From Prosthecobacter sp. SYSU 5D2 (lineage in GTDB: Bacteria; Verrucomicrobiota; Verrucomicrobiia; Verrucomicrobiales; Verrucomicrobiaceae), in assembly GCF_039655865.1 (NCBI RefSeq), contig NZ_JBBYXL010000006.1:124001-188000 (forward strand): DNA of 64,000 nucleotides, in the 5' to 3' direction. The notes under the pieces were generated by a model. That model made no database searches. It saw only the letters and a program-made list of their open reading frames with translations, and had not been told where the DNA came from. A program made the position numbers and the translations under genes. Positions 1-64,000 of the stretch are shown piece by piece (the first letter of the stretch is position 1; every line of letters starts with the position of its first letter).

Positions 1-278
1 AACGCCTCCGCGCCGCCGGTTTAAACTTCGCCCAGCGCACCGTCGAAGCCGCCAGCGACAAGCTCAAAGGCAGCACCTGGGTCATCACCGGCACCCTCAG
101 CCAGGACCGCGAAACCATCGCCGACACCATCCGCGCCAATGGCGGCAAAGTCAGCGGCAGCGTCAGCGGCAAAACCACCTACCTTTTAGCCGGAGAAGAT
201 GCGGGAAGTAAGATGGACAAAGCCACCAAGCTGGGCGTGAAGGTGCTCACCGAGGAAGAATTTCGGGGGATGCTTTGA
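1..278 (+). CDS. ligA: NAD-dependent DNA ligase LigA, C-terminal BRCT part (5' truncated by window edge)
   Basis: Only the last 91 codons are present, read in the frame starting at base 3 and ending in TGA at 276-278. They form a BRCT domain: a GSTWVITGTL strand, an arginine/alanine helix (IADTIRAN), the GGKVSGSVSGKTTYLLAGED core, and a final KLGVKVLTEEEF segment. This is how bacterial NAD-dependent DNA ligases end. The enzyme seals nicks during replication and repair, with AMP from NAD+ as the activating group. The adenylation, OB and helix-hairpin-helix domains lie upstream of the window. Another BRCT protein cannot be excluded from this fragment, but the sequence is typical of LigA. Confidence 0.85.
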   Translation, partial: RLRAAGLNFAQRTVEAASDKLKGSTWVITGTLSQDRETIADTIRANGGKVSGSVSGKTTYLLAGEDAGSKMDKATKLGVKVLTEEEFRGML

Positions 279-333
279 TCACGGCGTTAAGACCATTCAT
301 CGCAGTCAACATCATCGCCCGGGAGGAAAGACA

Positions 334-765
334 ATGAGCAACATCTCCATTGGTTCATTCATCAATTCGCTCCACCGCGAAGAAGTTGTTCGATTATGGC
401 ACACCATCTTTGGCTACGGCACCGCTCACAATGAACCCAGCCTCGTGATCGACCAGAAGCTGGCGATGGATGACGACCTCTTTTATGTCGCGGTTTGTGA
501 GGAGAAAGTCGTTGGTACCCTCATGGCCGGATATGATGGGCATCGGGGCTGGTTATACTCCTTGGCCGTGCTGCCCGATTATCGTCATCGTGACATCGGA
601 TCCAATCTGGTTCGCCATGCCGAACAGGCGCTCACTCGCAAAGGCTGCCTGAAAATCAATCTCCAGATCATGGAAGGCAATGAAGGCGTTCAGGCCTTCT
701 ATGCTTCTCTGGGTTATGCGGTTGAGGTCCGTGTGAGCATGGGTAAACGCTTTCCTGTGAAATGA
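334..765 (+). CDS. GNAT family N-acetyltransferase, YpeA-like
   Basis: A 143-residue single-domain GNAT protein. The pattern VVGTLMAGYDGHRGWLYSL followed by LAVLPDYRHRDIGSNLV is acetyl-CoA-binding motif A, and the closing AFYASLGY segment is motif B. The GYDGHRG signature and the SMGKR ending closely resemble the E. coli YpeA group as I remember it. A clear GGAGGAAA ribosome-binding site at about 322-329 supports the ATG at 334. It would transfer an acetyl group from acetyl-CoA to an unknown amine. It stands alone between ligA and an orphan membrane gene on the other strand, so context gives no substrate. Confidence 0.88.
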   Translation: MSNISIGSFINSLHREEVVRLWHTIFGYGTAHNEPSLVIDQKLAMDDDLFYVAVCEEKVVGTLMAGYDGHRGWLYSLAVLPDYRHRDIGSNLVRHAEQALTRKGCLKINLQIMEGNEGVQAFYASLGYAVEVRVSMGKRFPVK

Positions 766-860
766 CCCCATCGGGAGACCCAAGGAGTGAAGCCATCCTG
801 GCCTCAGCCTGCGTGCGAGGTCATCGCGCTGCTGTCAGTGATTGGGGAATCCGCGACGCC

Positions 861-901
861 GGGACTTGGCAAGTCCCGCTCCTTGAGGGCGGGATGCCCT
901 C
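861..901. repeat. Two adjacent perfect hairpins (REP-like palindromes)
   Basis: Two inverted repeats sit seven bases apart. The first has a 7-bp stem, GGGACTT/AAGTCCC, at 861-867 and 871-877 with a 3-nt loop. The second has a 6-bp stem, GAGGGC/GCCCTC, at 885-890 and 896-901 with a 5-nt loop. They lie in the gap between two convergent genes, where REP/BIME elements and bidirectional terminators are usual. There is no T-tract, so a pure terminator is less likely. The pairing is seen directly; the REP-like role is inference. Confidence 0.55.
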
Positions 902-921
902 ACACCTTATTACAGGCCCCT

Positions 922-1272
922 TCACCCCCGAGACGGAAACAGCACTACATAAAGAATCTCCACCGACCACACAAACACCCAGGTCATGAGAATGGAAAGC
1001 GCCAGACCTCCCACCCAAAAGCCCAGCCGCCAGCGACCAAATCCACGCCCTCGAAAAGCCAACCAATAGGCCTCCAAGGCCGGACCCAGTGTATAAAACA
1101 CATTGGCCGTCGCCCCAAACGCCAGCACGCTCCCCCAATACCCAAACCAAGCCTCCTCCTTCATTGTTTCGCGCAAAGGCCAGGACCAGTACAGCCCAAA
1201 GACGAAAAGGACCAGATTAAAAGGCAGTCGATAAAGCTCCCATGAACGGAGGGCTTGTTTCAGCGGAATCAT
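922..1272 (-). CDS. Small hypothetical inner-membrane protein
   Basis: About 116 residues if translation starts at the ATG at 1272 (MIPLKQALRS). A further in-frame start at 1347 would add an unremarkable 25-residue leader. Three hydrophobic stretches are visible: LVLFVFGLYWSW, the stretch around FGATANVFYTLGPALEAYWL, and LALSILMTWVFVWSVEILYVVLF near the C-terminus. The charged patch RGRGFGRWR between segments two and three probably faces the cytoplasm. I do not recognise a named family. It is convergent with the acetyltransferase and divergent from the next small orphan gene. Confidence 0.6.
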   Translation of the reverse strand: MIPLKQALRSWELYRLPFNLVLFVFGLYWSWPLRETMKEEAWFGYWGSVLAFGATANVFYTLGPALEAYWLAFRGRGFGRWRLGFWVGGLALSILMTWVFVWSVEILYVVLFPSRG

Positions 1273-1388
1273 GCTTTCATTACACAAAGGCTTGCGAGGC
1301 AGGCCAGGGAAAAAGTGGCTTGTCATCTTGATCCTGGCAATGCTCATTTATGACAGTTCATTCAGGTTCGAATCCAGAAGTCCTATCT

Positions 1389-1805
1389 ATGCATCCCAGC
1401 CTAATTCAGGTCATTACGGCTTTCAGATCTGCCCAAGACCTGGCGGTGACCACTTTGCACGAGCGCCTTGGCGTTCCTTTACCTAGCTCAAATCTTGGAT
1501 GGGCAAGGTCTTGCCATCAGATGAACCTTCCAGAGTTGGGCCAGACCATCGGCATCCGAATTCGGCCCCATGGTTATGGCGTCGAAATGAAATTTCCTGG
1601 TATCTCCATTGATTTCGATTGGGGCGATCTTGGCGAAGGAAATGGCTTTGATGTCTGGCGGCTGTGGAATCACTGCGAAGAAAATAAAATCTTCCTGGAT
1701 TCCATGACCTACGACTTGCTCAAACTTCGTTTCGAGAAAGCCTGTGAAGCCTCGGAACTTGTCGGTGACCGCCATCTTCATTATTTGCCTGAGGAGCGGC
1801 AGTAA
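1389..1805 (+). CDS. Hypothetical protein, possibly DUF6896-like
   Basis: About 138 residues from the ATG at 1389; an alternative start at 1350 adds 13 residues, and no good Shine-Dalgarno sequence decides between them. It is soluble, with no signal peptide or membrane segment. The central stretch GISIDFDWGDLGEGNGFDVWRLWNH (given here only as a landmark) has the G..FD.WRL pattern I associate with DUF6896, a family of unknown role often found near contact-dependent toxin or immunity genes. That assignment is from memory and weak. Base composition is noticeably more AT-rich than in the neighbouring housekeeping genes, which fits an accessory gene. Confidence 0.5.
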   Translation: MHPSLIQVITAFRSAQDLAVTTLHERLGVPLPSSNLGWARSCHQMNLPELGQTIGIRIRPHGYGVEMKFPGISIDFDWGDLGEGNGFDVWRLWNHCEENKIFLDSMTYDLLKLRFEKACEASELVGDRHLHYLPEERQ

Positions 1806-2045
1806 CTTCGATATAGGGGCCAAAAGAGATCATCCGCTTGCCTCACACTTGAGGTGCGTCGCCATGGTTTGAAGCGCCACGAACGCTGCTTCTGAAGACT
1901 TCGTAACTCCATTTATGCAAACGGGGATCGTTAGATCTTCGGTTGCGGGCAGGAGTGCCCACATTACTTTCACAGTCTTCACTTGTACCACAATTCATGC
2001 TGGAGCTTTGACCTTCAGCGCCGTTATCTAAGCAGGACCCTCCCC

Positions 2046-3929
2046 ATGACCTCCGCCCCACCCTCCACCACCACCTTCGCGCCGGTCGCGCAGCAGGTGC
2101 AGCGTCGGGTGTGGTTGCGGCGCTGGTTGGGGTGGCTTAGGCGCATGGTCTGGCCGGTGAGCGGGCTGCTGGTCCTTATCGTCGTGGGGCTGCTCGTTAC
2201 TGGCAGCGGGGGGCTGGTGGGCTGGGGCACGTTTGTTTTTGCGCTTTGGATTTTTGGCAGCGCGGGTCTGGCCACTTGGAAGATGCCGGGAGCTTACAGT
2301 GCTCTGGCTTTTTGGGATTCCCAGACGGGTCGCCGGGAGGCCTTTGCCAGCGCTTGGTGGTTTGAGCAGCAAGCGGCCCGCACCTCCATGGAGGAGGATC
2401 ATTTGCAACATCAGCGCGGCCTTTTGTCCCAGGCGCAAAAAAGCCTCGCGCGTGACCTGCCGCTGCCGCTTTTCAAACGCTGGCTGGAAGTCCCACTGGT
2501 CCTGCTCATCGTTATCCACAGCATCACTCTGGTGCAAAAGAAGCGCGATGAAGTCCCTCTGGACGCCGCCATGCTGGCCGCTGCCCAGGCGGAGGCGGAC
2601 AAGCTGGCGAAGACGGATTGGGAAAAGAAAAACCTGGCGGGTCTGGAGGAGAGCGAGAAGGCGGATCTGGAAAAGCTGAAGGAAAATCTCAAAGCCACCG
2701 CAGCCAGCCTGGAAAATGCCAAGGGGCAGGATGCCCGCCAAGTGATGTCCGACCTGGAACGCCGCGCCCGCGAGGCGGAAAAGCTGGCCGAACGCCTGGG
2801 CGATGAAAAGGATGCCTGGGCCTCCGACAAACTCGTCCAGGCCCTCCGCACCCAGGCCGATACCGCTGACCTCGGCGATGCCGTAGCCGCGAAAAACGCC
2901 GCTCAGACCGCCCGCACCGCCGATGCTCTGGCCAGTCAGCTCAAGTCACCCCAGCTCCCCGAAACCACCCGCGACCGCCTCAAAGAGACCCTTCAGGAAG
3001 TGGAAAAAGCTGCCGAGAAGGAGGACCGCCAGCGTACCGTCGGCCAGCATGTCTTGCAGGCAGGCGACCAGATGCAGGCCACCCAGCCCGCCGCCGCCGG
3101 GGCCGAATTTGAAAAACTGGCCGACAAAATGCGCGACCTGGCCCTGCGTGAAAAATCCCGCGAGGAGCTGGAAAAACTGGCCCAGCAACTCCGCGATGCG
3201 GGCAGCAACATCGCCGGTCAAAATGAGGCCGGTGGCATGCAGCAGATGAATGCCGCCAATGAAAGCCCCCAGCAGAGCCAGAGCGGCCAGACGCCTCAGG
3301 TGGGCCAGTCGCAGCCCGGTCAGCAGGGGCAGGCAGGCCAGCAGTCCCTCCAGCCTCCGGGTCTCGGCCAGGCGAACCAGAGCCAGATGCAACCATCCCC
3401 CGGCCAGCAAGGTCAGCAGGGCCAGATGCAGCAAATGCAGATGGGCCAGGCCGGCCAGCCGGGGCAACCGGGCCAGCAAGGACAAGGCACCCCCATGCTC
3501 ATGGCCCCGGTCCCTGGCCAGAAGCCCGGCGACAAACCGCCCGAAATGCTCATCCTCGGCGGCCCTCCAGGCGATCCTTCCGAAGGTGCGCCCAGCATCT
3601 CCGTCACCATGCCCGGCGGCCGCGATCCCGGCGTGGGCAAGGCCGATCTCAACGCCGACCCCACGGAAAAACAGGACACCAGCGGCAGCAGCGTGGTCAA
3701 TGCCCAGCAGAACAATGAAGGCCAGTCCAGCGTCCGTGCCGTCGAAGGCGGCACCCGACAGGAATCCGCCACCCGCACCTCCACCCAGACCGCCGTCGAA
3801 TTCCTCCAGGCAGAAGAAGAAGCCCTGGATGACGCCGCTCTCCCCCCCAGCCGCCGCCAGCAGGTGCGGCGCTACTTCAACGAGCTCCGCCGCCGTTTTG
3901 AGAATCCGCCCGCAGATTCACCGCCCTGA
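2046..3929 (+). CDS. Large membrane-anchored coiled-coil protein with Gln/Gly-rich linker (DUF4175-like)
   Basis: 627 residues from the ATG at 2046; the longer frame opens at 1983 but its first 21 residues look non-coding. Two membrane segments lie near residues 35-75 and a third near residue 160 (EVPLVLLIVIHSITLV). Then come about 240 residues of charged Ala/Lys/Glu helix with strong coiled-coil character, a low-complexity Gln/Gly/Pro region at about 408-482 built of GQ, GQQ and QMQ units, and a conserved-looking tail PSRRQQVRRYFNELRRR. This layout matches the loosely defined DUF4175-type proteins that often accompany MoxR/BatA-like aerotolerance operons in this phylum. Here none of those partners is adjacent. 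It is probably an inner-membrane scaffold with a large soluble part; its biochemical role is unknown. Confidence 0.7.
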   Translation: MTSAPPSTTTFAPVAQQVQRRVWLRRWLGWLRRMVWPVSGLLVLIVVGLLVTGSGGLVGWGTFVFALWIFGSAGLATWKMPGAYSALAFWDSQTGRREAFASAWWFEQQAARTSMEEDHLQHQRGLLSQAQKSLARDLPLPLFKRWLEVPLVLLIVIHSITLVQKKRDEVPLDAAMLAAAQAEADKLAKTDWEKKNLAGLEESEKADLEKLKENLKATAASLENAKGQDARQVMSDLERRAREAEKLAERLGDEKDAWASDKLVQALRTQADTADLGDAVAAKNAAQTARTADALASQLKSPQLPETTRDRLKETLQEVEKAAEKEDRQRTVGQHVLQAGDQMQATQPAAAGAEFEKLADKMRDLALREKSREELEKLAQQLRDAGSNIAGQNEAGGMQQMNAANESPQQSQSGQTPQVGQSQPGQQGQAGQQSLQPPGLGQANQSQMQPSPGQQGQQGQMQQMQMGQAGQPGQPGQQGQGTPMLMAPVPGQKPGDKPPEMLILGGPPGDPSEGAPSISVTMPGGRDPGVGKADLNADPTEKQDTSGSSVVNAQQNNEGQSSVRAVEGGTRQESATRTSTQTAVEFLQAEEEALDDAALPPSRRQQVRRYFNELRRRFENPPADSPP

Positions 3930-4056
3930 TCTCCTTTGAAGGATTAGGCAATAAATCGTCCGCTCATGCGTCTCACCTGGACAGACGGCCCGATTTCAAG
4001 CAGCTTTATCTCGTAGAAGTGAACAACTTGCTTCGTTCCCTGTTCATATTTTTATC

Positions 4057-5403
4057 ATGTCCACCACCCTGGAATCCCCCCCACAACCTGCTGAAAAGAA
4101 GGTCGAAGAGACCGAAGTCGGCAATTATTTCGTCAGCAACTATCCCCCGTTTTCGTTTTGGAAACCGGACCAGGTGCCAGTGGTGGAAGGCGTGCTCGCC
4201 CGTCCGGCCCCCACAGACGTGCCCCTCGGCGTCTATTTCCACATCCCTTTTTGCCGCAAGCGTTGCCATTTCTGCTATTTCAAAGTCTATACCGACAAAA
4301 ACGCCGCCGAGATCAAAGCCTATATTGATGCGGGCATGCGGGAGATGGAGCGCTTCGCCAAACAGCCTTACATCGCCGGTCGCAAAGCGCACTTCGTTTA
4401 CTTCGGCGGCGGCACCCCCAGCTATCTGAGCGTGCCTCAGCTCAAGGACCTCACCAGCCGCATGAAGGACCTAGTGAGCTGGGACGGCGCTGCTGAAGTC
4501 GCCTTTGAGGCCGAGCCGGGCACCCTGAATGAGAAAAAGCTGACTGGCATCCGTGAGGTCGGCGTTACTCGTCTGAGCATCGGTGTGGAAAACTTTGATG
4601 ATCACATCCTGGAAAGCAACGGTCGTGCCCACCGCAGCGGTGAGGTGGACAAAGCCTACCACTTCGCCCGGACGCTCGGTTTTGAGCACATCAACATTGA
4701 CCTCATCGCCGGGATGATGAACGAGACCTGGGAAAACTGGAAGGACACTGTGGCCAAGGGCATCGCCCTTGGGCCGGATGCCGTGACCATTTACCAGATG
4801 GAAGTGCCGTATAACACCACCATCTACAAGCAGATGCGGGAAGAAGGCAAAGAAACCGCTCCCGTCGCCAACTGGCAGACCAAGCGCGACTGGGTCAGCT
4901 ACGCCTTTGATGAATTCGTCAAAAATGGTTATACTGTCACCAGCGCCTATACCGTGGTGAAGGACCCGGAGCGCATCAAGTTCATCTACCGCGACGCCCT
5001 CTGGGAAGGTGCGGATCTGCTGAGCTGCGGGGTGGCCTCCTTTGGCCATCTGGGCGGCGTGCATTACCAGAACCAGGCTGAAGTGGGCCCCTACATGCAG
5101 GCCGTGGATGCCGGTCAGCTGCCTATCTTCCGCGCCTATGAAACCAGCCACGAGGAACGTTTCGTGCGTGAATTTATCCTCAAGCTGAAGCTGGGACACA
5201 GCGAGTTTGGCTATTACCAGGAAAAATTTGGTGAGGATCCCCTCAAGTTTTTTGCCCCCCAGTTGAACTATCTCCAGAGCGAAGGCTTTGCCCAGCTCAC
5301 CGACAAGGACATCACGCTGACTCGCGACGGCCTGCTGCAAGTGGACCGTCTGTTGCACGATTTCTTCCTGCCCCAGCATCGCCAGTATGCCCGCTACACT
5401 TGA
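4057..5403 (+). CDS. Coproporphyrinogen III oxidase-family radical SAM protein (HemN/HemW-like)
   Basis: 448 residues. The radical SAM cluster motif is HIPFCRKRCHFC (C-x3-C-x2-C), followed by YF as in HemW-like proteins. FGGGTPSYL is the SAM-binding glycine motif, and RLSIGVENFDD plus HINIDLIAGMM match the HemN-family barrel. A C-terminal winged-helix-like HemN_C region runs from about residue 360. The family includes true coproporphyrinogen dehydrogenases, heme chaperones and C-methyltransferases, and the sequence alone does not say which this is. It overlaps the next gene by 17 bases, so the two are very likely translated together. The neighbour looks like a chorismate-lyase-fold protein, hinting at a quinone or aromatic cofactor route rather than routine heme synthesis. 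Confidence 0.8.
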   Translation: MSTTLESPPQPAEKKVEETEVGNYFVSNYPPFSFWKPDQVPVVEGVLARPAPTDVPLGVYFHIPFCRKRCHFCYFKVYTDKNAAEIKAYIDAGMREMERFAKQPYIAGRKAHFVYFGGGTPSYLSVPQLKDLTSRMKDLVSWDGAAEVAFEAEPGTLNEKKLTGIREVGVTRLSIGVENFDDHILESNGRAHRSGEVDKAYHFARTLGFEHINIDLIAGMMNETWENWKDTVAKGIALGPDAVTIYQMEVPYNTTIYKQMREEGKETAPVANWQTKRDWVSYAFDEFVKNGYTVTSAYTVVKDPERIKFIYRDALWEGADLLSCGVASFGHLGGVHYQNQAEVGPYMQAVDAGQLPIFRAYETSHEERFVREFILKLKLGHSEFGYYQEKFGEDPLKFFAPQLNYLQSEGFAQLTDKDITLTRDGLLQVDRLLHDFFLPQHRQYARYT

Positions 5404-5959
5404 TGCCCATCCCCGCCCTGAAACCGTCCGCGAGGATGACCTGGCGCCTCTGGTGTTCTTTTACGGCATCGGCAGCGCCCGTCCCCGGGTGACCTTTGTG
5501 GAGCCGGATGAGCTGCCGGAGCATGAACGCTGGTTCCTCGTCCACGACATTGATATGACCCCCCGCCTGCGGGAGGGCCACGGCTGCGAGATTGACCTCG
5601 ACGTCCACGCCCGCGCCCGCATCGGCAACTACCTGGTCCGCGCCAGTGTGCTGAACCGCCGCAGCGATGGCAAGCCCGTCGAGTTCGGAGCCATCGGCAT
5701 TCATCTGGATCTCCTGCCGGAAGAAGCCCAGGCCCTCGTCATCGAAGGCCGCGTCCCCTTTGGCGCCATCCTGGAGCGATACCAGGTCGCCCACAGCAGC
5801 CACCCGCGCGGCTTCTTCCGAATCGCCGTGGATGCCCGCCTCGCGGAACTCCTCGGCGCCACCAGCGGCCAGATCCTCTTTGGCCGCTGCAACGAACTCC
5901 GCCACGCCTCGGGCCGTGTACTCGCCGATGTAGTTGAGGTATTGCCGAGAGGGATGTAA
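5387..5959 (+). CDS. Hypothetical protein, possible chorismate-lyase (UbiC)-like fold
   Basis: 190 residues, soluble. The run YLVRASVLNRRSDGKPVEFG, followed by IHLDLLPEEAQALV and VPFGAILER, resembles the beta-strand order of the UbiC/UTRA fold (R-V-x-L...G-P-V-E...I-x-x-P-L-G-x-I-L). UbiC releases pyruvate from chorismate to give 4-hydroxybenzoate. I cannot confirm the catalytic residues, so function is only suggested. Its start overlaps the end of the HemN-like radical SAM gene by 17 bases, which argues for joint expression. The toxin-antitoxin module that follows is 9 bases downstream but is probably unrelated. Confidence 0.45.
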   Translation: MPATLDAHPRPETVREDDLAPLVFFYGIGSARPRVTFVEPDELPEHERWFLVHDIDMTPRLREGHGCEIDLDVHARARIGNYLVRASVLNRRSDGKPVEFGAIGIHLDLLPEEAQALVIEGRVPFGAILERYQVAHSSHPRGFFRIAVDARLAELLGATSGQILFGRCNELRHASGRVLADVVEVLPRGM

Positions 5960-5968
5960 GTTAAGCGA

Positions 5969-6286
5969 ATGAATCCACCCCCAGAAAAGCCAAAGACTCC
6001 CCTGGGGTTGCCACGGGCTCTTTTCTGGGATTCCGCCCCTGAAAAACTCGACCTCGACAAGCACGCCACTCAAATCATCGGCCGTGTCGTCGAGCGCGGT
6101 GGCCTGGAGGGCTGGCAAAAGGTGCGGTTCCACTATGGCGATGAAAAAATCCGTCAAGTTGTTACGCGGCTGCGGACCCTTGAACCGCGAACCGTCAATT
6201 TTCTGTGCGTGATGCTAAACCTTAAAAAGGAGGACTTCCGATGCTGCACCTCGCCGCCCTTCCCCCAGACTCCCTGGATTTATTGA
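5969..6286 (+). CDS. DUF6922-type antitoxin
   Basis: 105 residues. The core LFWDSAPEKLDLDKHATQII, then RVVERGGLEGW, YGDEKI and LEPRTVNFL, fits the small DUF6922 family that precedes AbiEii-type nucleotidyltransferase toxins. The reading frame continues 46 bases into the toxin gene, ending in the low-information tail CCTSPPFPQTPWIY, so the two are translationally coupled. Antitoxins of this kind are expected to neutralise the partner toxin and often to repress the operon. No ribosome-binding site is obvious just before 5969. The antitoxin label comes mainly from context. Confidence 0.7.
   Translation: MNPPPEKPKTPLGLPRALFWDSAPEKLDLDKHATQIIGRVVERGGLEGWQKVRFHYGDEKIRQVVTRLRTLEPRTVNFLCVMLNLKKEDFRCCTSPPFPQTPWIY
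6227..6234 (+). promoter_or_regulatory. Strong Shine-Dalgarno site for the toxin gene
   Basis: AAGGAGGA lies 6 bases before the ATG at 6241, inside the end of the antitoxin gene. It is one of the best ribosome-binding sites in a window where many genes lack one. It fixes the toxin start despite the 46-base overlap. Confidence 0.75.
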
Positions 6287-6873
6287 GGCAGCTTACCAAG
6301 CATCCTAGCTTGGCTCAGTTCAGTCTGGTCGGTGGGACTTCGCTTGCCTTGCGTTTTGGACACAGGCGCTCGGTTGATTTAGATTTTTTCACACCGGAGA
6401 GTTTTGATGTAGAAACACTCGCCTATGCCTTGCAGCAGGATGTGGAAAATTTTGAGGTCAAGGGATCCAACCAAATCGGGTTCAATGCCTTTGTGGATGA
6501 TCTCAAGGTTGATTTTGTCACCTACCGTCAGCCTTTGTTGGAGCCTCCTGAAACCGTCGAAGGCATCCGCATGTTCAGCCTGCCCGACGTCATTGGCATG
6601 AAGCTTGGAGCAATCTCAAACCGGGGTGCCAAAAAAGACTTTTATGACCTCCATGCCCTGATTGAAAAACTGGGAGTGGACGCTCTGATAGAAATTTACC
6701 AACGCAAATACCCCAAACACGATCCCATGATCGTATTGCGCAGCATGATCTATTTTGATGACGCCGAGGAGGACGTTGAACCGGAGAGCCTAACCCATGT
6801 GAGCTGGGAACACATCAAAGAGGATTTAGTAAAGTCCGTTCGTGATTGCGCCGTCCTCAGAGAGCATAAGTAA
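6241..6873 (+). CDS. AbiEii/AbiGii-family nucleotidyltransferase toxin
   Basis: 210 residues. The nucleotidyltransferase signature is clear: LVGGTSLALRFGHRRSVDLDFF contains the GG-T-LAL helix start and the paired metal-binding aspartates of DLDFF; a third acidic position is likely in LKVDFVTY. IGMKLGAISNRGAKKDFYDLHAL is the conserved alpha-helical segment (K-x-x-A...R-x-x-x-K-D-x-x-D-L). AbiEii toxins transfer nucleotides to RNA, blocking translation. Together with the overlapping DUF6922 gene this makes a two-gene toxin-antitoxin or abortive-infection module. The last bases run close to the next start (6878). Confidence 0.85.
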   Translation: MLHLAALPPDSLDLLRQLTKHPSLAQFSLVGGTSLALRFGHRRSVDLDFFTPESFDVETLAYALQQDVENFEVKGSNQIGFNAFVDDLKVDFVTYRQPLLEPPETVEGIRMFSLPDVIGMKLGAISNRGAKKDFYDLHALIEKLGVDALIEIYQRKYPKHDPMIVLRSMIYFDDAEEDVEPESLTHVSWEHIKEDLVKSVRDCAVLREHK

Positions 6874-6877
6874 GTTC

Positions 6878-7615
6878 ATGTCCCTAGCCACTGAATATCC
6901 CACTTGCATTACCCCCGTGTCCTTTGGCGAACCCTTTTTTAACCAGCTCATCCTGCATCTTGATGGCACCCAGGCGGGGCCGATGAACATGGCGGTGGAT
7001 CAGGCTTGGCTGGAGCAAAGCCAGATCCCGGTCTTGCGGGTCTATACCTGGGACCAGCCGACGGTCACACTGGGGTATGCACAGAGCCTGCCGAAGCTGC
7101 AGGATGCGCTGCCGGGCTGGCCGGTCGTGCGGCGCTGGACCGGGGGCGGCGTGGTGCTGCATCAGGGGGACTATACGTATTCGGTCATTGTTCCTCCGGC
7201 GGATCCATGGTCGGAAACAACGGCGCTGGAAAGCTATCGGCGGATTCATGGCTCCCTGGCTGACGCGCTCAGCCATAATGGACATCCGGGCTGCCGGCTG
7301 GCCATGCAGGAGGATGTCATTGAGGCCCCGTTCTGCTTTGTCGCTCCCGCTGTGCATGACGTCATCCGGGGACCGGTAAAAGTGGCGGGTGCGGGCCAGC
7401 GTCGTGGCAAGTTGGGCCTGCTGCATCAGGGCAGCGTCCAGCAGGTAATTCTGTCCCCAGATTTCTGGCCTCAGTGGGCCGCACGATTGGCCAAAGAAGT
7501 GCTCACCGTGCAAACAGCTCCCGAACCGGTGCTGGCACGTGCAGCAGAGCTTGAGCAGAACCGCTATTCCCTGCCCCAATGGCTGACCGACCGGGATGAC
7601 CTCATCCCCCGGTAA
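6878..7615 (+). CDS. Lipoate-protein ligase A / octanoyltransferase (LipM-like)
   Basis: 245 residues from the ATG at 6878; an earlier in-frame start at 6842 would overlap the toxin gene. VRRWTGGGVVLHQGDYTYSV is the substrate-binding motif of the biotin/lipoate ligase family. The stretch CFVAPAVHDVI with Cys153, then KVAGAGQRRGKLGLLHQGS with Lys168, matches octanoyltransferases of the LipM/LipL class, in which a Cys carries the acyl intermediate. It would attach octanoyl or lipoyl groups to lipoyl domains of 2-oxoacid dehydrogenases or the glycine cleavage H protein. Lipoyl synthase (lipA) is in the same window at 41110-42012, so the window contains both steps of lipoyl assembly. Ligase versus octanoyltransferase is not settled. 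Confidence 0.82.
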   Translation: MSLATEYPTCITPVSFGEPFFNQLILHLDGTQAGPMNMAVDQAWLEQSQIPVLRVYTWDQPTVTLGYAQSLPKLQDALPGWPVVRRWTGGGVVLHQGDYTYSVIVPPADPWSETTALESYRRIHGSLADALSHNGHPGCRLAMQEDVIEAPFCFVAPAVHDVIRGPVKVAGAGQRRGKLGLLHQGSVQQVILSPDFWPQWAARLAKEVLTVQTAPEPVLARAAELEQNRYSLPQWLTDRDDLIPR

Positions 7616-7664
7616 CGGGGTCGGACTGAATACCGAACACTGAAAACCGCATACTGGATCTCCC

Positions 7665-8015
7665 ATGCTCCTCTTCCTCTATGGCACCCTGAAGCGCGGC
7701 GGGTCCAATCATGGATACATGAGAGGACAACGGTTTGTGGCGGAAGCGAGGACTGTTCCGAGGTATAAGCTATATGACCTCGGCGGTTATCCTGGCATGG
7801 TCTTGGCAGATACCGGCGGCCTGAGCATCACCGGAGAGATCTGGGAAGTGGATAACGACGGTCTGGCCCGGCTGGATGAGCTGGAGGACATCGAGGGCGG
7901 GGAATATAGCCGGGAGCCTGTCACTCTTTTGCCTCCTCATCAGGACCTGGAGGTTCAGGTTTACCGCTACCTCTTCCCGGTAACCGGCTGTCGGGAATTG
8001 GGTGCGACTTGGTAA
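7665..8015 (+). CDS. Gamma-glutamylcyclotransferase family protein (AIG2-like)
   Basis: 116 residues. It opens with LFLYGTLKRGGSNHGYM, the YGTL-x-(R/K)-G substrate loop of the GGCT/AIG2 fold, and continues with YDLGGYPGMV, ITGEIWEV and LDELEDIEG, the last with the family's conserved acidic pair. Family members cleave gamma-glutamyl peptides to 5-oxoproline, or act on gamma-glutamylamines. The protein is at the short end of the family but complete. It is 49 bases after the lipoate gene; no functional link is evident. Confidence 0.85.
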   Translation: MLLFLYGTLKRGGSNHGYMRGQRFVAEARTVPRYKLYDLGGYPGMVLADTGGLSITGEIWEVDNDGLARLDELEDIEGGEYSREPVTLLPPHQDLEVQVYRYLFPVTGCRELGATW

Positions 8016-8045
8016 AGCCGGGACCTTTTAGAACGTTAAGACAAC

Positions 8046-11042
8046 ATGGCATCCTGTGTTTCATTCGCTACACCCTTGGTCCTCCTGGCAGCCCTGCCTG
8101 CAGCCGCATCGGTGGACTTTGCCCGCGACATTCAGCCGCTCTTTGCCGAGCACTGCCTGGAATGCCATGGGCCTGACGATGCCAAGGGCGGCCTGACCCT
8201 GACTTCGCGTGAGGATGCGCTGAAGACTCTGAAAAGCGGTGCCCACGGCATCATCCCCGGCAAACCTGAGGCTAGCGAACTCATCACCCGAGTCACCAGC
8301 ACCGATCCCGATGAGCAGATGCCACCGCCCAAACACCGGGCCAAGAAACCCATCACCGAGCGGGAGACGGAACTGCTGAGGCAATGGATCGCCGATGGCG
8401 CGAAGTATGAGTTGCACTGGGCCTATCAGCCGGTGGACAAGCCTGCGGTGCCAAAGGGAAAGCACCCGGTGGATGCCTTTATCCATGCTCGCCTCCAGGC
8501 TGAAGGTCTGACGCCATCGCCTGAGGCGGACCGCATCACCTTAGTCCGACGTGTTCACTACGATTTGTTAGGCCTACCGCCTTCTCCTGAGCTGGTGGAT
8601 GCTTTTGTGGCGGACAAGTCTCCCCGCGCTTATGAGGTCATGCTGGACCAGGCGCTGGCCAGCCCGCATTTCGGCGAGCGCTGGGGCCGTCACTGGCTGG
8701 ACATGGCACGATATGCGGACAGCGACGGTTATGAAAAAGACCGGCCCCGTCCGGATGCCTGGCGTTATCGCGACTGGGTCATCCGAGCCATCAATGAGGA
8801 CCTGCCTTTTGACCAGTTCACCATCGAGCAGCTCGCTGGGGATCTTTTGCCATCCGCCACCCCTGAGCAGATCGTCGCCACGGCCTTCAACCGCCAGACC
8901 CTGACGAATACCGAAGGCGGCACGGACCAGGAGCAGTTCCGCGTTGAAGCCTGCATGGACCGCACGGAGACCGTGGGGGCTGTCTGGATGGGCCTCACGG
9001 TGGGCTGTGCGCGCTGCCATACCCACAAGTATGACCAGATCACCCATCGGGAATACTTTCAGCTTTATGCCTACTTTAACAATGGTGATGAAGTGGTCCG
9101 GCAGGCCCCGGTTTCCCCGGAGGAATGGAGCCGCTACGAGAAAGCCAACGGAGCCTCCACGCGCAAGCTCATTCCGCTGCAAAAGACCCTGGACGAAGCC
9201 AAAGCAAATCTGCCACAAGCTTTGACCAAGTGGGAGCCGGGTGTCCAGGCACGGCTGAAAAAGGCCCGTGAAGCCAAGGCGACGGCTGCGTTTTCACCTC
9301 TAAAAATCACCAAGATTACCAGCAAGGCGGGCAGCAAATTTGAGCATCTGCCAGATGACTCAGTGCTGGCATCAGGCAAGCAGGGCAAGACGGACCGTTA
9401 TACCCTGGAAATGAAAACGGGAGATGCCCCGGTCTATGCGATTCAGATCGAGGTCCTAGCCGATGATTCCTTGCCGGGCAAAGGCCCTGGACGCAGTTCG
9501 AGAGGCAACTTTGTGCTCAATGAGGTGACGCTGATGGTTGCGGGCAAAAGCGTGGGATTGCATTCTCCCAAAGCGACCTTTGAGCAGTCAGGCTTCAAGG
9601 CGGCAGGTACAGTGGACGGGGATCTGGAGACAGGCTGGGCCATCAGCGGCGGTACTGGCAAGCCGCACAAGCTTACCCTGCAACTGGCAGAGCCTGCGTC
9701 TGCGAACCAGACTCTAACCCTTTTGTTAGACCAGCATTACGGAAAAAATGAGCACAGCATTGGCCGCTTCCGTGTGCGGGCCTCGAATGTGGAGACAGAA
9801 GATTCCATTGCACCATCTGCTGTGGTGAGAATCCTGGATGAAGAACCCCGCCGCAGAAATCCGGTGGTGATCCAAGCGCTCTATGACTGGCTGGAGAAAA
9901 CCGATCCAAGAGTGGTCGCCGCAGCGGCAGCGCTGAAGGCTGCCCAGGACAAGCTTCCTAAACCACCCCTCATGGACGTGCGGGTGCTGGCCCAGCGCCG
10001 GGACGCACGCGAAACGCATGTTCTATACCGGGGCGACTTCCTGCAACCGACGGACAAAGTGCAGCCGGGCACCCTGGATGTGCTTCCAAAAAGGAAAGCA
10101 GAAAGCGGCACCCGGCTGGACCTGGCGCAGTGGCTGGTCAGCCGGGAGAACCCGCTGACCTCACGCGTGACGGTGAACCACATCTGGGGCAAGCTTTTCG
10201 GCGAAGGTCTGGTGAAAACCTCGGCTGACTTCGGCGTGCGCGGCGACCGCCCCACGCATCCCGAATTGCTGGACTGGCTGGCAGCGGACTTCATGGACCA
10301 GGGCTGGAGCCGGAAGAAGCTGCTGAAGACCATCATGATGAGCAGCACCTACCGCCAGCAGTCCATGGACCGGGCGGAGGCCTCCGCCAAGGACCCGAAA
10401 AACGAGCTGCTGTGGAAGCAGAACCGCCTGCGGGTGGAGGCGGAGATTGTGCGTGACCTGGGCCTGGCGGCCAGCGGCCTCCTGGCACCCAAGATCGGCG
10501 GCCCGAGCGTGTTCCCACCCATGCCTGCGGATGTCGCCGCCCTGAGTTATGCCAACAACTTCAAGTGGGCCACCAGTGCTGGCGCAGACCGTTACCGGCG
10601 GGGCATTTATACTTTCTTCAAACGCACCTCCCCCTACCCCGACCTGACCACCTTCGACTGCCCGGACTCGAATGTGGCCAATGTGAAACGCTCCATATCG
10701 AATACCCCGCTTCAGGCCCTGACCACACTGAATGCCGAGCCATATAACGAGACCGCCCAGGCCCTGGCAGCCCGTATCCTCAAAGAAGAGTACCCCACCG
10801 ATACCGCCCGCATCACCCGCGCCTTCCGGCTATGCGTGAGCCGTATGCCTGAACTTAACGAACTGCAGGCCCTTCAGAAACTGCTGGATGATGCAAGATA
10901 CCATTATCAGGCAGCCAGTGAGGAAGCCAAAACGGCAGTGGGTGCCTATACGGTCACGAATACTCCGGACCATGAAACCGCAGCCTGGGTGGCCACCACC
11001 CGCATCCTGCTGAACATGGATGAATTCATCACCCGTGAATGA
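8046..11042 (+). CDS. Secreted PSD1 cytochrome c / DUF1549 / DUF1553 protein
   Basis: 998 residues with a signal peptide (residues 1-22). The planctomycete cytochrome c domain follows, with one heme-binding CLECH at residues 37-41. DUF1549 comes next (about 145-350), including GERWGRHWLDMARYADSDG and a second CxxCH-like motif, CARCH, near 321. An inserted beta-sandwich/discoidin-like region (about 415-590) precedes DUF1553 (about 690-980) with VNHIWGKLFGEGLV. These proteins are abundant in Planctomycetes and Verrucomicrobia, usually paired with a DUF1501 gene and linked to sulfated polysaccharide breakdown. No DUF1501 gene follows here. The redox partner and substrate are unknown; the protein should be exported from the cytoplasm. 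Confidence 0.92.
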   Translation: MASCVSFATPLVLLAALPAAASVDFARDIQPLFAEHCLECHGPDDAKGGLTLTSREDALKTLKSGAHGIIPGKPEASELITRVTSTDPDEQMPPPKHRAKKPITERETELLRQWIADGAKYELHWAYQPVDKPAVPKGKHPVDAFIHARLQAEGLTPSPEADRITLVRRVHYDLLGLPPSPELVDAFVADKSPRAYEVMLDQALASPHFGERWGRHWLDMARYADSDGYEKDRPRPDAWRYRDWVIRAINEDLPFDQFTIEQLAGDLLPSATPEQIVATAFNRQTLTNTEGGTDQEQFRVEACMDRTETVGAVWMGLTVGCARCHTHKYDQITHREYFQLYAYFNNGDEVVRQAPVSPEEWSRYEKANGASTRKLIPLQKTLDEAKANLPQALTKWEPGVQARLKKAREAKATAAFSPLKITKITSKAGSKFEHLPDDSVLASGKQGKTDRYTLEMKTGDAPVYAIQIEVLADDSLPGKGPGRSSRGNFVLNEVTLMVAGKSVGLHSPKATFEQSGFKAAGTVDGDLETGWAISGGTGKPHKLTLQLAEPASANQTLTLLLDQHYGKNEHSIGRFRVRASNVETEDSIAPSAVVRILDEEPRRRNPVVIQALYDWLEKTDPRVVAAAAALKAAQDKLPKPPLMDVRVLAQRRDARETHVLYRGDFLQPTDKVQPGTLDVLPKRKAESGTRLDLAQWLVSRENPLTSRVTVNHIWGKLFGEGLVKTSADFGVRGDRPTHPELLDWLAADFMDQGWSRKKLLKTIMMSSTYRQQSMDRAEASAKDPKNELLWKQNRLRVEAEIVRDLGLAASGLLAPKIGGPSVFPPMPADVAALSYANNFKWATSAGADRYRRGIYTFFKRTSPYPDLTTFDCPDSNVANVKRSISNTPLQALTTLNAEPYNETAQALAARILKEEYPTDTARITRAFRLCVSRMPELNELQALQKLLDDARYHYQAASEEAKTAVGAYTVTNTPDHETAAWVATTRILLNMDEFITRE

Positions 11043-11085
11043 CATTCCCGGTGGCATGACGTGCTGAACCCACTTATCAACCGGG

Positions 11086-11430
11086 ATGCTTGTAGAACGA
11101 TTCAAATACACCATCTGGGCGGCGGACATGGAGCGCGCGCTGAAGTTCTATACCGACGTCTTCGGCGGCAAGCTCATCAAACAAAATCCGCATATCGGCG
11201 AGGTGGAAATCTGCGGCAGTGTCCTGTCCATCCATGGCGGTGGCGAAGGGGGGAAGACCTGGACCGGCCTGACCTTCCAGGTGCCGGATGTGATCGCAGG
11301 TGCAGCGGAGATTGTGGCCGCAGGTGGCAAGCTGAACCGCGATCCGCAGCCTGAGGATGACGAACCACCCCACTTGGCCATGTGTTCAGACACGGAAGGC
11401 AATGAGATCATGCTGACGAGGAAGCGGTAG
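11086..11430 (+). CDS. VOC (glyoxalase/bleomycin-resistance) family protein
   Basis: 114 residues. It begins with RFKYTIWAADMERALKFYTDVFGGKL, the typical opening of one betaalphabetabetabeta unit (here as a landmark), and ends with DTEGNEIMLTRK, where the Glu is the usual metal ligand. A single VOC half such as this normally dimerises. The family covers glyoxalases, dioxygenases and antibiotic-binding proteins, so no reaction can be assigned. It sits 43 bases after the PSD1 gene and is convergent with the XylF-like gene; a short GGAAGC/GCTTCC inverted repeat spans its stop (11420-11436). Confidence 0.85.
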   Translation: MLVERFKYTIWAADMERALKFYTDVFGGKLIKQNPHIGEVEICGSVLSIHGGGEGGKTWTGLTFQVPDVIAGAAEIVAAGGKLNRDPQPEDDEPPHLAMCSDTEGNEIMLTRKR

Positions 11431-11452
11431 GCTTCCACCTCATCAGGAGGGG

Positions 11453-12505
11453 CTATTTGCCATAGACATCCTTTTCGGAACGGAAGCCGTCTTTGATGAC
11501 GGTCTCTTTCAGGTTTTCCTGGGTGACGGCGATGATGGGCAGGAAGATGGAGGGGACGGAGGTCTTGCCGTTGTCGGTTTCGTTTTTGGCGATGATGGGG
11601 CGGCGGGTGGCGAGGCGGACGGCGAGGTCGGCGGCCTGGTTGGCGAGAACAGTGAGGGGTTTGTAAACGGTCATGGTTTGGCTGCCGGTGACGATGCGCT
11701 GGCAGGCGGCGAGGTCCGCATCCTGACCCGTGACGATGACTTTGCCAACAAGGCCTTCTTCAATGAGGGCCTGGATGGCTCCGCCTGCGGTGCCGTCGTT
11801 GCTGGCGAGGATGGCATCTATTCCCTGCCCTGCCTTAGTGATGGCAGCGTTGGTAATCTTCTTGGCATTCTCAGGCTTCCAGTCCTCGGCCCAGTCTTCG
11901 AAGACGACTTCGATGCGGCCTGAGGCGATGAGGGGATTGAGGATGTTGTCCTGGCCCTGCTTGAAGAGGACGGCGTTGTTATCAGTCTTGGCACCGTAGA
12001 TGCGGATGAGGCGAAGGGGACCCTGGGCAGGCAGGCGGTCGGCGATGAACTGGGCCTGAAGCTCGCCCACTTTGATGTTGTCAAAAGTAATGTAAAGGTC
12101 GGTATCGGCACCGGTGATGAGGCGGTCATAGGATAGGACGGGGATGCCTTCGGCATGAGCCATCTCCACCGCGCGGGCCATGGCCGCCCCGTTATGAGGA
12201 ATGATGACGAGGGCGTCCACGCCACGGGTGATGAGACTTTCCACATCCCGAAGCTGGCGGGTGTCGTCGCTGTTGGCTGATTCCACCAGGACGGTGGCCC
12301 CGAGTTTTTTGGCCTGGGCGACAAAGAGGTCGCGGTCGCCGATCCAGCGTTCTTCTTTGAGCGTGTCCATGCTGAGTCCAATCACGGGGCCGTCGCTGCC
12401 GCCTGTAGTTCCTTTGCTGACATCCACGCCGCCCCGCGAGATGACGAGGCCTGTGGCGATACTGAGAAGGCAAGATAGAAGGACCAGGGCGATACGGACA
12501 TTCAT
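11453..12505 (-). CDS. Periplasmic sugar-binding protein of an ABC transporter, XylF-like
   Basis: 350 residues from the ATG at 12505; a GTG three codons upstream is an alternative. An N-terminal signal segment (ALVLLSCLLSIATGLVI) is followed by a two-lobed periplasmic-binding fold: IGLSMDTLKEERW, DALVIIPHNGAAMARAV, GIPVLSYDRLI, VYGAKTDNN-type loop, ILASNDGTAGGAIQAL and VIVTGQDADLAACQRI. These are characteristic of the xylose-binding protein XylF. The XylG ATPase and XylH permease genes are not adjacent. It follows a tyrosine phosphatase and mpl in the same direction, which is an unusual setting. It could work with a transporter encoded elsewhere or act as a sugar sensor. Confidence 0.88.
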   Translation of the reverse strand: MNVRIALVLLSCLLSIATGLVISRGGVDVSKGTTGGSDGPVIGLSMDTLKEERWIGDRDLFVAQAKKLGATVLVESANSDDTRQLRDVESLITRGVDALVIIPHNGAAMARAVEMAHAEGIPVLSYDRLITGADTDLYITFDNIKVGELQAQFIADRLPAQGPLRLIRIYGAKTDNNAVLFKQGQDNILNPLIASGRIEVVFEDWAEDWKPENAKKITNAAITKAGQGIDAILASNDGTAGGAIQALIEEGLVGKVIVTGQDADLAACQRIVTGSQTMTVYKPLTVLANQAADLAVRLATRRPIIAKNETDNGKTSVPSIFLPIIAVTQENLKETVIKDGFRSEKDVYGK

Positions 12506-12570
12506 GACAGCCACGGTTTACCGAGCAGGCAGGCGGATGGCGAGTACAAATGATGAACCGCCAGTCAGGA

Positions 12571-13068
12571 TCAGGCAGCGATGCCGAGGTGCTGGCGGAT
12601 ATGTTTGAGGATCCCAGCGCAGCCGTCTTCCAGAAGGTCCAGCACTTTGTCGAATCCCTCCGGGCCGCCATAGTAGGGGTCCGGCACTTCACTTTCCTCA
12701 TGAAGGCTGCAGAACTCGCAAAAAAGGCGGACTTTGGCCGCGTGCAGGCTTTCCCGGTCAAAGGCGCGGAGATCCTGTTGATTGCTACGGTCCATGACGA
12801 GGATGAGGTCGTATTCTCCTAGATCGGCGTCCTGTACTTGCCGAGCGAAGCTGGTCAGCTCAAAACCACGGGCGGTGGCCGCGTTCATCATGCGCTGGTC
12901 CGCCCGCTTGCCAGTGTGCCAGCCAGCCGTGCCTGCGGAGTCTATGAACACCTGTTCTGCGAGGCCTGCCTCTGTAATGACCCGGCGCATGACCCCTTCC
13001 GCTGCCGGTGAGCGGCAGATGTTGCCGAGGCAAACAAAGAGGAGCTTGAAGACAGGCGCGGGTGACAT
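12571..13068 (-). CDS. Low-molecular-weight protein tyrosine phosphatase
   Basis: 165 residues. The active-site loop is CLGNICRS, with nucleophile Cys13 and Arg19 (C-x5-R). The general acid loop is VPDPYYGG with Asp130. Length and motif spacing are typical of the family. It removes phosphate from tyrosine residues, often those of bacterial tyrosine kinases controlling exopolysaccharide export; no such kinase is in view. The gene starts 8 bases after mpl ends and is very likely co-transcribed with it. Confidence 0.93.
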   Translation of the reverse strand: MSPAPVFKLLFVCLGNICRSPAAEGVMRRVITEAGLAEQVFIDSAGTAGWHTGKRADQRMMNAATARGFELTSFARQVQDADLGEYDLILVMDRSNQQDLRAFDRESLHAAKVRLFCEFCSLHEESEVPDPYYGGPEGFDKVLDLLEDGCAGILKHIRQHLGIAA

Positions 13069-13076
13069 GGCGGGGA

Positions 13077-14456
13077 TCAGGAAAGGGCGGACAGCAGTTT
13101 GCCATGGATGCCGTCGAATCCGCCATTGCTAAAGATGACAATCACGTCACCTGGCCGGGTTTCCGCCTTGAGCCGGGCGACGATGGCGTTGGTATCCGGC
13201 TCGTGAAAGCAGGCGCGGCCGGCGGAGCTGACGCTGAGGGCGACGAACTCGGGATCCAGTCGCTCAGCGGCGGTAACTTTTTCCGGATTGGCCACGGAGG
13301 CGATGACGGATCCATCGGCTTCCTTCAGGGCCTCGATAAGCTCGTTCTGGAGGACGTTGCGGCGGCTTGTGTTGGAGCGCGGTTCAAAGACAGCCCACAG
13401 GCGCTGGCCGGGATATTTCTGGCGGAGGCCGCGCAGAGTTTCCCGCAAGGCCGTTGGATGGTGGCCGAAGTCATCCATGATGGTGATGCCCCCGGCAACA
13501 CCGCGCACCTGCTGGCGGCGGCGGATGCCTTTGAAGGTCTCCAGGGCGGCACGGATTTCATCATCCGACAGTCCGGCATGACGGGCGGCGCAGATGCACA
13601 TGGCGGCATTGCGCACGTTAAACTCGCCGATCATGGGGACGCTAAAGGGCACGCCATTGATCTCGAAGGCGGTGCCGTCCGGGCTGGCCCGGGTAATGAG
13701 AATGCGCTCGCTGCAGGTTTCCCCCAAACCGACGGTTTTCACCGGGGAGTAACTTTTGAGGGAGAGGCAGTTTTTGTCATCGCCATTGAGCAGCACCAGG
13801 CCATTCCGGGGTACGCTGTTGAGGAGGCGCTGGAAGGAGAGCAGGATGGCATCGAGATCGGCAAAAATGTCCGCGTGATCAAACTCGATGTTATTGACGA
13901 CGACGCACTCCGGCAGGTAGTGGAGGAACTTGGAGCGTTTGTCGAAGTAGGCGGTGTCATATTCATCCCCTTCGATGACAAAGAGATCGCTATGGTTAAA
14001 GCGGGCACCGCTGGTGAAGTTTTCCGGCACACCACCGATCATGAATCCAGGCTCCCTGCCGGCATGCTCAAAGATCCAGGCGAGCATGGTGCTGGTGGTG
14101 GTCTTGCCATGGGTACCGCTGACGACGAAGCTGCGCTTGCCCTGGATGACCTCAGTTTTCAGCAGCTCAGCCATGGAGACATAGGGGAGCTTGCGCTCCA
14201 GGAGGGTTTCCAGTTCCTCATTGCCCCTGGAGATGGCATTGCCGACGACGTAAAGATCAGCGGAAGGAGGCAGGTTTTCAGCGGTGTAACCTTCCGTCAA
14301 GGTGATGCCGGCATCCCGGAGGACATCGGACATGGGGGGATAAACTTTTTCATCGGAGCCGGAGATGGTATAACCCAGGGAGCGGAGGGCCACGGCGGTG
14401 GAGCCCATGGCGGTGCCGCAGATGCCGATGAAATGAAGATGCTTGGAGACAGACAT
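13077..14456 (-). CDS. mpl: UDP-N-acetylmuramate:L-alanyl-gamma-D-glutamyl-meso-diaminopimelate ligase
   Basis: 459 residues from the ATG at 14456 (MSVSKHLHFIGICGTAMG); the frame opens at 14522 with 22 unconvincing residues. The N-terminal Mur domain has HFIGICGTAMGS. The ATP-binding P-loop is SGTHGKTTTSTML, followed by GGVPENFTSGAR and EGDEYDTAYFDKRSKF, the pattern that separates Mpl from MurC. The C-terminal domain has MDDFGHHPTALRETL. Mpl rejoins the murein tripeptide recovered from old peptidoglycan to UDP-MurNAc, so the cell is likely to recycle its wall. It leads an apparent three-gene run with the tyrosine phosphatase and the XylF-like protein. Confidence 0.94.
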   Translation of the reverse strand: MSVSKHLHFIGICGTAMGSTAVALRSLGYTISGSDEKVYPPMSDVLRDAGITLTEGYTAENLPPSADLYVVGNAISRGNEELETLLERKLPYVSMAELLKTEVIQGKRSFVVSGTHGKTTTSTMLAWIFEHAGREPGFMIGGVPENFTSGARFNHSDLFVIEGDEYDTAYFDKRSKFLHYLPECVVVNNIEFDHADIFADLDAILLSFQRLLNSVPRNGLVLLNGDDKNCLSLKSYSPVKTVGLGETCSERILITRASPDGTAFEINGVPFSVPMIGEFNVRNAAMCICAARHAGLSDDEIRAALETFKGIRRRQQVRGVAGGITIMDDFGHHPTALRETLRGLRQKYPGQRLWAVFEPRSNTSRRNVLQNELIEALKEADGSVIASVANPEKVTAAERLDPEFVALSVSSAGRACFHEPDTNAIVARLKAETRPGDVIVIFSNGGFDGIHGKLLSALS

Positions 14457-14566
14457 GAGGAAGGCCGCGCCGGTCCTGGAGCGGTGATCTCCCTCAAGTA
14501 GGGCAAGAAGGGGACCGGGCAAGCAGATTCAGGCGGGAAATCCCATCATCAAGAACTCCTGGATCG

Positions 14567-17500
14567 TCACCCCTTGGTGGTGAGACAGTCTTTAAGCACA
14601 AGGAGGAGGGATTCGGCTGTGTAAGGCTTGGAGACAAAATGCCGGACGCCCAGGCTGGTGGCTTTGGCCACAGCATCATTGGTGGAGATACCGCTGGCAG
14701 CGATGATCTTCAGTTCCGGGTTCATGTTCCTGAGCACCTTGATGGTGGCCGGGCCGTCCATGACCGGCATCATCATGTCGGTGAGGACGATGGCGATGGA
14801 ATTGCGGTGCTGGGCGTAAAGGGTGACTGCCTCTGCTCCATCCGCTGCCAGGAGGGCCTTGTAACCGAAGGTCTGCAAAGTCTGCTGGGTGATTTCGCGA
14901 ATGGTCTCCTCATCATCCACAACCAAAACCGTCTGGCCTGAGCCATAGGGAAGGTCTTCACTCCGGAGTTCCGTGGTGACGGGGCCGGCGGATTCCAGAG
15001 CAGGGAGGAAGATGGTAAAGCGGCTGCCGTGCCCCCGCTCGCTATCTACCTGGAAAAATCCGCCATGGCTTTTAACGATCGCCAGGGAGGTGGAAAGCCC
15101 GAGGCCGGTGCCTTTTCCAAGCTCCTTGGTGGTGAAAAAGGGATCAAAGATCTGCTCAATGATATTCTGGGGGATGCCTGTCCCGGTATCGCTGACCTGG
15201 ATTTTCAAGTAGGGGCCAGGCCGCGCGTCCAGGTTCATGACGGCATAGCTTTCATCCAGTTGCTCATTGCTGGCGGAGACTACAATGCGGCCGCCCTCGG
15301 GCATGGCATCCCTGGCATTCACGCAGAGATTGAGCATGACCTGATGCAGCTGGGTGGGATCACCGGCCACAGGCCAGAGGTGCTCCTGGCATTCGGTGAA
15401 GATCTGGATGTTTTTGGGGAAGGTGTCCCGGGCGATTTTTTCAATGTCACGAATGAGGGCAATGGCATGCACATCCATCCGGCGCCCCTCCATGCCACGG
15501 GCAAAAGAGAGCACCTGGTTGACCATCTCCGCGCCCCGCTGCGCACTCTGGGAGATGGTGGCCAGGATGTCCTGGCCGGCTTTGTCCGTCACGGTCATCT
15601 TCAGGAGGTCAATCGCCATCATGATGGGCGCGAGCACGTTATTAAGGTCATGGGCGATGCCGCCGGCAAGGGTGCCGATGCTTTCCATGCGCTGGGCGCG
15701 CAAAAACTGCTGCTCGAGTTTCTTCTTTTCGGTGATGTCGGTATTGATGCAGAGTACCGACCTGGGGCTGCCATCGCTGTCGTTAACCACGGTCCACCGG
15801 CATTCGATGGTCAGAGGTTTTCCATCTTTGGAAAACTGGTCGAGTTCACCGACCCATTCCCCTTCATCAAAGAGCTGGCGGATGGCGGCATCGAAAGCGG
15901 CGCTGTCCTGATAGAAAACATCCGTGACCTTTTTCCCGAGGACCTCTTCCGCACTCCAGCCGTAAAGAAGCTCGGCACTTTTGTTCCAATAGGTGATGCA
16001 ATGGTTAAGGTCGCGAACAAGAATGGCATCCTGGGCTTTGTCGAGCAGGGAGGCCTGCTCACGAAGACGCTCATCCGTCACCTGGCGCTCCAGCTCCTCG
16101 GCGACCCGTGCTGCGAAAATCTTCAGGGTGGAATGAACCAGCGAGACCTGCTCCAGAGGGCGCTTGTAAAAAACAGACATGATGCCATTGACCTTGGAGC
16201 GGGTATCCATCAGGGGAATGCCGGCATAGGCATCCATGCCCTTCTCCCTGAGCCAGGCATCCTGAGGAAACTGTGCTTGTACAGCCGTTTCAAAAACACA
16301 GGTGTAGCCCAGGCTGACGCCTTCACAAGGGGTGCCGGCCAGGACGTAGGAGAGGTTGTCCACAAACTCCCCATTGAGATACAAAGCGCGTGTCTCAATG
16401 ACCCGGCGGTCTTCCGGGTGAATACGGGCGATCATTCCGCCATCCGCCCCCAGGGCCTCCACCATGTTGCGTGTCAGAGACTGAAAGAAATTTTCTTCAT
16501 GGCCGGCGGAAACCGCCTGGGAGACCTTCAGCACCACATCCTGCATGCGCTGCTGCTCCTGCCGGCTGCGAAGATGGCGGATGCCAAAGGCAAGGTCTTC
16601 AGCCATTTCCTGGAGCAGCTTGATCTCGTCATCACCAACCTGCTGAACCTCGGCTGAGTAAAGGGCAAGGAGGCCAAAAGTGCGGTTTTCGTCATTCAGC
16701 GGCAGGCAGGCGACGCTGCGATACCCCCTTTCAAGAGCAGCCTGCTTCCATACAAACCCGGAGGATGCATCCATGATGTCCTCAAACAGAAAGGCCTGGC
16801 TGTGCCGGATGCATCGGGCAGCAGGCCCCTGACCGGAAGGCGCGTTCGCAGCCCAGCTTAGACGGATTTCCTGGAGGTAGCCCTCCTCATGCCCGGCAAA
16901 GGCCATGGGGCGGATGGAGAAGTCCTCGTCATGCAGCGCATACCCTACCCAGGCCAGCCTGTAGCCGCCGATTTCCACGGCCAGCCTGCATACTTCTGCA
17001 AGCAGATGTTCCTCATCCTTGGCATGGACGAGGGATTCATTGCAGGCGGACATCATTTTCAGCGCACGGTTGGTGCGGGCCAGGAGCAGGTCTGCCGTCT
17101 TGCGGTCCGTGATGTCCTGCACAGTCACCACCCAATAGAGAGGTGCCCCTTCTGTCTCACAGACGCTGACGATGTCCAATTGGGCAACAAAGCTGGAACC
17201 GTCTGCGCGGAGGATTGGCAGCTCAAGCTTGGCCTGCCCTCCTTCATCGGCCTCGGAAATAGCCAGCAAGACGTCGGGATGGTGATCTGCAGCGAAGATG
17301 GCTAGCAAAGACTGCCTGGCGATCTGCTCGGCCGGCTGGCCCAGCAGGTCGGCTAAGGCCCTGTTGCAGGCGAAGATCTGGCGGGTGGAAGGGACACAGA
17401 TAAGAATGCCTTGGGCGCAATTTTCAAAAGCATCCGCCCAGCGGCGCAGCTCGCGGCCTAGACGCTGCTCATCCTCCAGCACGCTCAGGAGGGCGTTGCG

Positions 17501-18121
17501 TGATTTTTCGGCCAGTTCCAGAAGGTGGACAGTCTCCTGCTCGCTGCGGATGAGCTGGGCGTTCTGCTCCCTCAACTGCGCGGCGATGCGTTCTTTCTCC
17601 GCCACTTCCTTGGCAAACTGGCGTGCATGGCGGCGCAATTCCAACTGGGCCACGACATTACGGCCCAAGGCCTGAAGGGAAGCCGACTGGCTGAGAGTCA
17701 GTTCACGTGGATTGCGGTCAATCACACACAGGGTGCCCAGGGCATGGTTGTCCCGGGCGATGAGGGGAGCTCCCGCATAAAACCGGATGCCAGCACTTCC
17801 AGTAACAGACGGATTGTCTGCAAAGCGCTCATCCAGGGTGGCATCCGGCACGATGGTGACATTGTCTTTCGTGAGGATGGCATGGGCACAAAAGGCGACG
17901 TCCCGGGGCGTCTCTTTCATTTCCATCCCGATGCCTGCCTTGAACCACTGGCGGTCTTCATCAATAAAGCTGATGGCGGCAAGGGGGGCCTGGCAGATGT
18001 GGGCGGCAAGCGCGAGGAGCTCGTCAAAGGCCGGTTCAGGGAGGGTGTCCAGTATTTCGTACTCGCGGAGCACGGCGAGCCGTTGCTCTTCATCTTCAGG
18101 GATAGGGGCTTTCATGGTCAT
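14567..18121 (-). CDS. Hybrid sensor histidine kinase: GAF-PAS-GAF-GAF-PAS-HisKA-HATPase-REC
   Basis: 1184 residues, cytoplasmic. Domains by eye: GAF at about 25-165; PAS about 235-350; a second GAF about 370-510 (GGYRLAWVGYA); a third GAF about 525-680; PAS about 690-805 (ILVRDLNHCITYWNKSAELLYGW); HisKA with the phosphorylatable His in GGIAHDLNN near 823; HATPase with NLCVNARDAMPEGG, DTGTGI and GKGTGLGLS; and a C-terminal receiver with TDMMMPVMDG and KPYT. Every catalytic box is intact. It overlaps the upstream REC-GAF gene by 4 bases (ATGA), so it is the last gene of a phosphorelay operon. The three GAF and two PAS domains suggest several inputs; ligands are unknown. Confidence 0.93.
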   Translation of the reverse strand: MTMKAPIPEDEEQRLAVLREYEILDTLPEPAFDELLALAAHICQAPLAAISFIDEDRQWFKAGIGMEMKETPRDVAFCAHAILTKDNVTIVPDATLDERFADNPSVTGSAGIRFYAGAPLIARDNHALGTLCVIDRNPRELTLSQSASLQALGRNVVAQLELRRHARQFAKEVAEKERIAAQLREQNAQLIRSEQETVHLLELAEKSRNALLSVLEDEQRLGRELRRWADAFENCAQGILICVPSTRQIFACNRALADLLGQPAEQIARQSLLAIFAADHHPDVLLAISEADEGGQAKLELPILRADGSSFVAQLDIVSVCETEGAPLYWVVTVQDITDRKTADLLLARTNRALKMMSACNESLVHAKDEEHLLAEVCRLAVEIGGYRLAWVGYALHDEDFSIRPMAFAGHEEGYLQEIRLSWAANAPSGQGPAARCIRHSQAFLFEDIMDASSGFVWKQAALERGYRSVACLPLNDENRTFGLLALYSAEVQQVGDDEIKLLQEMAEDLAFGIRHLRSRQEQQRMQDVVLKVSQAVSAGHEENFFQSLTRNMVEALGADGGMIARIHPEDRRVIETRALYLNGEFVDNLSYVLAGTPCEGVSLGYTCVFETAVQAQFPQDAWLREKGMDAYAGIPLMDTRSKVNGIMSVFYKRPLEQVSLVHSTLKIFAARVAEELERQVTDERLREQASLLDKAQDAILVRDLNHCITYWNKSAELLYGWSAEEVLGKKVTDVFYQDSAAFDAAIRQLFDEGEWVGELDQFSKDGKPLTIECRWTVVNDSDGSPRSVLCINTDITEKKKLEQQFLRAQRMESIGTLAGGIAHDLNNVLAPIMMAIDLLKMTVTDKAGQDILATISQSAQRGAEMVNQVLSFARGMEGRRMDVHAIALIRDIEKIARDTFPKNIQIFTECQEHLWPVAGDPTQLHQVMLNLCVNARDAMPEGGRIVVSASNEQLDESYAVMNLDARPGPYLKIQVSDTGTGIPQNIIEQIFDPFFTTKELGKGTGLGLSTSLAIVKSHGGFFQVDSERGHGSRFTIFLPALESAGPVTTELRSEDLPYGSGQTVLVVDDEETIREITQQTLQTFGYKALLAADGAEAVTLYAQHRNSIAIVLTDMMMPVMDGPATIKVLRNMNPELKIIAASGISTNDAVAKATSLGVRHFVSKPYTAESLLLVLKDCLTTKG

Positions 18122-19164
18122 GCCTGGCTGGGGTAGCGGACTGGCTCCTCCAGACGCAGCAGCAGTTCGTTAACCTCGCCTTTGAGCTGTTGCACGCGGT
18201 CTTCGCGGTTAAGCATCGCATTTTGCCAGCGCAAAAGTTCATTGAGCTGCTCCCGGATGCGCACTTCCGAGCGGCAGCGTTCGATCGCCACACCCACCAG
18301 CTTGGCCGCAGATTCCACCCAGCGCAGCTCATCGGTGGTGGGAGCGCGGGGAGTGCGGTAATAAACCGCCATGGTGCCGACCACCTCCCGGCCGGATGAA
18401 AACACAGGCACTGACCAGCAGGCACCAAGGCCATGCTGAAGAAGAAGCGGCCGGACGGAGGCCCAGTTGGGATGCTGGGTGATGTCCTCAATGATGACGG
18501 ACTGCTTCAGTGCAGCGGCACGTCCGCATGAACCGATCTCAGCGCCGACCGGCAGGGGCGTGATCTGACGGGTGAACTCCTCAGGCAGACTGGGGGAAGC
18601 TCCGGAAATGAGATGCGTGCCGGCCTCGTTGGTGAGGAAGATGGAACATAGGGCGCTGTTCTGGCTGAGCTTTTCAATCCTGTGCACAATGTGGTTAAGA
18701 ATCGGCGTGAGCGCGGAGCCGTTCAGAATCATTTCCAGCACCTCAGAGTGGCTGGCCGCAATGGCCTCAAGGAGGCGGTTGTAACGGCGGGCGGAGGCGG
18801 CACCCAGCTCGCTGTCCACAGCGGGTCCCAGGCGGGTCAGATTCTGTTTAAGGATGTAGTCCTGTGCACCGTGCTTGAGGGAGGCCACGGCCACATCTTC
18901 CCCCACCGTGCCAGAGACGATGATGACCGGGATGTCCTCCCCGTGCCGGCTGACGATGGCCAGGGCAGCGAGGGCATCAAAGCTGGGCATCACATAATCA
19001 CATAAGATGATATCCCAACTATGGCTGGCCAGAGCCTGCTCCAAAGCCTGCGGAGTCATGACCTGGTGGATGGTGCAGGCATACCCGTGCCGCTGCAGAC
19101 AGCGCAGAATGAGCTGGGCGTCATCATCCGAGTCTTCAACGAGCAGGATACGCAGAGGTTTCAT
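18118..19164 (-). CDS. Response regulator with receiver and GAF domain
   Basis: 348 residues. An N-terminal receiver carries LLVEDSDDDAQLILRCL, the phosphorylation site in DIILCDYVMPSFDALAAL, and VSGTVGED. A GAF domain follows at about 165-310 (CSIFLTNEAGTHLISGASPSLP, IGSCGRAAALKQSVIIEDI, GACWSVPVF), then a C-terminal coiled helix. There is no DNA-binding domain or GGDEF/EAL output. It overlaps the genes on both sides by 4 bases: its start with the Rcp1-type regulator's stop and its stop with the hybrid kinase start. It probably relays phosphate or signal between the two. Confidence 0.9.
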   Translation of the reverse strand: MKPLRILLVEDSDDDAQLILRCLQRHGYACTIHQVMTPQALEQALASHSWDIILCDYVMPSFDALAALAIVSRHGEDIPVIIVSGTVGEDVAVASLKHGAQDYILKQNLTRLGPAVDSELGAASARRYNRLLEAIAASHSEVLEMILNGSALTPILNHIVHRIEKLSQNSALCSIFLTNEAGTHLISGASPSLPEEFTRQITPLPVGAEIGSCGRAAALKQSVIIEDITQHPNWASVRPLLLQHGLGACWSVPVFSSGREVVGTMAVYYRTPRAPTTDELRWVESAAKLVGVAIERCRSEVRIREQLNELLRWQNAMLNREDRVQQLKGEVNELLLRLEEPVRYPSQA

Positions 19165-19604
19165 GGCTTTACGGGTGGTCCTTCATTGAGCAGCAGCCAG
19201 TACAGGCCAAGCTGACGGGTGGCTTCGACAAACTGGGCAAAGTCAACCGGCTTGCGGACGTAGCTGTTGCAGCCGAGGGAGTAGCTCTCCAGCAGATCCC
19301 CTTCCTCACGGGAGGAGGTGAGGACCACCACCGGGAGAATGCGGGTGCGCTCATCAGCGCGGATACGCTTGAGCACTTCCAGCCCGTCCATGCGGGGCAA
19401 TTTCAGATCCAAAAGGATGATGGCAGGCAGCACCCGCCGCTGGGAGCAGGATTCAGGGCCGTCTCCGAATAAAAATTCGATGGCTTCCACGCCATCACGG
19501 GCCACGACGACTTCGTTGAGAATGTTGTTCTTCTTCAAAGCCATGAGCGTCAGCTCTTCGTCGTCAGGGTTATCCTCGACCAGCAAGATGACTTTGGAGT
19601 TCAT
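19161..19604 (-). CDS. Single-domain response regulator, Rcp1-like
   Basis: 147 residues, receiver only. ILLVEDNPDDEELTLMALKK is the acidic pocket, IILLDLKLPRMDGLEVLKRI contains the phosphorylated Asp, VVLTSSREEGD the conserved Ser/Thr and VRKPVDFAQF the Lys. The wide loop VVARDGVEAIEFLFGDGPES is typical of the Rcp1 group, which pairs with phytochrome-type kinases. Only 26 bases separate it from the membrane kinase gene upstream, and it overlaps the REC-GAF gene by 4 bases. The kinase at 19631-21586 is therefore its probable phosphodonor. Confidence 0.92.
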   Translation of the reverse strand: MNSKVILLVEDNPDDEELTLMALKKNNILNEVVVARDGVEAIEFLFGDGPESCSQRRVLPAIILLDLKLPRMDGLEVLKRIRADERTRILPVVVLTSSREEGDLLESYSLGCNSYVRKPVDFAQFVEATRQLGLYWLLLNEGPPVKP

Positions 19605-19630
19605 AGGTGGATTCTGAAATTTGGTAAGTT

Positions 19631-21586
19631 TTATACAACGAAATAAAAGGACGAGCCTTTATTTAATTCGGCCTCTGCCCAAACCTTGCCGCCATGGCGC
19701 CGGACCACACGCTGGACGGTGGCCAGCCCGATGCCGGTCCCGGGGAATTCCACCATGGAATGCAGGCGCTGAAAAGCCCCGAAAAGCTTCGATGCATAGC
19801 GCATGTCAAATCCAACGCCATTGTCCCGGACATAGCAAACTTTGGCGTCGTCCGCCGTGCTGGTGAGTCCCACTTCAATGCGGGCGGAGGGATTTTTGGA
19901 AGTGAACTTCCAGGCGTTTTCGAGAAGGTTTTCCAGGAGGATGCGCAAAAGGGCTGCATCAGCGTGAACGATGATGTCCGGGGTGATGTCACACTCCACC
20001 TGGCGCTGGGGTTCACGCTGACGGAGTTGCGCCAGGACGGACTCCGCCTGGTGGCTGACATTGACGGCTTCCACATGCATTTCAGCCCGGGTCAGCCGGG
20101 AAAGCTTCAGAAGGTCATCAATCAGGTAGCCCATGCGTTCGGCCGCGCGGCGAACGCGGGAGAGGTAGCCCTGAGAGGTGGCATCCAGCGTGCGGCCTGC
20201 ATGTTCTTCCAGGGCCTGAGTGAAGCCGGCGATTCCGCGCAGCGGAGCCCGCAGGTCATGGGAGACGGAATAGCTGAAGGCTTCCAGTTCCTGGTTGGAG
20301 GCATCCAGCTGGGTGGCACGCTCATTCAGGGCGGCATTGAGCAGGCGGATCTCCTCCTGCGCTTTTCTCTGCTCCGTCACATCCCGCGCGGTCGCATAGA
20401 TGAGACCTTCTTCCGGAAGGCTTTGGGCTTTCCACCACAGCCATTTCCATGTGCCGTCCTGACACAGCAGCCGGTTTTCAAAGTGATCCGGAAACTGGCC
20501 GCAGTCGAGGTTTTCCATCTCGGCCAGGGTGCGGTCGCGATCCTCAGGATGCAAAAGATCAAAGAAGGGACGTTCCAGCAGTTCCTCTGTTGTATATCCG
20601 AGACAGGTGGAAAAAGCAGGACTGATGCGTTTGAAAGAACCGTCCTTGCCTGCGATGCAGAGCATGTCCAGGGACAGGGTAAAAAACCGTTCCAGATCTT
20701 CCTCCACATGCAAACGGGCCTGGTCGGCACGATGCAGGATGCGCGCACTCCACCAAATTAACAAACTGACCATCAGAATCGCCACGACTGTGTACATCGT
20801 CGTGCCCATATCGGCGGCAAACATCCCCCGGCGCTCCCCCTCCAGGCGCAGCCAGCCTAACAACATTAAGCATGGAAGCATGACCGGAAACAGGTGCCTC
20901 ACCAGCGCACCGCCCGGACTGTCACTCAAAATGAAGGAGGCCCATCCCTGGTCCCGGCGTGCAAAGAGCAGTCCGGCGGCCATCAGGTGGAAAACGGCAG
21001 CGGTGTGGAGAGCCATGGGAATAAAGCTCTCCACCCCATAAAGCCAGGTGACCTGGTAAGCATAACCCAGCAGCGCCAGCAGGGAAACCAGGCCAATTAG
21101 AAGGGCACAATATTCAGCCGGCCTCCTGCCCCGCGAAGTGGTGCGCTGCATCAGTAGCAGGCCGCTGCCAAGAAGGACAAAACCCAGTGCGGCATTGGGG
21201 GCCATGCGGTTGGGGAAAGGTGACGGTTCATCGTCCAGACTGGCCGCAAACAACCACTGGTCCGGCCCCTGGTCAGTCCCCAAAATGTACCCAAACAGGC
21301 GCAGCGCACCCAGCAGCAATACAAGCAATGCCAGCCCCTGGGCCACCCTCTGTGACTTTAGCGATTGTTCCCGCACCAAAAGCCATAGAGACAACCCTGC
21401 CAGCATGAACGCGATGGCCGTGGCCGGATTCATCGAAACCATCCCCGGCAGGATGCGCTTGAGCACTTCAATGTCAAAAGTCCAGCCGGTCAAAACCAGG
21501 AGAGCGCTGGCCACAGCCACGAAACTGGCACCGGGGGAGACCCAGCAGGACAGAGTACGAAATGACCAGGGAACCAGTTTCGACAT
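19631..21586 (-). CDS. Membrane sensor histidine kinase with PAS domain
   Basis: About 651 residues from the ATG at 21586; an in-frame ATG at 21658 would add 24 residues, and neither has a clear ribosome-binding site. The first 300 or so residues are a multi-pass membrane sensor with about eight hydrophobic segments (for example SFVAVASALLVLTGW and VAQGLALLVLLLGALRLFG). A PAS domain follows (FFTLSLDMLCIAGKDGSFKRI). The kinase core has SYSVSHDLRAPLRGIAGF with the phospho-His, NLLENAWKFT and DNGVGFD; FPGTGIGLATV completes the ATP site. The H-box and N-box match the phytochrome-like family that signals to Rcp1-type regulators, one of which is encoded 26 bases downstream. Confidence 0.9.
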   Translation of the reverse strand: MSKLVPWSFRTLSCWVSPGASFVAVASALLVLTGWTFDIEVLKRILPGMVSMNPATAIAFMLAGLSLWLLVREQSLKSQRVAQGLALLVLLLGALRLFGYILGTDQGPDQWLFAASLDDEPSPFPNRMAPNAALGFVLLGSGLLLMQRTTSRGRRPAEYCALLIGLVSLLALLGYAYQVTWLYGVESFIPMALHTAAVFHLMAAGLLFARRDQGWASFILSDSPGGALVRHLFPVMLPCLMLLGWLRLEGERRGMFAADMGTTMYTVVAILMVSLLIWWSARILHRADQARLHVEEDLERFFTLSLDMLCIAGKDGSFKRISPAFSTCLGYTTEELLERPFFDLLHPEDRDRTLAEMENLDCGQFPDHFENRLLCQDGTWKWLWWKAQSLPEEGLIYATARDVTEQRKAQEEIRLLNAALNERATQLDASNQELEAFSYSVSHDLRAPLRGIAGFTQALEEHAGRTLDATSQGYLSRVRRAAERMGYLIDDLLKLSRLTRAEMHVEAVNVSHQAESVLAQLRQREPQRQVECDITPDIIVHADAALLRILLENLLENAWKFTSKNPSARIEVGLTSTADDAKVCYVRDNGVGFDMRYASKLFGAFQRLHSMVEFPGTGIGLATVQRVVRRHGGKVWAEAELNKGSSFYFVV

Positions 21587-21774
21587 CGGCAGATGAGAGC
21601 AGGGACGTGACCAAAGCATTAAAGACCGGGGGAAATACCGTCCTAATGCACTGGCCATCTATTGAAATCAGCGGATTTCCGATGGCAGATGTCTGCTCAC
21701 GGAATTCCTTTGTCTAATAACGAAAGAATCCCCCGCATAACAATCCTAATCTCAATGAAGTGCAGAATGATGAA

Positions 21775-21805
21775 GGAAGACAGCACGGTGCTGCCTGCTG
21801 CTTCC
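21775..21805 (-). terminator. Possible terminator hairpin after the degenerate kinase gene
   Basis: On the minus strand, GGAAG and CTTCC (21801-21805 and 21775-21779) enclose a CAGCA/TGCTG stem with a 3-base loop. The outer and inner stems are separated by an asymmetric bulge. The following bases are only moderately T-rich. It lies about 30 bases past the stop of the upstream kinase gene. Confidence 0.3.
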
Positions 21806-21835
21806 CTCCTTTCTGCCTGACGGAATGTCGTCGCC

Positions 21836-23575
21836 TCAGCTCAATCCGTACTGCCCATGGGAATGGGACAGGAGGGCCCGGTTAGCCACGGCCAGGAGAT
21901 CATTCATCCCAAAAGGTTTCGGCAGGTAATTATTGCCAATTTCCAGCTCGGCAAACTGGTGTACGGCCCGGTGACCGCTGGTATAGATGACGGGCACGGA
22001 ACCGTCCTGTTCCTGAATGGCATGCCCCAGGGTCACTCCGTTTGCCCCGCCGGGCATGTTGATATCCGTGATGAGCAGCTTGATGGTACTGCGGTGCTGG
22101 CACCACTGCTGCCAGGCTTCATCGGCACTTTTGGCGATGAGCACCCGGTGCTTTTTGGTGGCCAGCACCTGGCTCATGATCATGCAGATGGTATCGTCAT
22201 CATCCACGACCAGGACGGTGGAGGGCTGAACCTCCATAGATTCACTTCGAACTGTGATTTGATGGGAAGAAGCTGTTTCCTCCGGTATCTTGGACGAATC
22301 TCGAGCCAGGGGGAAAAGCATCTGATAGGTGCGGATCATCCCTGGGAGAAGGGTCACATTAAAAGCACCGCCGGCTGCCTGGATGGTGTGCTGAATCCAG
22401 GTCAGGCGGTCATCGGCAGCACGCTGCACGGAGCTGGGCAGGGTCACCACCACGCGCTGAGGATCCGCCTCGTCAGTCGGATTGGGATCCTCCATGGTCA
22501 GCATGACATAGTCACCATGGGCGGCATCCGGGAACAGGCGTGCGTATTTACTGCCGGTTTCATGGCTGATGCGGTTGGTGGTAATCTGCAAAGTGCCGCC
22601 TTCTGACATGGCATTGCGGGCATGAATGGCCACATTGATGATCAGCTGGCTGATGGTGGCAGGATCTGCCCAGACTGATGGAAGTTCCGGAGAGTGATTG
22701 ACCTCTACACGAATGTGATCCCCCAGTGTTTTGCTGAGCAGCATCACTTCTTCATCCACGGCGCTGTTCAGATTGACGGCTTCCGGATTGCTTTCCTCGT
22801 CTGGAGTGAATGAGACGAGCTTGCGTGACAGGGTGGCGGCACTGCGTGCCGTTTCCATGACCTGGTTAAGCAGCTTCATCACTGCTGGCATGCTGGCCGC
22901 CTGCTGCATCGCCAGGTCCATCTGGCTCTGGATGACGGTCAGTACATTATTGAATTCATGAGCGATGCCTGCGGCAAGGCTCCCCACGACCTCCAGATGC
23001 ATGGCAGGGGCAGATCCTTCGGCAGCGATTAAATTCCCACGTATTCCAGTTTCGCCCTCATCCGTGCCCTGGCGCGAGTTTTCAGCCTCTCCCTGCCGCT
23101 GGCGCAGATCCCACAGGGCAAGCATCATTTTTAATGCCTGATAAATCTGGGCAATGGAGCCTGGCATCTGGACAAAGGTCATCCGCGAGCTGTGGGTGAT
23201 GAGGTCCAGCATCGGCTGGGACAGGGCCGCGCCATCTGAAAGGAGAATGATGACCCCCAGGGCAGGTTCCGCATAATAAAGGGCATTCAGAATCTGCTCA
23301 GCCTTGGTTTCTGTGCCGGGCTGCACATCCACTATGACCGTGGCAAAAGGCCATTCGGACTGGCGGCTGCGCATGACCAGATCCACCAAATTATAATCCA
23401 GCGGGTGGAAGAGCATCCGCTGCTTCGGGCGGAACAAACCGCCGCTCTCAGAATTCCCATCCGGATAAGAGATTTGCTGGAGAGGCTCAAGAAGACGCGC
23501 GGTATCCTCCGTGGCAGAGGCAATGAGGACTTGAAATTTTCCAGCTCCTTTGGTGGATGTCGAAGAGAGTTGCAT
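21836..23575 (-). CDS. Hybrid kinase-like protein with degenerate ATP-binding domain and C-terminal receiver
   Basis: About 579 residues from the ATG at 23575 (MQLSSTSTKG); in-frame starts exist further upstream to 23659. An N-terminal region (1-155) looks like a degenerate receiver. HisKA is normal, with His206 in LAAGIAHEFNNVL. The N-box reads NVAIHARNAM (from Asn314). Where the D-x-G-x-G loop should follow, the sequence is MEDPNPTDEADP, and no G2 box (G-x-G-L-G) is visible. The C-terminal receiver (about 450-565) is intact: LVVDDDDTICMI, LLITDINMPGG and YLPKPFGM. It may be phosphorylated by a partner rather than by itself. It leads the phosphorelay cluster on the minus strand. Confidence 0.85.
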   Translation of the reverse strand: MQLSSTSTKGAGKFQVLIASATEDTARLLEPLQQISYPDGNSESGGLFRPKQRMLFHPLDYNLVDLVMRSRQSEWPFATVIVDVQPGTETKAEQILNALYYAEPALGVIILLSDGAALSQPMLDLITHSSRMTFVQMPGSIAQIYQALKMMLALWDLRQRQGEAENSRQGTDEGETGIRGNLIAAEGSAPAMHLEVVGSLAAGIAHEFNNVLTVIQSQMDLAMQQAASMPAVMKLLNQVMETARSAATLSRKLVSFTPDEESNPEAVNLNSAVDEEVMLLSKTLGDHIRVEVNHSPELPSVWADPATISQLIINVAIHARNAMSEGGTLQITTNRISHETGSKYARLFPDAAHGDYVMLTMEDPNPTDEADPQRVVVTLPSSVQRAADDRLTWIQHTIQAAGGAFNVTLLPGMIRTYQMLFPLARDSSKIPEETASSHQITVRSESMEVQPSTVLVVDDDDTICMIMSQVLATKKHRVLIAKSADEAWQQWCQHRSTIKLLITDINMPGGANGVTLGHAIQEQDGSVPVIYTSGHRAVHQFAELEIGNNYLPKPFGMNDLLAVANRALLSHSHGQYGLS

Positions 23576-23720
23576 GGGGAAAGGTAATTCTAAATTACTC
23601 AACACAATAGAATTACCATAATTACAATCAACACGTATTATCGGAATCATGAAGGTCAACTAAGCCCACATAACGCCCGATTAAAAGCCCACTGCAGTTA
23701 GGTCTAAAGCTTAAATCTGA

Positions 23721-25685
23721 CTAAAGCGGTTCAACTTGGAAGATGTGCAAACTGGCTCCATCCGGAGAGAGGGAAACAAAATTAGCAGCTCCACTCCATT
23801 CATAAACCCCCCCGTGCATGAGGTCGCGGACGCGGTACGTCTGGTCGTGGCCGAGCCCCAGTGCACCCAGGTCCAGATAGACCATGCCGGAAATGGGATC
23901 GTAGCCGTTCAGGCTAACGATGCAGAGGATGCGGTTGCTGAAATCCGGGGTGCATTTGCTGTAGCAGAGCATCTGGTCATGATCCGCGCCGTGAAAGACG
24001 AGGTTGTCGTAAAGATGCATGGCCGGATTGTCCCGGCGGATGGAATTGAGGCGGGCGATGAAGCCTTTGATGTTCCCGGGGGCATTGTAATCCCGCTGGC
24101 TGAGCTGAAATTTTTCAGAATCGAGGTATTCCTCTTTGCCTGGGAGGGGCTTGTTTTCACAAAGCTCGTATCCGGCATACATGCCCCAGGTGCTGGAGAG
24201 GGTGGCGGCCAGGGCGGCGCGCAGGCGGAACATGCTGGCGGGGGCGTTTTGCAGGTAATAGGGATGGATGTCAGGCGTATTCGGCCAGAAATTTCCCCGG
24301 TAGTACCAGCGCATCTCCCCCTGCATGAGCTCGCGGGCGTATTCGGTTAGGCCGGCCTTGTCCTCGCGCCAGGTGAAGTAGGTATAGCTTTGGGTGAAGC
24401 CTATTTTGCCAAGCACCTGCATCATCTTGGGTTTGGTGAAGGCCTCGGCCAGGAAGATGACCTCGGGATGCTTGCGATGAACGGTGCTGATGAGCTCCTC
24501 CCAGAAGGAGACGGGCTTGGTGTGGGGATTGTCCACCCGGAAGATTTTCACGCCTTTGCTGACCCAGAAAAGCACGACGTCAATGAGCTCGCGCCAGAGG
24601 TTTTTCCAATCGGCGCAGTGGAAATTGATGGGGTAGATGTCCTGGTACTTTTTGGGCGGGTTTTCCGCATAGCGGATGCTGCCGTCGGGACGTTGATAGA
24701 ACCAATCTGGATGATCTTTGACGTATGGATGGTCCGGGGAGCAGTTGATGGCGAAGTCGAGGGCAATTTCCAGGCCGCGCTTGCTGGCTTCTTCCACGAG
24801 CCAGACGAAATCCTCCATGGTGCCAAGTTGCGGCTCGATGTCCCGATGCCCGCCGGCCGGTCCGCCGATGGCCCAGGGGCTGCCGACATCGCCTTCATAG
24901 GCTGTCAGGGTGTTGTTTTTTCCCTTTCGGGCGGTGATGCCGATGGGGTGGATGGGCGGGAAGTAGATGGTATCGAAACCCATGGCGCGGGCATCGTCCA
25001 GACGTGGCAAGCAGTCACGGAATGTGCTGTGCCTGTCCATCCGGCCTTCGGCACTGCGCGGGAAAAACTCATACCAGGCGGAGAAGCGCGCACGCTCACG
25101 CTCTGCGATGACGCGCATGGGCGTGGAGGTGGTGGAGAGGCTACGGTCTGGGAAACGGTCCATCAGGGCCTGGAGATCATCGGAAAGCAGGACATCCATA
25201 ATCTCCTGGGGGGGAAGCTGGGACAGGAGTTCGGCGACATCCTCAAGCTGAGTGGCAGCGGCTTCCACCCCGGCGGTGCGGGCACGGGCGGCGGCTTCGG
25301 TGAGCAGGCGGGCTCCATCTAGAGCTTCTACCGGCACGTCAGGATCCTGGGCCTGGACGCGGATGGCGAAGGTCTTTTTCCAGCCGCGAAAAGTGTCTGA
25401 CCAGGCCTCCACGGCATATTCCCAGCGGCCCATCGTGTTAAAGATACACTGCCCCTGCCAGCGGTCGTTTTCCAAGGGGCGCATGGGGCTTTCATACCAG
25501 CGACGGCTGCCGGCCTGACGCCATTTCACCACGGCGGACATGACCACATGGCCGTCCATGAAGATGTCGCACCAGAGGTCCAGGGGCTCACCGACCACCC
25601 GCTTGATGGGATGCCGCCCGCCTTCGATGCAGGGGTAGAAATTCTCGATGACGACGGTGGGGGCGTGGGCGGCAGAGGCGGACAT
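23721..25685 (-). CDS. glgE: Alpha-1,4-glucan:maltose-1-phosphate maltosyltransferase
   Basis: 654 residues from the ATG at 25685. An N-terminal DUF3416-type beta domain (VVIENFYPCIEGGRHPIKR) precedes a GH13_3 catalytic barrel. FDTIYFPPIHPIG, IALDFAINCSPDHPY and KIFRVDNPHTKPVSFWEE are diagnostic. The nucleophile Asp385 and acid/base Glu414 (FLAEAF) are 29 residues apart, as in characterised GlgE. The enzyme extends alpha-glucans using maltose-1-phosphate in the cytoplasm. Its usual partners, TreS/Pep2 and GlgB, are not nearby. MalQ is in the window at 50100-51806, so alpha-glucan metabolism is represented twice. Confidence 0.95.
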   Translation of the reverse strand: MSASAAHAPTVVIENFYPCIEGGRHPIKRVVGEPLDLWCDIFMDGHVVMSAVVKWRQAGSRRWYESPMRPLENDRWQGQCIFNTMGRWEYAVEAWSDTFRGWKKTFAIRVQAQDPDVPVEALDGARLLTEAAARARTAGVEAAATQLEDVAELLSQLPPQEIMDVLLSDDLQALMDRFPDRSLSTTSTPMRVIAERERARFSAWYEFFPRSAEGRMDRHSTFRDCLPRLDDARAMGFDTIYFPPIHPIGITARKGKNNTLTAYEGDVGSPWAIGGPAGGHRDIEPQLGTMEDFVWLVEEASKRGLEIALDFAINCSPDHPYVKDHPDWFYQRPDGSIRYAENPPKKYQDIYPINFHCADWKNLWRELIDVVLFWVSKGVKIFRVDNPHTKPVSFWEELISTVHRKHPEVIFLAEAFTKPKMMQVLGKIGFTQSYTYFTWREDKAGLTEYARELMQGEMRWYYRGNFWPNTPDIHPYYLQNAPASMFRLRAALAATLSSTWGMYAGYELCENKPLPGKEEYLDSEKFQLSQRDYNAPGNIKGFIARLNSIRRDNPAMHLYDNLVFHGADHDQMLCYSKCTPDFSNRILCIVSLNGYDPISGMVYLDLGALGLGHDQTYRVRDLMHGGVYEWSGAANFVSLSPDGASLHIFQVEPL

Positions 25686-25749
25686 GAGTGGGCGTGAACA
25701 TGACAAGGAAGCTCCCATATGCAAACGGGGGCTGGCATTGCATTCTGCG

Positions 25750-27723
25750 TCAAGGAGGCTGCAAGAGGCTCAGCAGCTCCGTCAGGGCCTGGCCGCGGGT
25801 GAGAGATTTGTCCGTCGAATCAGATGAGGCTTTCAATTTGTATTCTTTGAGGAGGCGCGTCCAGGACTCACGAGTGACTGCGGGGGAATCAACCGCATCG
25901 GCCTCGACCACGGCTTGGGCGGTTTTTTCTGCATTCAGGTCGCCATCAGTTAGCGCACGCAACCAGGCTTGGGCGGTATCGGTTTTCAATGGCTGGTCCA
26001 GGCGGGCATCGTAATCGTGGAAGAAGCCTTTCGTGGAAAAGATCTGGGCAGCGGTGATGGCGGGATCGTCTTTGGAAATGTCCACGTCGTTGAAGAAGGT
26101 GATCATGGAATGCGCACTGGCCAGGGTGCGGATGAGAAGGCCAGTATCCAGCGCGGCGGGGGTGGTCTGGATTTTCTTGGCCAGGGCACAGGCATAGCCG
26201 GCTGACTCACCGACCTGCATCCAGGTGGGCTCCAGGCGGATCGCCCCCCAGGCCACATGGGTGCTGCTGAGGCAGACGGGAACGATGAGATTGTCCACAT
26301 CAGGGGAGAACAGGGAGCGGTAAGGTATTTGAGCGGGAAAGGTTTCGGCGTGGAGCATCATTTTGCCCTCATCCAGGCTGCCCTGGACTTTGCCCCAGGT
26401 GCAGGCATGGGCATCCATGTACCAGTCGGCAAAGGCGATGCTGTCAGGCTGGATGGGTGTGCGAATGATGCCGGGAGCCAGGGAAAAATCATGCTGGGTC
26501 ATGATGTGACGGCCGGTGAGGCGGCGGGCTTCGCGCACATAGAACTCATGCGGCCGGTGGCCGTTGTCCTGAAATTCGTCTTTGGCCAGGCCATAAGCAC
26601 TAAAGAAACGGCGGCGCTCCTCTGGCACGGCGGGATCGTTTTGCAGATAATAAAGCAGGCCCATGGTGGCCTGCCAGTGCTGGTCCATGACCTTGAGGCG
26701 GGTTTCCCAGTCTCCTTCCACATAGGCCTGGTGTGGGCCGACAAGCTGCGGACGGTTCCACCCAATCTTTTGGTTAGGTAAAGGGGAGACGATGGAGCCG
26801 AATTCCAACGTGCTCAAATAAGCAGGATCATAAGCCGCCGGTTTCTCCACCGGCAGGCGGTTGGCAGGGTCCGAGGTGAGCAGGGTACGGTAATTGAAGG
26901 CCTGGACATTTAGGTCCCCTTCCCCGGTGCTTTCCGGCTGCACGATCTCCTGGAAACCGGGGAATTTGCGCAGGTTTAGCCGGTCATGCAGTTCTGCCAT
27001 CCCGGCAGCTTGGGGCGTGGGCGCAGTCTTGACGGCGCGCATGTAGATCTTGCCGGCATGGGGTTCATTGAATTCGCCACGGGCTTCGCGGCCCACGCGA
27101 TAGGCCACCCTGGCGAGCGGGAGAAGGTCGCCTTCATAAGTGCAGTCGGCAAAAGCGGCTGCATGGATGATGCGAGTCCTGTCCCCGTGAAACTCCTTCA
27201 AAGTGATGGAGCGCAGCAGGCGGCCATCGCGGGCGAGTGCGATGGGCACGTAGCCTTTCAGCAGCGTGATGTTGTCTTCCTTCTCCACGAAAGCCGTCAG
27301 AAATTTCTCGGCAATGCGCGGTTCAAAACGTCCATTGGTATGCCCGCTTTTACCGGGCAGGGCGGCTTTGTGCTGCGGGGAGCCTTCGCCATAAGTGGTG
27401 CGATAATGTTCGATGATGTCGTGGCGGACCTCATCATAAATGGGTGAGCGCCGCCCTTCATAAAGCGTGTCCCAAACTCCCAGGCCATTGGAGACAATTC
27501 CGCCCAGATGCTGGGATCGGTTCACCAGCAGAACGCTCAGGCCTTCACGGGCAGCCCGCACAGCAGTGGCAATGCCGCCTGGTGTGGCCTCGATGACGAC
27601 CAGATCGTAAGCGGACGGCTCCGGCTCTGCCGAGCGGACAGGCTGACTGGCAAGGAACAGGACAATGCAGAGTGACAACAGGCTAACAAACTTTGCAGTA
27701 TTAATACGAAAGGCAGATGTCAT
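25750..27723 (-). CDS. Secreted FAD-dependent oxidoreductase
   Basis: 657 residues from the ATG at 27723; the longer frame back to 27888 runs into the sulfatase gene and is not credible. A signal peptide (FVSLLSLCIVLFLASQPVRS) precedes the FAD-binding Rossmann motif YDLVVIEATPGGIATAVRAA and HLGGIVSNGLG. This is the FAD_oxidored type (Pfam PF12831-like) common in Verrucomicrobia and Planctomycetes genomes. C-terminal features include VCLSSTHVAWGAIRLEPTWM and GESAGYACALA. The substrate is unknown, though carbohydrate oxidation is often proposed. It begins 7 bases after the iduronate-sulfatase-like gene ends and is the last gene of that operon. Confidence 0.87.
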   Translation of the reverse strand: MTSAFRINTAKFVSLLSLCIVLFLASQPVRSAEPEPSAYDLVVIEATPGGIATAVRAAREGLSVLLVNRSQHLGGIVSNGLGVWDTLYEGRRSPIYDEVRHDIIEHYRTTYGEGSPQHKAALPGKSGHTNGRFEPRIAEKFLTAFVEKEDNITLLKGYVPIALARDGRLLRSITLKEFHGDRTRIIHAAAFADCTYEGDLLPLARVAYRVGREARGEFNEPHAGKIYMRAVKTAPTPQAAGMAELHDRLNLRKFPGFQEIVQPESTGEGDLNVQAFNYRTLLTSDPANRLPVEKPAAYDPAYLSTLEFGSIVSPLPNQKIGWNRPQLVGPHQAYVEGDWETRLKVMDQHWQATMGLLYYLQNDPAVPEERRRFFSAYGLAKDEFQDNGHRPHEFYVREARRLTGRHIMTQHDFSLAPGIIRTPIQPDSIAFADWYMDAHACTWGKVQGSLDEGKMMLHAETFPAQIPYRSLFSPDVDNLIVPVCLSSTHVAWGAIRLEPTWMQVGESAGYACALAKKIQTTPAALDTGLLIRTLASAHSMITFFNDVDISKDDPAITAAQIFSTKGFFHDYDARLDQPLKTDTAQAWLRALTDGDLNAEKTAQAVVEADAVDSPAVTRESWTRLLKEYKLKASSDSTDKSLTRGQALTELLSLLQPP

Positions 27724-27730
27724 AAGCGTT

Positions 27731-29197
27731 CTATTTTTTCTTCTTCCGTGATTTTTTGAGAGGCTGCACATTCGGGTCCAACACAGCGTGAAGCTGGCGG
27801 CTGAGATCAGCCACAGTGGCGGCATACTCTGCTTGTTCGGCGAGATTGCTGTGCTCGATGAGGCAGTCCTGCATGTCATAAAGCTCACGGCTCAGGTGCT
27901 GACGGGTGTTAAAATCCAGCCATTCCACATAACGCCAGCGTTCATTTCGCAGGGTGTAACCCATGTTTTGCGGTTGCTCCTTTTGCTGCCAGGGCCGGGG
28001 GAACTGGCTGATGGCAAAGGGACGCACCTTTGCTGTCGCATCCTGCAGCAATGGCACCAGGCTCTTCCCGTCCAGACCTTGGGGGCGTGGCAGGCTGCAA
28101 AGCTCCACCAGTGTCGGATAAAGGTCCACCAGTTCGGCCAGGGCGGGGATAGGCACACCGGGATTTTTTTGACCGGGAACCCGCAGAAACAATGGCACGC
28201 GGGTGGCGAGTTCATAGTTGGTGTCTTTGCACCAGAGATCCTGCTCTCCGAGATGAAAGCCGTGATCCGACCAGAGAACGACGACGGTCTTGTCACGCAA
28301 GCCCTGGCTGTCCAGTTCCTCTAGCACACGGCCTATCTGCGCATCCGTATAACTGACGGCGGCATAATAACCATGGCGTAACTGGCGCTGTTTTTCCGCT
28401 GAAAGCGGACCTTCGGCGGGAATGTCCGCATAGCCTCTCAGCTCTTTCCATTCATGACGGGCAATCTCCGGCGCACCCGTCGGCGATGTTGGATGCACCG
28501 GCAGCGGGATGGCCGCCGGATCATAGAGATCCCAGTATTTCTTGGGCACACTGAAAGGCAGATGAGGCTTGCGAAAACCGACGGCGATGAAGAACGGCTG
28601 AGTGCGCTTTTCCCGCAGCGCCTGGATGGCGGCAGCGGCCACCTGGCCATCGCGGTAGGCATCATCTCCCGTGTCTGCGGCCTCATAGGAAGCCATCTTG
28701 GCATTCTTATTGTCAGGTCCGGCCTGGTTTTCCGGCAGCAGATAATCATCGCCTTTGGGGACATCGTGAAACTGCTCGGGCACGGACCAGGAGGGCGGAT
28801 CGCTCATGCCGGTCTGGCCATGATAAATCTTCCCAAAGGCCTGGGCGAACCAGCCCTGTTCCTTGAAGTATTGCGGCAGCGAAACCACATCCGGCGCAGT
28901 TTGGCGGAAGTGGTCCACCAGTGTCCAAATACGGATGGAATCCGGTCTGCGGCCGGAAAGGACAGACTGCCGGGAGGGATTGCACACGGCCTGCTGACAG
29001 TAGGCACGGGTGAAAATCTGACCGCTTTTGGCCAGAGCATCAAGGTGCGGTGTTTTGGACACCGGGTCGCCGTAACAGCCCAATGAGGTACGAAGGTCAT
29101 CCACGGCGATGAAGAGGACGTTCAGTTTATCCTGGCCGTGGACCAGGGAGCTGCAGGCCAGCAAAAAGCAGGCCACGCTTTGGGTAATCGCCCTCAT
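27731..29197 (-). CDS. Secreted sulfatase, iduronate-2-sulfatase-like
   Basis: 488 residues with a signal peptide (AITQSVACFLLACSSLVHG). NVLFIAVDDLRTSLGCYGD is the metal-binding start of the alkaline-phosphatase/sulfatase fold. The formylglycine motif is CNPSRQSVLSGRRP (C-x-P-S-R). HFRQTAPDVVSLPQYFKEQGW and GKIYHG are features of the iduronate-2-sulfatase subgroup. VVLWSDHGFHLGEQ holds the second metal site. The Cys must be converted to formylglycine by a sulfatase-modifying enzyme not seen here. Its start overlaps the stop of the other sulfatase by 4 bases (ATGA). It probably releases sulfate from extracellular polysaccharides; the lysine-rich tail KKSRKKKK is notable. Confidence 0.92.
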   Translation of the reverse strand: MRAITQSVACFLLACSSLVHGQDKLNVLFIAVDDLRTSLGCYGDPVSKTPHLDALAKSGQIFTRAYCQQAVCNPSRQSVLSGRRPDSIRIWTLVDHFRQTAPDVVSLPQYFKEQGWFAQAFGKIYHGQTGMSDPPSWSVPEQFHDVPKGDDYLLPENQAGPDNKNAKMASYEAADTGDDAYRDGQVAAAAIQALREKRTQPFFIAVGFRKPHLPFSVPKKYWDLYDPAAIPLPVHPTSPTGAPEIARHEWKELRGYADIPAEGPLSAEKQRQLRHGYYAAVSYTDAQIGRVLEELDSQGLRDKTVVVLWSDHGFHLGEQDLWCKDTNYELATRVPLFLRVPGQKNPGVPIPALAELVDLYPTLVELCSLPRPQGLDGKSLVPLLQDATAKVRPFAISQFPRPWQQKEQPQNMGYTLRNERWRYVEWLDFNTRQHLSRELYDMQDCLIEHSNLAEQAEYAATVADLSRQLHAVLDPNVQPLKKSRKKKK

Positions 29198-30654
29198 GGC
29201 TTCTTCTTTCCCTTCTTCTTTTTGGGGCGTATTTCATCGGACGCATCTTTGGGGGAATAGTCCGGATTGGGCAGCATTTTTTCCGCATCCACACTCTGCC
29301 GCCAGGCTTCGAGGTCCTGCTTCAATTCGGCCAGCTTCTCCGGCTTATCAGCGGCCAGGTTGCGCGTCTCGCTGAGGTCATCGTCGAGGTTATAAAGCTC
29401 AAGCCCGGCTGGGTCGAAGGTCTCGATGAGTTTCCAGGCACCTTTGCGGACGACGCTGGATGGCACGCTTGAGGGATGCGAATTATAATGCGGATAATGC
29501 CAGAAAAGGGAGTCCCGTTTTAGCTCCGTGCCGCCTGTCAGCAAGGGCTGGAGGTTGATGCCGTCCAAATGCTGGTTAGGCCGCAGGCGCTGGCCGGCAG
29601 CTGCCAGGCACGTGGAATAGAGATCGGTGCTGGTGACCGGAACGGAGCAGACCGAACCCGCCTTGGCGACACCGGGCCATTTGATAATAAGCGGCACGCG
29701 GATGCCGCCTTCATAATAGGCGCCTTTGTTTCCGCGCAGCGGATCGTGCTTGGTCGCACTGGCCAGGCCGCCGTTGTCACTGGTGAAAAGAATGACCGTG
29801 TTGTCCGCCTGTCCCGCTTGTTGGAGCGCCTGCATCACGCGGCCCACGCTTTCATCCACGCTCTCCACCATGGCGGCATATTTGGGGTTTCCCTGGCGTT
29901 GATCCTCCGGAATTTTTTCATACCGGGCCACCATCTCCGGTTTTCCTTGAAGAGGCGAATGCACACCATAATGAGGGAAGTAGATGAAGAAGGGTTTGTC
30001 CTTGGACCGCTGGATAAGCTTCACCGCTTCATCGGTCAGGCGGTCGGTCAGATACTCGCCCGGCTGGCCATCGGGGAAGATGGTCCACTGGGTGCGCAGA
30101 CCGGTGGAGGGCACGAGCCAGTCTCCGTCATAAGGATAAAAATAACTGCCGGGAGCACCATGGGCATTGCCGCCGATGTTGACATCGAAGCCGTGATGCT
30201 CAGGCATGGAGAAGGGCTCGCTGCCGAGGTGCCATTTGCCAATATTGGCCGTGCTGTATCCGGCCTCGCGCAGGGCCTCGGCCAGGGTGAATTCCTCCAC
30301 CGGCAGGCCGCGCAGGAAGCGGCCTTCACGCAGCGGTGCCTTGGGTTTCCATCGCCCGGAGGGCAGCCAGTCAGTCAGCAGCAGCCGGGCGGGATACTTG
30401 CCTGTGAGTATGGCTGCGCGAGTGGGCGAGCAGACGGCGCAGGCGGCATAAGCATCGGTAAACCGCACTCCCTCGCGGGCCAGTTGGTCAATGTTCGGTG
30501 TCTGATAATAGCTGCTGCCCTGGCAGCCCAGATCTTTCCAGCCGAGATCATCAATGAGAAAGAGAATAATGTTTGGCGAGGCAGCCGATGTCAGACTAAC
30601 CAAGGATGCTCCCAAAAATACAAAGATTAAAAACAGTGGGCTGCGCGTTTTCAT
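29194..30654 (-). CDS. Secreted arylsulfatase A-like sulfatase
   Basis: 486 residues with a signal peptide ending near SAAS. NIILFLIDDLGWKDLGCQGS gives the paired metal aspartates. The formylglycine site is CSPTRAAILTGKYP (C-x-P-T-R). The catalytic IGKWHLG and VILFTSDNGG motifs are intact. The tail is highly basic (RPKKKKGKKKP), much like that of the adjacent sulfatase. Substrate class cannot be fixed by eye. It sits 9 bases downstream of a secreted hydrolase and overlaps the next sulfatase by 4 bases, so the three are translated from one message. Confidence 0.93.
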   Translation of the reverse strand: MKTRSPLFLIFVFLGASLVSLTSAASPNIILFLIDDLGWKDLGCQGSSYYQTPNIDQLAREGVRFTDAYAACAVCSPTRAAILTGKYPARLLLTDWLPSGRWKPKAPLREGRFLRGLPVEEFTLAEALREAGYSTANIGKWHLGSEPFSMPEHHGFDVNIGGNAHGAPGSYFYPYDGDWLVPSTGLRTQWTIFPDGQPGEYLTDRLTDEAVKLIQRSKDKPFFIYFPHYGVHSPLQGKPEMVARYEKIPEDQRQGNPKYAAMVESVDESVGRVMQALQQAGQADNTVILFTSDNGGLASATKHDPLRGNKGAYYEGGIRVPLIIKWPGVAKAGSVCSVPVTSTDLYSTCLAAAGQRLRPNQHLDGINLQPLLTGGTELKRDSLFWHYPHYNSHPSSVPSSVVRKGAWKLIETFDPAGLELYNLDDDLSETRNLAADKPEKLAELKQDLEAWRQSVDAEKMLPNPDYSPKDASDEIRPKKKKGKKKP

Positions 30655-30663
30655 GATTGTATT

Positions 30664-31941
30664 TTAAGGGGCTGAAACCGGCGGGCTGGCAGGCGATTCA
30701 TTGCCTCCAGCATCGAGATAGGTGAGAGTATAAACGGGATTCTCACCAGATGAGGTCCTTTCATCCACCAGGAAAGAATCGCGCAGACCTTCCGGTGGAG
30801 CATCACGCGCCGTAGCGACAAACGCCTCGTCTTTCAGGACGCCAAGCTGCTTCCAGACTTTGCCATCGCGATGAATGCGCAATGCACGCAGTCCGCCCAC
30901 CAGTGCAGGCTTCACCTGCCACGTCAGAAGAATATGGCCGTCAGCATTGCGTTCGGCTTTGAGCTTGGGCGCAGTGAGACGAGGACTGACCGGCTTCAGC
31001 GTGCCGGTTCTGGAAAACTCCTGCCACAGGCTGGCGATCTCCGGCGAAGGCAGCCAGGCAAGAGCGGGGTCACGGAGGTTCTCTGGGGTGCTTTCTCGCG
31101 CCTCAAGCGAGGCTAGATCCATGAGAGCTCCGGGCATTTGCTCACTGGCCAGGCGGGCCGTGAGCACCTGGTCAAAAAAAGGAATGATGAGCAGGCGGGA
31201 ATCATCACATCCATGTTCCGAGCGTGGATCCACCACCCGCGCCACGTGACCGCCCTGGGCGCGCAGATCGCGATACATGGCGTTCATCGGCTCCCAAGAT
31301 ACATAGTGGCTGGAGGTAGGGACCGTTTCACGTTTTCCCCAGACAAAAAGCATCGGTATCTCACGGGCCACCGGGCCAAACTGGGCGCGGAATTCCGGCA
31401 CACCAAACTGCTTGTGACAGCCGCCGCGAAAAGAGGCCGCGAGCACCCTGCCTGGATGCCGGACAATCATCTGTGCGGACCAGCTGGACCCGCCGGAATG
31501 GCCCCACAAGACCCAGGGTGCCTCCACCAGCTCCGGGCGACCGGTGCGCTGGGCGAAGTCCTCCAGCGCCCTGAGCAGAGCACGCTCGGAGCCGCTTTCC
31601 GGATCGTTCCATTCATCACACTTTCCCGCCACCTGATACTGTGGCGACAGCAACGCACACTGGTGCTTGCGCGCCAGCGCCCGCCAGTGGGCATCCACGG
31701 TGACGGGCGGATGTTTGTCCGGCGAGGCATTGGTGCAACCATGCTGATGAATGATGATGCCGCGCACCGGCTGTGAAGGGTCCGCCAGCCAGAAGGAAAA
31801 ATCCGCCTGCTGAAACCGGTCCCCTTCCCCAGGCGGCAGAGCCAGGTCCAGAAGCCGGCCTTCCGGTTCAAAGGATGCTGAGTGAACCGCCAGCGTCGCG
31901 GACAGGAGCAATAGGAAGGAAACAACAGCGGAGCAATTCAT
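30664..31941 (-). CDS. Secreted alpha/beta hydrolase (esterase-like)
   Basis: 425 residues from the ATG at 31941, which puts a clean signal peptide (VVSFLLLLSATLAVHSAS) at the N-terminus. The nucleophile elbow is WGHSGGSSW, Ser near residue 151. GIIIHQHGCTN resembles the oxyanion-hole strand, and a candidate catalytic His lies in PRSEHGCDDSR. A C-terminal fibronectin-like beta region follows (about 330-425). Together these suggest an extracytoplasmic esterase, perhaps removing acyl groups from a polysaccharide. It is the first gene of the operon with two sulfatases and the FAD oxidoreductase, which supports that role. Confidence 0.75.
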   Translation of the reverse strand: MNCSAVVSFLLLLSATLAVHSASFEPEGRLLDLALPPGEGDRFQQADFSFWLADPSQPVRGIIIHQHGCTNASPDKHPPVTVDAHWRALARKHQCALLSPQYQVAGKCDEWNDPESGSERALLRALEDFAQRTGRPELVEAPWVLWGHSGGSSWSAQMIVRHPGRVLAASFRGGCHKQFGVPEFRAQFGPVAREIPMLFVWGKRETVPTSSHYVSWEPMNAMYRDLRAQGGHVARVVDPRSEHGCDDSRLLIIPFFDQVLTARLASEQMPGALMDLASLEARESTPENLRDPALAWLPSPEIASLWQEFSRTGTLKPVSPRLTAPKLKAERNADGHILLTWQVKPALVGGLRALRIHRDGKVWKQLGVLKDEAFVATARDAPPEGLRDSFLVDERTSSGENPVYTLTYLDAGGNESPASPPVSAP

Positions 31942-32083
31942 GGCAGGAAGGGTTGGCAAGCCTGACGGAACGTTCCCACGAACCGCAGACTTGTAAAAGA
32001 CCCGCAAGGGCCATCCCTTTCCACCATTGACTGGTTTTATTTAATGACCAGATGTTAACTGTCGGCCGTTCTTTCGCGAATAA

Positions 32084-32992
32084 TCACTTCCTCTGCCCCC
32101 ATGCCCAGCGGAACAGGTTGCGGCTGTCGGCAAACCGGGCTTCGTCGGATGTGGAGCCGAGGGTGACGACGAGGAGCTTGTGGCCCTGATGGCTCCCGCT
32201 GGCCACCAGGCAGCGGCCGGCAGTGGGAGTGGTGCCGGTTTTGATGCCATCATAATTGCCGACCTTGAGTAGCTGGTTGGTGTTCTCCCAGACAGCCTCA
32301 CGCTCGCCTCCGTCAGCGCGGCGTACCCGGGTTGTGTGAGTCTGGGTGGCAGTGATCTGGCGGAAAAGGGGATGCTTCTGCGCGGCATGAGCCAGGGCGA
32401 TGAGGTCGCGCACGGTGGTGGTCCGGTCCTCCGCTGTGCCACCATCCCCATAAGAAATGTGGTAACGGGTGGACTTCATCCCGAGGTGCTGAGCGGTGCG
32501 GTTCATTTCCGCCACAAAATTCATCCTTGTGCCTGAAGCCGGAGTTTTGGCACCTTCTGGCGTCTCTTCTCCTGGTGGCGGCAGGCGTGGATGAAAATGC
32601 TCGGCAAAGGCATTGCCCATGTCATTGCCAGAAGGAAGCAGCAGTCCGTAGAGACCGTCGCGGACTTGTACCTGCTCCCCTTCCTCCACCTCCGCCGTGG
32701 ACCCGGCCGTTCCGGCGGCAAGTTTGGAGATGGACACCCATTCATCCAGGATATCCGGAGTCTTGTCGGCCATTTCCAGGATGACATAAGCGCACATCAT
32801 TTTAGTCGTGCTGGCAGCTTTGCGCGGTTCATCCGGTAGATGTGACCACAGCAGTTTCTTGCTTTCAGCATCGGCGATGCCCCAGGCCGCAGCGGTCACT
32901 ACCGGAGGCCCGTCCAGGTCTTCTTCCGCCCGGATGGAAAGTGAATCACCATAAAGCAAAACCAAGCTGAGAACGAAATATTTAAGGCTCAT
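32084..32992 (-). CDS. D-alanyl-D-alanine carboxypeptidase (peptidase S11, penicillin-binding)
   Basis: 302 residues with an N-terminal hydrophobic signal. The three penicillin-binding motifs are present in order: STTK at 61-64, SGN at 121-123 and KTG at 251-253. It trims the terminal D-Ala from pentapeptide stems in the periplasm. The chain ends soon after KTG, so the C-terminal beta domain and membrane anchor of PBP5-type enzymes are missing. A proline-rich insert at about 136-155 is unusual. It is separated from the hydrolase operon by about 90 bases but runs the same way. Confidence 0.92.
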   Translation of the reverse strand: MSLKYFVLSLVLLYGDSLSIRAEEDLDGPPVVTAAAWGIADAESKKLLWSHLPDEPRKAASTTKMMCAYVILEMADKTPDILDEWVSISKLAAGTAGSTAEVEEGEQVQVRDGLYGLLLPSGNDMGNAFAEHFHPRLPPPGEETPEGAKTPASGTRMNFVAEMNRTAQHLGMKSTRYHISYGDGGTAEDRTTTVRDLIALAHAAQKHPLFRQITATQTHTTRVRRADGGEREAVWENTNQLLKVGNYDGIKTGTTPTAGRCLVASGSHQGHKLLVVTLGSTSDEARFADSRNLFRWAWGQRK

Positions 32993-33055
32993 CGCTGATA
33001 TAGATCAAACGGGGGACATTCCCGCAACCAAATTACTTAGCCACTCTCCACAAAG

Positions 33056-33069
33056 ACAGACCTGTCTGT
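33056..33069. promoter_or_regulatory. 14-bp palindrome in a divergent promoter region
   Basis: ACAGAC and GTCTGT flank a CT centre at 33062-33063. It is a perfect inverted repeat 64 bases upstream of the carboxypeptidase start and 138 bases upstream of the host-attachment-family gene, which are divergent. The symmetry and location suit a dimeric repressor. No regulator is known for it, and a 14-bp palindrome could occur by chance. Confidence 0.3.
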
Positions 33070-33206
33070 TTACTGGATCATAAATGCATTCCATCTCTTG
33101 GAAGGTCCAGATGGGCTGGCTCTACCGATACTTTTGCACAGCATCGCCATCTCTTTGATCCGGTGGCGACCGCTATCCTCATCTTCAAATTTTTGGAAAC
33201 TCACCC

Positions 33207-33647
33207 ATGAAAAAACTTCCCTCCCTTCTTGTTGTCACAGATCGCGGCCATTTTCACGCCTACCAGTCTGATAATGGCGCTTCTCTGGTCGCCTTGGATA
33301 ACATGCAGATTTCCGAAGCCCTGGACAAATTGAGCGAGCAGGTTACTGACCAGGCAGGTGCCTTCCCATCTCGCGAATCTCATGGTGAAGGCAATTCCAC
33401 CGGCGAACGCCTCCCCCTGCTGGAGGAACTGGAGCAGCGCTCCATCCGCCAGATCGGTCAGAGGATTGAGGAACTGATGGTCGAAAACGAATTTAAAAAC
33501 TGGGGTCTCATTGCGGCAGCGGAGATTAATAACGCTATATTGGACCAGGTGGCCCCGGCCACGCGTGAAAAGCTGGCCTTCAATTTGAAGCGCAATCTGG
33601 CCGGCCAGCCCACCGAAGAACTGCGGAAGCGGGTCCTGGAAGACTGA
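33207..33647 (+). CDS. Host attachment family protein (baeRF-like)
   Basis: 146 residues, soluble. The opening LLVVTDRGHFHAYQSD, with a small-molecule-binding strand-turn, and the long helix GERLPLLEELEQRSIRQIGQRI match the family named after an Agrobacterium attachment protein and related to bacterial eRF1-like domains. LIAAAEINNAILDQVAPATRE and the C-terminal NLAGQPTEELRKRV are its conserved end. A ribosome-associated role has been proposed for the wider fold. The name does not mean this bacterium attaches to a host. The gene is alone, divergent from the carboxypeptidase. Confidence 0.7.
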   Translation: MKKLPSLLVVTDRGHFHAYQSDNGASLVALDNMQISEALDKLSEQVTDQAGAFPSRESHGEGNSTGERLPLLEELEQRSIRQIGQRIEELMVENEFKNWGLIAAAEINNAILDQVAPATREKLAFNLKRNLAGQPTEELRKRVLED

Positions 33648-33865
33648 GAGGTAGCAGCCTGCTCTGTCATCCAGGGAATTTGTGGGGGAAAGGCACAAAA
33701 ACCGGAAGGTGGCGCTGAAAATGCCTGCCTCCGGATGAGCCAAACTGCTTGACCGTCCCTCGTGAACCGGGCTTACTGGAAGTATTGAAGACGGCTGTCC
33801 AACTTCTTTTCTCTCCACCTGTCCGTTCCTTGACGGCCCGCCAAAAGTTCCCCCCGTTTTTCTGC

Positions 33866-34480
33866 ATGAATGTCACCTCTCTCCGGTCTCAGGCTCTCTG
33901 GCTTATGCTGGCCATCGGCTTTTGCCTTGCACCCCTGGCCCAGGCTTTTGATACCGTGGTGTTGGATGCCGGCCATGGCGACCATGACCGCGGTGCCTCC
34001 ATCGGTTATGTTTATGAAAAGCACCTGGCGCTGGATACCGCCCGGCGCGTGGAGCAACTGCTCAGGAAAGAAGGCATCAAAGTCATCATGACCCGCAGCC
34101 GGGATGTTTTCATCCCGCTGCAGGACCGGTCTGCCGCAGGGAACCGCTACGGCAACGCCATCTTTGTCAGCGTGCATTATAATTACAGCCGTGGCGGCAG
34201 CGGAGCCGGTGTGGAGACCTTTTATCATTTCTCCAAAGGCTACACCCTGGCGGCCTACATTCAGGCCTATCTGGTGCAGCGGACCAGCATGACCAACCGG
34301 GGGGTCAAACATGCCAGTTTCCATGTCATCCGCAAAACGGAACGCAATCCGGCCGTCCTGGTGGAGTGCGGATTTGTCAGCAACCCGACCGAACGCGCCC
34401 GCATGATGACCGGAGAGTTTCGGGCTAAAATTGCCGAGGGAATCGCCCAGGGCATCGTGGCCTACAAACGCGCTAAATGA
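33866..34480 (+). CDS. N-acetylmuramoyl-L-alanine amidase (Amidase_3)
   Basis: 204 residues from the ATG at 33866, giving a signal peptide that ends near AQA; the frame extends back to 33749 without signal character. The zinc site begins at DAGHG with His37, continues at a second His in FVSVHYN, and VECGFVSNPTE holds the catalytic Glu. The enzyme cuts the bond between MurNAc and L-Ala in the periplasm, during cell separation or turnover. It is short: no cell-wall-binding or AMIN domain. It stands 9 bases ahead of nnr and may share its transcript. Confidence 0.9.
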   Translation: MNVTSLRSQALWLMLAIGFCLAPLAQAFDTVVLDAGHGDHDRGASIGYVYEKHLALDTARRVEQLLRKEGIKVIMTRSRDVFIPLQDRSAAGNRYGNAIFVSVHYNYSRGGSGAGVETFYHFSKGYTLAAYIQAYLVQRTSMTNRGVKHASFHVIRKTERNPAVLVECGFVSNPTERARMMTGEFRAKIAEGIAQGIVAYKRAK

Positions 34481-34489
34481 TCCAATGCC

Positions 34490-35974
34490 ATGCTGGTGAC
34501 ATGCCGCCAGATGCAGGAGATGGAGGAGCGCGCCTTCGCCAATGGAGTGCGCGCAGAAGCTCTGATGGACGCTGCAGGCATGGGCATCGCCGAGGTGGTG
34601 CGGCAGTTTTTCCCAACACCAGGCACGCTGGTCCTCTACCTTGGTACTGGCAACAATGCAGGAGATGCACTGGTGGCAGCGCGGGAGATGGAAAAAGCCG
34701 GCTGGCACGTCCAGGCCCGGCTGGCAGCTGAGGTGGCCAAATTTAAACCCTTGCCGCTTAAACACTGGAAGTCGCTCAAGGGAGTCAGGAAACTCAATTA
34801 CGCCCCGGCTTCGTTCCGCAAAGGACCACGGGTCCTGCTGGACGGGCTGCTTGGTATCGGCAGCCAGGGGCCATTGCGCCCGCCGGTTCAGGCTCTGGCC
34901 GCTGAGATGAATTCCCTGCGGCGCAGCCATGGTGCTTTCACTTTTGCCATGGATATCCCCTCAGGTCTGGACGGGGATGCCGGGGTGCCGGAGAAGGACT
35001 GCGTCATTGCCGATGTCACCGCGACTGTGGCCGTGGCCAAACAGGGGCTTTTGGCCGATCTGGCCGTCAACCATGTGGGCAGGCTGGCGCTGGTACCATT
35101 GCCTGGCTTGGAGAGTTTCAGCCCGGAGAATGCGGACCGGTCCGACTTGGTCACGCCTTCCCTCTTACGCAGCTTTGTGCCACGGCGTAATTTTGATTTT
35201 CACAAAGGCCAGGCCGGACGCATCGGCATCCTTGCCGGGTCACGGGGCTTTTATGGTGCCGCTGAACTGGCCTGCCGGGGTGCCCTGCGTGCCGGGGCAG
35301 GACTGGTCACCCTGCTGGTCAAAGCGGAGGCTTATGACATCCTGGTGCGCCGGGTGCCGGCTGAAGTCATGGTCAAGATGGTGAAGGATTATCGCGAGAC
35401 TCTGGAAATGCGTTTTGATGCCCTGGGAATCGGCCCCGGCCTGGGTTTTGACCATGAAGAAGAATGCCAGGCAGTACTGCAAAAGGCATCAGCACCCACT
35501 GTCGTGGACGCGGATGCCATTACTATGCTGGCCAGGAGGCCCGACCTGCTGCAGACCGCCTCCTCACAACGTCTGCTAACCCCGCATCCAGGGGAAATGT
35601 CCCGGCTCATGCCGGACGGGGGCATCCTGTGCCGCTGCGATCAGGCGGAAACTTGGGCGGCCAGCCATCCACGTCACACGCTGTTGCTAAAAGGTTCCCG
35701 GACGGTCATCGCCACGCATGGTCAGGATACACTTTTCAATACCACCGGACATCCTGGCATGGCCACGGGCGGCATGGGAGATGTTCTCACGGGTGTCTGT
35801 TCCGCGCTCATTGGCCAAGGAATTCCGCTTCATCGTGCTGCCGCATTTGGAGCCTGGCTGTGCGGACGTGCTGCGGAACTGCATGCCGTGTCAAACGCTC
35901 CTGAAAGCAATCTGCCCGGGGACGTGGTGGATCATTTGGGCGGGGCTTGGAATGGCCTGCCTGAAAGTTATTAA
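34490..35974 (+). CDS. nnr: Bifunctional NAD(P)H-hydrate epimerase / ADP-dependent dehydratase
   Basis: 494 residues. The N-terminal YjeF_N domain has MQEMEERAFANGVRAEALMDAAG and YLGTGNNAGDALVAAREM; it interconverts R and S forms of NAD(P)H hydrate. The C-terminal ribokinase-like domain (from about 225) has HKGQAGRIGILAGSRGFYGAAEL, LTPHPGEMSRL and NTTGHPGMATGGMGDVLTG; it restores NAD(P)H using ADP. Both active-site motifs are complete. It is a cytoplasmic metabolite-repair enzyme. The next gene begins about 60 bases on. Confidence 0.95.
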   Translation: MLVTCRQMQEMEERAFANGVRAEALMDAAGMGIAEVVRQFFPTPGTLVLYLGTGNNAGDALVAAREMEKAGWHVQARLAAEVAKFKPLPLKHWKSLKGVRKLNYAPASFRKGPRVLLDGLLGIGSQGPLRPPVQALAAEMNSLRRSHGAFTFAMDIPSGLDGDAGVPEKDCVIADVTATVAVAKQGLLADLAVNHVGRLALVPLPGLESFSPENADRSDLVTPSLLRSFVPRRNFDFHKGQAGRIGILAGSRGFYGAAELACRGALRAGAGLVTLLVKAEAYDILVRRVPAEVMVKMVKDYRETLEMRFDALGIGPGLGFDHEEECQAVLQKASAPTVVDADAITMLARRPDLLQTASSQRLLTPHPGEMSRLMPDGGILCRCDQAETWAASHPRHTLLLKGSRTVIATHGQDTLFNTTGHPGMATGGMGDVLTGVCSALIGQGIPLHRAAAFGAWLCGRAAELHAVSNAPESNLPGDVVDHLGGAWNGLPESY

Positions 35975-36036
35975 TAACTGCAGCGGTCGCATTGCACTTC
36001 CCTTGGCGGGATGGACCTGCTAGCACAACAACAGCT

Positions 36037-37032
36037 ATGCGCGCTCTTCAGCTCACCCGTCCCCGGCATTTTGAATGGATCCCTTTATCCGAAGCGGTTG
36101 CCCCCAAGCCGGGTGAAGCCCTGGTGGCCATCCGTGCCATCGGCATCTGCGGCACAGACATCAGTGGTTATCTGGGCAAGATGCCGTTCATCGAGTTTCC
36201 ACGCATCCTGGGCCATGAGCTGGGGGTGGAGGTCCTGGCCGTAGGGGAGCAGGTCACGCATTTGAAACCGGGCGACCGCTGCTCGGTGGAGCCTTATTTG
36301 AACTGCGGCCATTGCCATGCCTGCAAAAAAGGGCTAACCAACTGTTGCGAATCGCTCAGCGTGCTGGGCGTGCATTGCGACGGCGGCATGCGGGAGCGCA
36401 TGGTTCTGCCTGCCCACAAACTGCATCCCTGCAATGCGCTGGAATTCGGGCAGCTTGCTTTGGTCGAGACGCTCGCCATCGGCTGCCATGCGGTGAACCG
36501 TGCAGCCCTTTCCGAAGAGGATGATGTGCTGATCATCGGTGCAGGTCCCATCGGACTGACCGTGCTGGAGTTTGCCCGGCTCGCCACTCGCCGCATCACC
36601 GTGCTGGAACTGAGCGCCAACCGTCGCGCCTTTGTGCAGCAGTATTACCCTGGCATTTCAGTGGTGGCATCCTTGCCGGATGAACCGATGGCCCAGGTCG
36701 TCTTTGATGCCACTGGCAACGCTCACTCCATGGCCCAGGCTTTGCGTCTGGCCCGGTTCACCGGTCGCATTGTTTATGTGGGCATTACCAAGGAACCCGT
36801 CCTCCTGGATGATCCCCTGCTGCATCGCCGGGAGCTCACCCTGCTGGCCAGCCGCAATGCCGTCAGTTCAGATTTTCCCCGAATCCTTGATCTGATGCAC
36901 AGCGGGAGGATTGATACCCTCCCTTGGATCAGCCATGCTCGCCCCTGGGAGGAATTGCCTGCCCTGTTGGAGGATCTCACACGGCCGGATGTAAATGCCA
37001 TTAAGGCTGTCGCTTTACTTTCTAAAGATTGA
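36037..37032 (+). CDS. Zinc-dependent medium-chain alcohol dehydrogenase
   Basis: 331 residues from the ATG at 36037 (MRALQLTRPRH); the frame opens at 35992. The catalytic zinc ligands are in GICGTD and GHELG. The structural zinc is held by the four-cysteine loop CGHCHACKKGLTNCC. The NAD(P)-binding fold begins VLIIGAGPIGLTVLEFA. This is the sorbitol/threonine-dehydrogenase-like branch, so sugar alcohol or galactonate-type substrates are possible, but none can be assigned. It follows nnr on the same strand by 62 bases. Confidence 0.9.
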   Translation: MRALQLTRPRHFEWIPLSEAVAPKPGEALVAIRAIGICGTDISGYLGKMPFIEFPRILGHELGVEVLAVGEQVTHLKPGDRCSVEPYLNCGHCHACKKGLTNCCESLSVLGVHCDGGMRERMVLPAHKLHPCNALEFGQLALVETLAIGCHAVNRAALSEEDDVLIIGAGPIGLTVLEFARLATRRITVLELSANRRAFVQQYYPGISVVASLPDEPMAQVVFDATGNAHSMAQALRLARFTGRIVYVGITKEPVLLDDPLLHRRELTLLASRNAVSSDFPRILDLMHSGRIDTLPWISHARPWEELPALLEDLTRPDVNAIKAVALLSKD

Positions 37033-37104
37033 CGTACTTGTTGTTTTTATGCAAAATGAAGAGTTAAGACCCTGTATTAACCTCAGGACTTAACCGCACT
37101 GATT

Positions 37105-37584
37105 ATGATGAAAACCTTTGTGCTGAACGGATTGATCTTTTTCACGGCTTTGACATCTTGGGCTCAAAGCCCCTACTCCATTGATTTGATGGGGACGAGC
37201 AAACAATATTTGCACCATAACAACGTCTGGAAAGAGGGCACCGATTGCGTCAACGTCAAAGTGACCAGTGAAGTGCCTTTGAAGAAGTCGGACATCGTGA
37301 TCAAGGCCTACTTCTATTCAGCCGAAGGGAAGGTGCAGTATGTCGCTGAAAAACCATCTGCCTCCTTCACCAAATACACGATGGAGACGGTCCCGGATGT
37401 ATTGGAGAAGGGTAAAAAGCATGAGTTTTTCTTCGCCATTCCAGAACGGTATTCCAAAGGCAGCAGCAAGTGGAAGCGCGCAGTAGTGGTCTTTGGTGAC
37501 AAATCGAAGGTTGCGGCGAGGGTTTACCCCAAGGATGACATCACCAAGTTTGAGTTCGCGGAAAAGTCCCGGATGAAACAATGA
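37105..37584 (+). CDS. Small secreted protein of unknown function
   Basis: 159 residues (start at 37105 or the second Met at 37108). A clear signal peptide (FVLNGLIFFTALTSWAQS) leads to an all-beta-looking domain with regular Val/Phe strands: NVKVTSEVPLKKSDIVIKAYFYS, YTMETVPDVLEKGKKHEFFF, RAVVVFGDKSKVAARVYP (landmarks only). I do not recognise the family; a beta-sandwich interaction domain is the obvious guess. It lies between the dehydrogenase and scpA with its own gap on each side, so it is probably a separate transcript. Confidence 0.65.
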   Translation: MMKTFVLNGLIFFTALTSWAQSPYSIDLMGTSKQYLHHNNVWKEGTDCVNVKVTSEVPLKKSDIVIKAYFYSAEGKVQYVAEKPSASFTKYTMETVPDVLEKGKKHEFFFAIPERYSKGSSKWKRAVVVFGDKSKVAARVYPKDDITKFEFAEKSRMKQ

Positions 37585-37609
37585 GCGAATGACGGGCCCG
37601 CCATAATCC

Positions 37610-37629
37610 CACCGTAGGATGGTGTTTTT
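37610..37629 (+). terminator. Weak terminator-like hairpin after the small secreted gene
   Basis: CACC (37610-37613) pairs with GGTG (37621-37624) across a 7-base loop and is followed directly by TTTTT. The stem is only 4 bp, so termination would be partial at best. It lies about 26 bases past the stop codon. Confidence 0.35.
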
Positions 37630-37669
37630 CTCCTCGCATCTCTCCTCATCCCGGCCATAAGCTCCGCGC

Positions 37670-38401
37670 GTGGAAGACAAGGATTACAAGGTCAAACTGG
37701 AAATTTTCGAGGGTCCCCTCGACCTGCTGCTGTACCTCATCAAAAAGGATGAGATTGATATTTACGATGTCTCCATCGGACGCATCACAAAACAATATCT
37801 GGATTACATCAACACCTTCAAGATGCTGAACATCGAGGTGGCCAGCGAGTTCATCGTCATGGCGGCCAACCTGATGTACATCAAGAGCCGCGAACTCCTG
37901 CCCCAGATACAGCAGCCGCCGGAGGAGGATGCGGATGAAGAAGATCCGCGTTGGGAACTCATCCGTCAGCTTGTGGAATACAAAAAGTTCAAGGATGTGG
38001 CCAGCTTCCTGGGCACACAGGAGGTGAAAGCGGACGAGTTTTTTGCCACCACCCCAGAGCTGCCGGACCTGAGCGCCCCTGCCCCGGATGTGGTCGGTCA
38101 GGTGGGCATCTTTGACCTCATCCGCGCTTTTCAAAAAGTGCTGAAGCGCTTCGAGAACACCACGGACATCCGCGAGATCGTCAGTGACCGGTACAGCGTG
38201 GCGGACAAAATCGAGCACCTGCTTGAGGCCATCCCGATGGGCGGCCGGGTGCGCTTTGACTCCCTTTTCAGCACCGCCGCCAGCCGGGTGGAGGTTATCG
38301 TCACCTTCCTCGCCATGCTGGAGCTGATGAAGCTGAACCACCTGATGGTGGAGCAGGAGCAGATGCTGGGTGACATCGTGGTCATCCGGCCGATGAAATA
38401 A
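37670..38401 (+). CDS. scpA: Segregation and condensation protein A
   Basis: 243 residues. It starts with GTG: VKLEIFEGPLDLLLYLIKKDEIDIYDVSIGRIT follows at once and is the conserved kleisin N-terminus of ScpA (landmark). ASEFIVMAANLMYIKSRELLP is the next signature. The C-terminal winged helix (RFDSLFSTAASRVEVIVTFLAMLELMKL) binds the SMC head. ScpA bridges SMC and ScpB in chromosome compaction. No scpB gene follows; the downstream gap is repeat-rich. It is alone on its strand here. Confidence 0.94.
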   Translation: MEDKDYKVKLEIFEGPLDLLLYLIKKDEIDIYDVSIGRITKQYLDYINTFKMLNIEVASEFIVMAANLMYIKSRELLPQIQQPPEEDADEEDPRWELIRQLVEYKKFKDVASFLGTQEVKADEFFATTPELPDLSAPAPDVVGQVGIFDLIRAFQKVLKRFENTTDIREIVSDRYSVADKIEHLLEAIPMGGRVRFDSLFSTAASRVEVIVTFLAMLELMKLNHLMVEQEQMLGDIVVIRPMK

Positions 38402-38437
38402 ACAAGGTTATTTAATATGCTGCCCTTTCTAACTGCA

Positions 38438-38541
38438 TATACCAAGTTCCAAAAAGGTTGTCTGAAACCAGGGACTTTTGGCGATGTCGCCATGACCCAG
38501 GGACAGGGTTTTGGCTCCATCAGCCCGCAGGGTTGCCCCAT
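38438..38541. repeat. Intergenic repeat, copy A
   Basis: About 104 bp beginning TATACC and ending TGCCCCAT. It aligns with copy B at 38752-38857 with scattered changes in the first two thirds and only one mismatch in the final 38 bp (38504-38541). Both copies have the same orientation. Function is unknown. Confidence 0.75.
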
Positions 38542-38751
38542 CGGTCTGCCGCATGGATGGGGTTTGGCGTGGCGTGGCCGGTGCGGCTACTCCTTCGGAG
38601 TAGGCGGCAGATTGGAAACATCGTGATCTTTGACCGGAGGTCTGGCTCGTCCAGACTCGCCGACGCTTGGGCTATTGATGGATAGCCCTACGGGCTGAGG
38701 GAACCTGGCAAGCTCAGCGGCATTTCGGACACTCTTTTTGGAAACCAAGTC

Positions 38752-38857
38752 TATACCGTTTTCAAAAAAAGATGTCCGAAACTCGGGCCTTTCCGGCAAA
38801 TGCGGCCATGAGCAAAGGGCAGGGTTTTGGCTCCATCAGCCCGCAGGGCTGCCCCAT
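38752..38857. repeat. Intergenic repeat, copy B
   Basis: About 106 bp, same orientation as copy A and 314 bp downstream. It shares the TATACC start, the TGTC(T/C)GAAAC block, the CCATGA block and the nearly identical 38-bp end (38820-38857). The strong conservation of one end suggests that end carries the functional part. Confidence 0.75.
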
Positions 38858-38978
38858 GGTAGCCGGAGTGTCAGGCGAGCCTTGGCGAGCCAGACCTCCG
38901 GTAGGGAAAACGAAGGACTCTCGCTGAAGATCAACCCGCCAGGGTTGCCCCATCATGTCGCGGCCTCGACAGACCCGC

Positions 38979-39260
38979 TCAGGGCTTACGTCTGACCTGC
39001 CGGGCCCCTGAAGCGGACTTCCAATAAGTCAGTCCCTCTTCAAAACAGGTTCCGGTCAGCTCCTCCACCTTTGCTGCCACATATCCCTTCGCATCTTCCA
39101 CGCCCTGGTTATAAGCAAAGGGGCTGATCTCTTTGAGAATATACTCCAGCAGGTGCCCGGCCTGGATGTCTCCCAGTTCGCAGTCCAGCTCTTTGGAGGC
39201 ATAACGCTGGAGGGAACCGATGATCTCCGTCTTCTGGGCTTTGGTGAGGGTTGGGTTCAT
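38979..39260 (-). CDS. DUF2164 family protein
   Basis: 93 residues. LQRYASKELDCELGDIQAGHLLEYILKEISPFAYNQGVEDA (landmark) is the full DUF2164 signature: L-Q-R-Y...E-L...G..Q-A...L-L-x-x-x-L-x-E-I-x-P-x-x-Y-N-Q-G-V-x-D-A. The C-terminus adds an extra 15 or so residues rich in Arg/Lys. The family's role is not known. It is convergent with scpA across the repeat gap and follows the LRR-DUF1963 gene on the minus strand after about 100 bases. Confidence 0.88.
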   Translation of the reverse strand: MNPTLTKAQKTEIIGSLQRYASKELDCELGDIQAGHLLEYILKEISPFAYNQGVEDAKGYVAAKVEELTGTCFEEGLTYWKSASGARQVRRKP

Positions 39261-39362
39261 GGGGTGGTCGGCATCATGTTATGTATTGGGGCGGTACAGA
39301 GAGCTGGGGTTCAATACAAAATTGGCTCCATGCCAACACTAGGTTTCCTGTTTCATTCCGCT

Positions 39363-40934
39363 CTACGATGATTCCAGACTGACATGCACATTGGAAAAAT
39401 CCTCTCGTCGGAGGTCTTCCTGATGGATGCTGAAAGTCACGGTGCCAGCATCCCAAAAACAGAAACCGACGTTGGCATCCCAGCCCAATTTCAGCAATGG
39501 CACCCACTCTTTCGCCTGGCCCCGCATATCCTTGGCGGCCAGTTCTTGCGGCGATTCATGTTGGGTGAATGTGTATCCGTTGATGTGATGCTCGGCACGC
39601 ACAATGAAAGCCTCCCATTTCTCGTAAGTGAGATCGTCTGCGATTTCCTCGGACGGAGAGTGCGGACATGAGATGAAACGCCCAAACTTTATTCGATGAG
39701 CCTTTTCCGTGTAGTCATCTTCAGGACTTAACATTTCGTCGGCACCTGCGTGACGGACGGTGGTTAACTCCTGAAAATCACCTCTGTTGTAAAGAACCTT
39801 GCCGTTTAGTGCTTCAGTATCATCCAGGAAAAACGAGAGCAAACCGGACCGTGGTAAAAAGCTGTTTAAAGGAGCAATTTCCTCTAGATTAAGCTGAGCC
39901 AAGAAAATCCAATAAAATCCATCCGTTTTCGGAAAGTATGAAGGATCCGGCAGATCAGGAAAGCCTCCCAAACGCGAACTAGCCTTTTGCGAATAATCAT
40001 CTGGCGAAGAGGATTCAAGGGCTATAGCTTCCCGGCTGCATTTCACGATGGCCTCACTCATATCCGCAAGTTGCGCTTCCTGAATAGCCGCCAGGAATGG
40101 CTGGTACATCTGGCTGCCAGGAGCCACCAAAAGTCTCATGTCCTTCAGCTCAACCTGTGGAGGCTTTACACTGTGTGTATAAGACCAGTCCATGTACATC
40201 GCACGTTTTGAGGCTTCGATGGAGATGCTGAGATTTTCCACCTTGGACAGATCTTCAGGGAGGGTAACAAACGGATTGTTCTCCAAAGACAGCGAACGAA
40301 GGTTAGGCATCCTACAGATGCAATCTGGCAGGGTGGTCAGCTTGTTGAAATCCAAAGATAGGCATTCGAGATTTGACAGATTCCCAATGTCATTCGGGAG
40401 ACTTTTCAGATGGTTGACGTCTATAGACAAAAAATCCAGTTTTTCTAACTTTGTAATCGCTTCAGGCAGCATCTCAAGTTCGTTGTAGGAAAGAACAAGT
40501 GTCTTAAGCTGGCTCAATCGGCCAATTGATTCTGGCATTTGCCGCAGCTTGTTTTGAGACAGTCCGAGACACTGAAGCTCAACCAAATCGCCTATCTCCT
40601 CCGCCACATGGGTGAGGGAATTATTTCCCATAAACAGAGAGCGCAAATAGCGGAGCTTGAAAAGACTTTGAGGGAAATCTGAAATATTGCAGGCCTGAAG
40701 ATAGACTGCTTGAAGGTTTTTTAAGCTGCCTAATCTTGGCAGGAGCTGACTGACATCTGAAAACGAAATAGAAATTGATTGAAGATTTTCCAATTCAGCG
40801 ATCCGCGCCACGTCGGCAGCATTCTCAAGCCGATAAGCCCTAAAACGAAACACCTCTTCCGGATCGCGGAGTGCGAGGTTGAGGTCATCGAACTCTGGAA
40901 GTTGTTTGAGTTCTTCTTCGGTAAACAATGGCAT
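39363..40934 (-). CDS. Leucine-rich repeat protein fused to DUF1963 (YwqG-like) domain
   Basis: 523 residues, no signal peptide. Residues about 45-235 hold eight or more LRR units of about 23 residues, of the bacterial LPxxIxxLxxLxxLxLxxN type (for example LPDCICRMPNLRSLSLENN). The C-terminal half (about 310-520) matches DUF1963/YwqG: SRLGGFPDLPDPSYFP, FLAQLNLEEIAPL, LPRSGLLSFFLDD and W-D-A-G-T-V-T-F-S-I. DUF1963 proteins are predicted cytoplasmic beta proteins of unknown role, several near toxin-immunity loci. The gene is visibly AT-richer than its neighbours, suggesting transfer. It may act as a recognition protein with LRRs for binding. Confidence 0.82.
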   Translation of the reverse strand: MPLFTEEELKQLPEFDDLNLALRDPEEVFRFRAYRLENAADVARIAELENLQSISISFSDVSQLLPRLGSLKNLQAVYLQACNISDFPQSLFKLRYLRSLFMGNNSLTHVAEEIGDLVELQCLGLSQNKLRQMPESIGRLSQLKTLVLSYNELEMLPEAITKLEKLDFLSIDVNHLKSLPNDIGNLSNLECLSLDFNKLTTLPDCICRMPNLRSLSLENNPFVTLPEDLSKVENLSISIEASKRAMYMDWSYTHSVKPPQVELKDMRLLVAPGSQMYQPFLAAIQEAQLADMSEAIVKCSREAIALESSSPDDYSQKASSRLGGFPDLPDPSYFPKTDGFYWIFLAQLNLEEIAPLNSFLPRSGLLSFFLDDTEALNGKVLYNRGDFQELTTVRHAGADEMLSPEDDYTEKAHRIKFGRFISCPHSPSEEIADDLTYEKWEAFIVRAEHHINGYTFTQHESPQELAAKDMRGQAKEWVPLLKLGWDANVGFCFWDAGTVTFSIHQEDLRREDFSNVHVSLESS

Positions 40935-41109
40935 GCTTTTTCAACACGTATCAGGTGTTGGTTTGTCAGCAAGCCAAACCATGGGGACGTTCAAGCGTTT
41001 CTGCGCGCCGCGACGTCGACTGTAAACCTGGACTGGAATAACCCCGCAGCAAACCGTCAGACGACACTTTGTGACGATAGCTTAACAGGCGAGTTGGCGA
41101 GTTAACAAC

Positions 41110-42012
41110 TCACTCCACATCCAGCTCCGGCTTGAAATCAGCCGCGTGATACGAGCTGCGGACCAAAGGCGCGCTGGCGACGTGGCGGAAGCCTTTTTTG
41201 CGGGCGATCTCCTTGTAATTTTCGAAGGTGTCCGGGTGGACGTATTCGATGACGGGGAGATGCTGGGCGGAGGGGCGCAGGTATTGGCCGAGGGTGAGGA
41301 CGGTGACGTCGTGCTCCAGGAGGTCGTCCATGGCCTGGAAGAGCTCCACTTCCGTTTCACCGAGGCCGAGCATGAGGCCGCTTTTGGTGGCGCACTTGGT
41401 GCCCAGCTCCAGGGAGATCTGCTTGGCGCGTTTCAGCACCTTCAGGCTGCGATGATACTGGGCGCGGCTGCGGACGAGGGGGGTGAGGCGCTCGACGGTT
41501 TCCAGGTTGTGATTGAAGATGTGCGGCCGGGCTCTCATGACCACGTCCAGGGAGTCTTCCTTCTCATTGAAATCGGGCACCAGAATCTCGATGGTGATGT
41601 GGGGAACAGCCTCGCGGACGGCCTCAATGGTGCGGGCGAAGTGCTCGGCACCACCGTCTTTGACGTCATCGCGCGCCACGGCGGTGATGACGACATGGTT
41701 CAAACCGAGGCGCTTCGTGGCAGCGGCCACACGCTGAGGTTCATCGGCCTCCAGGGCAAAGGGTTTGGCGGTTTTGACGGCGCAAAAGCCGCAGGCACGG
41801 GTGCAGCGGTCCCCGGCAATCATGAAGGTGGCCGTGCCCTGGCTCCAGCATTCCCAGCGGTTCGGGCACTGGGCCTCTTCGCAGACGGTGTGCAGTTTCA
41901 GGTCCGAAATAAGGGACTTCGTACTCCAGAAAACGGGGTCGCGGGGCAGCTTCACACGGATCCAGTCGGGCTTCTTTTCCGTGTGCAGAGCGGGGTCAAT
42001 TTTGCAGGCCAT
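41110..42012 (-). CDS. lipA: Lipoyl synthase
   Basis: 300 residues. Both iron-sulfur motifs are present: the auxiliary cluster Cys44, Cys49, Cys55 (CEEAQCPNRWEC) and the radical SAM motif Cys70, Cys74, Cys77 (CTRACGFC). The C-terminal RSSY (285-288), which supplies a cluster ligand, is also there. LipA inserts two sulfurs into octanoyl groups on lipoyl domains. The LipM-like transferase at 6878-7615 would supply the substrate. It is 71 bases downstream of the TrhO-RluA fusion gene's stop in the opposite sense of reading order, on the same strand, so it follows the unlinked gap of 175 bases before the LRR gene. Confidence 0.96.
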   Translation of the reverse strand: MACKIDPALHTEKKPDWIRVKLPRDPVFWSTKSLISDLKLHTVCEEAQCPNRWECWSQGTATFMIAGDRCTRACGFCAVKTAKPFALEADEPQRVAAATKRLGLNHVVITAVARDDVKDGGAEHFARTIEAVREAVPHITIEILVPDFNEKEDSLDVVMRARPHIFNHNLETVERLTPLVRSRAQYHRSLKVLKRAKQISLELGTKCATKSGLMLGLGETEVELFQAMDDLLEHDVTVLTLGQYLRPSAQHLPVIEYVHPDTFENYKEIARKKGFRHVASAPLVRSSYHAADFKPELDVE

Positions 42013-42083
42013 GTCGAGGACATACGAATGCCCCGGATCGGGCAGTTGGCAAATGGTGAATGAAGGGCAGCCCTGGCAGTTTT

Positions 42084-43889
42084 TTAGCTCCAGGCTGGCT
42101 TTTCAGCCTCAAAACGCACCCTTTCCTGGGTCATGGGATGCGTGAAGGCGACCTGCCAGGCATGCAGGCAGAGCGGGGCGGCTGCAGTATCCAGGGTCTG
42201 CGTATCGCCCACGGTCTGGCCGGGGAGATACACCGGATCTCCCACAATCGGGAAACCGAGCTGCCAGAGATGGATGCGGATCTGGTTGGTGCGGCCGGTG
42301 ATGGGCCGGGCCTCCACCAGGGCAGTGCCGTCTTCATTTCGGAGGATGACTTTAAACTCCGTGCGGGCCTCGCGCCCGTTCTCCTCGTCCACCTCCCGGC
42401 TGCCCATGGCACCTGGCACATCACTGATCGGTGCATCTGAGAAAAAAGAGTCTTCAGGAGGATGGCCCTGCACCTTGGCCAGATACACCTTTTCCACCTC
42501 GCCACGGGCAAACTGGCCCTGCACCAGCCCGGCAAAGTGCCGCGTCCGTGCCACCACCAAAAGCCCGGTGGTATTCGCATCCAGACGATGGCAGGCCCGG
42601 GGCTTCTGCGGCAGATAGACCTCCTGCAGGATGTATTGCAGGGTGTTCCGGTTAAATCTCCCGCCCGCATGCATGGGCAGCGGGGCGGGTTTGACGAGAA
42701 CGACCACAGCTTCATCCTCATGCAGAAGACGGATGTCCGCATTCACATCCGGCTCAACATTTCCCGGCAGCAGCCGCAGGTAGCGCTCCCCTGCCCTGAC
42801 GATCAGATCTGGGGCCACAGGCTTCTCGTCCTGGTTCAAAATGCGCTGGTCTGCGAACCGCGAGAGCAGTTCTTCCTGCGGCACATGCGGCAGGATGCTG
42901 GTCAACGTGTCCAGAAGGGTCATGCCATCGCAAGCTCTAGGCACATTCAGCGGCTGCTGATGGTCATACGGCGCGCTGCCAGGCAGCGGCGTGCACACCG
43001 CGCGGATGGCCTCATGCCGGGCGGCGATGTTTTCCGCCATCTTCTGCTCCGTGGTCTTGTAGCAATAGACGCAGGATACATGCTCCACAAAACGCTCGTC
43101 TTTTTGATCTTCCTCCGTCAGGGGCGACTGGCAGACATAGCACTGGGTGGATTCCGTCTCGCTCAGCGCCGGGTCCACGCCCACCCGCTGGTCAAAGACA
43201 AAACACTCGCCGTCGTAGTGGGCACCGCCCACTTCCTCGAAGTACTTCAGAATACCGCCCTCAAGCTGCCACACCTTTTCAAAACCTTCCCGCTCCATGA
43301 ATGGAGCCGCCTTTTCACAGCGGATGCCGCCAGTGCAAAAGGTAACGATAGGCTGCTGCTTCATGGCCTCCGGCAGGCGGCGCACGGCCTCCGGGAAATC
43401 CCGAAAGTTGTTTACACCGATGACATGAGCCCCTTTGAAGGTTCCCAGCTTCACCTCATAATCATTACGCGTGTCCAGCAGCGTCACCGGGCGGCCTTCA
43501 TCCAGCCACTGTTTCAAAGTCCGTGCTTCCATCCGGGGCGAGGTGTATTTCGCCGGCTCGATCCCCTCCACGCCAAAGGCGATGATCTCTTTTTTAATCC
43601 GCACCAGCATGCGCCGGAAAGGCTGCTCCGCACTCTCGCTGACCTTGGGCGTCAGGCCTTCCAGACCAGGGACGTTGCGCAGCTCGGCCACCAGCAGGTC
43701 CACATTCTCCTTCACCCCGGCGATGAACAGATTGATGCCTTCCGTGCTTAGCAAAATGGTCCCTTTCAGGCCCCAGTCCTTGCACTGGCTCACCAGCCGC
43801 TCGCGCAGATCCTTCAGGTCGCTGAGAGAAGCAAATTGATAGGCGGCAATGTTGGTAATGGCGGCTGGGGCTGGAGCGGTCTGGGGCAT
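42084..43889 (-). CDS. Fusion of TrhO-type rhodanese (tRNA hydroxylation) and RluA-family pseudouridine synthase
   Basis: 601 residues. Residues 1-300 are a complete TrhO/YceA protein: an acylphosphatase-like N-terminus (LKGTILLSTEGINLFIAG), a rhodanese domain with Cys185 in TFCTGGIRCEK, and a C-terminal CxxC pair (Cys250/253 and Cys273/276). TrhO makes 5-hydroxyuridine at position 34 of tRNAs. Residues about 310-601 are an RluA-type pseudouridine synthase with an S4-like start and the catalytic motif HRLDANTTGLLV (Asp437), then ITGRTNQIRIHL. The two enzymes modify uridines in RNA, so the fusion is sensible. It is divergent from the AEP-like gene by 113 bases. Frame is continuous, with no sign of a sequencing join. 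Confidence 0.92.
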   Translation of the reverse strand: MPQTAPAPAAITNIAAYQFASLSDLKDLRERLVSQCKDWGLKGTILLSTEGINLFIAGVKENVDLLVAELRNVPGLEGLTPKVSESAEQPFRRMLVRIKKEIIAFGVEGIEPAKYTSPRMEARTLKQWLDEGRPVTLLDTRNDYEVKLGTFKGAHVIGVNNFRDFPEAVRRLPEAMKQQPIVTFCTGGIRCEKAAPFMEREGFEKVWQLEGGILKYFEEVGGAHYDGECFVFDQRVGVDPALSETESTQCYVCQSPLTEEDQKDERFVEHVSCVYCYKTTEQKMAENIAARHEAIRAVCTPLPGSAPYDHQQPLNVPRACDGMTLLDTLTSILPHVPQEELLSRFADQRILNQDEKPVAPDLIVRAGERYLRLLPGNVEPDVNADIRLLHEDEAVVVLVKPAPLPMHAGGRFNRNTLQYILQEVYLPQKPRACHRLDANTTGLLVVARTRHFAGLVQGQFARGEVEKVYLAKVQGHPPEDSFFSDAPISDVPGAMGSREVDEENGREARTEFKVILRNEDGTALVEARPITGRTNQIRIHLWQLGFPIVGDPVYLPGQTVGDTQTLDTAAAPLCLHAWQVAFTHPMTQERVRFEAEKPAWS

Positions 43890-44002
43890 GGTCTTTCAGG
43901 CAAGGCAGTGAACCGGTGACTTTATTCACTTTTCAAGGGCCTGCACATGGAATCCTGAAGCACCTGCCCAAGGCACAAAATCAGCTGCGATTATGCCACG
44001 CC

Positions 44003-45442
44003 ATGAGCACGCAGGGATTCCGTGTGAAACGAATACCCTGGATGACTCCTTTTTACAGGGACGATGCCATCCGGCAGCGTCTGATCGAATTTCTGGGTGG
44101 TGAAACGCTGGACCAGGTGACGGCTGCTTACGTCACCCACTCGGACCGCAGCCAGTTTCGCCGTGACCAGCTCATGCCGCCAAAGGAGCTGGACTGGTTT
44201 TTGGAGAGGGATCTGGACATTGCCCGCTCGCTGGCGGATTCAGAATCCCTCATTTTCCATCTCGACATTGAGTATGTGAATTTTGACTCTCCGGCAGAAG
44301 CGCACCTGGACCCCGAGCGCACTTTTGAAATTCAGGAACCTGTGGTGCGTGTAATCGAATGCCTGCTATTGCACTGGGGCATCCGCCCGCTGCACATCCT
44401 GACCGGCCAGGGGCATCATTTTGTCTGGCGCGTGGGCAGGCATACGGCCCTGGCCAAACGTCTTGTCCTGCTGGAGCCCGCCCCGGAGCTGCGCCAGGAA
44501 TGCATGGAGAAGGTGCCGCCCGAGTTCTCCCATCTCATTGACGCGACGGCCCAGAGCTCCTTCTCCGCGCAATCGCTGATCATGGAATACGTCGCACACC
44601 GCATCAAGGAGGACGCCGCACCACTCATGGAAATCCCGGTGGAAATTACGGCCGTCCATGTCGGCCCCAGCCGGTCTGGCCGCCGTGAAATCGTCTCTGT
44701 GGATATCTCTGAGTATGGGGATCCACTGTATTCGCGGATGGTCCGCCAGCCCTTCACTTATTACCTGAAACCCTGGATGCAGGGACTGGCGGACGACCCA
44801 GCGGTGAGAGGCCAAATCCCGCTCATCCGTGTCGTCCCCCTGCATGAAATGGATGTCCGTCTTGCCCTGAAGGTTCGTCAGGAGGAGGCGGAGGTGCGCG
44901 ACCTGGCCCGCCGTGCCTGCGTGCGCATCCCGGAACAGACCCACGGCACCGCCAAGCTGGTGGAAGAATACCTCACTTCTCCGCTGCGGCGTTTTCACCA
45001 GTTCTTCTATTCAGACCATCACGACCCCGTCGAACGCTGGCCACAAACTTATCATCAGACGCCCTCGCATCTCCTGCCCCCATGCATCCGGGTGCTGCTG
45101 GATGACCCCAATGACCGGCTGTTGAAACCGGCGGGCATGCAGCTTGTCACTCGCAGCCTGCTGGCCAAAGGCTGGCATCCGCGCCACATCGCCGGCCTGA
45201 TACGCTCCAAATTCGAGAACCCGGACTACGGCTGGGGACTGGACTGGGGCGATTACAATGCTGCCGTGAGGGCTGATTTTTACACCCGCATCTTTGCCGG
45301 ACTGCGTGCCACCGGCCTGGATGAACTGGTGGATTTCAACTGTGTCTCCACCCAGGAAAAAGGTTTCTGCCACTATCCCTGCGATGCCGGGAACTGCCTG
45401 GCCCCGTTACGTCAAACCCTCCTCACCCACCCCATGTTATGA
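44003..45442 (+). CDS. Putative archaeo-eukaryotic primase (AEP)-like protein with PriL-like cysteine domain
   Basis: 479 residues from the ATG at 44003; starts at 43916 and 44042 are possible. I recognise no annotated bacterial family, but the motif order fits AEPs: motif I FHLDIEY (Asp88, Glu90), motif II TGQGHHFVW (His138/139), and motif III VSVDISEYGDPLYSRMVRQPF (Asp234, Arg248), which resembles the PriS stretch that ends in R-x-P-F-S. The C-terminal third resembles the iron-sulfur domain of primase large subunit: LLPPC (Cys361), a helical stretch LLAKGWHPRHIAGLI, then Cys447, GFC (Cys456), Cys460 and Cys465. So one chain may join PriS and PriL functions. It overlaps the next gene by 4 bases. 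Primer or gap-filling synthesis is inferred. Confidence 0.6.
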   Translation: MSTQGFRVKRIPWMTPFYRDDAIRQRLIEFLGGETLDQVTAAYVTHSDRSQFRRDQLMPPKELDWFLERDLDIARSLADSESLIFHLDIEYVNFDSPAEAHLDPERTFEIQEPVVRVIECLLLHWGIRPLHILTGQGHHFVWRVGRHTALAKRLVLLEPAPELRQECMEKVPPEFSHLIDATAQSSFSAQSLIMEYVAHRIKEDAAPLMEIPVEITAVHVGPSRSGRREIVSVDISEYGDPLYSRMVRQPFTYYLKPWMQGLADDPAVRGQIPLIRVVPLHEMDVRLALKVRQEEAEVRDLARRACVRIPEQTHGTAKLVEEYLTSPLRRFHQFFYSDHHDPVERWPQTYHQTPSHLLPPCIRVLLDDPNDRLLKPAGMQLVTRSLLAKGWHPRHIAGLIRSKFENPDYGWGLDWGDYNAAVRADFYTRIFAGLRATGLDELVDFNCVSTQEKGFCHYPCDAGNCLAPLRQTLLTHPML

Positions 45443-46275
45443 ACCAATGGCCCATCGGACTTTCCACCGGCTGCTTTTATCATCGCAGCATCTTTGACGT
45501 GCTGGGTGACATCCACGCCAGCGGCTTCCGGCAGATTGAAATCTGCTCCTACCCCAAACACCTGGACTATCACCAAAAAGACCAGGTGCGCGAGGCTGGC
45601 GAAATGATGCGGAACCTGGGACTCCACCCCTTTTCCTTTCATGCTCCCTTTGCTGATCATATAGACATCACCTCCCTCGATGAATCCACCCGTCGGGGTG
45701 CCGTGCAGGAACTGATTGTCGCCTGTGAAGCCGCCGCCGCCATGGGAGCACGTCACATTGTCCTGCATCCGGGTCCTGAGCGGGAAGGCCGGCCGCCTGA
45801 GGAGGAATTCCTGCGGCACATGAACTATGCGGCCGAGTCACTCAACATCGTCGCCCGCCGCTGCTGTGAGCTGGATGTGCACCTGCTGCTGGAGAACATG
45901 CTTCCACACCTTTTGTTCGGCCACACCAGTGACATGCTTTACCTCTTGGGACAGATCCGCGAATGCAATGTCGGCACCTGCCTGGATACCGGCCATGCCA
46001 GCCTGGCCGGGGAAATCGGAACCGTGATCCACAAGCTTTCCGGCCACCTGAAAATGCTCCATGCAAACGACAACCACGGTAATTCCGATGCCCACCTGAA
46101 TCCCGGTGATGGCCGCATAGACTGGGGCTGGCTGCTTTCTGAATTAAAGCACCACCATTTCAAAGGCTCACTCATTCTGGAGCTTGCAGGCTACCCCGGT
46201 GAGACCACCCACGATACGTTACATCGCGCACGCCGTGCTTTTGATTATCTGGTGGCCGTCAATCAAAATGGCTGA
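45439..46275 (+). CDS. Endonuclease IV / xylose-isomerase-fold TIM barrel (sugar phosphate isomerase/epimerase family)
   Basis: 278 residues. All nine metal-ligand positions of endonuclease IV have counterparts: His68 (SFHAPF), His110 (HPGPE), Glu152, Asp183 and His186 (CLDTGHA), His208, Asp217 and His219 (SDAHLNPGDG), and Glu248 (ILELAG). The spacing follows E. coli Nfo closely. The DxH...PGDGRIDW motif is equally typical of COG1082 sugar isomerases, so an isomerase/epimerase is the default reading. Its start overlaps the AEP-like gene by ATGA, so the two are coupled; with a primase/polymerase neighbour an AP-endonuclease role becomes reasonable. A terminator hairpin follows 12 bases after its stop. 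Confidence 0.85.
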   Translation: MNQWPIGLSTGCFYHRSIFDVLGDIHASGFRQIEICSYPKHLDYHQKDQVREAGEMMRNLGLHPFSFHAPFADHIDITSLDESTRRGAVQELIVACEAAAAMGARHIVLHPGPEREGRPPEEEFLRHMNYAAESLNIVARRCCELDVHLLLENMLPHLLFGHTSDMLYLLGQIRECNVGTCLDTGHASLAGEIGTVIHKLSGHLKMLHANDNHGNSDAHLNPGDGRIDWGWLLSELKHHHFKGSLILELAGYPGETTHDTLHRARRAFDYLVAVNQNG

Positions 46276-46286
46276 TTGTCAAAAAG

Positions 46287-46316
46287 AGGGCCGGACCCCT
46301 TGCAGGATCCGGCCCT
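46287..46316. terminator. Bidirectional rho-independent terminator
   Basis: A perfect 9-bp stem, AGGGCCGGA (46287-46295) and TCCGGCCCT (46308-46316), with a 12-base loop. On the minus strand it is followed by TCTTTTT, a good U-tract for ending the sigma-factor transcript. On the plus strand the tail is TGTT only, but it lies right after the TIM-barrel stop. It separates two convergent genes. Confidence 0.85.
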
Positions 46317-46336
46317 TGTTCAATGATTTGTTAGGC

Positions 46337-46933
46337 TTACATAACCTTGTGATGAACGGCGCAGGCCGCGTGGCAAAGCTTGCGCATGCCAAGTTCCAGG
46401 CGGGTTTTGACAGTGCCCAGGGGCAGGCTCATGTGAACGGCAATCTGGCGCTGGCTCATGCCATGCAGGTGGGCCAGGATGACCACTTCCTTCTGCGGCA
46501 CAGGAAGCTGCTGAAGAAGCTGGTTCAGATAGTTGCTGATGTCCTGGCGCTCAATGTCATGCTCAGCGCTTTCGATCTCATAGGCATTGGAAGGCTTGGA
46601 AGCCTTCTCCAGCCGGTCAGTCGCAAGCTGGTAGGCGTGGCGCTGACGCAGACGGTCAATCGCACGGCGGCGGGCCAAAGTGATTAGCCAGCCAGCTGCT
46701 TTGCCTTTGGCGGCCGAGTAGTTGGACGCATGCGTCCAGATCTGGATGAAAACTTCCTGCAGCACATCATCAGCTTCCGTTTCATCATGAATCACAGAGA
46801 TGATGATGGACTTCAGGATGGAGTGATAACGCTGGTGAAGAATCCACAAAGCGTTAGGTTCTTTGGCTGCCAGGCAGGCCATCAGGGCTTCGTCATCTTT
46901 TTCGGCAAAGGAGGATGTTGGGGCAATGTTCAT
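46337..46933 (-). CDS. ECF-type RNA polymerase sigma factor
   Basis: 198 residues. Region 2 has DVLQEVFIQIWTHASNYS and AAGWLITLARRRAIDRLRQR, used for -10 recognition and core binding. Region 4 has LPVPQKEVVILAHLHGMSQRQIAVHMSLPLGTVKTRLELGMRKL (landmark), the -35-binding helix-turn-helix. Length and layout are those of SigK-type ECF factors. These are normally held by an anti-sigma encoded next door, but here the downstream neighbour is a terminator and a convergent gene, and the upstream neighbour is a divergent zinc-ribbon gene. Control may be by another route. Confidence 0.93.
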   Translation of the reverse strand: MNIAPTSSFAEKDDEALMACLAAKEPNALWILHQRYHSILKSIIISVIHDETEADDVLQEVFIQIWTHASNYSAAKGKAAGWLITLARRRAIDRLRQRHAYQLATDRLEKASKPSNAYEIESAEHDIERQDISNYLNQLLQQLPVPQKEVVILAHLHGMSQRQIAVHMSLPLGTVKTRLELGMRKLCHAACAVHHKVM

Positions 46934-47027
46934 GGGGAAGTCGCAATGAAGTTTGTGTGCCGCTCAATGAGCAGGTTCCCCTCCTACCAGTGCACACCCC
47001 ATGCCCCGCTCCTTCCGGCGACTCTTT

Positions 47028-47044
47028 TCGTTGATTATCAACGA
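47028..47044. promoter_or_regulatory. 7-bp inverted repeat in the divergent sigma/zinc-ribbon promoter region
   Basis: TCGTTGA and TCAACGA flank TTA. It lies 95 bases upstream of the sigma-factor start and about 170 bases upstream of the zinc-ribbon gene, in an AT-rich stretch. It could be an operator. No experimental basis; the symmetry is seen directly. Confidence 0.4.
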
Positions 47045-47065
47045 ATTAATTAAAACGTGGCGGCA

Positions 47066-47077
47066 TGCAAATTTGCA
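47066..47077. promoter_or_regulatory. Perfect 12-bp palindrome TGCAAATTTGCA
   Basis: A perfect palindrome lying 21 bases downstream of the TCGTTGA/TCAACGA repeat. Two dyads within 50 bases of an otherwise empty 280-base divergent gap (46934-47212) suggest a regulated promoter region. No -10/-35 pair can be assigned with confidence. Confidence 0.4.
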
Positions 47078-47212
47078 CAGATTGACGAAATGCAAGACCG
47101 GCACCTTGCAGCTTGCGAAAATCCTATCGTTTCTTTGCCTGTTGATGGCTGTCTATATTTTCAACAAGCGCACCGGCCTTCCGGGAGACGAATTCATATA
47201 AATCCCATTCAT

Positions 47213-47671
47213 ATGAACATGATCAATCTTGCAACCATGGACCGTCTTCGGGAGGCTGACCAGCTCTCGGACAAACTCGCCGACCGGGCTATCACCACCC
47301 GGGTACATGATGAAGCAGACATGCAGAGGTTTCTGTTTCTCACCAAACCCAAAGGCCATTACATCGTGCAGGTCAATGAGAGCGCTTATCCGGAGGCCGT
47401 CTCTTTGATCCAGGAACTGCAGGAGGCCAATGACCCCATCTGCGACCACATTTTTTCCTGTCCGGAATGCGGCTCGCTGGCGGTGGAATACCCGCAATTT
47501 ACCCGCAAATTTCTGATCACCCCGCTGCTGATTGAGTGGGCGGCCAGCCTGGGACTTTACCAGAAGAAATTCTATTGCCGCAAGTGCCATGCCATGTGGC
47601 TGCCGGCACCCGCCTCTGCATCGCCTAAAATCAGGCCTTCGCCAGAAATCCTGGTGTCTCCACCAGACTGA
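47213..47671 (+). CDS. Zinc-ribbon hypothetical protein
   Basis: 152 residues from the ATG at 47213 (second Met at 47219); the frame extends back to 47057 through the palindrome region and that part is unlikely to be translated. Two CxxC knuckles, FSCPECGS and YCRKCHA, are about 40 residues apart and look like a treble-clef or ribbon zinc site. The rest is mixed alpha/beta, with QRFLFLTKPKGHYIVQVNES and LITPLLIEWAASLGLYQ. I do not recognise the family. It is divergent from the ECF sigma factor and 20 bases before the hydroquinone reductase gene. Confidence 0.6.
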   Translation: MNMINLATMDRLREADQLSDKLADRAITTRVHDEADMQRFLFLTKPKGHYIVQVNESAYPEAVSLIQELQEANDPICDHIFSCPECGSLAVEYPQFTRKFLITPLLIEWAASLGLYQKKFYCRKCHAMWLPAPASASPKIRPSPEILVSPPD

Positions 47672-47691
47672 ATCATCCATTAATTCTTCAC

Positions 47692-48615
47692 ATGGCCCAG
47701 TTTCCCAAAGAACAAGATGAAGAAGGCGGCTTTCAACGGCAGGAGGACGCGTTCCGGCATTTTGTCACCTCCGGAGAAGGCGGTGAGTTTCCTGCGGAAG
47801 CCGGACGCTATCATCTCTACATCTCTCTGGCCTGCCCTTGGGCTCACCGGACGCTGATCGTCCGTCATCTGCTTGGGCTGGAGGATGTGATCACGGTCAC
47901 CGTTGCTGATCCTGTTCGTGATGAACGTGGCTGGGCCTTTCGTGAAGGAGAAGGGCACTCCGGGGATGAGGTCAACGGCTTTCAGTTCCTTGCCCAGGCT
48001 TATCAAGCCAGCGACCGGGACTTTTCAGGGCGCGTCACTGTTCCGGTTCTTTGGGACCGTCACAAGAAGACCATCGTCAACAATTCGGAGGACGATATCT
48101 GCCAGATGTTCGCCCAGGCCTTCCGGCAATTCCACACCCGTGAATGCGATCTGTTTCCTGCTGCCTTGCAGGACCGCCAAACTGCTCTCAGCACCTTCAT
48201 TTATGAGAAGGTTAACAACGGTGTTTACAAGGCCGGCTTTGCAACCACGCAGATCGGTTATGCCAAAGCCGCCGGTGAGGTTTTCAACGCCCTGGATGAA
48301 CTGGAGAACCGGCTATCCAATCGACGCTTTTTGTTAGGCGATACCTTTGTCGAAACAGACTGGCGGCTGTTTTGCACCCTCATCCGCTTTGATGCCGTTT
48401 ATCATGGCCATTTCAAATGCAACCTCCGGCAGATTCGTGACTACGGGCACCTGTCCACTTATCTCCGCCGTCTGTACCATCAGCCAGGCATTGCTGAGAC
48501 CGTCAGCTTTGACCACATCAAGCGGCATTATTACATGACCCATGAAGACATCAATCCCACCCGGATTGTGCCGGTGGGGCCTGACCTTTCCTGGTTGGAA
48601 AAACCGGTGCTTTAA
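47692..48615 (+). CDS. Glutathionyl-hydroquinone reductase (GST Xi/omega-like)
   Basis: 307 residues. YISLACPWAHRTLIVRHLLGL contains the catalytic Cys-Pro-Trp motif of glutathionyl-hydroquinone reductases (YqjG/PcpF group). VPVLWDRHKKTIVNNSE is the glutathione-binding strand, and LGDTFVETDWRLFCTLIRFD lies in the helical C-terminal domain. The enzyme reduces glutathionyl-hydroquinones, protecting against quinone stress in the cytoplasm. Its stop overlaps by 4 bases the stop of the convergent REC-kinase gene. It follows the zinc-ribbon gene by 20 bases and may share its promoter. Confidence 0.92.
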   Translation: MAQFPKEQDEEGGFQRQEDAFRHFVTSGEGGEFPAEAGRYHLYISLACPWAHRTLIVRHLLGLEDVITVTVADPVRDERGWAFREGEGHSGDEVNGFQFLAQAYQASDRDFSGRVTVPVLWDRHKKTIVNNSEDDICQMFAQAFRQFHTRECDLFPAALQDRQTALSTFIYEKVNNGVYKAGFATTQIGYAKAAGEVFNALDELENRLSNRRFLLGDTFVETDWRLFCTLIRFDAVYHGHFKCNLRQIRDYGHLSTYLRRLYHQPGIAETVSFDHIKRHYYMTHEDINPTRIVPVGPDLSWLEKPVL

Positions 48616-49928
48616 GGTTCCTTTGCAGAACCCCTGGAGGCAGATTTGGGAGTGGGCTTGCCGGAGTTTGCAGCCGATGTGTCCTTGCTTTTCACTTTGA
48701 GTTCTGCCAGTTCCTCCATCAAGGGAAATTGGACCATTACACAGCCGCCGCCGCTTGGACGGGAACGGTTGCCGATGGTCAGGGTGGCATGGATGCGGTC
48801 GGCAATGCGTTTTGCCGCTGCCAGACCCACTCCAAGGGCTGCGGAAGGCGGCTCATTTCCAGGTCTCATGTATGGCTGGAATTTACGCCGCAGATAGTCT
48901 TCTGAAAAACCGGGGCCGTCATCTTCCACCCGCATGACAATCCGCTGCATCTCCTCATAAATTTTCACCTCGATACGGCCCGTCTGAGGGGTGAAGCAGA
49001 CCGCATTGGAGAGGACGGCATCCACGATCTGGTGGATGGCAAAAGGCAGTGCCACAGGCACGGCGAGCGGCAGGGCGGGCGCGGACAGCACCAACTCCAC
49101 CAGCTTGCGCTTGGCCGTGACATACCACTTCCCGGCCATAGACTTCAGATCATCTGTCGTCAGTCCCGAGGTGACTTCTGAGCCGCTTTCATAATCTCCA
49201 GTCTGCTGGTGCAAAAAGTCTTCGATGGAGGCCAGCATGCGCTCCGTATCCTTGGAGGCCTCCTTGCTCAGGGCGATCCGGGTTTCCGGCGCTTTGGCAT
49301 CCGAGAGATCCTGAATTTTGGAGAGAAACAGGTAAATGCGCTGCAACGGCTTGTGCCACTCATTGGCGATGATATGAAGTGTCCGCTGGCGCTCCTCCAC
49401 CTGCCGGAGATGGCGGAGCTGGCTGCGGTGCAGGTCCACATGGGTACGAACCCGGGCCAGGAGTTCCGCCTTGTTAAAAGGTTTCGGTACATAGTCAATG
49501 CCGCCTTTGGCAAAGGCCTTCATGATGGACTGGTGCTCTGTGTCTGCTGACAGGAAAACGATAGGGATGTTTTGGGTCTCCGGATTTTCCTTGATCTGCT
49601 CACACACCTGGAAACCGTCCATTTCAGGCATCACTACATCAAGCAAGATCAGATCCGGACGCCTGGCTTTCAGTGATTTTAATGCCTCCCGGCCACTCTC
49701 CGCTGTTGACACTTGGAAACCGTCAAAGGTGAGCACCTTTTTGACGATTTGCAGATTTCGCACCTGATCATCCACTACCAGGATCAGAGCCGGTTCCGTC
49801 GCGGTTTTGGAGGAGGGCGCTTCGGATGTTGCATTTTTGCTGCGGGTCGCTGTCTGGGGAGTGCTCACGATCTTGTTCTCCAGGGTTTTAGAAGCGGTTA
49901 AATCAGGAGGCTGTCTGCTTTTTAACAT
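48612..49928 (-). CDS. Receiver-histidine kinase-like protein with Asn at the phospho-His position
   Basis: 438 residues from the ATG at 49928. A low-complexity Ser/Thr/Lys leader (1-45) precedes a complete receiver (LILVVDDQVRNLQIV, DLILLDVVMPEMDGFQV, YVPKPFNKAEL). The dimerisation helix reads IIANEWHKPLQRIYLFL where kinases have S-H-E-(F/L)-R-T-P-L: Asn189 occupies the phospho-acceptor place, with a His three residues later. The HATPase part is intact: N-box DAVLSNAVCF, DDGPGFS and LGVGLAAAKRI. It may therefore bind ATP without normal autophosphorylation. A Ser/Lys-rich tail follows. It is convergent with the hydroquinone reductase gene. Confidence 0.88.
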   Translation of the reverse strand: MLKSRQPPDLTASKTLENKIVSTPQTATRSKNATSEAPSSKTATEPALILVVDDQVRNLQIVKKVLTFDGFQVSTAESGREALKSLKARRPDLILLDVVMPEMDGFQVCEQIKENPETQNIPIVFLSADTEHQSIMKAFAKGGIDYVPKPFNKAELLARVRTHVDLHRSQLRHLRQVEERQRTLHIIANEWHKPLQRIYLFLSKIQDLSDAKAPETRIALSKEASKDTERMLASIEDFLHQQTGDYESGSEVTSGLTTDDLKSMAGKWYVTAKRKLVELVLSAPALPLAVPVALPFAIHQIVDAVLSNAVCFTPQTGRIEVKIYEEMQRIVMRVEDDGPGFSEDYLRRKFQPYMRPGNEPPSAALGVGLAAAKRIADRIHATLTIGNRSRPSGGGCVMVQFPLMEELAELKVKSKDTSAANSGKPTPKSASRGSAKEP

Positions 49929-50099
49929 GGCATGCGGCTTTTTCAAGCGAGTGGAAGTGAGAAGTTCCGGGCATCTGATCCAAGGCGACAAACACCCCGG
50001 CTTATGGGTTATCGTGCATTTGGCCGGTCATGGATGTATAAGAGTTTGAAAGAGCGATTTACACCCCGTGCTGGGGAGCAAATTTGTCCCTGCCTGGCT

Positions 50100-51806
50100 T
50101 CACGCCCGCCCGGACTCCAGAATCTGGTTCACCGCATTTTGGATGCGGGCCCCATACACCGGATGGCGGACAAATTCTTCCCAGGTCAGCTCCAAACGCT
50201 CACACCATGTCAGGCTGCCATAGCTGCCTGGCAGGTTAAAGCGCTGGTCGGTTCCGATGAGGTCCGTGCACATCAGCACTGCCAGCAGGCAGGGGGTGTC
50301 GAAAAGGGCTCTTTGCAGCTTCACCAGCAGGTCACTGGACAGCGTTTCGGGCGGCTCCTCATTCCATCCGGCAAAAGCCAGCAGGTTTCGCAGATCCCCC
50401 GGCATTTCTGCCCCGGCAGTCTCCAGTCCCTCTCTCAGACGCGCATAGACGGCTGCGACGGGCGCGTGATCATGGTTTCCATAGGATACCAGACTCAGTT
50501 CCCGGAATGACGATTCGTTAAGCAGGCGGCCTTCGTCATCTTTTTCCAGCAGAGGGAAGGTCAGGTTCGGCATTTGCAGGTCATCCAGGGTTCGTCGCAT
50601 GTAGTCAGGCATCATTCCCATCAGCTCCGCCATCAGCCCCATTTCCCCCGCAGCCTCCTGCATGACGGTGATCAGCTCACGCCCCTGGAGTTCGTTCATG
50701 GCTGCCGTTGTCTCCTCCTCATCCGGTCCGGGGACAAAGCGAGGGAGCCGCCCGTTTGTTTTCAGCAACGCCTCCTCCTCACTGAGGGTGGCAAACTCCG
50801 CGTGTTGCGAGCCGCCCTGCCATGGGAACATGTAGGCGCGGAAGTAGCCCCGCAGATGATCCAGCCGGCAGATGTGAAAAAATCTGGACTCGGAACGTAG
50901 CCGGCCGCGCAGCCAGGCAAAATTCTCGGACCGGTGATTCTCCCACCGGTAGGGTGGCAGCCCCCAGTTCTGGCCCCAGCGCTCAGAATCCTTGTTGGTA
51001 TCAAAATACGAAACGGGCCGTGTGCCCATGCTCCACTCGGTATCGAATAGGTCGGGATGGCACCACACGTCCGCGCTGCTGCGAGAGACCCCAAAGGACA
51101 TCTCCCCCATGAGTCGCACACCCTTGGCATCCGCATAGGCGCGCACCTCGCTCCATTGCCGCTGGGCCACCCACTGGATGTAGGCGAACGAACGTCTCAG
51201 CCGCTCCAGCCGCGCTCTCTCCGGATGCGCTGCAATCCAGGACTCCGCGCTCGCGACCTTATGATGCTCCGGCCGCCATTGCTCCCAGTGGGCATTGTTT
51301 TCATATTCATGCACCAAGGTGCGAAACAGGGTGAATCCCGGCAGCCAGTCTGACTCTTTTTGTTGGAACTGCTGAAACTCCCCGGCCAGCTCTGCCGGCA
51401 TGTCTTCTGCGGCATCAAAATCAACGGCCGCCTCCATCAGGACCTGCAGTTTCAGGGCATGCACGGACAGGTGTTTTACGGCCCCTTCACGCAGCTGGAT
51501 GAGCCAGGCATCTGAGGCCAGGCGTTGCAGAGTCTCTTGCTTCAGGCCGGGCACGCGGTCCGGTTCAAGCGTCAGCAAGGCGGGGGAAAGCGCCCGAGAA
51601 CTGATGGGATTGTAGGGGCTGTGATCCCCGATCGTTTCATGGATGGGCAGGATTTGCAGCACTGCAAAATGGTGGTCTGCACAGAAGTCCAGGGTTTCCA
51701 TCACAGCACGCGTATCGCCGATGCCCATGTCACCCGTACGGCGCATGGCAAACACAGGCACAAGCAGGCCGGCAAGTCTTTTGGGAAGTGGAGGGGGAGG
51801 TGGCAT
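50100..51806 (-). CDS. malQ: 4-alpha-glucanotransferase (amylomaltase, GH77)
   Basis: 568 residues from the ATG at 51806 (MPPPPPLPKRLAGLLVPVFA); the frame opens at 51923 within a terminator hairpin region. GDHSPYNPISSRALSPALLTL is the GH77 substrate loop. The nucleophile is in CRLDHLRGYFRAY (usual form RIDHFRG), acid/base Glu in GLMAELMGMMP (usual AEDLG), and the third acid in YGNHDH. The -L-M- in place of -D-L- after the acid/base Glu is a local variant. MalQ transfers alpha-1,4-glucan segments in maltose/glycogen metabolism. It complements GlgE at 23721. Confidence 0.92.
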   Translation of the reverse strand: MPPPPPLPKRLAGLLVPVFAMRRTGDMGIGDTRAVMETLDFCADHHFAVLQILPIHETIGDHSPYNPISSRALSPALLTLEPDRVPGLKQETLQRLASDAWLIQLREGAVKHLSVHALKLQVLMEAAVDFDAAEDMPAELAGEFQQFQQKESDWLPGFTLFRTLVHEYENNAHWEQWRPEHHKVASAESWIAAHPERARLERLRRSFAYIQWVAQRQWSEVRAYADAKGVRLMGEMSFGVSRSSADVWCHPDLFDTEWSMGTRPVSYFDTNKDSERWGQNWGLPPYRWENHRSENFAWLRGRLRSESRFFHICRLDHLRGYFRAYMFPWQGGSQHAEFATLSEEEALLKTNGRLPRFVPGPDEEETTAAMNELQGRELITVMQEAAGEMGLMAELMGMMPDYMRRTLDDLQMPNLTFPLLEKDDEGRLLNESSFRELSLVSYGNHDHAPVAAVYARLREGLETAGAEMPGDLRNLLAFAGWNEEPPETLSSDLLVKLQRALFDTPCLLAVLMCTDLIGTDQRFNLPGSYGSLTWCERLELTWEEFVRHPVYGARIQNAVNQILESGRA

Positions 51807-51847
51807 ATTGTAAAACAATGCGGTTAAACGGAGTTCCAAAAACGGCG

Positions 51848-51893
51848 CTGGCGGTAAACAGCGGACATTTTGAATGTCCTCCGTTACCGCCAG
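51848..51893 (-). terminator. Rho-independent terminator after the DUF4142 gene
   Basis: Outer 10-bp arms CTGGCGGTAA/TTACCGCCAG (51848-51857, 51884-51893) and inner 7-bp arms GGACATT/AATGTCC with a 3-base loop form one long hairpin. On the minus strand it is followed by GCGCCGTTTTT, a U-tract. It lies 38 bases after the DUF4142 stop, between that gene and malQ. Confidence 0.8.
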
Positions 51894-51931
51894 GCTGGTA
51901 TTGAGCAGAACAGGCCGGCTCAAAAGGAGGT

Positions 51932-52468
51932 TTACTTCTTCTGGGCTTCCTGAACCTGGTTCAGGTGGGCACGCAAGGTGGGCAGCATCTTGGCGGCCCA
52001 GGCTTTGACTTCCGCGTCCTCGGAGTCCTCGGCTGCGTCTTCAAACAGAGCAATGGACTCCTTATGATCATCTTCAAGCTGGGCCAGGAAGGCTTTGTCA
52101 AAGCCGTCACCTGTTGGCTCATTTTCCAGGTCCTTCATTTCTTCAGTGTCCTGAGGATCCGTCACGACCGAAATCATGACGCCTTTGGACTTGGCCAGAG
52201 CAGCAAGCTCGGTGTTGGCAGCGCCATGGTCAGCCACCATTTTTTCAGCGATGGCCCTGACGTCTTCACGTGCCGATTTCTTCACACCCAAAGCGGCGAT
52301 TTGAGCCTCTCCCAGCCCCATTTGTGAGGCTGCCTTCACAAACTTTTCATCAGAGGCATTGAGGATGCTTTTGGGATCTGCGGAATGGCCGGGGGTGGCC
52401 ATGATGGTGAGGCTGGCAAAGGCGCAGAGCAAGGCTGCGGCCAGAGCAGGAACGGAATAGTTTTTCAT
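51932..52468 (-). CDS. Secreted DUF4142 (ferritin-like) protein
   Basis: 178 residues with a signal peptide (YSVPALAAALLCAFASLTIMATPGHSA). The mature part is all-helical, with FVKAASQMGLGEAQIAALGVKKSAREDVRAIAEKMVADHGAANTELAALAKSKGV as the DUF4142 signature (landmark; key residues D-H-x-x-x-N-x-E-L). The C-terminal half has DKAFLAQLEDDHKESIALFEDA, with the second D-H pair. DUF4142 proteins are periplasmic, four-helix and widespread in stress-resistance loci; their activity is unknown. It begins the stress-like region and ends at a strong terminator. Confidence 0.9.
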   Translation of the reverse strand: MKNYSVPALAAALLCAFASLTIMATPGHSADPKSILNASDEKFVKAASQMGLGEAQIAALGVKKSAREDVRAIAEKMVADHGAANTELAALAKSKGVMISVVTDPQDTEEMKDLENEPTGDGFDKAFLAQLEDDHKESIALFEDAAEDSEDAEVKAWAAKMLPTLRAHLNQVQEAQKK

Positions 52469-52624
52469 AATTATTTGATTGTTACAAGGTTGTTTAGCCT
52501 GCCCTCAGCGAGTCAGGCAGACACCCCTAATTCGCCACGCTCTGATTCAATGGACGTATGGGATTGCTGACATTCGCGTGCACGGAAATGAGGCAAAGCC
52601 AAATGCCCGCCGCCTTGCGAATCC

Positions 52625-52831
52625 ATGGACGCATCTATGAAAAAGCCAACCCAATCCAACGATGAAGACCAGGACTCCCAGCTTGGGGGCACCGACCAGA
52701 TCGAGCAGCTTGCTGCCGACATTGCCCATGAAGAAGACCACACCCAAGTGACTGACGAGGACCGCAAGAAGGCGGTGGAGCAGATGGTCGAAAGGTCCCC
52801 TGCCCCGCCACCGAAGATCAATCAAGACTGA
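52625..52831 (+). CDS. Small acidic hypothetical protein
   Basis: 68 residues (or 64 from the second Met at 52637). Rich in Asp, Glu and Gln, no signal or membrane segment; EQLAADIAHEEDHTQVTDEDRKKAVEQMVE looks like one or two amphipathic helices (landmark). It ends 29 bases before the EEP-family gene and reads the same way, so co-expression is plausible. It could be a chance frame, but the charge pattern and helix periodicity favour a real gene. Two antisense frames cover the same bases and look less convincing. Confidence 0.5.
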   Translation: MDASMKKPTQSNDEDQDSQLGGTDQIEQLAADIAHEEDHTQVTDEDRKKAVEQMVERSPAPPPKINQD

Positions 52832-52860
52832 GTCCCGGCCAGTCAGCCCCCAGCCTTCCC

Positions 52861-53610
52861 ATGCTGACTTCCCCCCCCCACCTGCGAGTCATGACTTACA
52901 ATGTTCATGGCTGCGTGGGCATGGATGCCCAGCAGGATGAAAAGCGTATCGCGGACGTTATCGCCACCTTCCAGCCGGATGTTGTGGCGCTGCAGGAACT
53001 GGATGTAGCGCGTTCGCGGAGCCGCGGGGTGGACCAGGCGCGCATCCTGGCGGACCGGCTGAAAATGAATTTCTACTTCCACCCGGCGCTGAGCCACCTG
53101 TCTGAGCATTATGGAGATGCCATTCTGAGCCGGCTGCCGATGACGCTGGTTAAAAAAGGCATTCTGCCGACCACCACATCGCGGCTTGCCTTTGAACCGC
53201 GGGGCGCACTGCTGGTCAGGCTGGAAGTGGACGGGCAGCCGGTCTTCCTGCTGAACACCCATCTTGGCCTTAGCTGGGATGAAAGGCTGGCCCAGACAGA
53301 AGCGCTGCTGGGTCCTGAATGGATGGGCAGACCTGGCGGCCAGGCCCGCTTCATCCTTTGCGGCGACCTCAATGCCATCCCCGGTTCTCTCGTTCATCGC
53401 ACTTTCAAGAGCCGTCTCCAGGATGTGCAGTCCTGGACATTCCTGACGCGACCCCGTGCCACCTTTCCCTCCCGCATGCCCCTGGTCAGGCTGGACTATA
53501 TTTTTATCAATGAAGGGCTGGCTGTGCAAGATGTGCAGGTGCCGAACAACATGCTGACCCGCAACGCCTCTGACCACCTCCCGCTGATTGCGGACCTTGT
53601 GCTGGCCTGA
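52861..53610 (+). CDS. Endonuclease/exonuclease/phosphatase (EEP) family protein
   Basis: 249 residues. LRVMTYNVHGCVGMD, then PDVVALQELDV, give the metal-binding Asn and Glu; HLGLSWDERLAQ, ILCGDLNAIPGS and LDYIFINEGL plus ASDHLPLIADL complete the EEP active site (D-x-N, S-D-H). It can cleave DNA, RNA or phospholipid head groups. E. coli YbhP, its likely relative, is encoded beside cardiolipin synthase ClsB; here the convergent gene, 2 bases away, is also a ClsB-like phospholipase D. A lipid-related or phosphodiesterase role is therefore likely. No signal peptide. Confidence 0.92.
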   Translation: MLTSPPHLRVMTYNVHGCVGMDAQQDEKRIADVIATFQPDVVALQELDVARSRSRGVDQARILADRLKMNFYFHPALSHLSEHYGDAILSRLPMTLVKKGILPTTTSRLAFEPRGALLVRLEVDGQPVFLLNTHLGLSWDERLAQTEALLGPEWMGRPGGQARFILCGDLNAIPGSLVHRTFKSRLQDVQSWTFLTRPRATFPSRMPLVRLDYIFINEGLAVQDVQVPNNMLTRNASDHLPLIADLVLA

Positions 53611-53612
53611 TT

Positions 53613-54971
53613 TCACATCTGGGAGCGCAGCACGCCGGCCGCATGGCCGATGATTTTTTCACTGAGAGGCCGCTTGCGCCATGCAGCCCAGGTAATCTCC
53701 CTGGATTCCGCTTTGTCCCGCTCAAAGATGTCCAGGTGCTGCCAGGCAAAGCCATGATCCAGAACGTTCAGATTTGCCTCCTCGTTGAGGCACAGGGAAC
53801 GGTCATCAAGATTGCAGGAGCCAACGGAAACCCATTGCTCATCCACAATGAAATACTTGCTGTGCAGCAACGCGGGCTGATATTCATAAAACTTTGCTCC
53901 AGACTTCATGAGCCCGCCCCAACGTGCGCGGCCCACATACCTGACCACCCGCTGGTCAATGCGCTCGCTCGGAGCTATGATTTCCACACTCACGCCGCGT
54001 GCGAGAGCCTTTTTCAGCAGGTTGATGACCAGCATGTCAGGCACAAAATACGGATTTACAATCCGGATGGAATGCCGCGCGGCGGCAATGGAAAGCAGGA
54101 ACATCAGCCGGGCGCTGTCCGCACCTTCGCTGACCGAGCTTTTCAACATCTGGCACTTCTTGTCACCACAGGCTTTCAGCTCAGGAAAGTAAAGATCCCC
54201 GTGGAGCACCTGCGAGCGTGTTTGCATCCAGTTGTCCAGAAAGGCCTGCTGCATCTGCGCCACGACCGGCCCCTGGATCTCGTACTGGGTGTCCCGCCAG
54301 TGGTCAGGCCGGTCTGCATTTCCGTCCCAAAGGTCAGAGATGCCGGCTCCTCCTGTATAACCAATGCGTCCGTCAATGATCAGAAGCTTGCGGTGCGTGC
54401 GATGATTAAAGTGGGCCAGATTAAACCGGCGAAAAATCTCCAGTTCCACACCGCACTTGGCCATGCGTTTCACAAAGGCGCTGTCTATGCAGTTGCAGCC
54501 CATCGCATCCTGAAGGAAATGCACCTTCACTCCGGCACCGGCACGTTCGCAAAGGGCATCGGCAAAAGCCTTGGAAACCTCCCCTTTGGTGAAGACAAAA
54601 CTCTCAAAGGTAATGCTGTGCTGAGCACTGCGGATGGAATCGAGCATGCAAGGGAAGAATTCCGCCCCATTTTCCAGCACGGTGATTTTGTTTCCGTCCA
54701 CGAGCGGCGGCCCCATGAGCTGGCTCATCACCCGTTCGAACGCCGGATCGGCCACCGCGTAATCCGTGTCAATGTCATGGGTAATTCTCTTCTCCGTCTC
54801 TAAAAAATTCTTGCTGAAGATGACCGCCGCGCCTCCGCTGAGGATTGCCGTGGCGGCAAACCGCATCCATCCGTGGGCGGATTCGGCCTCATTCCCGGAC
54901 TGCGAAAACGGCCATGCGGCCACGGCTTCATCCTTTAGAGTTTGCAGGGTAGGCGGGAGGCGCATAGACAT
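53613..54971 (-). CDS. Phospholipase D family protein, cardiolipin-synthase-like (ClsB-type)
   Basis: 452 residues. A hydrophobic segment at about 36-54 (AATAILSGGAAVIFSKNF) is followed by two HKD motifs: HRTHRKLLIIDGRIGYTGG and LLHSKYFIVDEQWVSVGSCNLDDRS. It joins phosphatidyl groups to make cardiolipin, or hydrolyses phospholipid. The start overlaps the end of the cupin gene by 44 bases, so it is coupled to that gene (start at 54971 or the next Met at 54965). The convergent EEP gene is its usual partner in other bacteria. Confidence 0.93.
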   Translation of the reverse strand: MSMRLPPTLQTLKDEAVAAWPFSQSGNEAESAHGWMRFAATAILSGGAAVIFSKNFLETEKRITHDIDTDYAVADPAFERVMSQLMGPPLVDGNKITVLENGAEFFPCMLDSIRSAQHSITFESFVFTKGEVSKAFADALCERAGAGVKVHFLQDAMGCNCIDSAFVKRMAKCGVELEIFRRFNLAHFNHRTHRKLLIIDGRIGYTGGAGISDLWDGNADRPDHWRDTQYEIQGPVVAQMQQAFLDNWMQTRSQVLHGDLYFPELKACGDKKCQMLKSSVSEGADSARLMFLLSIAAARHSIRIVNPYFVPDMLVINLLKKALARGVSVEIIAPSERIDQRVVRYVGRARWGGLMKSGAKFYEYQPALLHSKYFIVDEQWVSVGSCNLDDRSLCLNEEANLNVLDHGFAWQHLDIFERDKAESREITWAAWRKRPLSEKIIGHAAGVLRSQM

Positions 54972-55254
54972 TGAAGGTCAGTACAGATTCGTCAAAGTTG
55001 TTATAAAAGCGGTGCGGTGTACGTGCAGGAATGACGACAAACTCGCCTTTCTGCAGAGTTATTTTTTCGTCACCTATCTCCCCGCTCACCCGGCCCTCGA
55101 TAACGAGCAGCACCTGGTCGCTTTCAGGGTGGTCCTCAGCCTCGACACCAGTATCCCGCCCCGGTTCCAGACGCATCATGGCCACCTGGGTCTGGTCCGT
55201 GGTATGGAGGGCTTCAAACCACTGCTGGAAGTTGGTGACGCTCTGCGGCTTCAT
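54928..55254 (-). CDS. Cupin domain protein
   Basis: 108 residues from the ATG at 55254. The cupin motifs are HPESDQVLLVIEGRVSGEIG (H-x-x-x-D-Q rather than H-x-H) and GEFVVIPARTPHRFYN. Metal ligation is thus partial: one His and the carboxylates. It could be a small regulatory or binding protein rather than an enzyme. It leads the phospholipase D gene with a 44-base overlap. The longer frame back to 55353 looks unlikely. Confidence 0.85.
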   Translation of the reverse strand: MKPQSVTNFQQWFEALHTTDQTQVAMMRLEPGRDTGVEAEDHPESDQVLLVIEGRVSGEIGDEKITLQKGEFVVIPARTPHRFYNNFDESVLTFNVYAPPAYPANSKG

Positions 55255-55359
55255 ATTTCCTGATTCGCGTTGAACCCGGGAAGTGCGCGTAAAAATAATT
55301 GAGGTTTCCCGATTGCAGAATGCACGCGCCGGACAATTCACCGCCGATTTCAATCATGT

Positions 55360-57018
55360 ATGACACTCTCCCTGAATCCCGAACATTTGAAACGATACAA
55401 GCAGGTGGTCGCTTTGCTCATCAAGTATGGGCATGGGGATCTGGTCAAGAATGCCCCCATTGTGGATGATCCGCTGGAGTTTGCTCCGCCGCCTCCCGTG
55501 CCGCCAGGGGCTAAGGAACTGGCCAAGGACCTTGAAGCCCTGGGCCCCACGTTCATCAAACTCGGCCAGCTTCTTTCCACCCGCTCAGACTTCATTCCGC
55601 CTGCTTACATGGAGGGTCTGAGCATGCTTCAGGACCATATCAAACCGTTTCCTTATGAAAAGGTGGAGGCGATCGTTGCGGTTGAAATCGGTGCCCGTAT
55701 TTCCAAGGCGTTCAAATCTTTTGATGAAACGCCCATGGCGGCAGCCTCCCTGGGCCAGGTGCACTACGCGGTCTTGCGGAGCGGGCAGGAAGTGGCCGTG
55801 AAGGTGCAACGTCCGGACGTCCGTGAGCATGTGGCCACGGACTTGGCCGCGCTGGCCGAGATCGCCGAGTTTTTAGACAAGCATACAGATGCCGGACGCC
55901 GGTTTGAATTTACCAAAATCGTCAACGAACTGCGCAAAGCCCTCCTGCGCGAGCTGGATTACCGCCTCGAAGCGCAGACCATGCGGATGATGCGGGAAAA
56001 GCTCTCTGAATTTACCCGTCTGGTCATCCCCGCGCCGATTGATGATTACTCCAGCGGCCGGGTGCTGACCATGGAGTATGTGGACGGGTCCAAGGTGACC
56101 AAACTCCATCCTCTGGGCCGGATGGAAATTGACGGTGCGGGCCTGGCGGAGGAAGTCTTCAAATCCTACCTCCATCAAATCCTGGTCATGGGCGTTTTCC
56201 ATGCTGATCCGCATCCAGGCAATGTCTTCCTGACGGTGGACAACCGTGTGGCGCTGCTGGATTTTGGCATGGTCGCCCGCATCGGACCGGACATGCAGGA
56301 CAGCCTGCTGAAGCTGCTCATTGCCATCAGCGATGGGCAGAGCGACCGCGCCGCGGCCGTGGCCCAGAGCATGGGAACAGAAAGAGACGGTTTTGACGAG
56401 GTGAAATTTCGCCGCGACATCGCAGAGATCATCAGTCAGCAGCAGGGGGCCACGGTGCAGGAGATGCAGGTGGGCAAGATCGTCATGCGCGTCACCCAGG
56501 TCGCAGCGGACACAGGCCTGAGCATGCCAGAGGAACTGACCATGCTGGGCAAGACGCTGCTGAATCTGGACCTTGTGGGCCGCACCCTAGATCCTGAATT
56601 TGACCCGAATGAATCCATCCGCCGGAATGCGGCCAAGCTCATGCAGGAAAAGACCTTCAAGAGCCTTTCCCCTGGCAATCTGATCAACTCGCTGCTGGAT
56701 GCGAAAGAGCTCATTGAGAAGCTGCCGGGCCGGCTCAACCAGTTCCTGGAAGTGGTGGCCTCCAACAAGCTCAAAATCCACCTGGATACCATTGATGAAA
56801 AGGTCGTCATGACCGGTCTGCAAAAGGTGGCCAACCGCATCACGCTTGGCCTGATTCTCGCCTCCATGATCATGGGAGCCTCCCTGCTCATGCGGATTGA
56901 GACCAGTTTCCGCATCTTGGGTTATCCAGGCTTTGCGATGGTGCTTTTCTCCCTGGCATGCGGGGGTGGCCTGGCCCTGGCCTGGCAGATCATGCGCAGC
57001 GATTTCAGAACGAAGTAG
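55360..57018 (+). CDS. AarF/UbiB (ABC1) family atypical kinase
   Basis: 552 residues. LGPTFIKLGQLLSTRSDFIPPAYMEGLSMLQDHI is the KxGQ family motif (landmark; key FIKLGQ). PMAAASLGQVHYAVLRSGQEVAVKVQRPDV is the A-rich loop and Lys site. HADPHPGNVFLT and LLDFGMVARIG are the catalytic and metal sites. Two membrane segments end the chain (LGLILASMIMGASLLM and FAMVLFSLACGGGLALAW). Members support ubiquinone synthesis and lipid transport and bind the membrane. It stands alone, divergent from the cupin gene. Quinone work is possible in this phylum through menaquinone. Confidence 0.93.
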   Translation: MTLSLNPEHLKRYKQVVALLIKYGHGDLVKNAPIVDDPLEFAPPPPVPPGAKELAKDLEALGPTFIKLGQLLSTRSDFIPPAYMEGLSMLQDHIKPFPYEKVEAIVAVEIGARISKAFKSFDETPMAAASLGQVHYAVLRSGQEVAVKVQRPDVREHVATDLAALAEIAEFLDKHTDAGRRFEFTKIVNELRKALLRELDYRLEAQTMRMMREKLSEFTRLVIPAPIDDYSSGRVLTMEYVDGSKVTKLHPLGRMEIDGAGLAEEVFKSYLHQILVMGVFHADPHPGNVFLTVDNRVALLDFGMVARIGPDMQDSLLKLLIAISDGQSDRAAAVAQSMGTERDGFDEVKFRRDIAEIISQQQGATVQEMQVGKIVMRVTQVAADTGLSMPEELTMLGKTLLNLDLVGRTLDPEFDPNESIRRNAAKLMQEKTFKSLSPGNLINSLLDAKELIEKLPGRLNQFLEVVASNKLKIHLDTIDEKVVMTGLQKVANRITLGLILASMIMGASLLMRIETSFRILGYPGFAMVLFSLACGGGLALAWQIMRSDFRTK

Positions 57019-57034
57019 GGGCCTTTTCTTTTGC

Positions 57035-58156
57035 TCATCTGCCTGTCCGGCCGCTGGCGGAAAGTTTCCGCCGGCTGCCTTTCAACCTTCGTTGCAGAAG
57101 TACGAGGACTGATGCCTCCTCCGGTTTCAGCCGTGAAAGGGAGCGGTCAATCTTCACCGCAATGCTTTTGGTTAGCGTGGCGATGGTCTGGCCTTCGAAA
57201 TAGGAATCCAAAATGGCGGGATGGACATAGCACTTGCGGCACACCGCGGGTGTGTTGCCCAGCATTCTGGATACGGCTTCCACGGCTATGACCACGTTCT
57301 TTTTGGCCTCTTTTTCTGAGGTCACTTCCTCAAACTCGCGCAGGGCGATAGCGGCCAGCACCGTGCCGGCCCAGGTGCGATAATCCTTTGCCGTGAAGTC
57401 CTGACCGGTGATCTCCCGCAGATAGCGGTTCACATCCTCAGATCCCACATCCCGGGTCTGGCCGTCCTCATCCTGATAGCCAAACAGTTCCTGTCCAGGC
57501 AGGTCCTGGCAGTGTTTCACAATGCGGGCAAGCTGGCGGTCACGCAGGCTGATCTCATGCTCCTTGCCGCTTTTGCCACGGAACTGAAACCTGATTCCCT
57601 CCCGCGAAATTTTCACATGCTTGTTGTGCATCGTGGTCAGGCCGTAGGACTTGTTGGTGCGGGCATACTCATCATTGCCGACACGGATCAGTGTCGTCTC
57701 CAGCAGTTTCAGCACCGTGGCCAGCACCTTTACCCGTGGGAGGCCGGGCTTTTCCAGATCTTTTTTTATCTGGCGGCGGATCTTTGGCAATGCTCGGGCA
57801 AAATCCACCATGTGCTGAAACTTGTTTCCATCCCGGTGCTCACGCCACTTGGGATGATAGTGATACTGCTTCCTTCCGCGCGCGTCCCGGCCTGTGGCCT
57901 GCAAGTGGCCTTTTTCTGAGGGGCATATCCACACGTCCGTCCACGCTGGGGGGAGAACCAGGGCCCTGATGCGGCTCAGCACCCCCTCGTCGGTAATGCG
58001 TTTGCCACCGGCATCCAGATATACAAACGAGTCGCCCAATTTGCGGCGGGTCAGCCCCGGCCGACGGTCGGTGGTGTAGCTGAGGCCCGCCTCCCTGGCA
58101 TCTGCCTTTTCTGCGGACAGCGCCTTTTGATCAGCCGTTGATGATTTCGCCTCCAT
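57035..58156 (-). CDS. DNA topoisomerase IB (poxvirus type)
   Basis: 373 residues. The N-terminal domain reads GDSFVYLDAGGKRI and LVLPPAWTDVWICPSEKGHLQATGRDARGRKQYHYHPKWRE (landmark). The catalytic domain has YARTNKSYGLTTMHNKHVKI, the Arg-Lys-Arg residues around KISREGIRFQFRGKSGKEHE, KDYRTWAGT, and the active-site Tyr in CYVHPAILDSYFEG. The enzyme relaxes supercoils by single-strand cuts. It is an accessory enzyme common in GC-rich stress-tolerant bacteria. The start overlaps the SDR stop by 26 bases, so the two are coupled. Confidence 0.94.
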   Translation of the reverse strand: MEAKSSTADQKALSAEKADAREAGLSYTTDRRPGLTRRKLGDSFVYLDAGGKRITDEGVLSRIRALVLPPAWTDVWICPSEKGHLQATGRDARGRKQYHYHPKWREHRDGNKFQHMVDFARALPKIRRQIKKDLEKPGLPRVKVLATVLKLLETTLIRVGNDEYARTNKSYGLTTMHNKHVKISREGIRFQFRGKSGKEHEISLRDRQLARIVKHCQDLPGQELFGYQDEDGQTRDVGSEDVNRYLREITGQDFTAKDYRTWAGTVLAAIALREFEEVTSEKEAKKNVVIAVEAVSRMLGNTPAVCRKCYVHPAILDSYFEGQTIATLTKSIAVKIDRSLSRLKPEEASVLVLLQRRLKGSRRKLSASGRTGR

Positions 58157-59003
58157 TGGGATGCAGCACCTGTCCGGTCATGTAAGAGGCTTCGGCTGAG
58201 GCCAGGAAAACAAAGCAAGATGCTACCTCGTTTGGCTGGCCAGCACGGCCCATGGGAACGTCGGAGCCAAAGGTCTCCACCTTTTCCTCAGGAAAGGTGG
58301 CAGGGATCAAAGGTGTCCAGATAGGGCCGGGAGCCACTGCATTGACACGAATGCCCTTTTTCACCACCGAATGGGCCAGCGCGCGGGTGAATGACACAAT
58401 GGCCCCCTTGGTGGCTGAATAATCAATCAGCGAGGCACTGCCGCGATAGGCGGTGACTGAAGTGGTGTTGATGACAGAGCTGCCCTGCTTGAGATGCGGC
58501 AGCGCCGCCTTGGTCAGAAAAAAGCAGCCGTAAACATTGGTCCTGAAGGTGCGCTCAAGCTGCTTTTCCGTGATGTCTTCCAGGCTCTCTTGTGGATGTT
58601 GCGCGGCCGCATTGTTCACCACGATGTCGAGCCGCCCCCATTGCTGGATGACTTTGGCGATGGCGCGTTTGCAAAAAGCCTCGCTGCCGATGTCTCCAGC
58701 GATGGCCAGGGCATCGGCACCAGCTTCCTTCACCAAGCGCACGGTTTCATCAGCGTCGCGTTTTTCATTCAGGTGCAGGACGGCCACCTGTGCCCCCTGA
58801 GCGGCAAAGGCCAAGGCCACGGCACGCCCGATGCCGCTGTCGCCACCGGAGATCATGGCCACCCTGCCAGCCAGCCGGGGCTGGTGAACGGTGTGGATCA
58901 CGCCAGATTCTGGCTGGGGGTCCATCAGATATTCCAGGCCGGGTTGCCGGGCCTGTTTTTGACGGGGACGCAGGGGTTTTTTCTTTTGCTGTAATTGGGC
59001 CAT
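58131..59003 (-). CDS. Short-chain dehydrogenase/reductase, YghA-like
   Basis: 290 residues. After a basic leader, SGGDSGIGRAVALAFAAQGA is the NAD(P)-binding Rossmann motif. NNAAAQ, the Ser in INTTSVTAYRGSASLIDYSATKGA and the Tyr-x-x-x-Lys (YSATKG) form the active site. YLMDPQPESG before the fold and WTPLIPATFPEEKVETFGSDVPMGRAGQP are features of the YghA/general-stress branch. The substrate is not known. It overlaps the topoisomerase gene by 26 bases and leads it. Confidence 0.92.
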   Translation of the reverse strand: MAQLQQKKKPLRPRQKQARQPGLEYLMDPQPESGVIHTVHQPRLAGRVAMISGGDSGIGRAVALAFAAQGAQVAVLHLNEKRDADETVRLVKEAGADALAIAGDIGSEAFCKRAIAKVIQQWGRLDIVVNNAAAQHPQESLEDITEKQLERTFRTNVYGCFFLTKAALPHLKQGSSVINTTSVTAYRGSASLIDYSATKGAIVSFTRALAHSVVKKGIRVNAVAPGPIWTPLIPATFPEEKVETFGSDVPMGRAGQPNEVASCFVFLASAEASYMTGQVLHPNGGEIING

Positions 59004-59079
59004 GATGATGAGGAGGTTGTTACTCCTTCACATCGCGCCGTCTCGCCTTGATGGCCGGATGGAAGCGTTCACAGGCGGC

Positions 59080-59493
59080 TCACATGACCCATTGATACAA
59101 CAAGTCCGCTGCTGCCATTACCATGACGGCTCCGGCAGCCATGGACAAAACCCTCTGATATGGCTTCAGCCGCTGCCACCATTCACGTAACTTTTGCCCG
59201 GCAGCCCGCAGGCCAACTTCAACCTGGTCCAGCCCCCGAGCCATTGTGCGAAATTCACCTGCCATGAGCGCCAGTCCAAGAGCCATCACCAAAAGGCCCG
59301 GCCCGGGCAAAGCAAGAAAAGCCACTCCGGCAGCCACCAACGCAAGGCCGATGCCCAGATATAGAATTCTCTGCCAGATCCCGCTGCCTTTCCGCTCCTC
59401 CTGCCGCTTTTCATAAAACTCTTCAAAGCGGCGGCCAGGCTCACTGTCTTTGAATTCATTCCAGAAGGATTTAATGGTCGTGATGAGTGGCAT
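59080..59493 (-). CDS. PGPGW-type small membrane protein
   Basis: 137 residues. A soluble N-terminus with FEEFYEKRQEERKGSGIWQRI leads to two adjacent hydrophobic segments containing LALPGPGLLVMALGLALMAGEF, the PGPG signature of the TIGR02611-like family (the fourth residue is Leu, not Trp). A second hydrophobic stretch sits at the C-terminus (VLSMAAGAVMVMAAADLLYQWV). Function unknown; found in stress and cell-envelope settings. It lies 76 bases past the SDR gene on the minus strand. Confidence 0.85.
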   Translation of the reverse strand: MPLITTIKSFWNEFKDSEPGRRFEEFYEKRQEERKGSGIWQRILYLGIGLALVAAGVAFLALPGPGLLVMALGLALMAGEFRTMARGLDQVEVGLRAAGQKLREWWQRLKPYQRVLSMAAGAVMVMAAADLLYQWVM

Positions 59494-59542
59494 AGGACGC
59501 TCTTTATCAACGGAGCAAACCCATTCTCTGCGTGGGTCAATG

Positions 59543-59986
59543 TTAGCTCAGCTCCAGGCCGGGCTTGAAGTACCTTTCCCCGCTGAGCACGGTTTCCAGG
59601 GCGTCCATGAGCTCGGCCGGGGATGAATCCTTCACCAGATAACCCCGGGCTCCACACTCCACCGCCTGCTCCACAAAGGACCTCTCTTCGTGGGCAGAAA
59701 CCATGAGGATGGGCACTTTGGGATATTTTTGCAGCACCTCTTTCACCATTTCATAGCCTGTTCCATCCGGCAATGTGACGTCCATGATCATGACATCGGG
59801 CTCGTCATCGCGCTCAATGTGGAGGCGGGCTTCCTTGATGGAGGCCGCACTCCAGGCCATCTCAAGTTCAGGTGAATCATCCACCAGGCTGCGGTAAACA
59901 GCCCGCATGATGGAGTGGTCATCCACGACGGCAATGCGGATCGTTTTGGGGGTGGAATCAGTGAGGTTGGAATTGAAAAGGGACAT
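59543..59986 (-). CDS. Single-domain response regulator (NarL-type receiver)
   Basis: 147 residues. IRIAVVDDHSIMRAVYRSLV is the receiver start, with DVMIMDVTLPDGTGYEMV as the phosphorylation site, VSAHEERS and VKDSSPAELM completing it. The sequence resembles the receivers of NarL/FixJ regulators, but the chain stops where the DNA-binding domain would begin (GERYFKPGLELS). It must act by protein contact, or pass phosphate on. No kinase gene is adjacent; the REC-kinase at 48612 or the hybrid kinases at 14567-23575 are possible partners. Confidence 0.9.
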   Translation of the reverse strand: MSLFNSNLTDSTPKTIRIAVVDDHSIMRAVYRSLVDDSPELEMAWSAASIKEARLHIERDDEPDVMIMDVTLPDGTGYEMVKEVLQKYPKVPILMVSAHEERSFVEQAVECGARGYLVKDSSPAELMDALETVLSGERYFKPGLELS

Positions 59987-60086
59987 CGGATGGATTCGGT
60001 AAATCTTATGGAAGCGCGTTTATGATTGAAGCGAAAAAACGGGCCGAACTCAGAATAGGTGGCGTCTTTATCCAGCCAGGAACCGC

Positions 60087-60674
60087 TTAACTCTCCGAGG
60101 GGGGGACCGCTGCGATGCCCTTTGGCGTGAGTGAGCCTGCGGCAAAGACTTCAATCATTTTGGCATTGAAGGCGGGGATGTCATCGGGGTTGCGGCTGGT
60201 CACCAGACCGTTGTCTTCCACGACTTCTTCATCCACCCACTCTCCACCTGCATTGCGAACATCTGTCTGGATGGCGGGCCAGGAGGTGAGCCGCCGGCCG
60301 GTCACCAGGCCGGCTTCGATGAGCAGCCAGGGTCCGTGGCAGATGGCGGCGATGGGTTTTCCTTGGAGACCGAAATCACGCACAAACTCCACCGCCGCCG
60401 GGAGAGAGCGGAGAGTGTCCGGATTGGCCAGGCCGCCGGGGAGCAGCAGGGCGTCAAAATCTTCCGGGTCCGCGAGATCCAGGCGGATGTCGGAGTCAAA
60501 AAGGTCGCCCTTTTCATCGTGATGCATGCCCTGGATTTCACCGGCTTCAGGCGAGACGATGCTGACCTTGGCGCCGGCCAGCTCAAGGGCGCGCATGGGT
60601 TTTTCCAATTCTGACTGCTCAAAGCCATCCGTGGCCAGAATCGCGACATGTTTGCTGTGAAGGGGGGTTTTCAT
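60087..60674 (-). CDS. DJ-1/PfpI family protein (type 1 glutamine amidotransferase-like)
   Basis: 195 residues from the ATG at 60674 (MKTPLHSKHVAILATDGFEQ). Glu19 in TDGFEQSELEKP, and Cys112-His113 in AAICHGPWLLIEA, form the catalytic set. LLLPGGLANPD is the conserved oxyanion loop. It resembles the PfpI/YhbO branch: protease-like or deglycase/chaperone functions under oxidative and glycation stress. It is alone here, with about 100 bases before the lone receiver gene. Confidence 0.92.
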   Translation of the reverse strand: MKTPLHSKHVAILATDGFEQSELEKPMRALELAGAKVSIVSPEAGEIQGMHHDEKGDLFDSDIRLDLADPEDFDALLLPGGLANPDTLRSLPAAVEFVRDFGLQGKPIAAICHGPWLLIEAGLVTGRRLTSWPAIQTDVRNAGGEWVDEEVVEDNGLVTSRNPDDIPAFNAKMIEVFAAGSLTPKGIAAVPPSES

Positions 60675-60773
60675 TGCAGTACCATTCGGACGCAGCCCTT
60701 TTGTTGGCCGGGTCAAAATGGATCCGCAATGAAGCCGAGTTTATCACCCGGCCAAGCACAGGGGTGGCACGGC

Positions 60774-61730
60774 TTAGAACTTGTTCGCCTGGATGACGTC
60801 TTTTTCACCCTTGAGGAAGTTCACCAGGTTCAGCGTGGACCGCATGGCCTGGCGGGGCACGCTTTCATAGGTGCGGGAGCCGATGTGCGGGGTGATGAGG
60901 GCTTTGGGGTGCTTCAGCAGGGGGTGGTCCGCCGGTGGTGGCTCCTCATCCAGTACGTCCGTTCCATATCCGCCGACTGAACCGGCATCCAGCGCGGCGA
61001 TCATGTCGGGCATGTGCACCAGTTCGGCACGGGAGGTGTTGACGACCAGGAGGCCGGGTTTGGCCAGGGCGATGCGGTCTGCCCGCACCAAATGGCGGGT
61101 GCTCTCGCTGAGGTTGGCGTGCAGGCTCAGGACGTCCACCTGGGCAATCAGGCTTTCGATGGTCTCATGCCGGGAGACATTGTTTTCCGTGGCAAAGGCT
61201 TCCGGCCAGTAGATGTCCATGCCGTGGACCTCCATGCCGAAGGCGATGGCGCGTTTGGCCACTTCCTGACCGATGCGGCCCAGGCCGACGATGCCGATTT
61301 TTTTGTTCCAGATCTCATTGCCCGTGACGCGCTTCCACTGGCCGGCGCGGACGGAATTGGCGCTGTCCACCAGGTTGCGGACGAGGGCCAGCAGCAGGCA
61401 GAAGGTGTGCTCGGCCACGGTGGTGTGATTGACCCCGGGAGTGAAGAGGACCGGCAGCTTGCGGGCGGTGCATTCTTCCACATTGATTTTGTCCAGGCCG
61501 ATGCCGTATTTGCTGATGACTTTCAGGCGAGGGGCCGACTTGTCCAGAACGGCGGTGGTGATCTCGTCATCGCCGCACAGAAAGGCATCAAAATCTCCGG
61601 CCAGTTCCAGCATCTTGCTCTCCGGCAGGGGGCCGCGTTCACGATGAATCTCATAACCCTGCGATTCGAGCAGAGCGTGGTGGTCCCCGGGGGTGTCTTG
61701 GTAGCTGGTGGTGGTGAGCAGAACGCGCAT
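60774..61730 (-). CDS. D-2-hydroxyacid dehydrogenase (phosphoglycerate dehydrogenase-like)
   Basis: 318 residues from the ATG at 61730; the frame opens at 61760. The NAD-binding motif IGIVGLGRIGQEVAKRA is present. Active-site Arg lies in VNTSRAELVHM, Glu in YGTDVLDEEPP and His in LITPHIGSRTYESVPRQ. It converts a 2-ketoacid and the hydroxyacid with NAD(H). SerA-like regulatory domains are missing, so it is a simple dehydrogenase and not a complete SerA. It sits 69 bases downstream of the small OB-like gene on the same strand. Confidence 0.92.
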   Translation of the reverse strand: MRVLLTTTSYQDTPGDHHALLESQGYEIHRERGPLPESKMLELAGDFDAFLCGDDEITTAVLDKSAPRLKVISKYGIGLDKINVEECTARKLPVLFTPGVNHTTVAEHTFCLLLALVRNLVDSANSVRAGQWKRVTGNEIWNKKIGIVGLGRIGQEVAKRAIAFGMEVHGMDIYWPEAFATENNVSRHETIESLIAQVDVLSLHANLSESTRHLVRADRIALAKPGLLVVNTSRAELVHMPDMIAALDAGSVGGYGTDVLDEEPPPADHPLLKHPKALITPHIGSRTYESVPRQAMRSTLNLVNFLKGEKDVIQANKF

Positions 61731-61799
61731 GATAAGAGCCTCAGCATGGGCGGATTGCACACTTCGGCAAGGGGCTTTCTGCTCCCTCTCCTCCGCTTT

Positions 61800-62000
61800 T
61801 TAAACCAGCAGCTCGGCGCGGGAGAAATCTGCCACCGTCAGGCGCACGGGCACCTTGCTTCCGGGTTCCAACTGGATTTCAGGAACATCCTCGGAGCGGA
61901 AGGCCATGACCACACAGCCATTGGGCAGGGCGGCGTGCCAAGTGCGCGGGCAGTGCTGGCTCTGGATGGTCACGGTCGTCTCGACAGTTTCAGGGATCAT
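61800..62000 (-). CDS. Small protein, possibly OB-fold (IF-1/S1-like)
   Basis: 66 residues from the ATG at 62000. The ATGA overlap with the S41-like gene's stop (61997-62000) strongly supports it. The pattern WHAALPNGCVVMAFRSEDVPEIQLEPGSKVPVRLTVADFSRAELL (landmark) resembles the IF-1-like arrangement: A-x-L-P-N-G at the start, G-x-x-V-x-V near the end of the barrel. It is too short and divergent for a certain assignment, and it may bind nucleic acid. It is the third gene of the thiD operon. Confidence 0.6.
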   Translation of the reverse strand: MIPETVETTVTIQSQHCPRTWHAALPNGCVVMAFRSEDVPEIQLEPGSKVPVRLTVADFSRAELLV

Positions 62001-63127
62001 GGAGGCGTTATGGGTTCGGCTTTTTTCACGGAGGGCTGGGTACCACCGGACGGACGTTTCTTCTTGGCAGGCCATTTCAAGGCGCTGCTCTCCAGGTGCG
62101 TCCGTGCGCCGAGCATGTCCACCGCGCGTTGCAGGACGGTGTCCCGCAGGGCCGGGCGGTCATCTTCAAGCACCTCTCCGGCACTGCGACGGATGTAGGA
62201 ATCGAGCTCGGGATTTTTCCGGGCGATGAGGGCCGCTTCGTTGTAGCGCAGGCGGCTGTGGTCAAACAGGCTGTCTTTGACCGGACCGGCGGCATCGAAA
62301 ATCTGCCTCTTGACGCCCGCAGGCAGTTGCAGGGGAAAGTCCGGAGTCACCCCCACCCGGAATAGCGACCGATCATCTCCCAGCAGCATCTCCGCACGGG
62401 CAAATCTCAGCAGCCACTGGCTGTCCAAAGGCAGGGTCTCATAGCTGACAGTGCCGCCCTTGGTCTTGCTGCCCACCAGCAGCGCCTGCTTCCGATCCTG
62501 AAGCACCGCAGCTATGGTTTCTCCCAGATTGCAGGTTTCCTCATCCACCAGCAAAACCAACGGCTGCGTCCAGACCGGCTCACGGCTGGCGATGAAAAGC
62601 TGAGCGTCCTCCCTGCCCACCTGCTTCAGCTTGAACAGCAGTTCGCCACGCGGAATGAAAAGGTCTAGCATGGCCGATGCGGTGGCGAAATTCCCTGCCG
62701 GTGCGGCGCTGCGAAGGTCCAGGATCAGATAGGGCACTTTCTCGGCTTGGAACTTCTTCAAATGCGTCTCCATCTGCGCCACCTCGCCCTCCACAAAGTT
62801 CAAAGGTCGCAGATAGGCGATCTGCGGCGTCAGCATCTCCGCCAGCAGGGTGCGTTTCATCAGCGGACGTTCCGACTCCACTTTGCTGACGAGCTCCGCC
62901 CCCAGGTCCAGCCGCTCGAGCAGACCCTGAAAAGCGGCCCGGTTAAGTTCATCAAAGGTCAGTTCGCTGCCCCGGATGTATTCGCTCCGCAAGATCTGAA
63001 AGGCGGTCTGCACAGCGGTTTGCGACACCGCTTCCACCTTTTCCGGCAGGGCCACTTCTGCCGTTGGCACGGCCTCACTCGCCAGGGCAAAGCTGGCCAG
63101 GAAGGGCCATGTGAGCATCAGTTTCAT
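61997..63127 (-). CDS. S41 peptidase-like protein lacking the Ser/Lys catalytic dyad
   Basis: 376 residues from the ATG at 63127, which opens with a signal peptide (LMLTWPFLASFALASEA). The core VPYLILDLRSAAPAG and PLVLLVDEETCNLGETIAAVLQDRKQALLVGSKTKGGTV (landmark) matches C-terminal processing peptidases (N-x-x-S-A-S-A-S-E...Q-D...G-x-x-T-x-G-K). At the nucleophile position stands Asn200, and the catalytic Lys position is Gly. A PDZ domain is not obvious. It therefore looks like a secreted pseudopeptidase or binding protein. It overlaps thiD and the small OB-like gene by 4 bases each. Longer in-frame starts back to 63487 lie inside thiD and are not credible. Confidence 0.78.
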   Translation of the reverse strand: MKLMLTWPFLASFALASEAVPTAEVALPEKVEAVSQTAVQTAFQILRSEYIRGSELTFDELNRAAFQGLLERLDLGAELVSKVESERPLMKRTLLAEMLTPQIAYLRPLNFVEGEVAQMETHLKKFQAEKVPYLILDLRSAAPAGNFATASAMLDLFIPRGELLFKLKQVGREDAQLFIASREPVWTQPLVLLVDEETCNLGETIAAVLQDRKQALLVGSKTKGGTVSYETLPLDSQWLLRFARAEMLLGDDRSLFRVGVTPDFPLQLPAGVKRQIFDAAGPVKDSLFDHSRLRYNEAALIARKNPELDSYIRRSAGEVLEDDRPALRDTVLQRAVDMLGARTHLESSALKWPAKKKRPSGGTQPSVKKAEPITPP

Positions 63128-63930
63128 AGGCTGGAATTCTTCAGATGGTTCAAAGCATGTACGCTGCCATGGCCGCCATCCCACACATAATAATCTGCGA
63201 TTGCCGCGCTGACATACTTTTTCGCCGAGGCCACGGCTTCCTCCAGCGGCAGTCCCCTGCCCAGCCCGGTGGCGATGGCAGCCGAATACGTGCAACCCGT
63301 GCCGTGCGTCTGCACCCCGGTGATGCGTGGTGAGGTGAACCAGTTTAGCTCCCCCTTTGTACAGAGGACATCCGCCGCTTCCCCCTCCAGGTGCCCGCCT
63401 TTCAGCAGCACCGCCGTGCCATACTCTGCCGCCAGCTCCTTCACACACACCAGCATGTCCTCCAGCGTGCGCACCGCCCGCCCCCAAAGCACTCCTGCCT
63501 CATCCATGTTGGGCGTGATGACCGTGGCCAGCGGCAGCAGCCTTAGCCGCACGGCCTCAATGGCATCATCCTGCAGCAGCTTGCCCCCGCCCGTGGCCAC
63601 CATGACCGGATCCACGACCAAAGGCAACCCCGCAGCGGCCAGGGCGGACCAGCTTTCCACCACCGCCTCCACCTGCGCCCGCCCGCCCAGCATGCCGGTT
63701 TTCGCCGCCGCGATGGGATAGCCCTCAAAAAGCACGCGGATCTGGTCCGACACCAGTTCCGCTTCCAGCAGCCTCACCAGGGAAACTCTGCCAGGCGTCT
63801 CTGAAACCACGCTCGTCAGGGCATTCAGCGCGTAGCCCCCAAGGGCAGAAATTGCCTTCAAATCCGCTTGTACACCGGCCCCGCAACAAGAGTCGGAACC
63901 GGCAATGGTCAGGATAGGAGGGGGAGACAT
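63124..63930 (-). CDS. thiD: Hydroxymethylpyrimidine/phosphomethylpyrimidine kinase
   Basis: 268 residues. ILTIAGSDSCCGAGVQADLKAISALGGYALNALTSV is the substrate-binding start (landmark), with GSDS-x-x-GAGVQAD. KTGMLGG, VDPVMVATGGGKLL and ITPNMDEAGVL follow; the anion-hole motif is THGTGCTYSAAIA. ThiD phosphorylates HMP twice for thiamine synthesis. The Cys-Cys in place of the usual Ser-Gly in GSDSSGGAGIQAD is a variant. Its stop overlaps the start of the S41-like gene by 4 bases, forming a coupled operon. The last 70 bases of the window (63931-64000) show nothing I can identify. Confidence 0.94.
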   Translation of the reverse strand: MSPPPILTIAGSDSCCGAGVQADLKAISALGGYALNALTSVVSETPGRVSLVRLLEAELVSDQIRVLFEGYPIAAAKTGMLGGRAQVEAVVESWSALAAAGLPLVVDPVMVATGGGKLLQDDAIEAVRLRLLPLATVITPNMDEAGVLWGRAVRTLEDMLVCVKELAAEYGTAVLLKGGHLEGEAADVLCTKGELNWFTSPRITGVQTHGTGCTYSAAIATGLGRGLPLEEAVASAKKYVSAAIADYYVWDGGHGSVHALNHLKNSSL

Positions 63931-64000
63931 GGGGAGCAGTCAACGATGGGCACCTCTCCACGTCAAGCCCACCTTGATCCAGCGTCCCAGCCTTTCATCC

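Follow-up and report, generated by a model that had tools for sequence, protein, structure and literature searches.

The window analyzed here, a stretch of 64,000 nucleotides from a Prosthecobacter chromosome, raises the question of what a bacterium does with a single-chain protein that pairs an AEP-type catalytic domain with a cysteine-bearing C-terminus reminiscent of the primase large subunit. A first-pass annotation, made from the sequence alone, read the gene as a possible PriS/PriL-type primase. The gene encodes an AEP variant with a probable repair role and a nearly obligate partner, which that annotation missed. The features on which the argument turns are as follows.

44003–45442, + strand: single-chain AEP (PriS-like) protein with a candidate PriL-like C-terminal Cys domain (open reading frame, homologues, model pLDDT 91.7, top Foldseek matches AEPs)
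44264–44272, + strand: AEP motif I, D88-x-E90, predicted metal ligands (invariant in 43 of 43, kept in divergent subfamilies, on model strand 82–93)
44405–44419, + strand: AEP motif II, G135-x-G137-x-H139, with the predicted nucleotide-binding His (H139 98% conserved; between strands 130–133 and 137–145)
44687–44770, + strand: AEP motif III, E229...D234...R245...P250...K256 (invariant columns; strand 229–234 ends at D234)
44849–45418, + strand: all-helical C-terminal domain (aa 283–472), a PriL-CTD/PriCT-like candidate (model pLDDT 89.6; weak PF04104 matches; Cys-dependent profile match)
45083–45085, + strand: C361, within PPC, first Cys of a putative metal or Fe-S site (37 of 48 members; retained together with the tail Cys)
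45341–45397, + strand: Cys cluster C447, C456, (C460), C465 (spacing statistics; C460 not conserved)
45439–46275, + strand: endonuclease IV-like TIM-barrel protein P0002 (PF01261, E 7e-39), the operon partner (51 of 52 loci; nine ligands)

The AEP gene is an open frame of 479 aa. Translation may begin at M1 (44003) or at M14 (44042): homologues start near M14, and residues 1–11 are disordered in the AlphaFold model. The three motifs read FHLDIEY, TGQGHHF, and VSVDISEYGDP. Residues D88, E90, G135, G137, D234, R245, P250, and K256 are invariant across 43–48 homologues, E229 is invariant or nearly so, and H139 is close behind, so the motifs are not there by chance. Even members at 24–27% identity retain the DxE, a GxH-type motif, and the third Asp, and the order of the motifs (DxD/E, then a motif with His, then hD) is that of the AEP superfamily. 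The frame, the three ordered motifs, the PPC, and the Cys cluster that had been described at 44003–45442 are thereby confirmed. The AEP frame is broken in L050, L051, L052, L053, and L086, which may reflect assembly errors or pseudogenes.

Searches with the single sequence (P0001) against Pfam, NCBIfam, PHROGs, PADLOC, and the PDB gave no match, and the family is undescribed in the sense that the models of the first four collections do not report it. Its fold was approached through an AlphaFold model built from a 43-row alignment (pLDDT 91.7, pTM 0.92), in which D88 and E90 lie on strand 82–93, the GxGxH motif sits between two strands, and D234 closes strand 229–234. When the model was compared with the PDB by Foldseek, places 1–15 were all taken by AEPs (probability up to 0.99, E 0.02–1.2), including Prim-PolC, the LigD polymerase domain, CRISPR Prim-Pol (CAPP), and pRN1, while the matches listed below these had a probability of 0.13 or less. 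A structure search had been proposed at first pass as a check on the AEP reading; a confident model matched AEPs and not some unrelated fold, which, with the motif conservation, bears out an AEP catalytic domain. On sequence and model, membership in the superfamily is established at the level of fold and motif, and the activity is predicted. The whole protein gave only weak primase-like matches among viral models in Foldseek. HHalign comparisons of the N-terminal domain with LigD, PriS, and the viral fusions were negative, as was the positive control, LigD against PriS. A second, weak match in the host genome (C2:392912, 30% over about 110 aa) was judged to be chance.

The most informative feature of the locus, the overlapping downstream gene at 45439–46275, was absent from the first-pass annotation. 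The P0002 gene overlaps the AEP gene by 4 bp (ATGA). A TIM-barrel gene lies directly 3' of the AEP gene in 51 of the 52 testable loci (L037 ends within the AEP gene, and L022 shows the partner only in part), and of the 48 gene pairs measured, 42 overlap, the commonest lengths being 4 and 59 bp. In the 289-genome sample, partner homologues at 45% identity or above occur only beside an AEP gene, and G066 has two AEP copies, each with its own TIM-barrel partner. Homologues of the partner at about 30% identity with no AEP gene nearby were also seen (L081:4904-5752; L082:4186-5019).

What this partner might do can be approached through its ligands. All 54 sequences compared carry H68, H110, E152, D183, H186, H208, D217, H219, and E248 unchanged. 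These residues align with the HAP, HPG, EN/ET, DTxH, H.ND, and DxH motifs seen in structures of endonuclease IV (8axy for the last Glu). The uncharacterized proteins MJ1311 and TTHB071 align over the same motifs. Since the ligand set is shared with MJ1311, it argues for a predicted trinuclear phosphoesterase center and not for a specific substrate. Against the nfo model (TIGR00587), P0002 scored 34.5–36.3 bits (34.5 in the genome search), below the cut-off of 129.65. Canonical Nfo was not found in the host genome, where the sole TIGR00587 match, also below cut-off, is the P0002 gene.

The near-constant presence of a DNA-repair-type nuclease gene downstream makes it probable that the AEP protein mends damaged DNA and does not initiate replication. 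We lean, with modest assurance, toward a repair polymerase that works with its endonuclease IV-like partner in base-excision or single-strand-gap repair during stress or stationary phase. What we infer for the pair, from the catalytic activities and the order in which they act to the type of cluster and the role in the cell, would run as follows. The TIM barrel would first cut at abasic sites or trim 3' ends that are blocked, after which the AEP palm domain (D88, E90, D234, H139) would fill in the short gap, leaving its sealing to a ligase of the host. The C-terminal helical domain would bind the template or gap. The four-Cys site of most members could plausibly hold an Fe-S cluster as in PriL; the site would be optional, because whole clades do without it, and where present it may modulate template holding, a part that falls to the PriL-like domain in PolpTN2 (PMC3973330).

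We prefer this repair reading because gap-filling Prim-PolC and LigD polymerase domains head the Foldseek list, because the overlapping operon is conserved with its nine endonuclease IV ligands kept, because the host is without canonical Nfo, and because SMUG1, Ku, LigD, Fpg, putative SbcC, and stress genes lie near relatives. Mycobacterial Prim-PolC provides a precedent: it binds gaps of 1–3 nt and works with LigC in BER, the two are co-transcribed with FPG in some mycobacteria, and EndoIV was the best end processor in vitro (PMC5663958). Counting against the repair reading are the absence of a ligase from the window operon, a sister subfamily (L116–L118) without the TIM-barrel partner, direct BER or NHEJ neighbors at no more than three loci, and a ligand set that does not fix the substrate.

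The C-terminal half bears most directly on the primase question. At first pass, the spacing of the window cysteines was given as 86, 9, 4, and 5, which is right, and was taken to be unlike that of PriL, which is too pessimistic because the spacing of the family matches archaeal PriL. Among 48 aligned members, C1–C2 is 84–87, C2–C3 is exactly 9 (33 of 33), and C3–C4 is mostly 5–9; C460, found in the window protein and few others (3 of 48), falls outside this pattern. For comparison, the spacing is 80/9/6 in haloarchaeal PriL-like proteins, 74/9/4 in the primase of Thermus phage P23-45, and 66/9/9 in the haloviral fusions, and the Asgard PriL cysteines C252/C334/C343/C388 give 82/9/45 (PMC12770985). 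The family pattern lies within the archaeal range (80/9/6, 82/9/45). About a quarter of the members lack the cysteines, whole clades among them. The 11 members without C1 are also without the tail Cys, as expected of one shared site (Fisher 3e-9 for co-loss, a value confounded by ancestry, with about four changes on the tree and one independent pair on well-supported branches).

Similarity to PriL beyond these residues was sought in several ways. PF04104 (PriL) matched 3 of 30 members weakly and below its cut-off (best E 0.002), and in the members inspected the match covers the C1 segment (L003, 16.9 bits against a cut-off of 22.4). In HHalign, the Cys-bearing members matched viral PriS-PriL fusions and PriL CTDs at 82–92% probability, compared with at most 1.1% in 60 column shuffles and 0.3% when the Cys were masked. 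The real sequences for such comparisons were fetched with an archaeal-like PriL probe, a hand-written consensus that served no other end. Pairwise comparison of the 46 residues after C1 with PriL segments gave z of at most about 2.5, for haloviral sequences only, and we therefore claim no homology to PriL beyond the Cys. Foldseek with the isolated C-terminal domain (model pLDDT 89.6) returned no PriL and nothing else significant, and a PDB search with the C-terminal profile gave chance matches only. In divergent members the PN..LQP and W.P.HI motifs of this domain persist in the absence of any Cys. It is thus an ancient helical module belonging to this family, and the likeness of its putative metal site to that of PriL is credible, though not proven. 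The PriL reading of the C-terminal half is consequently partly supported on sequence grounds: the Cys signature and spacing stand, while the fold search was negative, PF04104 stayed below cut-off, and the profile match depended on the Cys.

If the PriL-like Cys domain is given full weight, the protein could be mainly a primase that, in the manner of eukaryotic PrimPol, reprimes downstream of stalled forks and so serves damage tolerance, while its TIM-barrel partner removes lesions or processes the ends of primers. AEPs often unite primase and polymerase activity, which lends this idea some appeal, and PolpTN2 primes double-stranded DNA synthesis poorly once its PriL-like domain is removed (PMC3973330). 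However, the closest folds are those of gap-fillers, and the partners seen are BER and NHEJ enzymes, not helicases or replisome parts, and we consider a mainly priming role unlikely.

Those partners come from the surroundings of relatives. The sole exception to the TIM-barrel partner is L018, from a Desulfobacteraceae MAG, in which a SMUG1 uracil-DNA glycosylase gene (PF03167 match; 5h93, E 3e-95) lies 7 nt after the AEP stop; an orthologous TIM-barrel partner was not found in the L018 genome. Two Ku genes and a LigD polymerase domain lie divergently upstream of the same AEP gene. An Fpg glycosylase gene is found two genes upstream of the operon in L024 and about 4 kb downstream of it in L045; PolA was considered for the large gene that follows the L045 operon and was rejected, since this gene encodes a Ca-ATPase. 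Direct BER or NHEJ neighbors occur in these three loci only, all MAG contigs. Among 138 neighboring ORFs scanned, the most recurrent families by far were Usp (8) and Hsp20 (7), and stress genes (UspA, Hsp20) are close to the operon in 16 loci. UspA or Hsp20 lies beside the operon in L015, L022, L023, L030, L033, L034, L038, L040, L043, L046, L050, and L051. The flanks of L115, read by eye, appear to encode an HPF-like hibernation factor upstream, with SbcC adjoining. In the window, the divergent neighbor at 42084–43889 (− strand), judged by its sequence, seems to join a rhodanese domain to a pseudouridine synthase of the RluA type.

The Ku and LigD genes of L018, the presence of LigD in the host, and the ability of archaeal PriSL to promote microhomology-mediated end joining (PMC12019639) would together fit a polymerase that processes DNA ends for NHEJ or for the microhomology-mediated pathway. 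We find this distinctly improbable, given that Ku stands beside only one of the loci examined and that LigD of the same genome already supplies an NHEJ Prim-Pol. LigD and LigC Prim-Pols are linked to ligase, Ku, or nuclease repair genes; of the loci here, L018 alone has Ku and LigD beside it, and the window operon has no ligase gene. The host's normal LigD-type Prim-Pol is at G000:C5:171473-172240 (L079), apparently beside a ligase ORF.

The TIM-barrel superfamily includes sugar isomerases too, and among NCBIfam models P0002 scores best against CbiR, though below cut-off, with nfo and sugar epimerases next. The pair could accordingly act on RNA, nucleotides, or sugar phosphate, in RNA repair or cofactor metabolism, with the partner as a sugar-phosphate isomerase or CbiR-like phosphodiesterase. 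The nine endonuclease IV ligands are kept, however, and SMUG1, Ku, and Fpg accompany relatives, which leaves little room for a substrate other than DNA.

The distribution of the family speaks to its place in the cell. When about 85,000 species genomes were scanned, relatives at 40–65% identity turned up at 53 loci in about nine bacterial phyla, with contigs labeled Verrucomicrobiota, Planctomycetota, Fibrobacterota, Omnitrophota, Thermodesulfobacteriota, Acidobacteriota, Myxococcota, Gemmatimonadota, and Hydrogenedentota; labels represented singly carry a binning risk because most relatives are MAG contigs. Counting distant matches, the family occurs in 9 of 289 genomes of the window's phylum; the figures are 14 of 188 for its class, 8 of 345 for the phylum of L018, and 3 of 294 for that of L009. 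Presence this patchy in whole-genome samples means that the gene is not a housekeeping one, and such a role, touched on at first pass, is not supported. The family tree clusters in part by phylum.

Most bacterial AEPs are replication primases of mobile elements (PMC5862659), and the patchy distribution, together with the fused AEP-PriL proteins of viruses and plasmids, might suggest the same here, but this reading is disfavored as highly improbable: no relative was found among 50,697 phage records, 72,556 plasmid records, or the IMG/VR candidates, a scan of neighboring ORFs gave no recurrent mobile-element neighbors, the tree is partly ordered by phylum, and the window looks chromosomal. The operon shows no sign of mobility, in agreement with the earlier remark that no phage genes surround it.

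Two further groups of AEPs lie outside the core family. A sister subfamily at about 37% identity (L116, L117, L118, L123) has no TIM-barrel partner nearby, and in its three aligned members (L116–L118) Asn replaces the motif II His. A distant subfamily at 24–27% identity is without the Cys cluster (L085:2603-4009 and 4346-5674; L119:4582-5928; L120:358-1749; L121:1887-5125; L122:5352-6716), with two copies side by side in L085 and L121; the TIM-barrel partner was not found in the stretches examined.

Bacterial AEPs outside LigD and LigC are already known, mostly as replication proteins of mobile elements. This family combines an unassigned sequence, a chromosomal setting, a nearly obligate endonuclease IV-like operon partner, and a PriL-type Cys signature. 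A repair role would extend polymerase–nuclease BER modules of the Prim-PolC/EndoIV-like kind well past mycobacteria, and the contrast between Cys-bearing and Cys-less clades gives a natural test of what the Fe-S cluster does in primases. We also entertain, as a rather doubtful extension, an undescribed bacterial chromosomal repair pathway: a single-chain PriS-PriL-type Prim-Pol, as a repair-adapted offshoot of the archaeal primase lineage, would use a redox-active Fe-S domain to find or hand off lesions, together with a new endonuclease IV-like branch or SMUG1 as alternative partner.

Among known systems, the mycobacterial Prim-PolC/LigC BER apparatus (PMC5663958; PDB 5op0, 6sa0, 6sa1) is closest in fold, sharing the AEP palm as the top Foldseek match and the association with BER partners (the FPG gene and, in vitro, EndoIV for Prim-PolC). 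Unlike Prim-PolC, the window AEP has no LigC neighbor and no detectable sequence match to it, and its four-Cys helical C-terminal domain is not described for Prim-PolC. The LigD polymerase domain (PDB 4mky, 2r9l; PF21686) likewise shares the AEP fold, and Ku and LigD stand beside L018, but the window AEP forms a separate family and the host encodes its normal LigD Prim-Pol elsewhere. For the partner, endonuclease IV (Nfo, TIGR00587) and MJ1311 (PDB 3wqo) share the TIM barrel and the nine metal ligands conserved in P0002, which is nonetheless closer to MJ1311 than to Nfo (34.5 bits vs. 129.65).

In architecture, the nearest counterparts are the PriS-PriL fusions (PolpTN2 of pTN2, the Thermus phage P23-45 primase, and the HCTV-16/HVTV-2 DNA primase), in which an AEP domain is likewise followed by a four-Cys domain. 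The viral fusions have a C1–C2 distance of 66–74, a C2–C3 distance of 9, and a compact size similar to that of the window AEP. Compact single-chain primases of this kind were seen in an IMG/VR contig and in phage P23-45 (L061:1311-2315; L062:1778-2794); the P23-45 protein is annotated only as primase or small subunit, and its C-terminus weakly matches PF04104. These fusions are viral or plasmid-borne, whereas the window AEP belongs to a chromosomal operon with an endonuclease IV-like gene and resembles them in sequence through its Cys only. With the archaeal and eukaryotic PriL CTD (PF04104), the window protein has in common the PPC motif and archaeal-type Cys spacing, but it stays below the Pfam cut-off, several clades lack the Cys, and the predicted fold was not matched to PriL. 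The PrimPol-PV1 supergroup, finally, is found on mobile elements and is commonly fused to helicase, PriCT, or HTH domains (PMC5862659), a setting from which the window AEP family, chromosomal and paired with a putative repair nuclease, stands apart.
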